Below are positions 1-34,109 of a stretch of 34,109 nt of DNA, piece by piece (within the stretch, counting starts at the first letter, position 1; each line of letters starts with the position of its first letter). Source of the DNA: a virus; IMG/VR virus record IMGVR_UViG_3300044705_000008, positions 1 to 34,109 of that record. One strand, written 5' to 3'. The notes under the pieces were generated by a model, which was given only the letters and a program-made list of their open reading frames with translations, was not told the DNA's origin and did no database searches. The position numbers and the translations under genes are program-made.

Positions 1-34
1 GGCGCGCGCGACCGCGAAACTTCGCTAGTGTGCG

Positions 35-107
35 GGTTCGCAAACTGGTTTGCAAACTTTCCGCTGCGAACGCTTGGTTTGCAAACCTTCCTGATTATCT
101 TTGCGAA
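35..107. promoter_or_regulatory. Cluster of TTYGCRAA palindromic boxes upstream of the terminase genes
   Basis: Four copies of TTYGCRAA lie at 37-44 (TTCGCAAA), 49-56 and 78-85 (TTTGCAAA) and 100-107 (TTTGCGAA). Two of them extend to the perfect palindrome GTTTGCAAAC (48-57 and 77-86), and the second extends further to GGTTTGCAAACC (76-87). The third box lies inside the spacer of the putative promoter at 73-103 and the fourth overlaps its -7 box. This is the pattern expected of operator sites. In lambda-like phages the same place, just upstream of the small terminase gene, holds cosB with repeated small-terminase binding sites, so these could instead be packaging sites. The repeats are certain; their role is inferred. 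Confidence 0.55.
73..103 (+). promoter_or_regulatory. Bacteroidota-type promoter for the packaging/head operon
   Basis: CTTG (73-76), a 19-nt spacer and TATCTTTG (96-103) match the Bacteroidota -33/-7 consensus TTTG-N19-TAnnTTTG with one mismatch, in the -33 element. Transcription would start near 107, leaving a leader of about 78 nt before the terminase gene at 185. A perfect 12-bp palindrome sits in the spacer, so binding there should block polymerase. Function is inferred from the motif only. Confidence 0.5.
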
Positions 108-184
108 TCACGGGAAACACGCTGCCGTGTAATAGCAGGTGTGCGAAAACACGCGGCGTTATGCGTGCCCGTCGCAAATAGCAA

Positions 185-847
185 ATGGAAAGAATCTCTA
201 TCCGCGAATATGCGCGGCAGCTTGGTTGTACGGATACCGCAGTTCGAAAGGCGATAGCGGCGGGCAAGATCGTAGACGGCGTTGTCGACAGGGATACGCC
301 GCGTCCGAAGATCATTGCGGAGGTAGCAAACAGGGAGTGGGGGCAGTACTTCAAACCGAACTACGGCCATAACCCGGCTTTGGCCGAAAGGTTCGTAGAA
401 CCGGCGAAAGCGCCGGCACCCGTGGCGAAGACTGCTCCGAAGCCTGCGCCAAAGCCAAAGCCGAAGTATCCCGCGTTCGACGCGTTAGCCGTTGAAAATG
501 GGTGGATCGAAGACGACGCAGACGCCGCAGACACCGGCACGGACGAAGACGGCGGCAAGGTTCCGTTTGCTGAGCTTCAGCGCCGGCACGAAGCCGTAAA
601 GCTGCGTATCGCTGAACTGAATTTGCAGGCCCGCCGCGGCGAGCTTGTCGAGACAGCGAAGGTTTACGCCGCGTTGTTTTCCGCTGGCCAGGAAATGCGC
701 ACGGCGTTCCTCGCTGTGCCCGACAGGATTATCGACGATCTATTGGCAGCGCCAGGCCGGAACGAAGCGCATTCGCTTTTGTACCGTGCGATTGCGTCGG
801 TACTGGAAAGTTTTGCAGACATTAGCAATCGAGACTTAACACAATAA
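185..847 (+). CDS. Terminase small subunit (Nu1-like)
   Basis: This 220-residue protein is the likely DNA-recognition subunit of the packaging motor. It would bind the packaging site and deliver concatemeric DNA to the large subunit encoded 440 bp downstream. Residues 4-30 (SIREYARQLGCTDTAVRKAI) form a helix-turn-helix like that of Nu1. Residues 75-97 are a Pro/Lys/Ala linker, followed by an acidic patch (about 107-123). Residues 126-220 are a helical region with a motif (RRHEAVKLRIAELNLQARR) common in Nu1-type subunits, and the last part probably contacts the large subunit. The ATG at 185 has no Shine-Dalgarno. The HTH resembles the one in the truncated gene at 33965. The family call rests on motif and position; exact binding sites are unknown. 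Confidence 0.75.
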   Translation: MERISIREYARQLGCTDTAVRKAIAAGKIVDGVVDRDTPRPKIIAEVANREWGQYFKPNYGHNPALAERFVEPAKAPAPVAKTAPKPAPKPKPKYPAFDALAVENGWIEDDADAADTGTDEDGGKVPFAELQRRHEAVKLRIAELNLQARRGELVETAKVYAALFSAGQEMRTAFLAVPDRIIDDLLAAPGRNEAHSLLYRAIASVLESFADISNRDLTQ

Positions 848-853
848 ATTCTT

Positions 854-1288
854 ATGGCAGGAGTAAACAAAGTTATCCTTGTCGGGCGTCTTGGGAAAGA
901 CCCCGAAGTCAGAACACTGAACAACGGTAGCACCGTCGCAACGTTTAGCGTCGCTACGTCGGAGTCCTACAAGGACCGCACGACCGGCGAGAAAAAGGAA
1001 ATTACCGAGTGGCACAACGTCGTTGTGTGGAACGGGTTGGCTGAGATTACGCAGAAGTACGTACGCAAGGGCGACCAAATCTACATTGAAGGCAAGATGC
1101 GTACGCGTTCCTGGGAAAAGGACGGCGTAACGCGATACACGACCGAAGTTGTTGCCGACAGCATGACTATGTTGGGGCGTCGAAACAACGGTAATCAGGC
1201 CGGCCCAACATCGCAAAATCCGTATTCGCCTGCCGGCCACGTAAGCGACGGGCCTACCGATGATTCAACCGACGACTTACCGTTCTAA
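854..1288 (+). CDS. ssb: Single-stranded DNA-binding protein
   Basis: This 144-residue protein has the full bacterial SSB architecture. An OB fold spans residues 1-105, with the usual opening ([16 protein letters not shown]), the central EWHNVVVWN strand and [17 protein letters not shown] short Gly/Asn/Pro-rich linker follows, then an acidic tip ending DDLPF, the tail that recruits replication and repair proteins. It should coat ssDNA during phage replication and RecT-mediated annealing. Its place between the small and large terminase genes is unusual, since phage ssb genes normally sit with replication genes, here some 28 kb away. It starts 7 nt after the small terminase stop, and its own stop overlaps the large terminase start (TAATG). 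Function is very likely; the reason for the location is unknown. Confidence 0.95.
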
Positions 1289-3153
1289 TGCTGGCGGAAC
1301 TTGGGCAGATACTAAAGGGGTTTTGGGACGGCCTGCGTCCCGAACCCATTCTAACCGTCAGCGAATGGGCTGACAAACACCGCTATCTCTCGCCGTCCGC
1401 GTCAAGCGCGCCGGGCCTGTGGCGAACAGACCGTACGCCTTACTTGCGCGAGCCTATGGACAAGCTCAGCGCGCACGACCCGACGGAAAAGATTGTGTTT
1501 ATGAAGTCTGCGCAGATCGGGGGAACGGAAGCGGGCAATAACTGGATTGGGTACATAATGGATAACGCGCCGGGGCCGTGCCTTATGGTCATGCCGACCG
1601 ACGAAACGGTAAAGCGCAATTCAAAAACCCGCATTGCTCCGATGATCGAATCGACGCCGCGCCTACGCGACAAGGTAGGTACGGCGAAGTCGCGCGACGG
1701 CGACAACAGTATGTTTCAGAAGTCGTTCCCCGGTGGTGTTTTGATTATGACCGGGGCGAACTCTGCTGTCGGTCTTCGTTCTATGCCGATCCGATATTTG
1801 ATGCTGGACGAAGTAGACGGGTACCCGGAAGACCTGGACGAAGAAGGTTCGCCGATTGAACTGGCGATAAAGCGTACTGACACGTACGCCAAGCGCAAAA
1901 TTTTCATGGTGTCGACGCCGACCGTAGACGGCGTCTCGGCGATTCAGCGCGAGTTCGAAGGCACGGACCAACGCCGTTACAAAGTGGCCTGCCCGCATTG
2001 CGGCGGTTATCAGTTCTTGAAGTTCGAACGGTTGAAGTGGGAGGAACGGAAACCCGAAACCGCGCGGTATCACTGCGAACACTGCGACACGGGTATAGAG
2101 GAACGATTTAAAACGGCGATGCTGGCCGGCGGGTTTTGGGAAGCTACCGCGCCTGAGAACGCAAGCCGCGCCGTAGTCGGGTATCACATAAACGCTCTGT
2201 ACTCGCCGTTGGGCTGGTTTTCCTGGGCGAAGATGGCAGCGCAATACGAGGCGGCGCTAAAGTCGCCTACGAAAATGAAGGTGTTTGTAAACACCGTACT
2301 CGGCGAGACATACAAACAGAAAGGCGAGTCCCCGCCGTGGGAAAACCTGTTTAACCGCCGGGAAGACTACAAGGTGAACACGATAACCGCGGACACGCTG
2401 TTCTTGACGGCTGGCGTCGACGTTCAGCGGGACCGTATCGAACTGGAAGTAGTCGGCTGGTGTCAGGGCAAACGGTCGTACTCGGTAGACTACCGGGTGT
2501 TAGACGGCGACACGTCGTCGGCGTCGTCGCCGGTTTGGAACCGGCTTGCCGCGGTCGTAGGCGAAATGTGGGAGCGATCGGACGGCGTTATGTTGCCGCT
2601 TCGCCTTATGGCGGTGGACACGGGTTACAACACGAACGAAGTGTACGCATTCTGCCGCCGGTTCGATTCGACGCGAGTTATCCCGGTAAAGGGTAGCGAC
2701 TCCCTGGGCGTTCCTGTCGGGCCGCCGCGCGCGGTCGACGTTAGCCAGGCCGGCAAGAAAATAGGCAGGGTCAAGGTATGGCACGTCGGCGTTTCGATGC
2801 TGAAGTCTGAGCTTTACGGCTGGCTTCGATTGGAACGTGGGGAAGACGGTACAGTGCCCGCCGGTTACTGCCACTTCCCGCAATATGCCCCGAACTACTT
2901 TCGTGGCCTGACGGCTGAACAGCTACAGTTCCGAGTCGATAAACGCGGGTTCAGAAAATACGAGTGGGTGAAGAAGTACGACCGAAACGAACCGCTCGAC
3001 TGCCGTATTTATGCGCGCGCTGCGGCAAGTGTCGCAGGTCTTGACCGGTGGAACGACGAACAGTTGGCGCAGGTGTTCAGCGCAACGTATGTGCCGAAAA
3101 GCAGGCCGGCGCAGCAAACGGAGAAAAAAAGGCGGTCTTCTTTTTGGGATTGA
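1288..3153 (+). CDS. Terminase large subunit (GpA family)
   Basis: This 621-residue protein is the ATP-driven packaging motor and genome-cutting nuclease, acting at the portal vertex. It matches the Terminase_GpA family (lambda gpA). The N-terminal ATPase has a Walker A-like KSAQIGGTE (residues 73-81), Walker B YLMLDEVD (170-177) and a coupling motif MVSTPT (208-213). A zinc-binding insert has CPHC (C235, C238) and CEHC (C263, C266). The C-terminal RNase H-like nuclease has acidic residues in GVDVQ (D378), AVDTGY (D444) and EPLDCR. Length is normal for the family. The start overlaps the ssb stop. GpA enzymes of lambda-like phages cut at cos, so cohesive ends are likely but not shown here. Confidence 0.95.
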   Translation: MLAELGQILKGFWDGLRPEPILTVSEWADKHRYLSPSASSAPGLWRTDRTPYLREPMDKLSAHDPTEKIVFMKSAQIGGTEAGNNWIGYIMDNAPGPCLMVMPTDETVKRNSKTRIAPMIESTPRLRDKVGTAKSRDGDNSMFQKSFPGGVLIMTGANSAVGLRSMPIRYLMLDEVDGYPEDLDEEGSPIELAIKRTDTYAKRKIFMVSTPTVDGVSAIQREFEGTDQRRYKVACPHCGGYQFLKFERLKWEERKPETARYHCEHCDTGIEERFKTAMLAGGFWEATAPENASRAVVGYHINALYSPLGWFSWAKMAAQYEAALKSPTKMKVFVNTVLGETYKQKGESPPWENLFNRREDYKVNTITADTLFLTAGVDVQRDRIELEVVGWCQGKRSYSVDYRVLDGDTSSASSPVWNRLAAVVGEMWERSDGVMLPLRLMAVDTGYNTNEVYAFCRRFDSTRVIPVKGSDSLGVPVGPPRAVDVSQAGKKIGRVKVWHVGVSMLKSELYGWLRLERGEDGTVPAGYCHFPQYAPNYFRGLTAEQLQFRVDKRGFRKYEWVKKYDRNEPLDCRIYARAAASVAGLDRWNDEQLAQVFSATYVPKSRPAQQTEKKRRSSFWD

Positions 3154-3173
3154 TCGAAAAGACTTTAGATTTG
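3143..3173 (+). promoter_or_regulatory. Bacteroidota-type promoter at the end of the terminase gene
   Basis: TTTG (3143-3146), a 19-nt spacer and TAGATTTG (3166-3173) are an exact match to TTTG-N19-TAnnTTTG. The -33 element lies inside the 3' end of the terminase gene. The next ATG (3181) is only 7 nt past the -7 box, so the mRNA would carry about 4 nt of leader. Confidence 0.65.
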
Positions 3174-3180
3174 CGATTAT

Positions 3181-3432
3181 ATGAAAGGTATTCCGATTTT
3201 ATTCGTGTCTGGTGTCGTCGAGATTCTGACCGGCAGAAAATGGGTTCCTAAGTCGTTTAGCGGCGTTGTAGTCAGCGGCGCAGACGACAAGGCGATACGC
3301 GAGAACTTCGACTACTCGCGCGCATTCACTAACAAGCACGATGCTAAGAAGGCCCGCGACCTTCAGGCCGAAGGCAAAGTACGGCTTGCTGATTACAAGG
3401 TAGAGAAGGAACTCGGCGTAACGACGTACTGA
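3181..3432 (+). CDS. Small protein of unknown function in the head module
   Basis: This 83-residue protein is not recognised. It begins with a hydrophobic stretch (IPILFVSGVVEILTG, residues 4-18), too short and interrupted to be a clear signal peptide or membrane helix. The rest is charged and Lys/Asp-rich, ending KVEKELGVTTY. It sits between the large terminase and the gpW-like connector gene, and its stop is 1 nt before the next ATG, so it belongs to the head operon. It has its own near-perfect promoter with the -7 box 7 nt before the ATG. A role in head assembly or packaging is a guess from position. Confidence 0.6.
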   Translation: MKGIPILFVSGVVEILTGRKWVPKSFSGVVVSGADDKAIRENFDYSRAFTNKHDAKKARDLQAEGKVRLADYKVEKELGVTTY

Positions 3433-3433
3433 A

Positions 3434-3646
3434 ATGGCGACGACAAGTTTTACAATCGAACAATTACAGGCGCTTGAATCTGCGATAGCGCAGGGAACGT
3501 TGCGAGTTAAGTACGGCGACAAGGAAGTCGAATACAGGTCGCTGTCGGATATGCTTCGCCTGCTTGACCTAATGCGTCGTGAGTTGGGCCTAGTTCCGAA
3601 AGGGAGCGGAAAGGTATTTGCATCGTTTAACAAAGGCATTCTATGA
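3434..3646 (+). CDS. gpW-like head-tail connector / small head protein
   Basis: This 70-residue protein matches the small gpW-type proteins encoded just before lambda-type portal genes. It has an N-terminal helix (TIEQLQALESAIAQG, residues 6-20), a beta hairpin (RVKYGDKEVEYRS, 24-36) and a second helix (LSDMLRLLDLMRRELG, 37-52). In lambda, gpW is added after packaging to stabilise DNA in the head and to make the surface onto which the next connector binds. The stop overlaps the portal start (ATGA), indicating translational coupling. Family assignment is good; the exact assembly step is taken from lambda. Confidence 0.75.
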   Translation: MATTSFTIEQLQALESAIAQGTLRVKYGDKEVEYRSLSDMLRLLDLMRRELGLVPKGSGKVFASFNKGIL

Positions 3647-5109
3647 ACGTTATTGACCGTCTTGTAGGGTTTTTTAATCCGGGTGCCGGATTGAAGCGCG
3701 CAGTAATGCGCGACAATATTCGCAGGTACGAAGCGGCTGGGCGCGGCCGTCGTACTGACAATTGGCGGGCCGGCAGCGGTTCAGCGAATATCGAAACGGA
3801 AACCGCGCTTTCGAAACTCCGTAACCGGTCGCGTGACCAGGTGCGTAACAACCCGTATGCGGCGCGCGCCGTTCAGCGGATTACATCGAACGTTATCGGT
3901 ACCGGTATACAGCCTACGCCGCTGTCGAGTTCAAAGCTTCGCGTAAAGCGAGCAAAAGAGCTTTGGAAGCTTTGGGGAGAAACGAAGGCGTGCGACTTCG
4001 ACGGGCAACATAACATTTACGGTTTGCAGCGCCTTGCAATGCGCGCCGTTGTTGAGTCTGGCGAAGTAATCGTACTGCGTCGGCGTGTCAATCAGCTACC
4101 TGTACCGATTCAGTTGCAGGTTTTGGAAAGCGACTTTCTGGACACGTCGAAAACATACTACCTGCTGGACAACGGCGGGTGGATGACTCAGGGCGTCGAG
4201 TTTGACGGCAGCGGCAAGCGGGTAGCGTACTGGCTGTTCGATAAGCACCCGGGCGAGTTCTTTTCCGGTGTTAGCCGGCGCGTTCCTGCCGACGAAGTGC
4301 TGCACATATACAGCAAGGATCGGCCCGGCCAGGTGCGCGGCGTTCCGTTCGGTACGCCTGCAATGATAAAGCTGCGGGACTTCGACGAATACGAAGACGC
4401 CGAAATCGTACGGCAGAAAATCGCGGCCTGCTTTACTGCATTCGTGTCGGACGCCGACCCGGGTGGTTCCGTCTCAACCATTACCGAAGACTTCGGGAAG
4501 ATGGAACCGGGCCTAATTATGGGCTTGCCGGGAGGTAAACAGGTCCAATTCGCGCAGCCGCCGGTAACGCAGAACTATGACGGTTTTTCACGGAAAACAT
4601 TGCAGGGCGTAGCCGCTGGCTTCGGTACGACATACGAGTCGCTAACCGGAGACCTATCGAACGTGAACTTTACGTCTGGCCGTATGGGTTGGATCGAAGC
4701 GCAACGACTGTATAGCGAATTGCAGGAACTTTTATTCGTGCCGATGTTCTGCGACCCGGTGTGGAAGTGGTTTGCCGATGCTGCTGAAATCGGCGCGGGC
4801 TTCCGCGTTGGTGACCTTACCGTATTGTGGACGCCACCGCGCCGCGAAATGATTGATCCGGTCAAGGAAACAAACGCTCTGAGCGCGCAGGTTCGTAACG
4901 GCTTTATTTCCTGGTCGGAAGCGTTGCGTTCGTTGGGTTATGACCCTGAGCAGGTCGCCGACGAAATGAAAATGGATTTCGCTATGTTCGATAAGTACGG
5001 CTTTAAACTGGACTGCGACGGGCGCGTTCAGGCCGCGCAGGCGAACGACAACGCGGAACCGCCGGAGGAAAACGGCGAAGACCAGAAGGCGCAAAAAAAA
5101 TCCGCGTAA
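3643..5109 (+). CDS. Portal protein (lambda portal family)
   Basis: This 488-residue protein should form the dodecameric ring at one capsid vertex through which DNA enters and leaves and to which the terminase and tail attach. Family signatures include RSRDQVRNNPYAARAVQRI (residues 62-80) followed by NVIGTGIQPTP, and a middle region with SGEVIVLRRR and LQVLESDFLD. Later come VPADEVLHIYSKDRPGQVRG and, near residue 345, the conserved VNFTSGRMGW. The length is typical. A short acidic/Lys tail ends the protein. It overlaps the gpW-like gene by 4 nt. Confidence 0.93.
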   Translation: MNVIDRLVGFFNPGAGLKRAVMRDNIRRYEAAGRGRRTDNWRAGSGSANIETETALSKLRNRSRDQVRNNPYAARAVQRITSNVIGTGIQPTPLSSSKLRVKRAKELWKLWGETKACDFDGQHNIYGLQRLAMRAVVESGEVIVLRRRVNQLPVPIQLQVLESDFLDTSKTYYLLDNGGWMTQGVEFDGSGKRVAYWLFDKHPGEFFSGVSRRVPADEVLHIYSKDRPGQVRGVPFGTPAMIKLRDFDEYEDAEIVRQKIAACFTAFVSDADPGGSVSTITEDFGKMEPGLIMGLPGGKQVQFAQPPVTQNYDGFSRKTLQGVAAGFGTTYESLTGDLSNVNFTSGRMGWIEAQRLYSELQELLFVPMFCDPVWKWFADAAEIGAGFRVGDLTVLWTPPRREMIDPVKETNALSAQVRNGFISWSEALRSLGYDPEQVADEMKMDFAMFDKYGFKLDCDGRVQAAQANDNAEPPEENGEDQKAQKKSA

Positions 5110-5112
5110 CGC

Positions 5113-5143
5113 TTTGAATACTCGAATCTATAACTAACATTTG
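5113..5143 (+). promoter_or_regulatory. Candidate promoter for the capsid gene
   Basis: TTTG (5113-5116), a 19-nt spacer and AACATTTG (5136-5143) match the Bacteroidota consensus at all but the first base of the -7 box. The capsid ATG (5151) lies 7 nt downstream, the same short gap seen at 3181. A separate promoter for the most abundant structural protein makes sense. Confidence 0.5.
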
Positions 5144-5150
5144 CATTCAA

Positions 5151-7160
5151 ATGAGCGACACGAAAAAAGTTATTCAGCCTTTGCAGCGCCGGGCGATGTT
5201 TGTACCGGAAACGCTCAATAAGGACGAGCGTACGGTCGACGTTACGTTTTCTACCGAAACGCCTGTGCGTATGTACAGTTACGAAATGGGCGGTTGGTTC
5301 GACGAAATTCTGTCGCATGATCCGGCACACGTTCGAATGGATCGTATTAACAAGAACGGTCCTGTTCTCGATAGTCACAATAGATACCAGGGCGTCCGCG
5401 CTTCTCTCGGTATTGTCGAAAAAGCACGTATCGAAAATCGCGAAGGCCGTGCAACATTGCGCTTTAGCAATCGGCCAGAAGTCGACGGAGTGTGGCAGGA
5501 CGTTTGCGACGGCATTCTGAAAGGTATTTCGGGCGGGTATCGGGTTTACGCTTATGAGGTTACGCAGCGCGACGGCGACGTTCCGTTGTGCAGGGCCGTA
5601 GATTGGGAACCATTCGAAGTGTCTTTTGAACTTGTTCCGGCGGACTTCAATTCGAGTGTTCGTTCGCAAGGGCATGAAGGTAACGAAGTGAGTGTAAGGA
5701 CTTTGCAAAATCTTTCTAACAACGATCATACAAACATGGACGAAAACCAAACCAACGGCGGGGCCGCGTCGACGACGACGACCACCGCAACAACCGACGC
5801 AACAAGGGCGGCGGCTGCCGCACCGGCGCCTACCCCTGTGAACGTCGAAAACGAACGCCGCGCCGCTGTTGAGGCTGAGCGCCAGCGTACTACCGGCATT
5901 ATGGATGCTGTGCGCAAAGCGAACCTTTCGCCTGAGTTCGCGCAGACTCTTATTGCCGAAGGCAAAACTATCGACCAGGCGCGCGCTGCAATCATTGACA
6001 AGTGGGCTGAAGGTGACCCGAACAAGGGACAGCGGAACACGTCGGCGACCGTGACCGTAGACGAAGCCGACAAGCGCCGTAACGCGCTCGAATGCGCGCT
6101 GATGTTGCGGGCAAACCCGCATATCAAACTGACCGACGCCGAGGTCGAAATGGCACGGCAGTACCGCGGCCTTGATCTTATCGACATGGCGCGCGAGTCG
6201 GTAGAGGCTACCGGCGTTAAGACCCGCGGCATGGACAAACGCGAGATTGCCGTTGCATCGCTCAACCTTACTCGTTCAGCCGGTGCATTGGGTACAAGCG
6301 ATTTCCCTATCATCCTGGGCAACACAATCAACCGCACGCTCCGCGCTGAGTACGCTATTGCGCCGCAGACGTTCCAAGCCTGGGCACGTCAGACCACCGC
6401 GAAAGATTTTCGCGAAAAGACTGTCGCGCAGCTTGGCGAGGTAGGCAGCTTTAAGAAGGTCAAGGAAGGCGGGGAATACGAAAGCGATTCTTTGGGAGAG
6501 GCTAAGGAATCGTACAAGCTCGAAAAGTTCGGGAAGATCATCAACGTTACGTGGGAAACCCTCATTAACGACGACCTGGACGCCTTCAGCCGCTTGCCTC
6601 AGAAGATCGCGCAAGCCGCACGGCGTACGCAGTCCGACATTGTGTACGGCATCCTGAGCAAAAACCCGAAAATGGGCGATAACGTTCAGTTGTTCCACGC
6701 GAACCACGGTAACCTCGCGGCCGCTGGTACTGTTATCAACATCGACAATATCGGCTTGGGCCGTAAGGCTATCCGTACACAGAAGGGTATCAACGACGAA
6801 GACTTTTTGAACTTGTCGCCTGGTTTCATTCTGACTGGACCTGCGCAGGAACAGTACGCGCTGCAATACACCAGCAACCAGTACGACCCTACGGAACCTT
6901 CCAAGGTGAACGTATGGCGCAACACGTTGCAGCCGATTTGCGAGCCTCGTATTACCGGTAATGAGTGGTACTTAATTTGCCCTGCATCGCAGGTAGACAC
7001 AGTCGAATACGCGTTTCTTGAAGGCGAAGGCGAGCTTTTCACCGAAATGAAGGAGGGATTTTTGGTCGACGGCCTGCAAGTTAAGGCGCGTATGGTGTTC
7101 GCCGCGAAGGCTATCGACTGGCGCGGTATGTACAAGAACCCCGGCGCACTGCCTGGATAA
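5151..7160 (+). CDS. Fused prohead protease - scaffold - major capsid protein
   Basis: One 669-residue reading frame holds two usually separate proteins. Residues 1-175 resemble the HK97/S78 prohead protease: a histidine in VLDSHNR (H76), a serine in KGISGGYR (S127) and the following EPFEVSFELVPADF strand. Residues 180-240 are a Thr/Ala/Pro linker and 225-340 are a charged helical region like a scaffold. From about residue 345 it is an HK97-fold capsid protein of the Mu gpT-like kind (GTSDFPIILGNTINRTLRAE, then TVAQLGEVGSFKKVKEGGEY). The protease presumably cuts itself and the scaffold away during maturation. An internal ATG at 5736 (M196), after A-rich DNA, could give a protease-less form. 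Fusions of this kind are known in phages; the cleavage site is not visible. Confidence 0.9.
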   Translation: MSDTKKVIQPLQRRAMFVPETLNKDERTVDVTFSTETPVRMYSYEMGGWFDEILSHDPAHVRMDRINKNGPVLDSHNRYQGVRASLGIVEKARIENREGRATLRFSNRPEVDGVWQDVCDGILKGISGGYRVYAYEVTQRDGDVPLCRAVDWEPFEVSFELVPADFNSSVRSQGHEGNEVSVRTLQNLSNNDHTNMDENQTNGGAASTTTTTATTDATRAAAAAPAPTPVNVENERRAAVEAERQRTTGIMDAVRKANLSPEFAQTLIAEGKTIDQARAAIIDKWAEGDPNKGQRNTSATVTVDEADKRRNALECALMLRANPHIKLTDAEVEMARQYRGLDLIDMARESVEATGVKTRGMDKREIAVASLNLTRSAGALGTSDFPIILGNTINRTLRAEYAIAPQTFQAWARQTTAKDFREKTVAQLGEVGSFKKVKEGGEYESDSLGEAKESYKLEKFGKIINVTWETLINDDLDAFSRLPQKIAQAARRTQSDIVYGILSKNPKMGDNVQLFHANHGNLAAAGTVINIDNIGLGRKAIRTQKGINDEDFLNLSPGFILTGPAQEQYALQYTSNQYDPTEPSKVNVWRNTLQPICEPRITGNEWYLICPASQVDTVEYAFLEGEGELFTEMKEGFLVDGLQVKARMVFAAKAIDWRGMYKNPGALPG

Positions 7161-7184
7161 TCTGAGAGAAAGAATTGTTAAACC

Positions 7185-7206
7185 GGCGGGGGCTTCGGCC
7201 CCTGCC
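7185..7206 (+). terminator. GC-rich hairpin with UUCG loop after the capsid gene
   Basis: A 9-bp stem (7185-7193 with 7198-7206, one G-U pair) is closed by a TTCG tetraloop. No run of T follows, so it is not a textbook rho-independent terminator. It may slow polymerase, mark an RNA-processing point or protect the 3' end of the capsid mRNA. Confidence 0.5.
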
Positions 7207-7227
7207 ATAAACTGAGCATAAGCAGAG

Positions 7228-7557
7228 ATGAAAAATTTTATTAAGCCCGGGGATGTGTTTGATTATACCGTTCCCGCTGCCGGCGTATCGGCCGGCGACC
7301 TGGTCGAAATGGGTTCCGTTATTGGTGTGGCTCTCACAGACGGCGTACAGGACGACGTTGTGTCCGTATATGTTTCAGGCGTGTACGAAGTACCGAAAGC
7401 TGCCGGCGCAGTCAGCCAGGGCGATAAGCTGTACTACGACGACGCCGCTAAGAACCTGACAACCGCAGACGGTTCGGGCGCAAACGCATTGGCCGGATAC
7501 GCGTACGAATCTGCGCTTGCCGGTGACGCTACCGTAAAAGTTAAACTTCTTTTCTAA
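7228..7557 (+). CDS. Capsid cement / decoration protein (DUF2190-like)
   Basis: This 109-residue protein fits the DUF2190 family of small all-beta capsid-stabilising proteins. Typical features are a start on MKNFIKPGDVFDYTVPAAGVSAGDLVEM (position 1-28, here given only for orientation by its GVSAGDLV core), repeated short strands (VVSVYVSGVYEVPK), QGDKLYYDD near residue 64 and GYAYESALAGDATVKVKL at the end. Its place directly after the capsid gene supports this. It would bind outside the expanded shell. The ATG at 7228 has no strong ribosome site. Confidence 0.8.
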   Translation: MKNFIKPGDVFDYTVPAAGVSAGDLVEMGSVIGVALTDGVQDDVVSVYVSGVYEVPKAAGAVSQGDKLYYDDAAKNLTTADGSGANALAGYAYESALAGDATVKVKLLF

Positions 7558-7578
7558 GCGTTTGTTGTGTTTTGAGTG

Positions 7579-7920
7579 ATGGCAAGCCCGTTCGACAACA
7601 TACAGAAGGCAGTTTTTGGCATCGTTGGGAAGACCTTCGGTGTGCCGGCTGTATGGACACCGTCGGCGGGTGAGCCTTCACAAAACGCAACCGTTCTATT
7701 CAACGATCCGTCGTATAGCTGGAAGGTTAGCAAAGTCGAGTTCAACCCGAATCATTATACGATGGAATACAAGTGGACCGACTTTGTCGGTCTGAAAGCC
7801 GCTGTCGACGACGCGCAAACCGAAGTCGTAGCCGTAGACGGAACCGAATACTACGTGCGGTCGGTCAAGACGCTGTTTGACGGCAAGACATACGAGGCAA
7901 CACTAGAACCCAAGCAGTGA
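7579..7920 (+). CDS. Head-tail joining protein (FII-like, tentative)
   Basis: This 113-residue protein starts MASPFDNIQKAVFGIVGKTF and continues with an all-beta section ending SVKTLFDGKTYEATLEPK. The layout, a short helix then strands with a late DGKTYEATLEP strand, resembles the lambda FII-type joining proteins that bind below the portal. The position after the cement gene supports this. A GTG at 7576 directly precedes the ATG; the ATG is preferred. The stop overlaps the GTG start of the next gene (GTGA). Family assignment is by shape and position only. Confidence 0.6.
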   Translation: MASPFDNIQKAVFGIVGKTFGVPAVWTPSAGEPSQNATVLFNDPSYSWKVSKVEFNPNHYTMEYKWTDFVGLKAAVDDAQTEVVAVDGTEYYVRSVKTLFDGKTYEATLEPKQ

Positions 7921-8387
7921 TCTACAAAGATATTGAAGACGCCATAATAGCGCGTCTTTCTTCGCTTACAGCCAGCGGCATCGACATTGACGTTATGCCG
8001 GAAACCGAGAGCGGACTAAAGAAGCCATTCGAAAAGCCCCGCGTAACGGTCTGGTACAAAAATTCAGAGTACGCGATTCCGCAAAGCACGGCAGAAACAA
8101 GCCAGTTAGAAACGCTACATTTCGAAATCACGATAGAGGCGCGTAAGCTTCGCGACGCTCTCGGGCTGTACAACCTTCACCAGCTAGTTCGCGCGAAGCT
8201 GCTCGGCTACAGGCCGGCGCACGGAGGGCGTATGTACGTCGTTAAATCCGGCTTCGTCGACTTCAAAGAAAACCTTTGGATTTATTCGATGGAGTGGGCA
8301 ACGCAGACGCTTGCGGTTATGCAGGCCGACGAAGATGTCGAAATACTGATAACTCAAATCAACGTGAACGTAACAGCAGACAACTAA
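7917..8387 (+). CDS. Tail completion / Gp37-like protein
   Basis: This 156-residue protein begins MIYKDIEDAIIARLSSL. Residues 20-60 contain DIDVMPETESGLKKPFEKP and a VTVWYKNSEYA strand, and residues 80-130 contain LHFEITIEARKLRDALGLYN and a YVVKSGFVDF strand. This arrangement is typical of Gp37-like or minor tail proteins encoded between the connector and sheath genes of Mu/P2-type phages. It probably caps the tail tube or joins it to the head. GTG is the start, overlapping the previous stop. Confidence in structural function is fair; the exact family is unsure. Confidence 0.6.
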   Translation: MIYKDIEDAIIARLSSLTASGIDIDVMPETESGLKKPFEKPRVTVWYKNSEYAIPQSTAETSQLETLHFEITIEARKLRDALGLYNLHQLVRAKLLGYRPAHGGRMYVVKSGFVDFKENLWIYSMEWATQTLAVMQADEDVEILITQINVNVTADN

Positions 8388-8391
8388 CCAA

Positions 8392-9783
8392 ATGGCAAAA
8401 ATAAATTTTCAGAACAAGGACGCGAACTCGACCGACCCGGCAACAGGTTACGTACGCGACGCCGACCTAAACGAAATCAAATCGGTAGTGAATGAGAACG
8501 CCGACGAATTGGCAGCAGCGCAAACCGCAGTAGCCGCGGCACAGAGTACGGCCGACACGGCGGTAGCCAATGCGGGAGCGGCGCAGTTAGATGCAGACAA
8601 CGCAGCGGCGGCAGCGGCGGCAGCGCAGAGTACAGCCGACCTAGCGATAATCAACGCCGCGAATGCGCAAGATGCTGCGGATGCGGCACAGACTACAGCG
8701 GATGCGGCACAAGAAACGGCTTCGAATGCATCTGCCGCAGTAAGCGGAGTTCAGTTTATCGCCGACGCCGCGTTGTCTACTGCGGAAACCGCGTTATCGA
8801 ATGCGGCGACGGCACAGGCCGCAGCCGACGCAGCGCAGAGCACCGCCGATACGGCGGTAGGCAATGCGTCTGAAGCTGAGACAAACGCTATAAGCACTGT
8901 GCGCGGCGGTGTCGTGTCGGCCGGCGATACACTCGCCAAGCTGTATACATTGATTCAGTCACTAACGGGCAGCGCACCGCCGGAAGCTTACGACCCGTCA
9001 GGCGGTGCGTTCCCTGCAACATTCGGCGGCGCTGCGATCAAAGGCGGAAACTCATTCCGTATTACGGCCGACGGTACAATGGGTGCGACAAATCCGAAAA
9101 CTGTTGCGCCTGAAGACTTATTGATAGCGCTGGTGAACAACCCGGCTAATGACGGCAATGACTGGACTGTAGTTGAAGGTAACAGGGGCGTCGGAACGTC
9201 GGCCGTCCTGGGCCTTACAAAGCTATATAGCGACCTTTTGGCTTCGAATACCGACGGTGCTGTAACACAAGCGGCGCTAGTCACCGCAATAGGATTGCTG
9301 GCCACCAAAGCCAGCCCGGCGCTAACAGGTACGCCGACCGCGCCAACTGCGCCGGACGCAACCAATAATACACAGATTGCCACGACGCAGTTTGTTCATA
9401 ACCTTGTGGACGTTAAAGCACCATTGGCGGGGTATAAGACGTTCAAAATAGGTGTTTTCGAAGACATAGCGCCGGTCGCGGTCATAGCGGCGAAAAGGAC
9501 ATTTCGTATGTCCTACGCTATGCAGCTTACGGGATTACGTGCCGAACTGAAAACCGCGCAGACAAGCGGCACAAAGGTAACGGTAGATGTTAAACAGAAC
9601 GGCGTATCCATTCTGTCAACGCCTCTAACGATTGACAACGGATCGAAAACAAGCGTCGGCGCTTCGGTTCCGGTGGTTATAAGCACGTCTGCGTTGCTTG
9701 ACGACGCGGAGATAACCATAGGTGTAACGGCCATTGGCGACGGCACAGCAACAGGTTTGAAAGTAACTTTTATTGGACAATGA
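8392..9783 (+). CDS. Alanine-rich tail fibre protein
   Basis: This 463-residue protein looks like a trimeric fibre. Residues 35-165 are a long run of Ala/Asp/Thr-rich repeats of the kind AAQSTADTAVANA, expected to form a coiled-coil shaft. A small domain follows (about 185-265), then the fibre motif TGTPTAPTAPDATNNTQIAT (about 310-330). A beta-rich C-terminal domain (345-463) may bind a ligand. Its position between head-completion and sheath genes is odd, as P2-type fibres usually follow gene I. Its DNA carries exact repeats shared with fibre genes at 21460 (54 bp) and 23545 (37 bp, inverted), pointing to recombination among fibre genes. The stop overlaps the next start (ATGA). Confidence 0.8.
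   Translation: MAKINFQNKDANSTDPATGYVRDADLNEIKSVVNENADELAAAQTAVAAAQSTADTAVANAGAAQLDADNAAAAAAAAQSTADLAIINAANAQDAADAAQTTADAAQETASNASAAVSGVQFIADAALSTAETALSNAATAQAAADAAQSTADTAVGNASEAETNAISTVRGGVVSAGDTLAKLYTLIQSLTGSAPPEAYDPSGGAFPATFGGAAIKGGNSFRITADGTMGATNPKTVAPEDLLIALVNNPANDGNDWTVVEGNRGVGTSAVLGLTKLYSDLLASNTDGAVTQAALVTAIGLLATKASPALTGTPTAPTAPDATNNTQIATTQFVHNLVDVKAPLAGYKTFKIGVFEDIAPVAVIAAKRTFRMSYAMQLTGLRAELKTAQTSGTKVTVDVKQNGVSILSTPLTIDNGSKTSVGASVPVVISTSALLDDAEITIGVTAIGDGTATGLKVTFIGQ
8539..8575 (+). repeat. 37-bp exact inverted repeat, copy 1
   Basis: This stretch of the fibre gene at 8392 is the exact reverse complement of 23353-23389 in the leftward fibre gene at 23545. Recombination between the two would invert nearly 15 kb including most tail genes, so the repeat is more likely a trace of sequence exchange than a working switch. 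Confidence 0.85.
8788..8841 (+). repeat. 54-bp exact direct repeat, copy 1
   Basis: These 54 bases are identical to 21736-21789 in the fibre gene at 21460 and in the same orientation, about 12.9 kb away. Flanking bases differ immediately on both sides. Each copy encodes part of an Ala-rich coiled-coil shaft. Such identity at the DNA level is more than protein similarity alone requires and suggests gene conversion or duplication. Confidence 0.85.
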
Positions 9784-11258
9784 GTTTTATACTAGACAAC
9801 GTAACCGAATACGACCTTGTCGGGGTCGTCGGAGAATCAAACGCAGGCGACACTACTGCATCTACAACATACGGCCCGGCTACGCCGCCGGGTGTGGCAT
9901 TGAAGTGGGGCGGGTCGTCATGGGTAGACGTAGCTGCAACCGACTTTAATAATCAGGTCGGCGTGTACGGTACGTTTTTAAAGCAGTTTGCATTGACCGT
10001 ATATAACAGGACTGGTCGCGGTACTATGGTTGTGAATGGTGCCGCGGGTGGTTCCGAGTTCTACCCGAACGGCGATAGCAACAACTGGTATACGTCTGGT
10101 ACCTGTTACGCGGCGTTTCAAGCAAAAATGTCTGCTGCGCTGGCAGCAACAGGTAAGCCGAATCCGGACGTAATTATTGTTTGGCTTGGCACAAATGATA
10201 TTCGAAGCGCTAACACGACAGCGGATATACAGACCGGCATTACGTCGTTGTTTACTCGCCTAATGACGGATTACCCGGGCGTTAGAATACTGGTTCAAAG
10301 TACGTCTGTAGACGGTTCAACTATCGGCATGACGCAGCGAAAGGCGTTCATGAAACAGGCGTTTCGTACGTTGGAAGATACGTACCCGCAAATTGAGCTT
10401 TTTGCTAACGCTGATTCGTACAATCAGCGTGGATACACTAGCGACATTCATTTTACGCAGGACGGCTACAACGCGGCAGGCGACCAAGCCGCCAGGTGTT
10501 GGGTATCGCCTTACGGAAAGCAGACCCGTGTAGCTCTATCGCAGTATGACAGCTATATAGGCGCGGCCAAGGAAGCCGATTGGAATACGTTTGTAACCTG
10601 GTGCCTTGCGAATGGTTGCTGGAAGGACACCGCATTGGACAGCTTACAAATATTCGTTGCGGACACGCATAAAAACCTGTGGAACGACTTTGCGAATCTG
10701 CAAACACCGCTTAATGGTGGCGTCGACTTCAATGTTAAAGAAAGCATTGGTATAGACGCAGCAAACGGCAAGTTCCTGGACGATAACCTCGTACCGAGCT
10801 TTGGATTGTTCAAAACGTCCACAACAGATTTTTACGAGGGGCAAAAGATACTGTTGAATTCTGTCCCGGGAGGTACAAACGCCGTGTTGGCAGAAGACAA
10901 TACGACGGGTGACAGGCGCCGTATGCTTCAGACCAGCACACCGAGCATTATTGTGAACACGGTAACGTCGACGAACATGGTGCACACGGCGACGATAACG
11001 GCGTTCCCTAACAACAAGTTCTTGGCGTGGGGACGTGGCGGAACGACTGAAGAATTTTTGATGGACGGCGCTGTTATACAAACGCGCACGTCAACAGCCG
11101 GTGTATCGTCTACCATGCCGCTAAGATACGGCGGGCGTACGGCTGGTTCGTACTGGCTTGGAAAGCTGCAATGTAAATACCGGCTTAAAAGAACAGGCGT
11201 GAATCTGGCTGCTTTCGAAGCGCAACTGAACACGCTGTTAGCGTCACTCGCCGCATAA
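9780..11258 (+). CDS. SGNH/GDSL-type esterase, probable tail-associated deacetylase
   Basis: The N-terminal 240 of 492 residues form an SGNH hydrolase. The nucleophile serine is in VVGESNAGD (S20), the oxyanion glycine is probably in NGAAGGS (about 86-91), the asparagine is in WLGTNDIR (N139), and the Asp/His pair is in SDIHFTQDGY (D222, H224). Such enzymes remove acetyl groups from polysaccharides. In a phage tail operon this suggests trimming of capsule or O-antigen during adsorption. Residues 250-492 are a separate domain with a lectin/LamG-like look (NKFLAWGRGG, TMPLRYGGRTAGSYWLGKL) that may bind glycan. It overlaps the upstream fibre gene by 4 nt, so the two are probably co-translated and may form one receptor-binding unit. 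The substrate is unknown. Confidence 0.85.
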   Translation: MSFILDNVTEYDLVGVVGESNAGDTTASTTYGPATPPGVALKWGGSSWVDVAATDFNNQVGVYGTFLKQFALTVYNRTGRGTMVVNGAAGGSEFYPNGDSNNWYTSGTCYAAFQAKMSAALAATGKPNPDVIIVWLGTNDIRSANTTADIQTGITSLFTRLMTDYPGVRILVQSTSVDGSTIGMTQRKAFMKQAFRTLEDTYPQIELFANADSYNQRGYTSDIHFTQDGYNAAGDQAARCWVSPYGKQTRVALSQYDSYIGAAKEADWNTFVTWCLANGCWKDTALDSLQIFVADTHKNLWNDFANLQTPLNGGVDFNVKESIGIDAANGKFLDDNLVPSFGLFKTSTTDFYEGQKILLNSVPGGTNAVLAEDNTTGDRRRMLQTSTPSIIVNTVTSTNMVHTATITAFPNNKFLAWGRGGTTEEFLMDGAVIQTRTSTAGVSSTMPLRYGGRTAGSYWLGKLQCKYRLKRTGVNLAAFEAQLNTLLASLAA

Positions 11259-11262
11259 AAAT

Positions 11263-11294
11263 TTTGGTAGTTCACGATAATTCACGCATATTTG
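11263..11294 (+). promoter_or_regulatory. Candidate promoter for the sheath/tube/tail operon
   Basis: TTTG (11263-11266), a 20-nt spacer and CATATTTG (11287-11294) differ from the Bacteroidota consensus only at the first base of the -7 box. A start near 11298 would leave a leader of about 60 nt before the sheath ATG. The -7 box is embedded in the left arm of a perfect inverted repeat. Confidence 0.5.
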
Positions 11295-11324
11295 CTACGT
11301 CCTTCTATGGGGTAGCAAATATGC
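11286..11324. repeat. 13-bp perfect inverted repeat upstream of the sheath gene
   Basis: GCATATTTGCTAC (11286-11298) and its exact reverse complement (11312-11324) flank a 13-nt centre. It fills the gap between the esterase and sheath genes. There is no T-run, so it is a poor terminator. Because the left arm contains a promoter -7 box, an operator, or a hairpin that forms only in read-through mRNA, is more likely. Confidence 0.75.
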
Positions 11325-11358
11325 TCTGTATGTAGTCACCAATTAAATACGTAAATAA

Positions 11359-12777
11359 ATGGCAGTCAATTACTTACACGGTGTCGAAACCGTCGAATTG
11401 AAGAAGGGGCCGGTTCCGGTTGCCGTCGTCAAGTCGGCTGTTATCGGACTTATCGGCATCGCTCCGAAGGGCGACCGAAACAAACTCATTCTGGTTCAGA
11501 ATGCGACGGATGCGGCACAGCTTGGCGAGCAGCTTCCGGGCTTTACGATCCCGCAGGCGCTTGACGCAATCTTTAGCCAGGGCGCGGGGACCGTTCTCGT
11601 TATCAACGTTTTGGACGACACAGACAATCTTGTCGCTGTGGCGGACGAAGCGCACGTAATCACGAACGGCGTTACGAAGACGACCGCGGCGCCGATCAAA
11701 GATTTCGTTCTGAAGGACAGCGACGGCGACACAACGTTCGTTCTCGGTACCGATTACACGGTCGACGACTTCGGAAACATTACCGTTCTGAATTTCACGG
11801 CAATTCCGGAAGGGTCGACGGTTGAAGCTTCGTATAAGAAGCTCGACGCGTCTACCGTCGAAACCACGCAGATTATCGGAAGCTACGACCCTGAGACAGA
11901 CACGCGCACCGGGTTAAGGTGCTTTGACCTTGCGTTTGCGCTGTTCGGGTTTACGCCGAAAATCCTGATCGCTCCCGGCTATTCGACCGACAACGCGATT
12001 AAGGAGGCGCTTATTATCGCTTCCGACAAGTTCCGCGGTCGCGCACTTCTCGACGCGCCGGCCGGTACGACGCCTTCCGGTGCGATTGCTGGTCGCGGTC
12101 CTGCCGGTGAAATCAATTTCTACACGTCAAGCAAGCGCGCCGTACTGCTTTACCCGATGGTAAAGGCATTCGACCCGGCGTCTGGTGCTTCACAGGACAG
12201 GCCGTATAGCCAGTTCTTTGCAGGCGTATGGGCCGCTACGATCAATACGGACGGCTATTGGTTCTCGCCTTCAAACCGCGAAATGCGTGGCGTTACCGGG
12301 CTTGAACGTTCGATTACCTGGGCAATCAACGACCCTCAGACCGACGCGAACCTTTTGAACGAAAAAGGCATCGTAACGGTAGCCGCGGGTTATGGCACTG
12401 GCATTCGTACGTGGGGCAACCGCTCTGCCGCGTGGCCTACCAATACGGCGCCCGAAAACTTCCTGTCGGTTCAGCTTACCGCAGACGTGATTCATGAGTC
12501 GATTGAACTGGCGATGCTGCCGTTTATCGACCGGCCTATCAATAACGCTATCGTAGATTCGATTCTCGAATCGGTGAACGCGTTTTTGCGTACGCTGGTT
12601 TCGCGTGGCGCAATTGTCGACGGTCGCTGTTCCTACGATCCCGCGAAGAACCCGCCGACTGAAATCGCGTTGGGCCACCTTACGTTTGACTTGACGTTTA
12701 TGCCGCCTACGCCGGCAGAGCGGATTACGTTTGAATCCTTTATCGACATAAACCTACTTAATTCAATCGGGCAATGA
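11359..12777 (+). CDS. Tail sheath protein (P2 FI family)
   Basis: This 472-residue protein is the contractile sheath subunit, stacked as rings around the tube and shortening on infection. Family signs are the opening YLHGVETVELKKGPVPV (residues 5-21), VIGLIGIAPKGD, and a middle KILIAPGYSTDNAI (about 199-212). The C-terminal half has the usual WGNRSAAWPTN, VIHESIELAMLPFIDRPINN and FLRTLVSRGAIVDG. A variable insert at about 75-180 is probably the exposed domain. Length is close to P2 FI. It is followed by the tube gene with a 4-nt overlap (ATGA), so sheath and tube are translated together. Contractility is inferred from family. Confidence 0.95.
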   Translation: MAVNYLHGVETVELKKGPVPVAVVKSAVIGLIGIAPKGDRNKLILVQNATDAAQLGEQLPGFTIPQALDAIFSQGAGTVLVINVLDDTDNLVAVADEAHVITNGVTKTTAAPIKDFVLKDSDGDTTFVLGTDYTVDDFGNITVLNFTAIPEGSTVEASYKKLDASTVETTQIIGSYDPETDTRTGLRCFDLAFALFGFTPKILIAPGYSTDNAIKEALIIASDKFRGRALLDAPAGTTPSGAIAGRGPAGEINFYTSSKRAVLLYPMVKAFDPASGASQDRPYSQFFAGVWAATINTDGYWFSPSNREMRGVTGLERSITWAINDPQTDANLLNEKGIVTVAAGYGTGIRTWGNRSAAWPTNTAPENFLSVQLTADVIHESIELAMLPFIDRPINNAIVDSILESVNAFLRTLVSRGAIVDGRCSYDPAKNPPTEIALGHLTFDLTFMPPTPAERITFESFIDINLLNSIGQ

Positions 12778-13292
12778 GTATTCAAGTTAACAGGCTTACA
12801 AACGCCAACATCTATATAGACGGTAACAGTTTCCTGGGCCGCGCTGAGGAAGTGACTAACCCCGTTATTAAAGCGGTTATGTCCGAACACAAGGCGCTGG
12901 GCATGGTCGGCAAATTCGAGTTGCCTTCCGGCCTGGACAAGATGGAAGGTCGCATTAAATGGAATGCGATGTACCCGGATGTAATGCGTAAGGTAGGGAA
13001 CAGCACAAAAACCTACCCGATGCAGGTACGGGCATCTTTGGAGACGCACGGACCACAGGGTAAAGTCGCTGAGGTTCCCGTGGTCATTTTCATGACGGTA
13101 CAGTTCAAAGACCTGCCGCTTGGCAACTTCAAGCAACACGATAACGCCGAACTCGAATCGGTGTTCAATGTCACTTACTGCAAGATGGTAATTGACGGTG
13201 CGGAAATCGTAGAGGTCGACGTACTCGCCAACATCTACAAGGTTGACGGCGTTGACCAACTGGCGCAGTACCGCGCTAACCTCGGAATCTAA
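12774..13292 (+). CDS. Major tail tube protein (P2 FII family)
   Basis: This 172-residue protein forms the inner tube through which DNA passes. The P2 FII pattern is visible: NRLTNANIYIDGNSFLGRAEE near the start (residues 6-26), FELPSGLDKMEGRIKW (about 48-63), and late FNVTYCKMVIDGAEIVEVDV with the usual ending on a short DQLAQYRANLGI helix. Length matches the family. The gene starts within the sheath stop and is followed by a terminator hairpin, which would keep tube and sheath mRNA abundant relative to downstream genes. Confidence 0.93.
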   Translation: MSIQVNRLTNANIYIDGNSFLGRAEEVTNPVIKAVMSEHKALGMVGKFELPSGLDKMEGRIKWNAMYPDVMRKVGNSTKTYPMQVRASLETHGPQGKVAEVPVVIFMTVQFKDLPLGNFKQHDNAELESVFNVTYCKMVIDGAEIVEVDVLANIYKVDGVDQLAQYRANLGI

Positions 13293-13300
13293 AACACAAC

Positions 13301-13328
13301 GGCCCGGCTATTGGTCGGGCCTTTTTTT
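13301..13328 (+). terminator. Rho-independent terminator after the tube gene
   Basis: GGCCCG (13301-13306) pairs with CGGGCC (13316-13321) around a 9-nt loop, followed at once by seven T residues (13322-13328). It lies between tube and chaperone genes. As no clear promoter follows, it probably terminates only part of the transcripts and lets the rest continue into the tail chaperone and tape measure. Confidence 0.85.
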
Positions 13329-13355
13329 CACACTGAATCATCAAAACACAAACAC

Positions 13356-13622
13356 ATGAACACAACAGCAAAGGCCGCTAACAACGGTGCAAAAGAAATC
13401 ACTCTGCCGTCTGGCAAGGTGGCGACAATCGGTGAGTTTAAGGGCAAACACGTTATGCAGGCTCAAAGGATCGCCGACGGCGACCAGGGCAAAATGCTAT
13501 TCGCCATGATTGCGCTGGTCGTGACAATCGACGGTAAGGGAATCGTTATGGAAGAAATGGAGGAAATGGAGGGACGCGACTGCCTTAAATTGATGGCGGA
13601 ATTTTCGACAGAAAATTTTTAG
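13356..13622 (+). CDS. Tail assembly chaperone gpE-like, zero-frame product
   Basis: This 88-residue protein matches the place and design of P2 gpE, the short form of the tail assembly chaperone that coats the tape measure before tube polymerisation. Its core is EITLPSGKVATIGEFKGKH (residues 14-32) and MQAQRIADGDQGKMLFAM. It ends ...STENF just after a slippery site at 13613-13619. An upstream in-frame start at 13311 is rejected because it falls inside the terminator hairpin; the ATG at 13356 follows A-rich DNA. See the frameshift product for the long form. Confidence 0.8.
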   Translation: MNTTAKAANNGAKEITLPSGKVATIGEFKGKHVMQAQRIADGDQGKMLFAMIALVVTIDGKGIVMEEMEEMEGRDCLKLMAEFSTENF

Positions 13623-13768
13623 TGACGAGCGAGGAACTCATGTTCCTCGCTCACTTTTCCGGCTGGTCACACGGCGAACTTATGGAACTTGGTTCGCGCG
13701 ATATAAAATACTGGTTCAACGAAGCACTGAGCTTGCACAAACGTCTAAACTCAACGAAGGATGAATAA
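13356..13768 (+). CDS. Tail assembly chaperone gpE-E' long form made by -1 frameshift
   Basis: A -1 slip at A_AAT_TTT (13613-13619) would extend the 88-residue short form by 49 residues to 137, ending at the TAA at 13766-13768. The extension contains EELMFLAHFSGWSHGELMEL and DIKYWFNEALSLHKRL, the Trp-rich pattern of P2 E'/GpE proteins. That is strong evidence that the second frame is real coding sequence although it lacks its own start. In P2 and lambda a minority of ribosomes make the long form, whose extra domain binds tube protein while the shared part binds the tape measure. The stop of the extension overlaps the tape measure start (13761). Frameshifting is inferred from sequence, not measured. 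Confidence 0.85.
13613..13652 (+). promoter_or_regulatory. Programmed -1 ribosomal frameshift signal
   Basis: The slippery heptamer A_AAT_TTT (13613-13619) obeys X_XXY_YYZ in the gpE frame and directly precedes the zero-frame TAG. Seven nt later an 11-bp perfect stem begins: 13627-13637 pairs with 13642-13652 around the loop TCAT. The spacer length and stem are classic for a stimulatory element. The hairpin lies inside the E' coding part. Confidence 0.85.
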
Positions 13769-15848
13769 GGCCCTACAACTCGCGCTAATTCTTACGGCCT
13801 ACGACAGAGCAACGCGCGTTATCAACGACGCTTTGAACAAGTCGTCGGAGAAACTAAAGTCGCTAAAGAAGGCGTCCGACGAAGCGTTCGGCAAGGGTGC
13901 TGCATACACCGCAGCAGGTGCCGGTATACTGGCTTCTCTGGCGCCTGTCGTGTCGGCGTACTCCGAACTGGAAGACGCCAGCACGTCGCTTAAAACTGCC
14001 ATGATGGAAGACGGCGGGCGCGTTAGCGAGTTGTTCGAACAGGTCAACGGCCTTGCTATCGACCTGGGTAACGCTCTGCCAGGTACAACGGCAGACTTTC
14101 AGAACATGTTCGAAGTCCTGCTTTCTAACGGTGTGCCTGCTAAATCGCTTTTGGATGGAACAGGTAAGGCCGCGGCGTATCTGGCTGTCGCTCTGAAAAT
14201 GCCTTTCGACGAAGCCGGAAAGCTTGCCGCGAAACTGAAGGAAGCGACCGGTACGACGGATAAGGATATGACGCAGCTAATGGACACCATTGCGCGCGTC
14301 AAGAACATGGGCGTTGAAACCGGCGAAATGCAATACGCTTTTGGCCGCTCTGCCGGTGCGCTGAAACTCATGAACATTCAGGGATTGGAGGCGTCCAAGT
14401 CCCTTGCGGCTGTATACGCGTCGCTGATCCGCGCGGGTATGTCTGGCGAAACAGTAGGTACAGGCTTCAGTACGATTCTATCGTCGATTCTCGACGCGAA
14501 GAAAATGGCGAAGGTCAAGGAGGAAACGGACAAGTTAGGCGTATCCCTTGAATTCATGAAGAACGGCAAGTTTGCCGGTATCGAAAACATGATCGGCCAG
14601 CTTGATAAGCTGAAGGGTTTCAGTGCTGAGCAACGCGCGGCTGTCGTCAACGCGCTAACCGGTGGCGGACAAGACGCGGCTATGTTGCAGACGCTTATTA
14701 GCGGCGGTGTCGCTGGCTTCAATAAGATGCAACAGCAGATGGCGGGGCAAGCGACGCTGAACACGAAAGTAGAGGCGCAGCTATCGACGCTCAAAAACAT
14801 TTGGGACTCTACGACCGGCACAATAACGAACATGATGGCCGCACTTGGCGAGGGTATCGCGCCAGCGTTGAAAGTAATGGCGAACCTGTTGGGCAGTGCT
14901 GCCGGTGCTATGCAAAAGCTTCTGTCGAATAACCCGGCGTTCGCGCGGTTCCTTGCGATGTTTGTCGCAGGGGTTGGCGTAATGGTTACAGTGATTGGCG
15001 TAATCAATATGGTCAAAGGCGCGTTCATTGCGCTGCGCGTCGTAATGATGGCAAACCCTTTCATCCTGATTGCGACCGTAGCTATCGCGGTGATTGCGCT
15101 GATCTATGCGAATTGGGACAAGATTGTAGTGTTCTTCAAAAACCTGTGGGAGAAGGTAAAGCAGGTGTTTAAGGTGGTGTTTGAGTGGGCGAAAGTGTTG
15201 TTCCTCAACTTCACTCCGTACGGCCTGATATTCAAGTATTGGGACAAGATTGTTCCGTTCTTCAAAATGGTATGGGAGGGAGTAAAAAAGGTCTTCACCG
15301 ACTTTATTTTCAAGTGGGCAAAAAACGCGTTCATGTATCTTACGCCGGTCGGTCTGTTCCTGAAGTTCTGGCAGAATCGAAAGGTATTTTTCGATGCGGG
15401 GGCGAACGTCGTAAAGTCTATTTGGGAAGGCATTAAGGCGTTCGCGGCAAAGCCCGTCGAAGCGATAAGCAACATTGTAAAGAGTGTTCGCGAGTACCTT
15501 CCGTTCAGTCCGGCGAAGCGTGGGCCGCTGCGTGACATTCACCGTATAAAGCTTGTCGAGACGATAGCCGGTTCGATAAAGGCGTCGCCGCTGATCGAAG
15601 CCGTTTCGCGCGTGACGCAGGCCGCCGTTAATTTCGTTCCGCGGGTAGGTGGTGTTGCAGTTGCCGGCGCGGGTGCAGGAATCGGCGGCGGGTCTGTGTC
15701 CGTGAACTTTTCGCCTACAATCAATATCGGCGGTACTGCCAGCGGGGACGTTCGGTCGCAGATTCTAAGCACGCTGCGCGAGTACGAAGGCGATTTGTTG
15801 CGAATGATTCAGAACGCGACCGCACGCAATGACCGGAAAAAATACTAA
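13761..15848 (+). CDS. Tape measure protein (P2 gpT-like)
   Basis: This 695-residue protein sets tail length and is threaded in the tube lumen. It starts with a helical region (ALQLALILTAYDRATRVIND) and has the TAAGAGILASLAPVVSAYSELEDA segment common to gpT-type proteins (residues 51-75). A hydrophobic stretch at about 395-455 probably inserts in the host membrane on DNA delivery. Residues 451-560 contain a repeat of about 42 residues beginning WDKIVxFFKxxWE, visible twice in full and once degenerate. It ends with the usual REYLPFSPAKRGPLRDIHRI motif (about 577-596) and a Gly-rich end. By the rough rule of 0.15 nm per residue the tail would be about 100 nm. The start overlaps the end of E'. 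Confidence 0.92.
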   Translation: MNKALQLALILTAYDRATRVINDALNKSSEKLKSLKKASDEAFGKGAAYTAAGAGILASLAPVVSAYSELEDASTSLKTAMMEDGGRVSELFEQVNGLAIDLGNALPGTTADFQNMFEVLLSNGVPAKSLLDGTGKAAAYLAVALKMPFDEAGKLAAKLKEATGTTDKDMTQLMDTIARVKNMGVETGEMQYAFGRSAGALKLMNIQGLEASKSLAAVYASLIRAGMSGETVGTGFSTILSSILDAKKMAKVKEETDKLGVSLEFMKNGKFAGIENMIGQLDKLKGFSAEQRAAVVNALTGGGQDAAMLQTLISGGVAGFNKMQQQMAGQATLNTKVEAQLSTLKNIWDSTTGTITNMMAALGEGIAPALKVMANLLGSAAGAMQKLLSNNPAFARFLAMFVAGVGVMVTVIGVINMVKGAFIALRVVMMANPFILIATVAIAVIALIYANWDKIVVFFKNLWEKVKQVFKVVFEWAKVLFLNFTPYGLIFKYWDKIVPFFKMVWEGVKKVFTDFIFKWAKNAFMYLTPVGLFLKFWQNRKVFFDAGANVVKSIWEGIKAFAAKPVEAISNIVKSVREYLPFSPAKRGPLRDIHRIKLVETIAGSIKASPLIEAVSRVTQAAVNFVPRVGGVAVAGAGAGIGGGSVSVNFSPTINIGGTASGDVRSQILSTLREYEGDLLRMIQNATARNDRKKY
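15112..15253 (+). repeat. Tandem repeat of about 126 bp within the tape measure gene
   Basis: ATTGGGACAAGATTGT occurs at 15112-15127 and again at 15238-15253, 126 bp (42 codons) apart in frame. The surrounding protein repeat has WDKI, FFK, WE and KxVF at matching positions; a third, weaker unit follows. Gain or loss of a unit would change tail length. Confidence 0.7.
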
Positions 15849-15853
15849 CTTAG
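15846..15853 (+). promoter_or_regulatory. Possible -7 box before gpU
   Basis: TAACTTAG differs from TAnnTTTG at one position and lies only 4 nt before the ATG at 15858. No TTTG is found at the -33 spacing, so this is weak alone. It is listed because the same box, and the same closeness to an ATG, occur at 30324 and elsewhere. Confidence 0.25.
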
Positions 15854-15857
15854 CAGC

Positions 15858-16715
15858 ATGTACGCACAACTTGGCAGTATCGTTTTTGACGGGGCATTTG
15901 GTCCCACTCAACAGCAAAGCAAGGTATCGCAGTCAATTGCGCAACATGCGTTGATTGACGGTAAGCCGCGGTTGCAGCGTTTAGGTGTTGGGCTTGAAGA
16001 ACTAAGCTTAGACCTAACGCTGCATTCCTCTTTCATTGACCCGGAAGCGGCCATAGCTGCGCTGCGCTCGGCTATCGAAGACGGCGAGGTAATGCCGTTG
16101 CTAAACGGCAATGGCGAGTTTGTTGGAAACTTCGTGGTTTCGGAAATCACGAATACCCTTGTTCAGACGGACAGGGCCGGGCTTATCATTCTTGCAAAGG
16201 TGTCTGTGTCGCTTATCGAGTACGTCGCACCGGACGAACTCGGATCGAAGGAAGCGGGTGCCAGGAAGGCGGGCTTTGCGAACGCCGACAATAAGCCTTT
16301 GTTGCGTCCGATTCAGCCGCAGAACCAGGGCTTTGCGATTGACGCTATGTCTTCGCTTACTGAAGTGCGTTCCGAGTCTGCCGGCGTCAATACCGCCATT
16401 ACGAACGCCGTAACAAATCCGAGTGTACAAGCGTCGGAAACGAGCAAGGCGCTTCGTGGTCTGAAGAAAATGCGCGAGGCGTTGGAGAACTACGGAAGGA
16501 AGCTGCAAAACGTTCGCGACTATGTCGACAATTACGAACAGCTACAGTCGGCAGTTTCGGATACGCGCGGCGCATTAGACAGCACGGAGTCGGCGCTACT
16601 CGACGGCGATCTAAACGGAGCATTCACAGCAAACCAGGAAATGCAGCGGGCCACGTCGCGCACTACAGGCGCGTCGGCGAACGTTGCGTACTTATCAGCA
16701 ACCAGAAAAATCTAA
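15858..16715 (+). CDS. gpU-like tail protein with long C-terminal extension
   Basis: The first ~135 residues fit P2 gpU (MYAQLGSIVFDG..., then LGVGLEELSLDLTLHSSFIDPEAAIAAL, GNFVVSEITNTLVQTDRAGLI, SVSLIEYV, quoted here only as short blocks). gpU is a small protein at the end of the tail tube or baseplate hub. The remaining 150 residues form a mostly helical, coiled-coil-like extension (EALENYGRKLQNVRDYVDNY near 211-230), absent from P2 gpU, which is about 160 residues. Similar long versions exist in other P2-like phages. It precedes gene X with a TAATG overlap, and together with X and D keeps the P2 order U-X-D. Confidence 0.8.
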   Translation: MYAQLGSIVFDGAFGPTQQQSKVSQSIAQHALIDGKPRLQRLGVGLEELSLDLTLHSSFIDPEAAIAALRSAIEDGEVMPLLNGNGEFVGNFVVSEITNTLVQTDRAGLIILAKVSVSLIEYVAPDELGSKEAGARKAGFANADNKPLLRPIQPQNQGFAIDAMSSLTEVRSESAGVNTAITNAVTNPSVQASETSKALRGLKKMREALENYGRKLQNVRDYVDNYEQLQSAVSDTRGALDSTESALLDGDLNGAFTANQEMQRATSRTTGASANVAYLSATRKI

Positions 16716-16933
16716 TGGCAACAAAGTTCACGGAATACACGACCAAAGAGGGCGACCGGTGGGATACCATCGCTTACGCCGCGTATGGCGACACCGGGCG
16801 AATGATGGAGATAGCAGAAGCAAACCCGGACGTTCCGCTAAGAGGAAAGATACCCGCCGGTACGGTTCTGTTCGTTCCGGTCACTGAAGAAATCGAGACG
16901 GATATAAACCTATTGCCGCCGTGGAAACGATAA
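16715..16933 (+). CDS. Tail protein X (LysM-like baseplate protein)
   Basis: This 72-residue protein has the signature of P2 gpX: YTTKEGDRWDTIAYAAYGD (residues 5-23), MMEIAEANPDVPLRGKIPAG and TVLFVPV. This is a LysM-type fold, common in baseplate hubs of contractile machines where it binds the tube-spike junction. The usual length is about 70 residues. The start overlaps the gpU stop (TAATG), and its end overlaps the GTG start of gpD by 13 nt. Confidence 0.9.
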   Translation: MATKFTEYTTKEGDRWDTIAYAAYGDTGRMMEIAEANPDVPLRGKIPAGTVLFVPVTEEIETDINLLPPWKR

Positions 16934-17997
16934 GAAAACCGATATTCCGCGTTGAGTACAACGGCAAGAACATTACGGCCGACATTACCCGCTACCTTAT
17001 ATCGGTGACATACAGCGACAAGGTGGAGGGCGAGTCCGACGAAATCGAAATCCGTTTGGAGGACACGGACGCGCTTTGGCGTGGCGCATGGTATCCGACG
17101 AAGGGCGATAAAATGTCGCTGTGGATCGGCTACGTAGAGGCACAGGTGTTTTGCGGGGTGTTTGAAATTGACGAGATAGAGCTATCGGGTCCGCCCGATA
17201 CTGTCTCTATTCGTGCGCTTGCCACGTCCATTAAGTCGCCGTTACGAACGAAGAACAGCACAGCGTTTGAAAACCTTTCGCTGCGCCAGGTGGCCGAACG
17301 CGTCGCGTCGAAGCATGGCTACAGTATCCTGGGAACCATAGCGCCCGTTCGTCTGCTGCGCGTTACGCAGAATCGCGAAACGGACCTGGGCTTTTTGAAG
17401 CGCGTTGCGCAGGAATATGGGCACGTGTTTTCTGTGCGCGACAAGTCGCTTATTTTTTCGTCCATTTTCGACCTGGAAAAAAGTAACGCGGTTCTCGAAA
17501 TCGACCGAACGGATTTGACGCGGTACCGGCTGCTCGACAAAACGTCGCAGACGTTCGACAGCGCAAAGGTTGAGTACCACAACCCGGCAAACAAGCAGGT
17601 TACGAACTATACGACTACCGACAAGGTCAACGCAGACGGTGTTCATTACACGGAGGTTACGAAAGGGGATATGCTGAACATAAAGACAAAGACGGAAACG
17701 ACACAGCAAGCAGAAGTGAAGGCAAAAAGTGCGTTGTGGTCGGCGAACTCAAAGCAGCAATCTGTTTCCCTGTCTCTGCCGGGAACCGCGTATCTTGTTT
17801 CCGGCAACAACTTCAACCTTACCGGCATCGGTGTGGTGTCAGGAAAGTACCACATTACGGAAAGCTCGAAACGTATAGACCGCGGCGGCGGGTATGTAAC
17901 CGAGTTGGAAGCGAAGCGCGTCGGGTTCATTGACCGCGTTAAGCAGAAGCCGAAGACGCCGAAGAAAAAGAACATTGAATACCGGGTAGTGCAATAA
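16921..17997 (+). CDS. Baseplate hub protein gpD
   Basis: This 358-residue protein belongs to the P2 gpD / late control D family. That family forms the trimeric hub under the tail tube and, with gpV, the puncturing device. Signs are FRVEYNGKNITADITRYLIS (residues 9-28), a DEIEIRLEDTDALWRG segment near 41-56, RQVAERVASKHGYSI (about 123-137), and RETDLGFLKRVAQEYGHVFS (about 152-171). The C-terminal part ends in basic residues (KQKPKTPKKKNIEYRVVQ). The reading frame starts at GTG, overlapping gpX; no better ATG exists nearby. Confidence 0.9.
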   Translation: METIRKPIFRVEYNGKNITADITRYLISVTYSDKVEGESDEIEIRLEDTDALWRGAWYPTKGDKMSLWIGYVEAQVFCGVFEIDEIELSGPPDTVSIRALATSIKSPLRTKNSTAFENLSLRQVAERVASKHGYSILGTIAPVRLLRVTQNRETDLGFLKRVAQEYGHVFSVRDKSLIFSSIFDLEKSNAVLEIDRTDLTRYRLLDKTSQTFDSAKVEYHNPANKQVTNYTTTDKVNADGVHYTEVTKGDMLNIKTKTETTQQAEVKAKSALWSANSKQQSVSLSLPGTAYLVSGNNFNLTGIGVVSGKYHITESSKRIDRGGGYVTELEAKRVGFIDRVKQKPKTPKKKNIEYRVVQ

Positions 17998-18002
17998 ATT
18001 CG

Positions 18003-18010
18003 TATATTCG
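18003..18010 (+). promoter_or_regulatory. Possible -7 box before gpV
   Basis: TATATTCG is one base from TAnnTTTG and lies 6 nt before the gpV ATG (18017). No -33 TTTG lies at a suitable distance. It fits the pattern of boxes placed 4-7 nt before an ATG in this phage, but is weak. Confidence 0.3.
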
Positions 18011-18016
18011 CGCATA

Positions 18017-18544
18017 ATGATTCGTTTCGGAAAAATTGCGGAGGTTGACGCCGATAGGTGCCTGGTTCGTGTCGAGTTCGACGACGACGGGTTGGTAACC
18101 GGCTTTCTGCCTGTGTTGCAGCCTAAAACGCAGAAAGACAAGTTCTATTACGTTCCCGATCCTGACGAACACGTAGCTTGCCTTATGGATGAACACGCCG
18201 AAAACGGCGTGGTATTGGGTGCTATTTACAGCGAAGCGGAAACGCCAGGCGCAACCAAGGGAGCGGATAAGGTCGGCGTGGCTTACGAAAGCGGCGACGC
18301 TATCGAGTACGACAGAGCGGCGCAACGGCTGCGCGTGAAGACCGGCGAAACCGAGTTCGTTGTAGCGAAGGAAGGGCCGACCGTGAAGAAGGGCGGGGAG
18401 TCGCTAAAGGCGATTCTTTCGGACCTTATAGACGCGATACTGTCAGAAACGCACCCGACAGGAACCGGGCCAAGTGGCACGCCGATAAACGCGGCGCAGT
18501 ACAACGACATTAAGACAAGGGTATCTAACTTTTTTGAAGCGTAA
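18017..18544 (+). CDS. Baseplate assembly protein V (spike)
   Basis: This 175-residue protein has the P2 gpV plan. An N-terminal OB fold (residues 1-75) contains KIAEVDADRCLVRVEFDDD and later EHVACLMDEHAENGVVLGAIY, followed by a repetitive beta-helix-like stem (80-125) and a C-terminal part. gpV forms the membrane-piercing spike at the tail tip. P2 gpV ends with an iron-binding HxH apex; here only THPTGTGPSGTPIN is seen, with no HxH, so the tip may be differently built or capped. It starts 19 nt after gpD. Length is a little short of P2's 211. Confidence 0.85.
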   Translation: MIRFGKIAEVDADRCLVRVEFDDDGLVTGFLPVLQPKTQKDKFYYVPDPDEHVACLMDEHAENGVVLGAIYSEAETPGATKGADKVGVAYESGDAIEYDRAAQRLRVKTGETEFVVAKEGPTVKKGGESLKAILSDLIDAILSETHPTGTGPSGTPINAAQYNDIKTRVSNFFEA

Positions 18545-18547
18545 CGT

Positions 18548-18766
18548 ATGGCACTCGACAAACCGACATTGAAGGCAGCAATCGAACAGGCGTTCTTAGG
18601 CGCGTTGAATGTCTCACCGACTGGCGAACAGTCGGAAGCTATTGAAACACTCGCGGGCAACATTACGGACGCGATAGACACGTTTGTTAAATCAGCAACC
18701 GTCGTGCATGTACTTGTTGCACCGGCAGGGGGCGGACCAGTCACGGGCGAAATCACAATCGAATGA
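18548..18766 (+). CDS. Small baseplate-cluster protein of unknown function
   Basis: This 72-residue protein has an N-terminal helical part (KPTLKAAIEQAFLGAL, residues 5-20), a SEAIETLAGNITDAIDTFVKSA helix and an Ala/Gly/Pro-rich end (VAPAGGGPVTGEITIE). Small proteins of this build are found between V and W in some P2-like baseplate clusters, but no role is known to me. Its stop overlaps the gpW start by 4 nt (ATGA), so it is translated with the baseplate genes. It could be a structural part or an assembly factor. Confidence 0.6.
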   Translation: MALDKPTLKAAIEQAFLGALNVSPTGEQSEAIETLAGNITDAIDTFVKSATVVHVLVAPAGGGPVTGEITIE

Positions 18767-19125
18767 TAACACTGAACAACATAAAGTCGTCCGATTGGAG
18801 TCTGTCGTTAGCTGGTCAGGGCCAGATAGTCGAAGAACTCGCCGACATTGGGCAATGCATCCTTATTATTGCAACGTCGCAGAAGCGGAGCGACCCAATG
18901 CGGCCGGAGTTCGGCTGCGACATTTTGCAATGGCTCGACAAGCCTGTGAACCAGATGGTCGCCGGGCTTGTGAAAGAGGTTGCGGAAGCCGTCAGCATTT
19001 GGGAAACGCGCGCGATTATCACGCGAATACGGCCTACCGTCGCCGGTGAGAACGTTACGGTATCTATCGAATGGAAAACAGCGACCGGGCTAACCGGCGA
19101 AACAGTAGTCAACTATGGCAGATAA
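18763..19125 (+). CDS. Baseplate wedge protein W (gp25-like)
   Basis: This 120-residue protein fits the GPW_gp25 family. In gp25 proteins of contractile tails it joins the sheath initiator to the baseplate wedge and shares the sheath handshake fold. Seen here: QCILIIATSQKRSDPMRPEF (residues 32-51), with the family SDPMRPEFGCD and the later EAVSIWETRAIITRIRP strand-helix. The family's conserved acidic EFG segment is intact. It overlaps the genes on both sides, consistent with a W-J-I translational unit. Confidence 0.88.
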   Translation: MITLNNIKSSDWSLSLAGQGQIVEELADIGQCILIIATSQKRSDPMRPEFGCDILQWLDKPVNQMVAGLVKEVAEAVSIWETRAIITRIRPTVAGENVTVSIEWKTATGLTGETVVNYGR

Positions 19126-20215
19126 ACCCGAATTCATTGAACGCGACCCGAATAAGATCATCGCGGAAATGGTCGCGTATTACGAGGCGCAGACCGGAAA
19201 GACATTGCACCCGGCCCAACCCGAACGGTTGCTTATAAACACCTTCGCGTATCGGGAACTGCTGATTAGACAGGGCATACAGGACGCTGCCGTTCAAAAC
19301 CTGGTAGCGTTTTCGACCGCGCCCGTTCTTGACTACCTGGGCGAGCTTGTTGGCGTCTTCCGACTGCCGGCGCGCGCCGCGACCTGTACGCTACGGTTCA
19401 CGCTGTACGTGGGTCATACCGGCGTAATTATACCGGCTGGAACGCGTGTTACGTCGGTCGATAGCCGGGTCGTGTTCAGGACGATTTCGGCGGAAGCTGT
19501 GCCGGCTGGCGTCTCAACCTATGACGCCGCGGCAGAATGCGAAGCCGTAGGCGAGGTCGGTAATAACTTTCTGGCTGGCGAGATTCGGATAATCCTGGAC
19601 CCGATACCAAACGTCCTATTGGCGTCGAATTCAGGTACGACCGGCGGGGGCGCGGAAACTGAAAGCGACCAGAACGTTCGCGAGCGTATCCGGCTGGCGC
19701 CTGCTTCCTTCAGCACGGCCGGGCCGACCGCTGCGTATATCTTTCATGCGCGTTCGGCGCACCAGTCAATTATCGACGTTGCGATTACGAACCCCATTCC
19801 CGGGCAGGTGAATGTGTACCCGCTTGTTGCCGTCGGTGACTTTACGCCGGCAGAAGTTATTGAAGCTGTCGAATCAGTGCTAAATGCCGAGAACGTTAGG
19901 CCGTTGACCGATACGGTTGTAGTGTTGTCTCCGTCTGCCGCTCATTACTCGATTGTCGCGAACGTACAGATTTACCCCGACGCGGACCCGGTGGCCGTGC
20001 AGGCTACGGTAGAAGGCAATTTGCAGGCATTCGCAGCGGAGCGACGCGCGCGCCTTGGCGTGGACATTACGGACAGTCAGGTACTTTCTAAATGTCAAAT
20101 CGACGGCGTGTACCGGGCATTTCTGACGGGCTGGACTGACGTTGTTATCGAGAACACAAGCTTTCCAGTGTGCGACAATATCACTGTAAACGTAACGACT
20201 ATACCGAATGGCTAA
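19115..20215 (+). CDS. Baseplate wedge protein J
   Basis: This 366-residue protein belongs to the Baseplate_J family. It encodes the wedge that surrounds the hub and triggers sheath contraction. Supporting blocks are FAYRELLIRQGIQDAAVQNL (residues 48-67), ATCTLRFTLYVGHTGVIIPA in the N-terminal half, GGGAETESDQNVRERIRLAP (about 177-196), and AYIFHARSAHQSIIDVAITN (about 207-226). The C-terminal half has VEGNLQAFAAERRARLGVDI. Size agrees with P2 gpJ extended forms. It overlaps W by 11 nt and I by 8 nt. Confidence 0.92.
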   Translation: MADKPEFIERDPNKIIAEMVAYYEAQTGKTLHPAQPERLLINTFAYRELLIRQGIQDAAVQNLVAFSTAPVLDYLGELVGVFRLPARAATCTLRFTLYVGHTGVIIPAGTRVTSVDSRVVFRTISAEAVPAGVSTYDAAAECEAVGEVGNNFLAGEIRIILDPIPNVLLASNSGTTGGGAETESDQNVRERIRLAPASFSTAGPTAAYIFHARSAHQSIIDVAITNPIPGQVNVYPLVAVGDFTPAEVIEAVESVLNAENVRPLTDTVVVLSPSAAHYSIVANVQIYPDADPVAVQATVEGNLQAFAAERRARLGVDITDSQVLSKCQIDGVYRAFLTGWTDVVIENTSFPVCDNITVNVTTIPNG

Positions 20216-20975
20216 CGGGATAAAACTAAACGCGAAGCTGAACGCGAAGTTAGGTGAGTCGGTCGGTCCGGTTTTAGTATCAGACGACATTCTCGTAGCG
20301 TCAGGTATCGAGAAGGCCAGCCATTTAACGGTGTTCGATAAGCTGGCGTCGTTGCGCTTCGCTGCGCTCGAAGTCGAAAAGGTTCTGGTATACCTAATCG
20401 AAACGGTAGACGTTGACGCGCTGCTGTCGCTTGCCGAACAGTTCGACCTATTGGGTTACAAGGGTTGGCGGCTTGCGACAAGTGAACGGGAACGTCGCGA
20501 CCTGATTAAGCGCGCAATCGAGTTGCACAGATACAAGGGTACGCCGTTCGCTATCAAACAGGCTATCCGCTCGTTGGGCTATCCCGACGTTGGAATCGAG
20601 GAACACATAGCAAATTTATACAACGGCAAAATTCGCTACGACGGCAGCAACACATACGGTAGCGGTACCTGGGCAACGTTCCGCGTTGTTTTCGATTTGG
20701 GTAACGACAAGGGCGTTACGCAATCGCAAACTGACGAATTGGTCGCGCTCATACAGGAATATAAAAACGCGCGTTCCCGTTTGGTGGGCCTGTCGTACGT
20801 GGCGAATATGACCGACGTTCTCGATTCTACGCCTACCGATTCTATAACGATAACGGTACAGGTGTTCGGGCAGAGCGACAGAATACAGAACGGTTTGTTC
20901 TATAACGGCGCGGCGAACTACGACAACACGAATACGCACAGGACTTACCAGGACGACATTCAAATTACCGGATAA
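20208..20975 (+). CDS. Tail protein I (baseplate/fibre junction)
   Basis: This 255-residue protein matches the P2 gpI family. It sits at the edge of the baseplate wedge and attaches the fibres. Signs: a central LAEQFDLLGYKGWRLATSER (residues 83-102), ERRDLIKRAIELHRYKGTPF (about 102-121), AIKQAIRSLGYPDVGIEEHI, and a WATFRVVFDLG strand. The last ~60 residues (TITVQVFGQSDRIQNGLFYN) are beside the following fibre gene. The gene ends the W-J-I unit; a promoter follows. Confidence 0.88.
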   Translation: MANGIKLNAKLNAKLGESVGPVLVSDDILVASGIEKASHLTVFDKLASLRFAALEVEKVLVYLIETVDVDALLSLAEQFDLLGYKGWRLATSERERRDLIKRAIELHRYKGTPFAIKQAIRSLGYPDVGIEEHIANLYNGKIRYDGSNTYGSGTWATFRVVFDLGNDKGVTQSQTDELVALIQEYKNARSRLVGLSYVANMTDVLDSTPTDSITITVQVFGQSDRIQNGLFYNGAANYDNTNTHRTYQDDIQITG

Positions 20976-20980
20976 CGAGG

Positions 20981-21011
20981 TTTGCGCATTAGCACATTAC
21001 TTTTAACTTTG
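20981..21011 (+). promoter_or_regulatory. Bacteroidota-type promoter for the fibre/lysis segment
   Basis: TTTG (20981-20984), a 19-nt spacer and TAACTTTG (21004-21011) are an exact consensus match and the clearest promoter in the window. The next ATG (21017) begins 6 bases after the box, so the message would have a leader of only about 2 nt. Confidence 0.75.
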
Positions 21012-21016
21012 CATAT

Positions 21017-21448
21017 ATGGAGACACTTAATCCGCGTGGAGAGGTTCACGTAAAGATTTTCGACCGCGCTGGCAATCTCATAGAGGAAACGCGCGAGAAA
21101 AATTTATTCCTAAACGCTGGTCGTACCGCTCTTACAAAGCTTATCGGAGAGGGCGCGGCGAATAAGAAGGTTGCTAGTATCGGTTTCGGCACAAGCGGCA
21201 CAGTTCCTACGCCTGTAGACACGGCGCTAGTTGGTGCATTCGTGAAGCCTATAAACGGCGTTTCATATCCTGACGCCTTCACATTCGAAGTCGCTTGGTC
21301 CATTGAAACCGACGAAGGTAACGGCCTGGTTATTCGCGAAATGGGCCTGTACTCGGTTGACGGCACATTGATTGCGCGCCGTGTTCGTGAAGCCGTCAAT
21401 AAGACGGACGATATTCGTTTGGAAGGTACTTGGAAAATAACACTCTAA
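21017..21448 (+). CDS. Fibre-attachment protein, gpH N-terminus-like
   Basis: This 143-residue protein resembles the N-terminal adaptor of P2-like fibre proteins (DUF3751-like region). It has RAGNLIEETREKNLFLNAGR (residues 16-35), a beta-rich middle, and the typical VIREMGLYSVDGTLIARR (about 110-127). The family pattern is a strand with EMGLYxxDG that binds the baseplate. Here it is a stand-alone gene rather than part of a long fibre, with the shaft likely supplied by the next gene. It follows gpI by 41 nt and has its own promoter. Function is inferred from position and this motif. Confidence 0.65.
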   Translation: METLNPRGEVHVKIFDRAGNLIEETREKNLFLNAGRTALTKLIGEGAANKKVASIGFGTSGTVPTPVDTALVGAFVKPINGVSYPDAFTFEVAWSIETDEGNGLVIREMGLYSVDGTLIARRVREAVNKTDDIRLEGTWKITL

Positions 21449-21459
21449 AAAAGTCACAC

Positions 21460-22197
21460 ATGGCAAATCTACCAGAAACGCCGCAATGGGAAGACGGCAT
21501 ATACCAATTAGAAGTGGTCGACCTTGTTATCGGTGGCCTTGAAGGTGTTTCGAACAGGCAAGCGGAGCAACTTGGCAATCGAACGGCCTATCTGAAGCAA
21601 GCTGTTGAAACAGCACAGAGCGACGCAGACGCAGCACAGACTACAGCGGGCACGGCGGCAGCGAACGCAGCAGCAGCACAGGCCGCAGCAAACGCGGCAC
21701 AGACTGCGGCCGACGCTGCGCAGGGCACAGCAGACACCGCGTTATCGAATGCGGCGACGGCACAGGCCGCAGCCGACGCAGCGCAGAGCGACGCGGACGC
21801 CGCACAGGCTACGGCAGACGCCAAGGTGTCGAAGGCAGGCGACACAATGACGGGTGCTTTAGAGGTTCAGGGCGGTATCAGATTTCAGGACTCAGGTGAG
21901 TACGTAAAGACGAAACGTGTTTCGTTCTCAGGCTGGGATATGGTTTCGAATGCTACCAAGGTTGTTCCGCACGGCCTTCCAAACATGACAAAAATGCGGG
22001 AAGTTAGGGCGTATATTTTATCGAACGGCGGAAACTTCTTGCCGCTGAATAGTATGAATTCCGGCGATGTTGTAAGCGGTGGCGTGACACAAATGGACAA
22101 TACGAATGTAACGTTACGCCGAAGCGCGACGGGTCAGTTTAACAGCGCTCTGTATAATGCTGCCAGTGGCTATGTAGCTGTCGATTACGTAGATTAA
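21460..22197 (+). CDS. Tail fibre protein A (rightward)
   Basis: The first ~47 of 245 residues (PQWEDGIYQLEVVDLVIGG, then NRTAYLKQAVETAQ) are homologous to the N-termini of the two leftward fibres at 22778 and 23615, so all three probably dock to the same site. Residues 48-120 are Ala-rich coiled-coil repeats. A short SKAGDTMTGALEVQGG motif precedes a beta-rich C-terminal domain (about 145-245) unlike the collar domains of the other two. The longer frame starting at 21430 is rejected because the ATG at 21460 begins the conserved domain and lies after A-rich DNA. A 54-bp segment is identical to one in the fibre gene at 8392. Confidence 0.8.
   Translation: MANLPETPQWEDGIYQLEVVDLVIGGLEGVSNRQAEQLGNRTAYLKQAVETAQSDADAAQTTAGTAAANAAAAQAAANAAQTAADAAQGTADTALSNAATAQAAADAAQSDADAAQATADAKVSKAGDTMTGALEVQGGIRFQDSGEYVKTKRVSFSGWDMVSNATKVVPHGLPNMTKMREVRAYILSNGGNFLPLNSMNSGDVVSGGVTQMDNTNVTLRRSATGQFNSALYNAASGYVAVDYVD
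21580..21599 (+). repeat. 20-bp inverted repeat shared by fibres A and B (A copy)
   Basis: This 20-bp stretch is the exact reverse complement of 23403-23422. It encodes RTAYLKQ in the conserved docking domain. Recombination here would swap the fibre C-termini and invert the endolysin gene between them. Confidence 0.75.
21692..21720 (+). repeat. 29-bp inverted repeat shared by fibres A and B (A copy)
   Basis: This is the exact reverse complement of 23261-23289, in the coiled-coil shaft region of both genes. With the 20-bp pair it means two separate exact blocks are shared by the oppositely oriented fibre genes. Confidence 0.8.
21736..21789 (+). repeat. 54-bp exact direct repeat, copy 2
   Basis: Identical to 8788-8841 in the distant fibre gene, same orientation. 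Homologous recombination between the copies would delete about 12.9 kb of essential genes, so survival of the pair implies either recent exchange or selection against deletion. Confidence 0.85.
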
Positions 22198-22211
22198 ACA
22201 AAATAAACGGT

Positions 22212-22739
22212 GTGACAATAACAAAAGAACAATTTCGCGCGCTGTTGCCGTATGCGTCGGTCGCGAACGTGGAAAGGTTTTTCGCTCCGCTTACTGAAGC
22301 GATGGAAAAGCACGGTATTAACACGCCGAAACGCGTTGCGGCGTTCATTGCGCAGATTGCGCACGAATCGGGTTCGCTTCGATACGTTGAGGAAATCGCC
22401 AGCGGTGCGGCCTATGAAGGGCGGAAGGACCTTGGCAACAAGCAGCCAGGCGACGGCGTGCGTTTCAAGGGACGTGGTCTTATTCAGATAACCGGACGGT
22501 CGAACTACTCCGCTATATCAAAGGCATTCGGCGTTGACTTTGTGGCTAATCCGGAGCTATTGGAGACGCCGAAATACGCCGCTGAGTCTGCGGCCTGGTG
22601 GTGGGAAACGCACGTACTGAACGAGCTTGCCGACGCCGGTAATTTTCTGAAGATAACAAAGATCATCAACGGCGGAACGAACGGGCTTGCGGACAGGGAA
22701 AAGCACTACGCGACCTGCCGAAAGGTTCTGAATTGCTAA
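22212..22739 (+). CDS. Endolysin, glycoside hydrolase family 19-like
   Basis: This 175-residue protein is a chitinase-fold (GH19) endolysin that would cut glycan strands of peptidoglycan at the end of infection. The catalytic glutamate is in IAHESGSLRYVEE (E52), with the second acid probably E61. KGRGLIQITGRSNY (residues 86-99) and AAWWWETHVLNELA are conserved GH19 blocks, and it ends RKVLNC. There is no signal peptide or transmembrane segment, so a holin would be needed; none is recognisable nearby. A GTG starts the frame. It is in the late operon after fibre A and ends at a terminator. Confidence 0.9.
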   Translation: MTITKEQFRALLPYASVANVERFFAPLTEAMEKHGINTPKRVAAFIAQIAHESGSLRYVEEIASGAAYEGRKDLGNKQPGDGVRFKGRGLIQITGRSNYSAISKAFGVDFVANPELLETPKYAAESAAWWWETHVLNELADAGNFLKITKIINGGTNGLADREKHYATCRKVLNC

Positions 22740-22745
22740 AGGGGG

Positions 22746-22773
22746 AAAGGGGCGATACTCTCGCCCCTTTTTT
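22746..22773. terminator. Bidirectional terminator between convergent genes
   Basis: A 10-bp perfect stem (22746-22755 with 22761-22770) around the loop TACTC is followed by T residues on the plus strand; its A-rich 5' side (AAA) gives a shorter U-run on the minus strand. It separates the rightward endolysin from the leftward fibre B and would stop transcripts from both sides, most efficiently from the left. Confidence 0.85.
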
Positions 22774-22777
22774 CGTT

Positions 22778-23545
22778 TCAAATCTTTATACAATACAAAA
22801 GCGCGATGTTGCGCGGGCGTACCAGTGTTTGTACCATCGGTATGGTTCCTGTTACCTGTTGGGTTGACGTAGGAACGCTTGTCGTGGTTCCGGCTGAAAC
22901 AACTGCGTCGCCGTTGAGTACCCCGACCTTTATGCCGCTTGAGTCAATTCCCACTACGTCACGAACGCCGGACGCTGCCTGATTGCTACCGAATTGCCGG
23001 CTTGCGTCTATGCCTCTACCGTTGTCCCAACCGCGGGTAAATTCGCCGCGAAGGTCTGGTAATACGAATGTGTTTGTACCGTCGCCAACCCCGAACGTGG
23101 TTCCGATAGACGCGAATAGCGCGGCGTATGTGGTGCGCGATATAGTCGCGCCGTTGCACTCTAACCAGCCCGCCGGCGGGGTATTACGCGCAAATGCCAT
23201 AACCGCGCCAGGTGGTGCCGCTATGTTTGCAGTTGTCTGCGCGGTCGCGGCATTCGCTAACGCAGCGTCGGCCGCAGTCTGTGCCGCGTCGGCTGCGTCT
23301 TGCGCTGCGTTTGCTGTGGCCTGTGCTGCATTTGCCGCGGCCTGCGCCGCTGCCGCATTGGCTACCGCCGTGTCGGCCGTACTCTGTGCGGCTTCAGCGG
23401 CCTGCTTCAGATAGGCCGTTCGGTTGGCAAGCTGGTTCGCCTGGATGTTCGAAACACCGCTGTTTCCACCTAAAACCGGGTCTGTGGTTTCTAATTGGTA
23501 GATACCGGGTTCCCATAGTTCTGATTCAAGTAGGTTTATAAGCAT
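22778..23545 (-). CDS. Tail fibre protein B with collar domain (leftward)
   Basis: This 255-residue protein has the same docking domain as fibre A (PGIYQLETTDPVLGG, NRTAYLKQAAEAAQS), Ala-rich coiled-coil repeats at 50-112, and a phage tail-collar domain. The collar contains PGAVMAFARNTPPAGWLECN, the FVLPDLRGEFTRGWD block and the usual ending RPRNIALLYCIKI. A TTG in frame at 23566 would add 7 residues; the ATG at 23545 is chosen by comparison with the paralogue. It faces away from the late operon, so it cannot be made from the late rightward transcript. It could be expressed from a leftward promoter or after DNA inversion. Confidence 0.85.
   Translation of the reverse strand: MLINLLESELWEPGIYQLETTDPVLGGNSGVSNIQANQLANRTAYLKQAAEAAQSTADTAVANAAAAQAAANAAQATANAAQDAADAAQTAADAALANAATAQTTANIAAPPGAVMAFARNTPPAGWLECNGATISRTTYAALFASIGTTFGVGDGTNTFVLPDLRGEFTRGWDNGRGIDASRQFGSNQAASGVRDVVGIDSSGIKVGVLNGDAVVSAGTTTSVPTSTQQVTGTIPMVQTLVRPRNIALLYCIKI
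23261..23289 (-). repeat. 29-bp inverted repeat shared by fibres A and B (B copy)
   Basis: Exact reverse complement of 21692-21720; lies in the shaft region. Confidence 0.8.
23353..23389 (-). repeat. 37-bp exact inverted repeat, copy 2
   Basis: Exact reverse complement of 8539-8575 in the first fibre gene; lies at the start of the coiled-coil region of fibre B. Confidence 0.85.
23403..23422 (-). repeat. 20-bp inverted repeat shared by fibres A and B (B copy)
   Basis: Exact reverse complement of 21580-21599; encodes RTAYLKQ in the docking domain. Confidence 0.75.
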
Positions 23546-23556
23546 GTATGTTTTGT

Positions 23557-23571
23557 TGTTTGGCAAACATA
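23557..23571 (-). promoter_or_regulatory. Leftward -7 box and palindrome before fibre B
   Basis: On the minus strand TATGTTTG (plus 23564-23571) matches the Bacteroidota -7 box exactly, 18 nt before the fibre B ATG; no -33 TTTG at the usual distance was found. The box overlaps TGTTTG-G-CAAACA (23557-23569), a perfect palindrome with one central base that resembles the boxes at 37-107. A regulator acting at both sites is possible but unproven. Confidence 0.35.
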
Positions 23572-23614
23572 CAAAAACGCGTTTGAACTTGGCGTAGTTG
23601 AACCCCGATTTTTT

Positions 23615-24373
23615 TTAGACCTTTATGCAGTACAAAAGCGCCACGTTCCGCGGTCGTGTTTCGGTGCCGCCGGTCGCGCCCGTGTTGGCTGGTACGCCTA
23701 CTTCGCCGTGCGTCAGTTCGCCTAAAGCAAACCCGTTTGTGTCTGCAATAGACACGTTATAGCTGTGTGTGTGGCTTTTGAAGTCGTCAAGCTGGGCGCT
23801 ACCGAACGTGCGGCCTGGGTCTACGCCGCGTCCGTGGTCCCAACCCCGTGGGAATTCGCCGCGAAGGTCTGGAAGCTTGAACGTATTCACACCGTCGCCG
23901 GCCCCGAACGCTATTCCGATGGCTGTAAACAGCGCGTTGTATGTGGTGCGCGAAACTAAGGCGCCGTCGCATTCTAACCAGCCACTAGGCGGGGTCTGCC
24001 GTGCAAACGCCATAACCGCGCCGGTTGGCACAGTTTGTAGGCCGTCTAACTGCGCTTTATTGACCGCGTGCCCTGGGTCCGTTCCGGCTGGAATAGTCAG
24101 GTTGCCGGTCATAGTGTCGCCGGTTTTTGCTACCTTCAGGTCGGCTGTTTCCTGCGCAGTCGCTGCGGCTTCTATCGCAATGTCTGCCGCTGTCTGTGCG
24201 TTTTCGGCTGCGGCCTGGGCAGCTTCTACCGATTGCTTCAGGTACGCCGTTCTGTTCGCAAGCTGATTCGCTTGAATGTTTGAAACGCCACTATCTCCGC
24301 CGACTACCGGGTCGGTCGTTTCGAGTCTATAAATGAAGTCTTCCCATTGGGCTGATTCGTCTAACTGCGCCAT
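23615..24373 (-). CDS. Tail fibre protein C with collar domain (leftward)
   Basis: This 252-residue protein is the second leftward fibre. Residues 1-48 match the docking domain of A and B (AQWEDFIYRLETTDPVVGG). It has a short Ala-rich coiled coil (48-80), a KVAKTGDTMTGNLTIPAG motif (about 84-101) and a collar domain with TGAVMAFARQTPPSGWLECD, FKLPDLRGEFPRGWDHG, and a divergent tip before RPRNVALLYCIKV. The tip is rich in His/Ser/Thr (KSHTHSYNVSIADTNGFALG) and probably makes receptor contact. The gene starts 33 nt after the integrase stop on the same strand, so it may be co-transcribed with it. Confidence 0.85.
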   Translation of the reverse strand: MAQLDESAQWEDFIYRLETTDPVVGGDSGVSNIQANQLANRTAYLKQSVEAAQAAAENAQTAADIAIEAAATAQETADLKVAKTGDTMTGNLTIPAGTDPGHAVNKAQLDGLQTVPTGAVMAFARQTPPSGWLECDGALVSRTTYNALFTAIGIAFGAGDGVNTFKLPDLRGEFPRGWDHGRGVDPGRTFGSAQLDDFKSHTHSYNVSIADTNGFALGELTHGEVGVPANTGATGGTETRPRNVALLYCIKV

Positions 24374-24406
24374 AGCTTATTTTTGTTTTGGCGCAATATA
24401 AGAAAA

Positions 24407-25690
24407 TCAGCGCAGGTTTATGACCTTTGGCGCAGGTTCATTTTCGATATTTTCAGCGAACCAACGTCCCCAACGCTCCATAGCCGCGCGCTTTTCGTCG
24501 AGGTAGTCGTATCGGTCGTAGTGCTTGCTTGACGTGTCGCCTTTTTTCGAGTGGTTCTGCAATAGGTCGCGCTCTACCTTGCTGATTTTTGCGACGCCGG
24601 TAAGCGTCTTCCATGTGCGGCGAATGTCGCGCAGGCAGAAGGCCGTAACGTCGTTTTCTGTTACGTACCGGTGAACGATTGAGCCGAGCGTGTCCGAGTT
24701 CATAACAAGATTCGGATAGTCGGACGACGGGAAGAAAAGCCCGTGTTCGTTCGGTTTCATTTCGTCAAGGATAGCAGCGGCCTGCGGCGGTACCGGCAGA
24801 ACATGGCCGCGCTGTGTGCGCTTACCTGTTTTGGTGGCGTCCTTCGGCCATTCGATAAGGTGCCTATCGGCGTTGTAAAACGCTGCGCGTATCCTGACTA
24901 TTTCAACCGCGCGCTGTCCTAGTAGTGCGTGTAGCTTCAGCGCGGCGACGTTGTGCGGTTCAATGTATCGTGCACTTTTGCCGCGGCGTTCCGTGGCCGG
25001 CCCGTTGAGCCATTGCCAGTACGCCCGGAGTTCGTCGGCATTCAGCCACCTTTCCCCTGAGCGCGCCGGGTCTGTTGGCGTGGCGCTTACCGGGTTCCCC
25101 TTCAGGTGAAAAACCTTGTTCGTGGCTTCGATACGGTAGTCGTTTTCGAGGCGCAAAGCCCAACCATACGCGGCGCTAATCATGGCGCGTAGTTTGGTCG
25201 CGAACGTCGGGCCGCGGGCGTAAATCTTGCGCAGCAGTGCGACAATGTCGTCAGTTTCGATAGCGGAAGCCGGGCGCGTGCCGTCAAGTTCTTTAAGGGC
25301 GACGTTCAGGCAGTAGCGCGTATCGTCTACCGACGCGGCGCCGTCGTTTTTCAGGTAGGCTACGTACCCGTCGAATAGGTCGCTAAGCGTGCCGGGTTTG
25401 TCATGGTCGGTCTTCTGCCGGCGTATGTCGCTGCGGCTTTCGATAGCCGGGGCGAATTTTTCCGAAAACAGTTTCCGGGCGTCGGCCAGGGGCAGCGTTG
25501 GATATGTGCCGAGTTTGATTGTGCGGCGCTTCCCGTCAATCCATTGACGGGCGAACCATTCGGCAACGACGCGCTTTCCGGTGTTGCGGATACGCAGGAT
25601 AAGTCGACCGGTACCCTTGCCAGTGCCGTCCTTCAGTTCGCGGTTACGGCCTTTGGCAATCGCGTTCTTTATGGCTGTGTCGGTAATCAT
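24407..25690 (-). CDS. int: Tyrosine-recombinase integrase (DUF4102/P4-like type)
   Basis: This 427-residue protein would recombine phage and host attachment sites. It has an N-terminal arm-binding region of the DUF4102 kind (ITDTAIKNAIAKGRNRELKDG near 2-22, GKRRTIKLGTYPTLPLADAR), a core-binding domain and a catalytic domain. In the catalytic domain the first arginine is R260 (LHALLGQRAVEI), the HxxR-equivalent pair is in FCLRDIRRTW (R354, R357, with Arg where His is usual), the second histidine is H380 (LLQNHS) and the nucleophile is Y391 (SKHYDRYDY). An open frame extends to 25840, but the ATG at 25690 begins the conserved domain. It might also act on the neighbouring fibre genes; that is speculation. 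Confidence 0.92.
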   Translation of the reverse strand: MITDTAIKNAIAKGRNRELKDGTGKGTGRLILRIRNTGKRVVAEWFARQWIDGKRRTIKLGTYPTLPLADARKLFSEKFAPAIESRSDIRRQKTDHDKPGTLSDLFDGYVAYLKNDGAASVDDTRYCLNVALKELDGTRPASAIETDDIVALLRKIYARGPTFATKLRAMISAAYGWALRLENDYRIEATNKVFHLKGNPVSATPTDPARSGERWLNADELRAYWQWLNGPATERRGKSARYIEPHNVAALKLHALLGQRAVEIVRIRAAFYNADRHLIEWPKDATKTGKRTQRGHVLPVPPQAAAILDEMKPNEHGLFFPSSDYPNLVMNSDTLGSIVHRYVTENDVTAFCLRDIRRTWKTLTGVAKISKVERDLLQNHSKKGDTSSKHYDRYDYLDEKRAAMERWGRWFAENIENEPAPKVINLR

Positions 25691-25858
25691 TGGTGGCGGT
25701 TTTGGTGGCGGTATGGTGCAAGCTGTTGGCTTGTTTATGTTCTCACCGACGCCAGCGCTTTGAGGTGCAAAATTCAATGACTTCCGAAGGTTGCGCGGAA
25801 TCCGGCGTGAACTCCCGGGATTAGACAAAGTTTTGAGCACTCATGCAAACGAATTCTC
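25691..25858. other. Intergenic region upstream of the integrase (possible attP area)
   Basis: This 168-nt stretch lies between the integrase start and the HTH-membrane gene. P4-type integrases usually have attP near their start, but no tRNA 3' end or convincing arm-site repeats could be read here. It contains two copies of GGTGGCGGT (25691-25710 area). Confidence 0.25.
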
Positions 25859-26221
25859 TTACCCTTTGAAATAACGGAATTTTTCGAGATGGATTTGTCG
25901 GTTAGTGGCGGTTTCGGGTAGCGGTTTCGGGTAGATGGAAATACGGGGGCATTGCCGCGACGCCAGGTAGCCGCAGTAGAAGCCTATCGACAGCCATATA
26001 ACGGCCGGAATAAGAACCTTTAAGACGCTGCGCGTTATCGTCCGCGCTCGCTCCCACGCTATAACGTCGTCGAGTCTGTACAGGATGCGCCCGCCGATCC
26101 TGGTGTATGGCGGGCCTTTTCCGCGGCTGCGCCAGTTCGCGAGTGTGCTTTCTTTTATCTTGTTGCCGAACCGGGCCGATAGTTCAGCAGGCGTAAGAAA
26201 CTGTTCTGACTTATCAGGCAT
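25859..26221 (-). CDS. Helix-turn-helix protein with a transmembrane segment
   Basis: The first ~60 of 120 residues form a winged HTH of the excisionase type (FLTPAELSARFGNKIKESTL, ANWRSRGKGPPYTRIGGRIL), closely similar to the protein at 26812. Unlike that one it continues with a hydrophobic helix (residues 65-87, VLKVLIPAVIWLSIGFYCGY) and a basic, Pro-containing tail. It therefore looks like a membrane-anchored DNA-binding protein. It precedes the integrase by 168 nt on the same strand, so it may be a control or excision factor. No such fusion is known to me. An alternative is a decayed extension kept open by chance. Confidence 0.65.
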   Translation of the reverse strand: MPDKSEQFLTPAELSARFGNKIKESTLANWRSRGKGPPYTRIGGRILYRLDDVIAWERARTITRSVLKVLIPAVIWLSIGFYCGYLASRQCPRISIYPKPLPETATNRQIHLEKFRYFKG

Positions 26222-26266
26222 GGAAGGCGCCCGTAAAACACGCTTTTGTTAACGCATAACCTAAGC

Positions 26267-26280
26267 GGAAATTAATTTCC
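26267..26280. promoter_or_regulatory. 14-bp palindrome between divergent genes
   Basis: GGAAATTAATTTCC is a perfect palindrome between the leftward HTH-membrane gene and the rightward gene at 26366. Its place fits an operator for one of the HTH proteins. No consensus promoter of the TAnnTTTG kind overlaps it. Confidence 0.45.
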
Positions 26281-26351
26281 CGGAGTGGGAATAAAATTGC
26301 TTGTTTGGCATGTTAGAAATGCGATGTAAGAATGATGCACCCTAACAAAAC

Positions 26352-26365
26352 GGAGGTGGGTTGTT
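26352..26365 (+). promoter_or_regulatory. Strong Shine-Dalgarno before the gene at 26366
   Basis: GGAGGTGGG begins at 26352, with GGAGG 9 nt before the ATG. Few other starts in the window have such a site, so it decides this start and suggests a gene of different origin from its neighbours. Confidence 0.7.
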
Positions 26366-26758
26366 ATGGCTGAAAACGGATTTGCAAGCATGATTGCAAA
26401 GGAACGTGAACGTCTGAGCAAACAACGAGAAGACGCGATAGCACGTCGCAAGGCTATCGAAAGCGAATTGGAGGGAATCGAAACCGAACTGGCTGCGGTG
26501 AATGCTTACGAAGCGGCGAAAAGCGGCAAGCTGCCGCGCGCGCGTAATGGTGTCAGGGCGCCGCGTGGGCAGCGCCAACAGCAAATAATTGAACTATTGC
26601 ACCGGCACGCGTCCGGCCTAAGCCGCGGCGATATTATCGAGAAGCTAGGCGCGAAGGGTAACAAATCGGAGGAACAGGGCGTTTCAAATGCACTGCACGT
26701 GCTGAAGAAACTAAAGAAGGTCACGGCCAAGGGAGGGAAGTACACCGCGCGAAAGTAA
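26366..26758 (+). CDS. Coiled-coil plus winged-helix protein of unknown function
   Basis: The first ~55 of 130 residues form a strongly charged coiled coil (KERERLSKQREDAIARRKAI). A basic linker (LPRARNGVRAPRGQRQQQ) leads to a winged-helix-like C-terminal domain, including IIELLHRHASGLSRGDIIEK (residues 74-93) and NALHVLKKLKKVTAKGGKYT. It may bind DNA as a dimer. It is a lone rightward gene between two leftward operons, with a strong ribosome site before it and a terminator after it. It could be a regulator, a nucleoid-like protein or a moron gene expressed in the lysogen. The family is not recognised with certainty. Confidence 0.7.
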   Translation: MAENGFASMIAKERERLSKQREDAIARRKAIESELEGIETELAAVNAYEAAKSGKLPRARNGVRAPRGQRQQQIIELLHRHASGLSRGDIIEKLGAKGNKSEEQGVSNALHVLKKLKKVTAKGGKYTARK

Positions 26759-26776
26759 ATCTGCCGCGACGCAAAC

Positions 26777-26807
26777 GGCCCGCCGGTTAGTTCCGGCGGG
26801 CCTTTTT
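26777..26807. terminator. Rho-independent terminator after the gene at 26366
   Basis: A 10-bp perfect stem, GGCCCGCCGG (26777-26786) with its complement (26793-26802), encloses a 6-nt loop and is followed by five T residues (26803-26807). It ends the rightward gene and, since the convergent HTH gene ends at 26812, may also terminate leftward transcripts, though its minus-strand U-run is short. Confidence 0.85.
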
Positions 26808-26811
26808 GTTT

Positions 26812-27021
26812 TCAGGCTTTGACGTACTGATTTGTTCCTGCGACCGTCCGCCTTTCCTCCCATTTCACCAACTCGACTACAGGGTACAAGATTCGCCCGC
26901 CGATCTTTGTGAAGGGTGGCGAAATACCGGCGCTTCGCCAGTTTGCGAGCGTTCTAACGGTTATTTTGCCCTTGTACCTGTCTACAAGTTCAGACGGTGT
27001 AAAAAACTCCTTCGTAGGCAT
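26812..27021 (-). CDS. Excisionase-like helix-turn-helix protein
   Basis: This 69-residue protein is of the kind used as excisionases or small repressors. The HTH is at residues 7-56: FFTPSELVDRYKGKITVRTL, ANWRSAGISPPFTKIGGRIL and the wing PVVELVKWEERR. About half its residues match the N-terminal half of the HTH-membrane protein at 25859. It is the last gene of the RecE-RecT operon (2 nt after the RecT stop), and its stop lies at the terminator. An excision role (Xis) is inferred from fold and size; being in the recombination operon rather than beside the integrase, it could also be a regulator. Confidence 0.75.
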   Translation of the reverse strand: MPTKEFFTPSELVDRYKGKITVRTLANWRSAGISPPFTKIGGRILYPVVELVKWEERRTVAGTNQYVKA

Positions 27022-27023
27022 GG

Positions 27024-27908
27024 CTACAGAATGTCTCCGCTTGTGCTGCTGTCCGCTTTTCCTGTGTTGTCGATCACCTGGGCGTCTGTCGTAAGTGTGT
27101 CGTTGCTTGCTCCGTTCTGTTTCTCCTTTGCTCGCTGTGAAATCTTTTCGTTCAACCGGCTGGCCGCATTGCTGGCAGCCTGCACGTTGTTTTCTGGCAT
27201 TGCCGTTAAAGGTTCGTTACTAATGTCGATAGCTTCGTGCTGGTCGTGCATTCCCATAAGAATTTCGGGGCAGTGCAAGCGCCCGAAGAACGCAGCCGCG
27301 CGGTAGCGCAACATAAGGTCGGGCATGGTCTTCCACTTGCTGTCCTGCTTTGTGTACCAACCCTCACGCACAGCCATTTCAATACTGACGGGCGAGCCTT
27401 CAATAACAGGTAGGCCGGCTTCGTAGGCTTCGGCCATGCTCCGAACATGCGGCGGGATATTGACGCCAGCCGGTACAGTCCACGCCGTACATTCCTGGTC
27501 GTTTATGTTCACCTGCACGGTTTTTTTCGTGCGGGCGCCTTTTGGCCCTTCCCATATCTCCGACGGAACCTGCTTTGCGCCGATCTTCCGAAGATCAAAG
27601 CGGATTGGTGCGAATCTGCCGCAGCTATTGATACTCGCAATAATGTAGCTACTCGACCACGACGGGCGCCCGCTGATTACATGCAGGTTCTGCATAACCA
27701 TTAGCGGCGAGGTTCCGGCACGGTGCGCCATTTCGAGCGCGACCATAGTGTTCGCGACGTTGTTCTGGTACTGCTCGGGCACCATTGTCGACGACGCAAG
27801 CATTTTAGCGACGCGTTGCGCCTGCTCGAATGCATTGCCGCTGCCATAGATGGAAACGGCGCCGTTGTTATTCTGACCTTGCAGAACGAGTTCTTTGGAT
27901 TGTTCCAT
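27024..27908 (-). CDS. recT: RecT-type single-strand annealing protein
   Basis: This 294-residue protein matches the RecT family, which pairs complementary single strands and works with a 5'-3' exonuclease for phage recombination. Supporting blocks: NTMVALEMAHRAGTSPLMVM (residues 48-67), QNLHVISGRPSWSSSYIIAS (about 68-87), a CTAWTVPAG strand, REGWYTKQDSKWKTMPDLML (about 181-200) and RYRAAAFFGRLHCPEILMGM (about 201-220). The Asn/Gln/Ser-rich C-terminal tail is probably flexible. It follows the RecE-like gene by 4 nt. Confidence 0.92.
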   Translation of the reverse strand: MEQSKELVLQGQNNNGAVSIYGSGNAFEQAQRVAKMLASSTMVPEQYQNNVANTMVALEMAHRAGTSPLMVMQNLHVISGRPSWSSSYIIASINSCGRFAPIRFDLRKIGAKQVPSEIWEGPKGARTKKTVQVNINDQECTAWTVPAGVNIPPHVRSMAEAYEAGLPVIEGSPVSIEMAVREGWYTKQDSKWKTMPDLMLRYRAAAFFGRLHCPEILMGMHDQHEAIDISNEPLTAMPENNVQAASNAASRLNEKISQRAKEKQNGASNDTLTTDAQVIDNTGKADSSTSGDIL

Positions 27909-27912
27909 TGTA

Positions 27913-28728
27913 TTATTCAGTTTGAAAAGTTTTGAATGCGTAAGCGGGGAATTTCAGCGGCGATACTTCGTTTCCGTACGCCGGCCACACGTTTGATGCG
28001 CGGCACTGCGCGTAAACGAAAAGGTCTTTTTGATACGTGGCGAACCCTAGTGCGCGCTGCTCAGGCGTCAGGAAGTAGACAGCGACCGCGTACGGTGGTT
28101 CTTTCTCGTAAGCAATGAACGCAAAGCCTTCCGAGTCTATTCCGAAATTTTCCTTATACCCGTCGGAGTAGAACGCGCCTTGCACGTGATAGCGATAGTT
28201 GTACGCAGATCGCCCGAACCCGTCGGCGCTTGCGTCTTCGGTCGACTTACCGTCGACGATGAACCCGGTTTCACTCATGAAATCTAGTTTCAGTTTGCAG
28301 GGTGCGCCGGTCGTCTGGTCTTCCCAATGCAGCACGCGTTCGGCCACGCCTTTTTCAAGTAGGACAGCCGCGGCGGGGTGCTTGTAGACAGATTCACGAA
28401 CACGCATTGAAAGTTCGTAGTCGTCCTGAACGATGCCTATTTTTCCGGCGTTCTCGACTTCCCACTGTGCGGCGCCTTCCTTGCCTTTGTTAGTACGCAT
28501 GTCGAATTTCGGCATAACTGCATACCGCTTGCTGAATTCGGCAATTTCAAAAATTGCACAGTGAGTAAGTGAACCAAGAAAAAGCGCGCGGGTCTGTTCT
28601 TTCTTTTTTCTGTCGGGGTTCAAATACGCGTCCCAATAGTGAAGCGGTGACTTCGCGATTTTGTCTAACCCCGACTTGCTAATTCGCGATGTGTCAGCGT
28701 GGTACGCTTCGTTGTCCATGATAATCAT
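27913..28728 (-). CDS. RecE-like PD-(D/E)XK exonuclease
   Basis: This 271-residue protein fits the exonuclease domain of RecE (DUF3799-type), which degrades the 5' strand to expose the ssDNA that RecT uses. Expected active-site residues are present: H56 (GSLTHCAIFE), a possible E130, D149 in CKLKLDFMSE, the D159-G-K161 pair in FIVDGKSTED and Q183/Y187 in YHVQGAFYSDGY. The N-terminus has SKSGLDKIAKSPLHYWDAYL, usual for the family. The pairing with RecT supports the assignment. Transcription probably starts at the leftward promoter around 28756-28786. Confidence 0.88.
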   Translation of the reverse strand: MIIMDNEAYHADTSRISKSGLDKIAKSPLHYWDAYLNPDRKKKEQTRALFLGSLTHCAIFEIAEFSKRYAVMPKFDMRTNKGKEGAAQWEVENAGKIGIVQDDYELSMRVRESVYKHPAAAVLLEKGVAERVLHWEDQTTGAPCKLKLDFMSETGFIVDGKSTEDASADGFGRSAYNYRYHVQGAFYSDGYKENFGIDSEGFAFIAYEKEPPYAVAVYFLTPEQRALGFATYQKDLFVYAQCRASNVWPAYGNEVSPLKFPAYAFKTFQTE

Positions 28729-28755
28729 TCGTAGTAGGTGTTCAGATTTGTTCTA

Positions 28756-28786
28756 CAAAGGTATTTGTTTGATTGGAAAAAACAAT
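28756..28786 (-). promoter_or_regulatory. Leftward promoter for the RecE/RecT operon
   Basis: On the minus strand ATTG (plus 28783-28786), a 19-nt spacer and TACCTTTG (plus 28756-28763) match the consensus with one mismatch in the -33 element. The start should fall near 28752, about 24 nt before the ATG. It overlaps the rightward promoter at 28764-28793. Confidence 0.6.
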
Positions 28787-28793
28787 ATCTTTG
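28764..28793 (+). promoter_or_regulatory. Rightward promoter for the helicase/primase operon
   Basis: TTTG (28764-28767), an 18-nt spacer and TATCTTTG (28786-28793) match the Bacteroidota consensus. It almost fully overlaps the leftward promoter, so both cannot be occupied at once. An ATG at 28801 begins 7 nt after the box. Confidence 0.65.
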
Positions 28794-28800
28794 CCATTGA

Positions 28801-28863
28801 ATGACGGATTTTTACTCCCGCTTTTACACGCGTCACGCGTGTTCACGCGGGTTCACCGCTTAA
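28801..28863 (+). CDS. Possible 20-residue leader peptide
   Basis: A 20-codon frame (MTDFYSRFYTRHACSRGFTA) starts 7 nt after the -7 box, the same gap seen at several real genes in this phage, and ends 40 nt before the helicase ATG. It is the first ATG in the transcript, which would be nearly leaderless. It may be a leader peptide, or an artefact of the pattern. It is too short for codon-use evidence. Confidence 0.35.
   Translation: MTDFYSRFYTRHACSRGFTA
28826..28842. promoter_or_regulatory. 17-bp palindrome downstream of the divergent promoters
   Basis: ACACGCGT-C-ACGCGTGT is a perfect inverted repeat with one central base. It begins about 29 nt past the expected rightward transcription start, inside the possible leader ORF. 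This is a plausible repressor site blocking elongation of the replication operon, or a protein-binding RNA hairpin. Confidence 0.45.
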
Positions 28864-28903
28864 ACAGTGAAGGGAGAAACCGGCACGACTAAACACACAA
28901 CGT

Positions 28904-30307
28904 ATGCTGAAGCTACGCGACTATCAGGAAAACGCAGTACAGGACATTCGTAATTCGTATATCGCAGGCAAGCGCGCGCCGTTGCTTGTGCTGCCTACAG
29001 GCGGCGGAAAGACCGTCGTGTTCAGTTACATCGGAGCAACCACAGCAGCCCGGCAAAAGCGCGTTATCGTCCTGGTTCACAGGGTAGAGCTATTGCGGCA
29101 AACGTCCGCGAAGCTTTTGGAGGCTGGCGTTTCACACGGCCTTGTAAACCCGCTGTTCACGCCGAGTTATCGCGAGTCGGTACAGGTCGCTAGCGTGCAG
29201 TCGCTTGTACGTCGCCTGCAATTAGTTGACGCGCCCGACCTTATTATCATTGACGAAGCGCACCACGCCACAGCGGGCACGTGGCGCAAGATAATTGAAG
29301 CGTTCCCACGCGCTCGCTTGCTTGGCGTTACGGCAACGCCGATCCGCAGCGACGGCGACGGCCTGGGGGTTGAGTCTGGCGGGTTGTTCGACGACCTGAT
29401 TATCGGGCCGCAAGTTGCCGAACTGATAGAGCGCGGCTACCTGGTGAAGCCGATAATTTTCGCGCCTACCGAGCGAATCGACTTGCGCGGCGTTCGCACC
29501 GTGCGCGGCGACTACGACCAACAGGAATTAGAACAGCGCGTAGACAAGCCGCAAATAACCGGGCACGCCGTAGAACATTACCGGCGGTTTTGTGACGGTG
29601 CGCCGGCTGTCGCTTTCTGCATATCTGTTGCACACGCGCAACACGTCGCCGATGAATTTCGCGCGGCTGGCTATCGCTCCGCTGCGGTCGACGGTTCGAT
29701 GGAAGACGGCGAGCGAAAGCGAATTCTTACCGGCCTGGGCACTGGCGAAATTCAGGTGGTTACGTCCTGCGACCTTATATCCGAAGGCACGGACATTCCC
29801 GCGATTGCCTGCGCAATCCTCTTACGCCCGACGCAGTCGTTAGGGCTTTATCTACAGCAGGTCGGCCGGGCGCTGCGTCCCTGCGAAGGGAAAGACCGCG
29901 CAATCATTCTCGACCACGTCGGCAACGTCCTTATGCACGGCCTGCCGGACGAACCGCGCGAATGGTCGTTGGATGGCGAGGAAAAAAAGACGCGGAAAAA
30001 GAACGAGGAAAAGAAGGTACGGGTAAAGCAGTGCGAACGCTGTTTCGTCGTGCATGAACCCGCGCCGGTATGCCCGAACTGCGGCTTTATCTACGAGTCG
30101 AAAAGCCGGAGCGTGGAAACGGTCGAAGGTGAGCTAAAGGAGATTACACCCGAACAGCGCGCCGCGCTTAGGAAGCAACAACGGTCGGAAGTCGGTAGGG
30201 CGAAGACCTTGGAAGAACTCGAAAGGGTCGAACGTCAGCGCGGATACAAACCAGGGTGGGCAAAACACGTTTGGGGCGCGCGAAATAAAAAGGCAGTCGG
30301 TATTTGA
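28904..30307 (+). CDS. DEAD/DEAH-box superfamily 2 helicase
   Basis: This 467-residue protein is an ATP-driven DNA or RNA helicase of the SSL2/restriction-helicase type. Motif I is LPTGGGKT (residues 30-37), motif Ia is VLVHRVELL, motif II is DEAH (117-120), motif III is GVTATPIR, motif V is ISEGTDIPA and motif VI is QQVGRALRP. A C-terminal zinc-like CERC...CPNC motif (CERCFVVHEP, VCPNCGF) follows a very Lys/Glu-rich linker. Helicases of this type occur in phage replication modules beside primase genes. Its exact substrate is not known. The gene lies about 100 nt downstream of the promoter. Confidence 0.93.
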   Translation: MLKLRDYQENAVQDIRNSYIAGKRAPLLVLPTGGGKTVVFSYIGATTAARQKRVIVLVHRVELLRQTSAKLLEAGVSHGLVNPLFTPSYRESVQVASVQSLVRRLQLVDAPDLIIIDEAHHATAGTWRKIIEAFPRARLLGVTATPIRSDGDGLGVESGGLFDDLIIGPQVAELIERGYLVKPIIFAPTERIDLRGVRTVRGDYDQQELEQRVDKPQITGHAVEHYRRFCDGAPAVAFCISVAHAQHVADEFRAAGYRSAAVDGSMEDGERKRILTGLGTGEIQVVTSCDLISEGTDIPAIACAILLRPTQSLGLYLQQVGRALRPCEGKDRAIILDHVGNVLMHGLPDEPREWSLDGEEKKTRKKNEEKKVRVKQCERCFVVHEPAPVCPNCGFIYESKSRSVETVEGELKEITPEQRAALRKQQRSEVGRAKTLEELERVERQRGYKPGWAKHVWGARNKKAVGI

Positions 30308-30331
30308 TATTTGGAAAAATTACTAACTTAG
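30303..30331 (+). promoter_or_regulatory. Candidate promoter before the VRR-NUC gene
   Basis: TTTG (30303-30306), a 17-nt spacer and TAACTTAG (30324-30331) match the consensus with one mismatch, at the 3' end of the helicase gene. The ATG lies 7 nt beyond the box. Confidence 0.4.
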
Positions 30332-30338
30332 CGCCGTT

Positions 30339-30725
30339 ATGAATGAAGGTAATTTAATGCGTTCGATTATGCTGGCCGTTGGCCGGCTAAAGAACGTTCG
30401 GATATTTCGCAACAACACGGGCACCGGTTGGCAAGGCGAAGTCCTGAACCACACCGGTACACACCTATTATTGAAGAACCCGCGACCGTTGCACGCCGGT
30501 CTATGCAAGGGCAGTTCCGATTTGATCGGCTGGACCGTGCGCGAGATTACGCCGGATATGGTCGGACAAAAGGTCGCTGTATTTACGGCGGCTGAAGTGA
30601 AAACCGCCAAAGGTCGACCGACTGCCGAACAAGCTGCATTCCTTCAACGACTACACGACGACGGCGGTATAGCTGCTATATGCCGTAGCGAAGCCGACGC
30701 ACTGAAAGCCGTATCGGGCCAATAA
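30339..30725 (+). CDS. VRR-NUC domain nuclease
   Basis: This 128-residue protein matches stand-alone VRR-NUC nucleases, which cut branched DNA or flaps. Catalytic residues seen are D61 in KGSSDLIGW, the E86-x-K88 pair in FTAAEVKTAKG and a Q98 helix (TAEQAAFLQRL). The length is normal for phage members, which are usually encoded beside helicase and primase genes as here. It may process replication intermediates. The ATG at 30339 follows a possible promoter. Confidence 0.88.
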   Translation: MNEGNLMRSIMLAVGRLKNVRIFRNNTGTGWQGEVLNHTGTHLLLKNPRPLHAGLCKGSSDLIGWTVREITPDMVGQKVAVFTAAEVKTAKGRPTAEQAAFLQRLHDDGGIAAICRSEADALKAVSGQ

Positions 30726-30748
30726 GAACACAAACACACAAACGCAAC

Positions 30749-33583
30749 ATGGCCAGGGTAGACACGAACGCGCTGCTATCGCGCGTGAACATAACGGACG
30801 TTATCACGCCTCATATTGGGGCGCTAAAAAAGCGGGGCAATGAACTATACGGCGTCTGTCCGTTTCATGGCGACAGCGACCCGTCGTTACAGGTCAACGA
30901 AGAAAAACAAATTTTCAAGTGCTTCGCGTGTGGCGCAGGCGGTGACGCAATCGCGTTCCTTATGGAACTTGGCTACACATTCCACGAAGCCGTAGCGGAA
31001 ATTGAAGGCGAAAAAGTACAGGCCAGCGGCGAGGCTAAGCAGCGCGTCGTAAACAAGCCCGAATCTAAACCGCAATGGAAGCAGATAAAGCCGACCGCGG
31101 AAGACTGCAACCGGGTTCAGTTCCACCATTACCGGCACGGCGACGCGTCGAAGGTATGGAAGTACACCAACGCGGCAGGCGCAACGATTGGCTACGTGTG
31201 CCGCTTCGATCTTGGCGACGGCGAAAAGGAAGTGTTGCCGCTGATATTCGCCACGAACGGCAAGTTCTCGGAATGGCGTTGGCAGGGGTTCGACAAGCCG
31301 CGACCGCTGTACGGTCTGGATAGGCTGGCGGCTGAACCCGATAAAACCGTTATCCTGGTCGAAGGCGAGAAGACTGCCGACGCCGTACAGAAGCACATTA
31401 ACACTGGCGTCGTTGTGGCATGGCCAGGCGGAAGCCGCGCAATAGAGTACATAGATTGGACGCCGCTGCATGGCCGCAAGGTCATTCTTTGGCCTGACAA
31501 CGACCAGCCAGGCGACAGCGCAATGTTGCATGTTGCGCAATTTCTGGCGCCACACGTCGCGTTGTTGAAGTGGGTACAGAACGAGGAAGGGCTACCGAAG
31601 GGCTGGGACGGCGCGGACCGGGATTGGCAAGGCAACGACGCGCGAAACTACGCAATGCAAAATCTGCGGCACGAACTTCCCGCGCCGCTGTCCGAAGTGC
31701 CGGCGTTCCTGGTTAGGCATGGCCGGACGCCTACGACAGTATGGAAGCACACGCCGCGCGAGCAGGACGAAGCGACGCACTACAGCGCGCGTTACGACGT
31801 GTCCGACGGCTTCGAATGGCGCTTTGTGAAGGAACCAAGCCAGGCACCGGAACCCGAACCTACGCCGGCCCCTGAGCCTTCAAAACCGTTAGGCCCGGAA
31901 CCGCCACCGGCAACACCGGAACCGCCGGCCTACGGAAACGAAAGCGATAACGGCGGTATCGACCAGGATTATTTCAGCTTCCTGGGTTACTCGCGCGGCG
32001 ACGGAACGGCCGTCTATCACTTCTTTTCGAACAAGAAAAAAATAATCGTCAGCCTGTCGCCGTCGTCTATGTCCAAATCGAACCTTATGGAACTGGCACC
32101 GCTGCAATGGTGGGAACACAACTTTCCCGGCCGGTCGGGTATGTCGGTAGAGGCTGCGGTTAATTGGCTTATCAACACGTCAAGCGAGAAGGGCATGTTT
32201 AGCGATAAAGCGATTCGGGGGCGCGGTGCGTGGATTGATAAAGGGCGCGTCGTCCTTCACGAAGGCGACTACCTAATCGTCGACGGCAACCCGGTTTCAA
32301 TGGGTGAGTTTCAATCGCGCTACATCTACGAGCGCGGCGAACCTCTCGGATTCCAGACGGAAAACCCGCTGACCACCGAGGAAGCTAACAAGCTTATGGA
32401 CGTGTTTACGCTTCTGAATTGGGAACGCGAAATAGACGCCTACCTACTCGCCGGCTGGTGCATTGTCGCGCCTATCTGCGGTGCTTTGAACTGGCGCCCG
32501 CACATTTGGCTAACCGGTGCGGCAGGTACCGGCAAATCCTGGTTGTTCAAAAACCTGGTGCGCCGGCTGTTGGGCGAAACGAGTCTGGCCGTTCAGGGCG
32601 AAACGTCGGAGGCTGGCTTGCGTCAAATCCTGCAACACGACGCATTGCCGGTAGTGTTCGACGAAGCGGAAGGCGAAGACCGCAAGGCACAGGAACGTAT
32701 GCAATCTGTGTTGTCGCTAATGCGTGCCGCGTCTGCCGACGACGGCGGGATAATGGCAAAGGGCACGTCAAGCGGCGCGGCTAAGACATACCGCATACGG
32801 TCGTGCTTCGCGTTCGCGTCAATCGCTGTACAGGTCGCGCAGCAGTCCGACCGTACCCGCGTGTCCGTAATGGGATTAAAGGCGATACCGAAAGGCGACC
32901 CGGAACGGGAACGCCGATGGAAGGAATTGCAGGCCAAGTACGCCGAAACGATAACCGACGATTTCGTAGCGCGGCTACAGGCCCGCACGGTGTCACTTAT
33001 CCCGGTGATACTCGACAACGCGCACGTATTCGCTGCGGCTGGCGCCGCCGAAATAGGGGAGCAACGTACAGGCGACCAGTTGGGCGCGATGCTGGCCGGC
33101 GCTTACTCGCTCTTTAGCTCTAACCGAATCACATACCAAAAGGCTGTCGAATGGATCAAAGCGCGGGATTGGAGCGAAGAAAAGGGATTGGACAGGACAC
33201 GCGACGAAGTCGCATTGCTGGCGTTCCTACTCGAACAAATGACAACCGCGGAAAGCGCCAGCGGTCACCGTTACGACCGCAGCGTCGGCGAACTTGTATC
33301 CTTCGCAGACGGTCGCACGTCAGACCCGCTAATCAGTTCGGAGACAGCAAACGAACGCCTGAAGCGTTTAGGGCTGAAGGTAGAAAACGGTTCCTTGTTC
33401 GTGTCCAACACCGCGGAATGGATCAAACGGACGCTTGCAAACACGGCATGGGCAAAGAATCACAACAAGATTCTGCAACGCCTGGACAAGTCGGAAGCGG
33501 TAGACCCTACGCGGTTCGGGCCTGGTCCGTCAGCGCGAGCCGTTCGCGTGCCGCTATCCGTCGTGTTTGAAGACGTGAAATAA
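30749..33583 (+). CDS. Primase-helicase (CHC2 zinc finger, Toprim, DUF927-like helicase)
   Basis: This 944-residue protein probably primes and unwinds the phage genome. Domain order: a CHC2-type zinc finger (CPFH, C37 and H40; CFAC, C58 and C61); a Toprim domain with ILVEGEKTADAV (about 202-213) and WPDNDQPGD (D250, D252); a Pro/Glu linker (about 362-393); and a C-terminal superfamily 3/DUF927-like helicase with Walker A TGAAGTGKS (589-597), Walker B-like LPVVFDEAEGED and a DRTRVSVMGLK segment. This domain order is known for P4-alpha-like and related phage replication proteins. It is the last large gene of the operon. No separate DnaB-type helicase is seen. Confidence 0.93.
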   Translation: MARVDTNALLSRVNITDVITPHIGALKKRGNELYGVCPFHGDSDPSLQVNEEKQIFKCFACGAGGDAIAFLMELGYTFHEAVAEIEGEKVQASGEAKQRVVNKPESKPQWKQIKPTAEDCNRVQFHHYRHGDASKVWKYTNAAGATIGYVCRFDLGDGEKEVLPLIFATNGKFSEWRWQGFDKPRPLYGLDRLAAEPDKTVILVEGEKTADAVQKHINTGVVVAWPGGSRAIEYIDWTPLHGRKVILWPDNDQPGDSAMLHVAQFLAPHVALLKWVQNEEGLPKGWDGADRDWQGNDARNYAMQNLRHELPAPLSEVPAFLVRHGRTPTTVWKHTPREQDEATHYSARYDVSDGFEWRFVKEPSQAPEPEPTPAPEPSKPLGPEPPPATPEPPAYGNESDNGGIDQDYFSFLGYSRGDGTAVYHFFSNKKKIIVSLSPSSMSKSNLMELAPLQWWEHNFPGRSGMSVEAAVNWLINTSSEKGMFSDKAIRGRGAWIDKGRVVLHEGDYLIVDGNPVSMGEFQSRYIYERGEPLGFQTENPLTTEEANKLMDVFTLLNWEREIDAYLLAGWCIVAPICGALNWRPHIWLTGAAGTGKSWLFKNLVRRLLGETSLAVQGETSEAGLRQILQHDALPVVFDEAEGEDRKAQERMQSVLSLMRAASADDGGIMAKGTSSGAAKTYRIRSCFAFASIAVQVAQQSDRTRVSVMGLKAIPKGDPERERRWKELQAKYAETITDDFVARLQARTVSLIPVILDNAHVFAAAGAAEIGEQRTGDQLGAMLAGAYSLFSSNRITYQKAVEWIKARDWSEEKGLDRTRDEVALLAFLLEQMTTAESASGHRYDRSVGELVSFADGRTSDPLISSETANERLKRLGLKVENGSLFVSNTAEWIKRTLANTAWAKNHNKILQRLDKSEAVDPTRFGPGPSARAVRVPLSVVFEDVK

Positions 33584-33597
33584 ACACGCGTCGCAAT

Positions 33598-33628
33598 TTT
33601 GTTAATTACACAGAACCTATTACTTTTA
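33598..33628 (+). promoter_or_regulatory. Candidate promoter before the DUF4406 gene
   Basis: TTTG (33598-33601), a 19-nt spacer and TACTTTTA (33621-33628) match the consensus except for the last base. The ATG is 5 nt beyond the box, again a near-leaderless arrangement. Confidence 0.45.
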
Positions 33629-33633
33629 CGGCA

Positions 33634-34011
33634 ATGAAGACGATTTACATTTCGGGCGGTATCAGCGGCCTGCCATTTGACGAGGTACGGAAGCGGTTCG
33701 ACGCAGCCAAAGAGTACTACAAACAAATAGGCTATAAGGTCGTTTCTCCGTTGGACCTGCCGCACAAACACGACCATTCGTGGTCGTCGTTCATGCTGCA
33801 AGACCTGCGCGCGCTATCAAAGTGCGACGAAATAGCGATGTTGGAGAACTGGCAGAAAAGCACGGGCGCGAGAATTGAATATGAATTCGCGGTGAGAATG
33901 GAAAAGCCGGTCCGGTACTTCTACGCGCCAAAGATAGGTGACCACTTAAATCCAATTATAAATTATGACTCGACGAGAACTTTCCGTAACCGAGTACGCG
34001 AGGGAGCGTAA
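33634..34011 (+). CDS. DUF4406 protein, nucleoside deoxyribosyltransferase-like
   Basis: This 125-residue protein matches DUF4406, related to nucleoside 2-deoxyribosyltransferases. It has the opening TIYISGGISGLP (residues 3-14), a VVSPLDLPHKHDHSW segment, MLQDLRALSKCDEIAMLENW (about 54-73) and the catalytic-type STGARIEYEFAVRMEKPV (about 76-93). Such proteins occur widely in phages, usually near replication genes, and may alter nucleotide pools or modify a host target. The activity of this group is not established. Its end overlaps the next gene start by 47 nt in another frame. Confidence 0.85.
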   Translation: MKTIYISGGISGLPFDEVRKRFDAAKEYYKQIGYKVVSPLDLPHKHDHSWSSFMLQDLRALSKCDEIAMLENWQKSTGARIEYEFAVRMEKPVRYFYAPKIGDHLNPIINYDSTRTFRNRVREGA

Positions 34012-34109
34012 CCTAACGCGCCAGGCGATACTTTGGCAGATTTTGAATGACAAATTGCCCGAAGGCGTGACAGCGCGGAAGATAGGCGCAACGTACGTGA
34101 TATACGTGG
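33965..34109 (+). CDS. Truncated helix-turn-helix protein
   Basis: The frame starts at 33965 within the DUF4406 gene and runs off the window after 48 codons. The visible part (LSVTEYARERNLTRQAILWQ) is an HTH of the same style as the N-terminus of the small terminase (EYARQLG). It may be a regulator or a small DNA-binding protein. It is placed in the replication operon. Confidence 0.6.
   Translation, partial: MTRRELSVTEYARERNLTRQAILWQILNDKLPEGVTARKIGATYVIYV

Follow-up and report, generated by a model that had tools for sequence, protein, structure and literature searches.

The 34,109-nt stretch of DNA analysed here (the window) comes from a temperate phage with a probable Bacteroidota host; it has three fibre genes that begin with a common baseplate-docking domain, A on the plus strand and B and C on the minus strand. 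The reading that we consider probable is that these are three complete fibre paralogues, with B and C expressed leftward in place and with linkers exchanged by general recombination. A dedicated flip-switch, as in phage Mu, is not supported. The three genes would encode receptor-binding fibres under purifying selection and, as they have the docking domain in common, their products could use the same baseplate site, which they might fill as alternatives or as mixtures. The fibre layout is unusual; the docking domain was found at 238 loci, and copies on opposite strands occur in the window alone.

Layout of the fibre genes

The fibre locus contains the following features.

21460-22197, plus strand: fibre A, an ORF matching phrog_3100 tail fibre (3.1e-26); docking domain (aa 1-50), Ala-rich linker (aa ~51-125), KAGDTMTG motif and orphan C-terminal domain
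21460-21609, plus strand: docking domain of A (profile match 8e-26)
22212-22739, plus strand: GH19-type endolysin (phrog_181, 3e-68), between A and B
22740-22778, plus strand: hairpin and T-run, predicted strong terminator (-23.6 kcal/mol, z -4.6)
22778-23545, minus strand: fibre B; docking domain, Ala-rich linker and tail-collar domain
23393-23545, minus strand: docking domain of B (profile match 7e-25)
23564-23571, minus strand: TATGTTTG, matching the Bacteroidota -7 element, 18 nt before the ATG of B
23615-24373, minus strand: fibre C; docking domain, short linker, KTGDTMTG motif and tail-collar domain
24224-24373, minus strand: docking domain of C (profile match 1e-26)

The rightward course of A and the leftward course of B and C with their collar ends, as given in a preliminary description of the sequence, are borne out by the ORFs and by Pfam Collar matches (PF07484) at the C-terminal ends of B (5.6e-26) and C (2.5e-24). 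Fibre A starts at ATG 21460, the TTG 21430 of the ORF list lying upstream, fibre B at ATG 23545 and not at TTG 23566, and fibre C at 24373. B and C are complete genes, each starting with its own docking domain, and A is likewise complete. Aligned over the first ~50 residues, the three show 65-77% amino-acid identity and their docking ends are therefore homologous, not identical; the common end of ~47 residues described earlier holds in the first sense only. The last ~125 aa of A matched no Pfam domain, no phage record and no confirmed viral contig.

The rightward late operon has A as its final structural gene; the lysin and then the terminator come after it. The GH19 assignment agrees with the earlier placing of an endolysin between A and B; this gene, the sole endolysin recognised, lies inside any A/B inversion segment. 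B and C form a second, leftward unit immediately downstream of the integrase, and the predicted terminator sits between the two convergent units, A-lysin and C-B. In the collar region, B and C differ by a dS of about 1.05 and a dN of about 0.39. A recent tandem duplication of the two genes is ruled out by a dS of about 1 and, judged by these rates, B and C are old paralogues retained under selection.

B and C are probably expressed leftward at their present position. Against this, the candidate promoter of B has no clear -33 element and no promoter was found for C. A search for sigma-70 promoters was uninformative, with 1 match vs 3.2 expected. The terminator parting two convergent units and the Bacteroidota-type -7 element before B both speak for the preferred reading.

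Exact repeats and exchange between the fibres

The two exact inverted repeats previously described, of 20 and 29 bp, are present as reported; they are listed here with two longer repeats absent from that description, of 54 and 37 bp.

21580-21599, plus strand: 20-bp repeat CGAACGGCCTATCTGAAGCA, exact copy in A (RTAYLKQ codons)
23403-23422, minus strand: 20-bp repeat CGAACGGCCTATCTGAAGCA, exact inverted copy in B
21692-21720, plus strand: 29-bp repeat, exact, Ala-rich linker of A
23261-23289, minus strand: 29-bp repeat, exact inverted copy in the linker of B
21736-21789, plus strand: 54-bp exact direct repeat, linker of A, matching 8788-8841
8788-8841, plus strand: 54-bp direct repeat, copy in gene 8392-9783
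8539-8575, plus strand: 37-bp exact repeat in gene 8392-9783, with an inverted match in B at 23353-23389
23353-23389, minus strand: 37-bp repeat, inverted copy in the linker of B
8392-9783, plus strand: Ala-rich tail/fibre-like gene, ~13-15 kb away, with linker tracts in common with A and B
27024-27908, minus strand: RecT-like annealase (phrog_561, 5.9e-74), candidate for linker recombination

Within 20-26 kb, no other inverted repeat is as long as the 20-bp and 29-bp pairs. When synonymous codons were permuted inside each region, a run of at least 20 bp matched in 2 of 300 trials and one of at least 29 bp in 0/300; the 54-bp and 37-bp repeats also exceed this null (0/300 each). Both A/B repeats are in the same codon phase in the two genes, so that a crossover there would stay in frame. 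Between C and A, B or gene 8392-9783, no repeat exceeds the null. The 20-bp repeat, searched in all fetched loci, is present in the window alone, and has no palindromic arms on inspection. A crossover between the fibre repeats and the gene 13-15 kb away would delete or invert most tail genes.

Silent sites point to the same pair of fibres. The A-B silent-codon identity is 0.72, the maximum over ~237 outside copies being 0.59, and that of C is at background. Informative codons are distributed as 11 AB, 2 AC and 3 BC (p 0.004), and the B-C pS is 0.78 in the docking part vs 0.57 in the collar. Silent-site likeness between two of the fibre paralogues is above background and limited to part of the gene, which is the mark by which exchange is recognised. 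These data support the conclusion that A and B exchanged DNA in the past, seemingly by general homologous recombination. Codon bias in common could raise the A-B silent identity, but no such rise is seen for C, which lies in the same genome. The signature is compatible with gene conversion and with inversion. Exact tracts also join A and B to gene 8392-9783, and the exchange is thus not specific to the fibre pair.

Under the preferred reading, the inverted repeats would be docking and Ala-linker codons kept or made identical by general homologous exchange, not the sites of a dedicated invertase. Exchange among A, B and the distant gene is visible in the sequence, and RecT and/or host RecA would presumably carry it out; RecT-type recombinases recombine short, diverged homologies during phage growth (PMC3945230). 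Such exchange could shift C-termini between fibres over evolutionary time, and rare crossovers might invert the 1.7-1.8-kb segment, but regulated or frequent inversion is not indicated. Further observations count against the preferred reading: a 1.7-1.8-kb segment with in-frame exact repeats also suits rare inversion, and the C-terminus of A is not the family norm, relatives having a collar, which would fit a past swap. The earlier idea that the repeats recombine has the in-frame repeats, the silent-site trace and the encoded RecT in its favour; C has no such repeats.

Recombinases and alternative readings

The tyrosine recombinase next door and the RecT gene reported in the preliminary description are both confirmed.

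24407-25840, minus strand: tyrosine integrase, P4-type (phrog_1), likely start ATG near 25690

The integrase carries Arm-DNA-bind_3 (6.4e-9) and is the only tyrosine recombinase recognised in the window. Its homologues in four syntenic phages (41-44% identity) lie beside tRNA-Met and a single fibre; that of L190, 41% identical, adjoins the tRNA-Met. By its domain and relatives, the neighbouring recombinase is a P4-type phage integrase. No convincing tRNA or T-arm att core was found near it. No serine recombinase was found among the annotated ORFs or by searching the window with the KP12 invertase, a search that matched 37 loci of the docking-domain survey. Gix-type sites (AAACCNNGGTTT core) gave 2 three-mismatch matches vs 1.74 expected, neither in the fibre locus. 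An inverted gix-type pair was found in the KP12 contig as positive control; this contig, a close docking-domain relative, has both serine invertase and gix-type sites. The three fibre genes have no crossover site in common, C having no exact run above the null with A or B. No reverse transcriptase of a diversity-generating retroelement was found among the ORFs scanned, which included part of the small ORFs only.

The programmed inversion switch suggested earlier is not supported: no invertase is recognised, no gix-type site exceeds chance, the neighbouring recombinase proves to be an integrase, B and C are whole genes instead of silent cassettes for a C-terminus, C has no such repeats, similar or longer repeats pair with a gene 13-15 kb away, and an endolysin and a strong terminator lie inside the segment. 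Site-specific inversion at the repeats by the neighbouring integrase, or by a host invertase acting in trans, is very improbable. The tyrosine recombinase does adjoin C, tyrosine-recombinase inversions are abundant in Bacteroidota hosts, and Rin, a shufflon in which a tyrosine invertase would rearrange receptor-binding genes, has been proposed for Bifidobacterium prophages, where a second inverted locus has no recombinase next to it (PMC6109161). Against this stand the arm-binding domain and integrase relatives of the enzyme, the 20-bp repeat without palindromic arms, the want of a common A/B/C or gix-type site, and the own docking domains of B and C.

A functional switch independent of any particular enzyme is also unlikely. 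RecT or RecA, acting at the 20/29-bp repeats, would invert 1.7-1.8 kb often enough to place the collar C-terminus of B behind the late-operon start of A, with an antisense endolysin as the price. The in-frame exact inverted repeats, the past A-B exchange and the encoded RecT are in keeping with it, as are the relaxed recombination of RecT-type enzymes (PMC3945230) and the recognition of homologous recombination as an inversion route between inverted repeats (PMC4272514). Yet C, with no repeat in common, would be unusable, and inversion would deprive late expression of the one endolysin recognised; no relative has the inverted form, and repeats of 20-29 bp are short. Recombination at the equally long or longer repeats that involve gene 8392-9783 would moreover bring about large deletions or inversions, and the repeats thus do not look tuned. 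It is about as unlikely that B and C came with a foreign integration block (B-C-integrase-HTH17a-26366 ORF) taken up in reverse, as passengers that have no virion role and are expressed chiefly in the lysogen, if at all. Integrase-adjacent genes are a usual place of cargo, and the four syntenic relatives have the integrase on the plus strand with one HTH17, whereas the window has it reversed and HTH17 twice; but neither collar gene is disrupted, dN is lower than dS, their docking domain is that of A, and B exchanged DNA with A. The locus may also be an assembly chimera at the repeats; even the longest of these, of 54 bp, is short relative to usual read lengths.

Fibre switching is usually credited to dedicated invertases. 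The locus presents complete opposite-strand fibre paralogues, no recognised dedicated invertase and a measurable trace of exchange between fibres. It is improbable that it acts as a low-rate host-range switch via RecT recombination of complete opposite fibres, the inverted state silencing the late lysin; if true, such a switch would tie the choice of receptor to a delay in lysis. Were general recombination to cause inversion frequently, searches for invertases or gix-type sites would fail to predict host-range switching; if not, the locus would be a case of Ala-rich linkers as recombination joints in fibre evolution. The tails of Bacteroidota phages, to which this phage seems to belong, are little studied.

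Relatives and known systems

The search for a second record of this phage gave none, and the inverted form is absent from the relatives. Viral contigs yielded nothing closely related to the tail I protein, nor to the integrase (single query), and a degenerate DNA pattern of the docking/linker junction gave no match. Four IMG/VR loci of Bacteroidota-type temperate myophages (L190, L197, L258, L259) have the order J, tail I, gp21017-like and fibre, as in the window, with homologous integrase, HTH17, RecT, DUF3799 nuclease and helicase. Unlike the window, they carry one plus-strand docking+collar fibre without B/C, an integrase on the plus strand and a tRNA-Met beside it; read gene by gene, the late operon of relatives has one docking+collar fibre. 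HTH17 is a single gene in these four and has two copies in the window. A simple inversion of a relative's fibre-integrase block is rejected, since it would place the integrase to the left of the fibre and so not yield the order B-C-integrase.

In Mu G, P1 C, p15B Min and carotovoricin Er, tail fibres are inverted by the serine invertases Gin, Cin, Min and Ein. The window resembles them in that, downstream of baseplate J and tail I, its two strands encode alternative C-termini of the fibre. The docking domain of A (first 50 aa) is 72-76% identical to that of the KP12 contig, which carries a Mu-type fibre inversion system, or of phage Phi06_2974 B. Unlike Mu-type systems, the window has neither invertase nor gix-type site, its opposite-strand genes are full length with their own docking domain instead of truncated cassettes, endolysin and terminator lie in between, and its repeats are ordinary coding repeats. 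The proposed Rin shufflon likewise has receptor-binding variants close to a tyrosine recombinase in a temperate phage, with one constant N-terminus and several truncated variable cassettes, each with a common 11-bp rix site (PMC6109161). The window differs in its three full genes, in having no common site and in a recombinase that is an integrase with an arm-binding domain.

Mosaic exchange is also carried out by Rad52-like phage recombinases such as lambda Red beta, RecT of Rac and phi80, and Erf of D3 (PMC3945230), with which the window has in common an encoded RecT and short, diverged homologies exchanged between related genes; it differs in that the trace lies within one genome, among inverted paralogues and a third linker gene, and in that the enzyme is a presumed one. 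In Pectobacterium carotovoricins, fibre C-termini vary behind a conserved N-terminal part via homologous exchange besides inversion (PMC13195805), and the docking domain also occurs in some carotovoricin-host Pectobacterium loci. In these carotovoricins one locus is exchanged from strain to strain, whereas in the window the exchange is between paralogues of one phage.

Fibre genes on both strands and their probable expression

The 34,109-bp IMG/VR virus record (the window) belongs to a temperate contractile-tailed phage, in which genes for the terminase, portal, capsid, sheath, tape measure and baseplate are oriented rightward, followed by fibre A (21460-22197, +) and the endolysin (22212-22739, +), the only one recognised among the scanned ORFs. 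Fibres B (22778-23545, -) and C (23615-24373, -), the integrase (24407-25840, -), RecT (27024-27908, -) and DUF3799, which is PD-(D/E)XK-like, have the leftward orientation. The preliminary description rightly gave the three fibres a common docking domain and B and C tail-collar ends, but the first ~50 residues are only 65-77% identical. No relative of the A C-terminal domain was found in Pfam, phage records or confirmed viral contigs. With regard to gene 8392-9783 (+), an Ala-rich tail/fibre-like gene, it is followed by a GDSL-type hydrolase (9780-11258). Both lie between neck and sheath genes, an odd site for a fibre module, and the former has exact linker tracts in common with A and with B.

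A docking-domain profile run on 255 sequences (254 loci and the window) detected the domain in 238 of them. Apart from the window, four loci hold two copies, always on one strand, and opposite-strand copies occur only in the window, an absence elsewhere that is a lower bound, as the flanks of the loci were limited to 8-10 kb and a number of loci are fragmentary. Gene-by-gene reading revealed a single late-operon docking fibre in loci L181, L182, L183, L184, L190, L197, L258 and L259, with a collar domain matched on it in L181, L182, L184, L190 and L197, which argues that the A C-terminus departs from the family norm and that the collar form resides in B and C.

Shine-Dalgarno sequences are nearly absent from the window and its relatives, a Bacteroidota-type feature. 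Furthermore, TTG-N18-23-TAnnTTTG elements, matching the sigma-ABfr consensus (PMC7366714), number 6 against 1.6 expected, two of which diverge from each other in the gap separating DUF3799 from the helicase, and all four syntenic temperate myophage relatives (L190, L197, L258, L259) have such an element at or just upstream of the DUF3799 start. Together, these features suggest a Bacteroidota host.

Bacteroidota-type promoter elements ahead of operon starts in the window
74-103
3144-3173
20982-21011
28756-28793

A -7-like TATGTTTG lies 18 nt upstream of the B ATG, with no clear -33 element. A strong terminator lies between the endolysin and B (-23.6 kcal/mol, z -4.6), which fits a meeting point of two converging transcripts, and purifying selection acts on the collar parts of both B and C (dN 0.39, dS 1.05). 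B and C are thus likely to be expressed leftward in their present position.

Sequence exchange between A and B

The A-B inverted repeats reported previously (20 bp, 21580-21599/23403-23422; 29 bp, 21692-21720/23261-23289) were recovered exactly by a repeat search of the window. The longest exact repeats link gene 8392-9783 to A (54 bp, direct) and to B (37 bp, inverted), and all lie within Ala-rich linkers in identical codon phase. When synonymous codons were permuted inside each region (300 trials), the length of the 20-bp match was reached in 2 trials and that of the 29-, 54- and 37-bp matches in none, placing all beyond chance, while C gave no match above this null with A, B or gene 8392-9783.

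Among informative docking codons, restricted to positions where A, B and C retain the identical amino acid, 11 united A and B, 2 A and C, and 3 B and C (p 0.004). Silent-codon identity is 0.72 between A and B, against maxima of 0.59 with A and 0.57 with B over the ~237 docking domains from outside the window; C shows 0.47-0.50 with both. The protein identity of B is 0.77 to C versus 0.69 to A, and B and C differ at silent sites by 0.78 over the docking part and by 0.57 over the collar part. The B docking part therefore has a recent DNA history in common with A, while its collar part groups with C. This mixed history would be expected from gene conversion as well as from inversion. In phage growth, RecT-type enzymes recombine homologies that are short and diverged (PMC3945230), and the RecT of this phage is thus a plausible agent.

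The integration block

The tyrosine recombinase noted beside the fibres is present, but a role in inversion is unlikely: it is an arm-binding phrog_1 integrase, with homologues (41-44% identity) on the (+) strand of the four syntenic relatives, downstream of one fibre and then a tRNA-Met gene, a probable att site.

tRNA-Met genes between fibre and integrase
L190 13769-13841
L197 8225-8298
L258 9632-9704
L259 9631-9703

The window integrase is reversed (-), and 24407-27021 encodes two HTH17 (excisionase-like) genes where the relatives have one, so that this block differs from theirs. Short direct repeats (TTGGTGGCGGTTTTGG-like and GCGGTTTCGGGTAG, within 25690-25934) flank the likely integrase start and are candidate arm-type attP sites.

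Weighing inversion against known invertible segments

A crossover at the 20- or 29-bp repeat would keep both frames and reverse the endolysin and the terminator, both within the segment, as anticipated for the endolysin. C could not join such an inversion, and recombination at the gene 8392-9783 repeats would delete ~13 kb or invert ~15 kb; no part of the layout seems adapted to switching. We consider it probable that A, B and C are complete fibre paralogues with a common docking domain, on two strands, with recombined linkers. An unspecific yet functional inversion, which the kept frames would permit and the mixed history of B would fit, is unlikely. That B and C are passengers within a foreign integration block is rather improbable; in its favour, the block differs from that of the relatives, and against it, the collar parts are under purifying selection. 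Dedicated inversion is very improbable, since neither a gix-type pair nor a Gin-type invertase was detected in the window (site scan and search) and the tyrosine recombinase is unlikely to invert.

Here the window differs from the KP12 contig, a docking-domain relative judged a good positive control (72% identical to A in the first 50 residues of the domain), where the fibre lies next to a Gin-type invertase and two inverted 28-nt gix-type sites. This contig (L013, OM835952.1), deposited within Klebsiella phage KP12 (Vequintavirinae), is of a Mu-like prophage type, carries a G-type invertible segment and looks like it derives from another phage. Loci L055, L137 and L207 carry 56-159-bp inverted repeats beside the docking fibre with no invertase match in the examined stretch, L137 with one gix core per arm region. 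When each fibre ORF was compared with its downstream 6 kb, the longest inverted repeats reached 166 bp in invertase-bearing loci, many at gix sites, and mostly 12-16 bp in loci without an invertase match, among which the 29 bp of the window is conspicuous. The window repeat is thus real, yet unlike known crossover sites.
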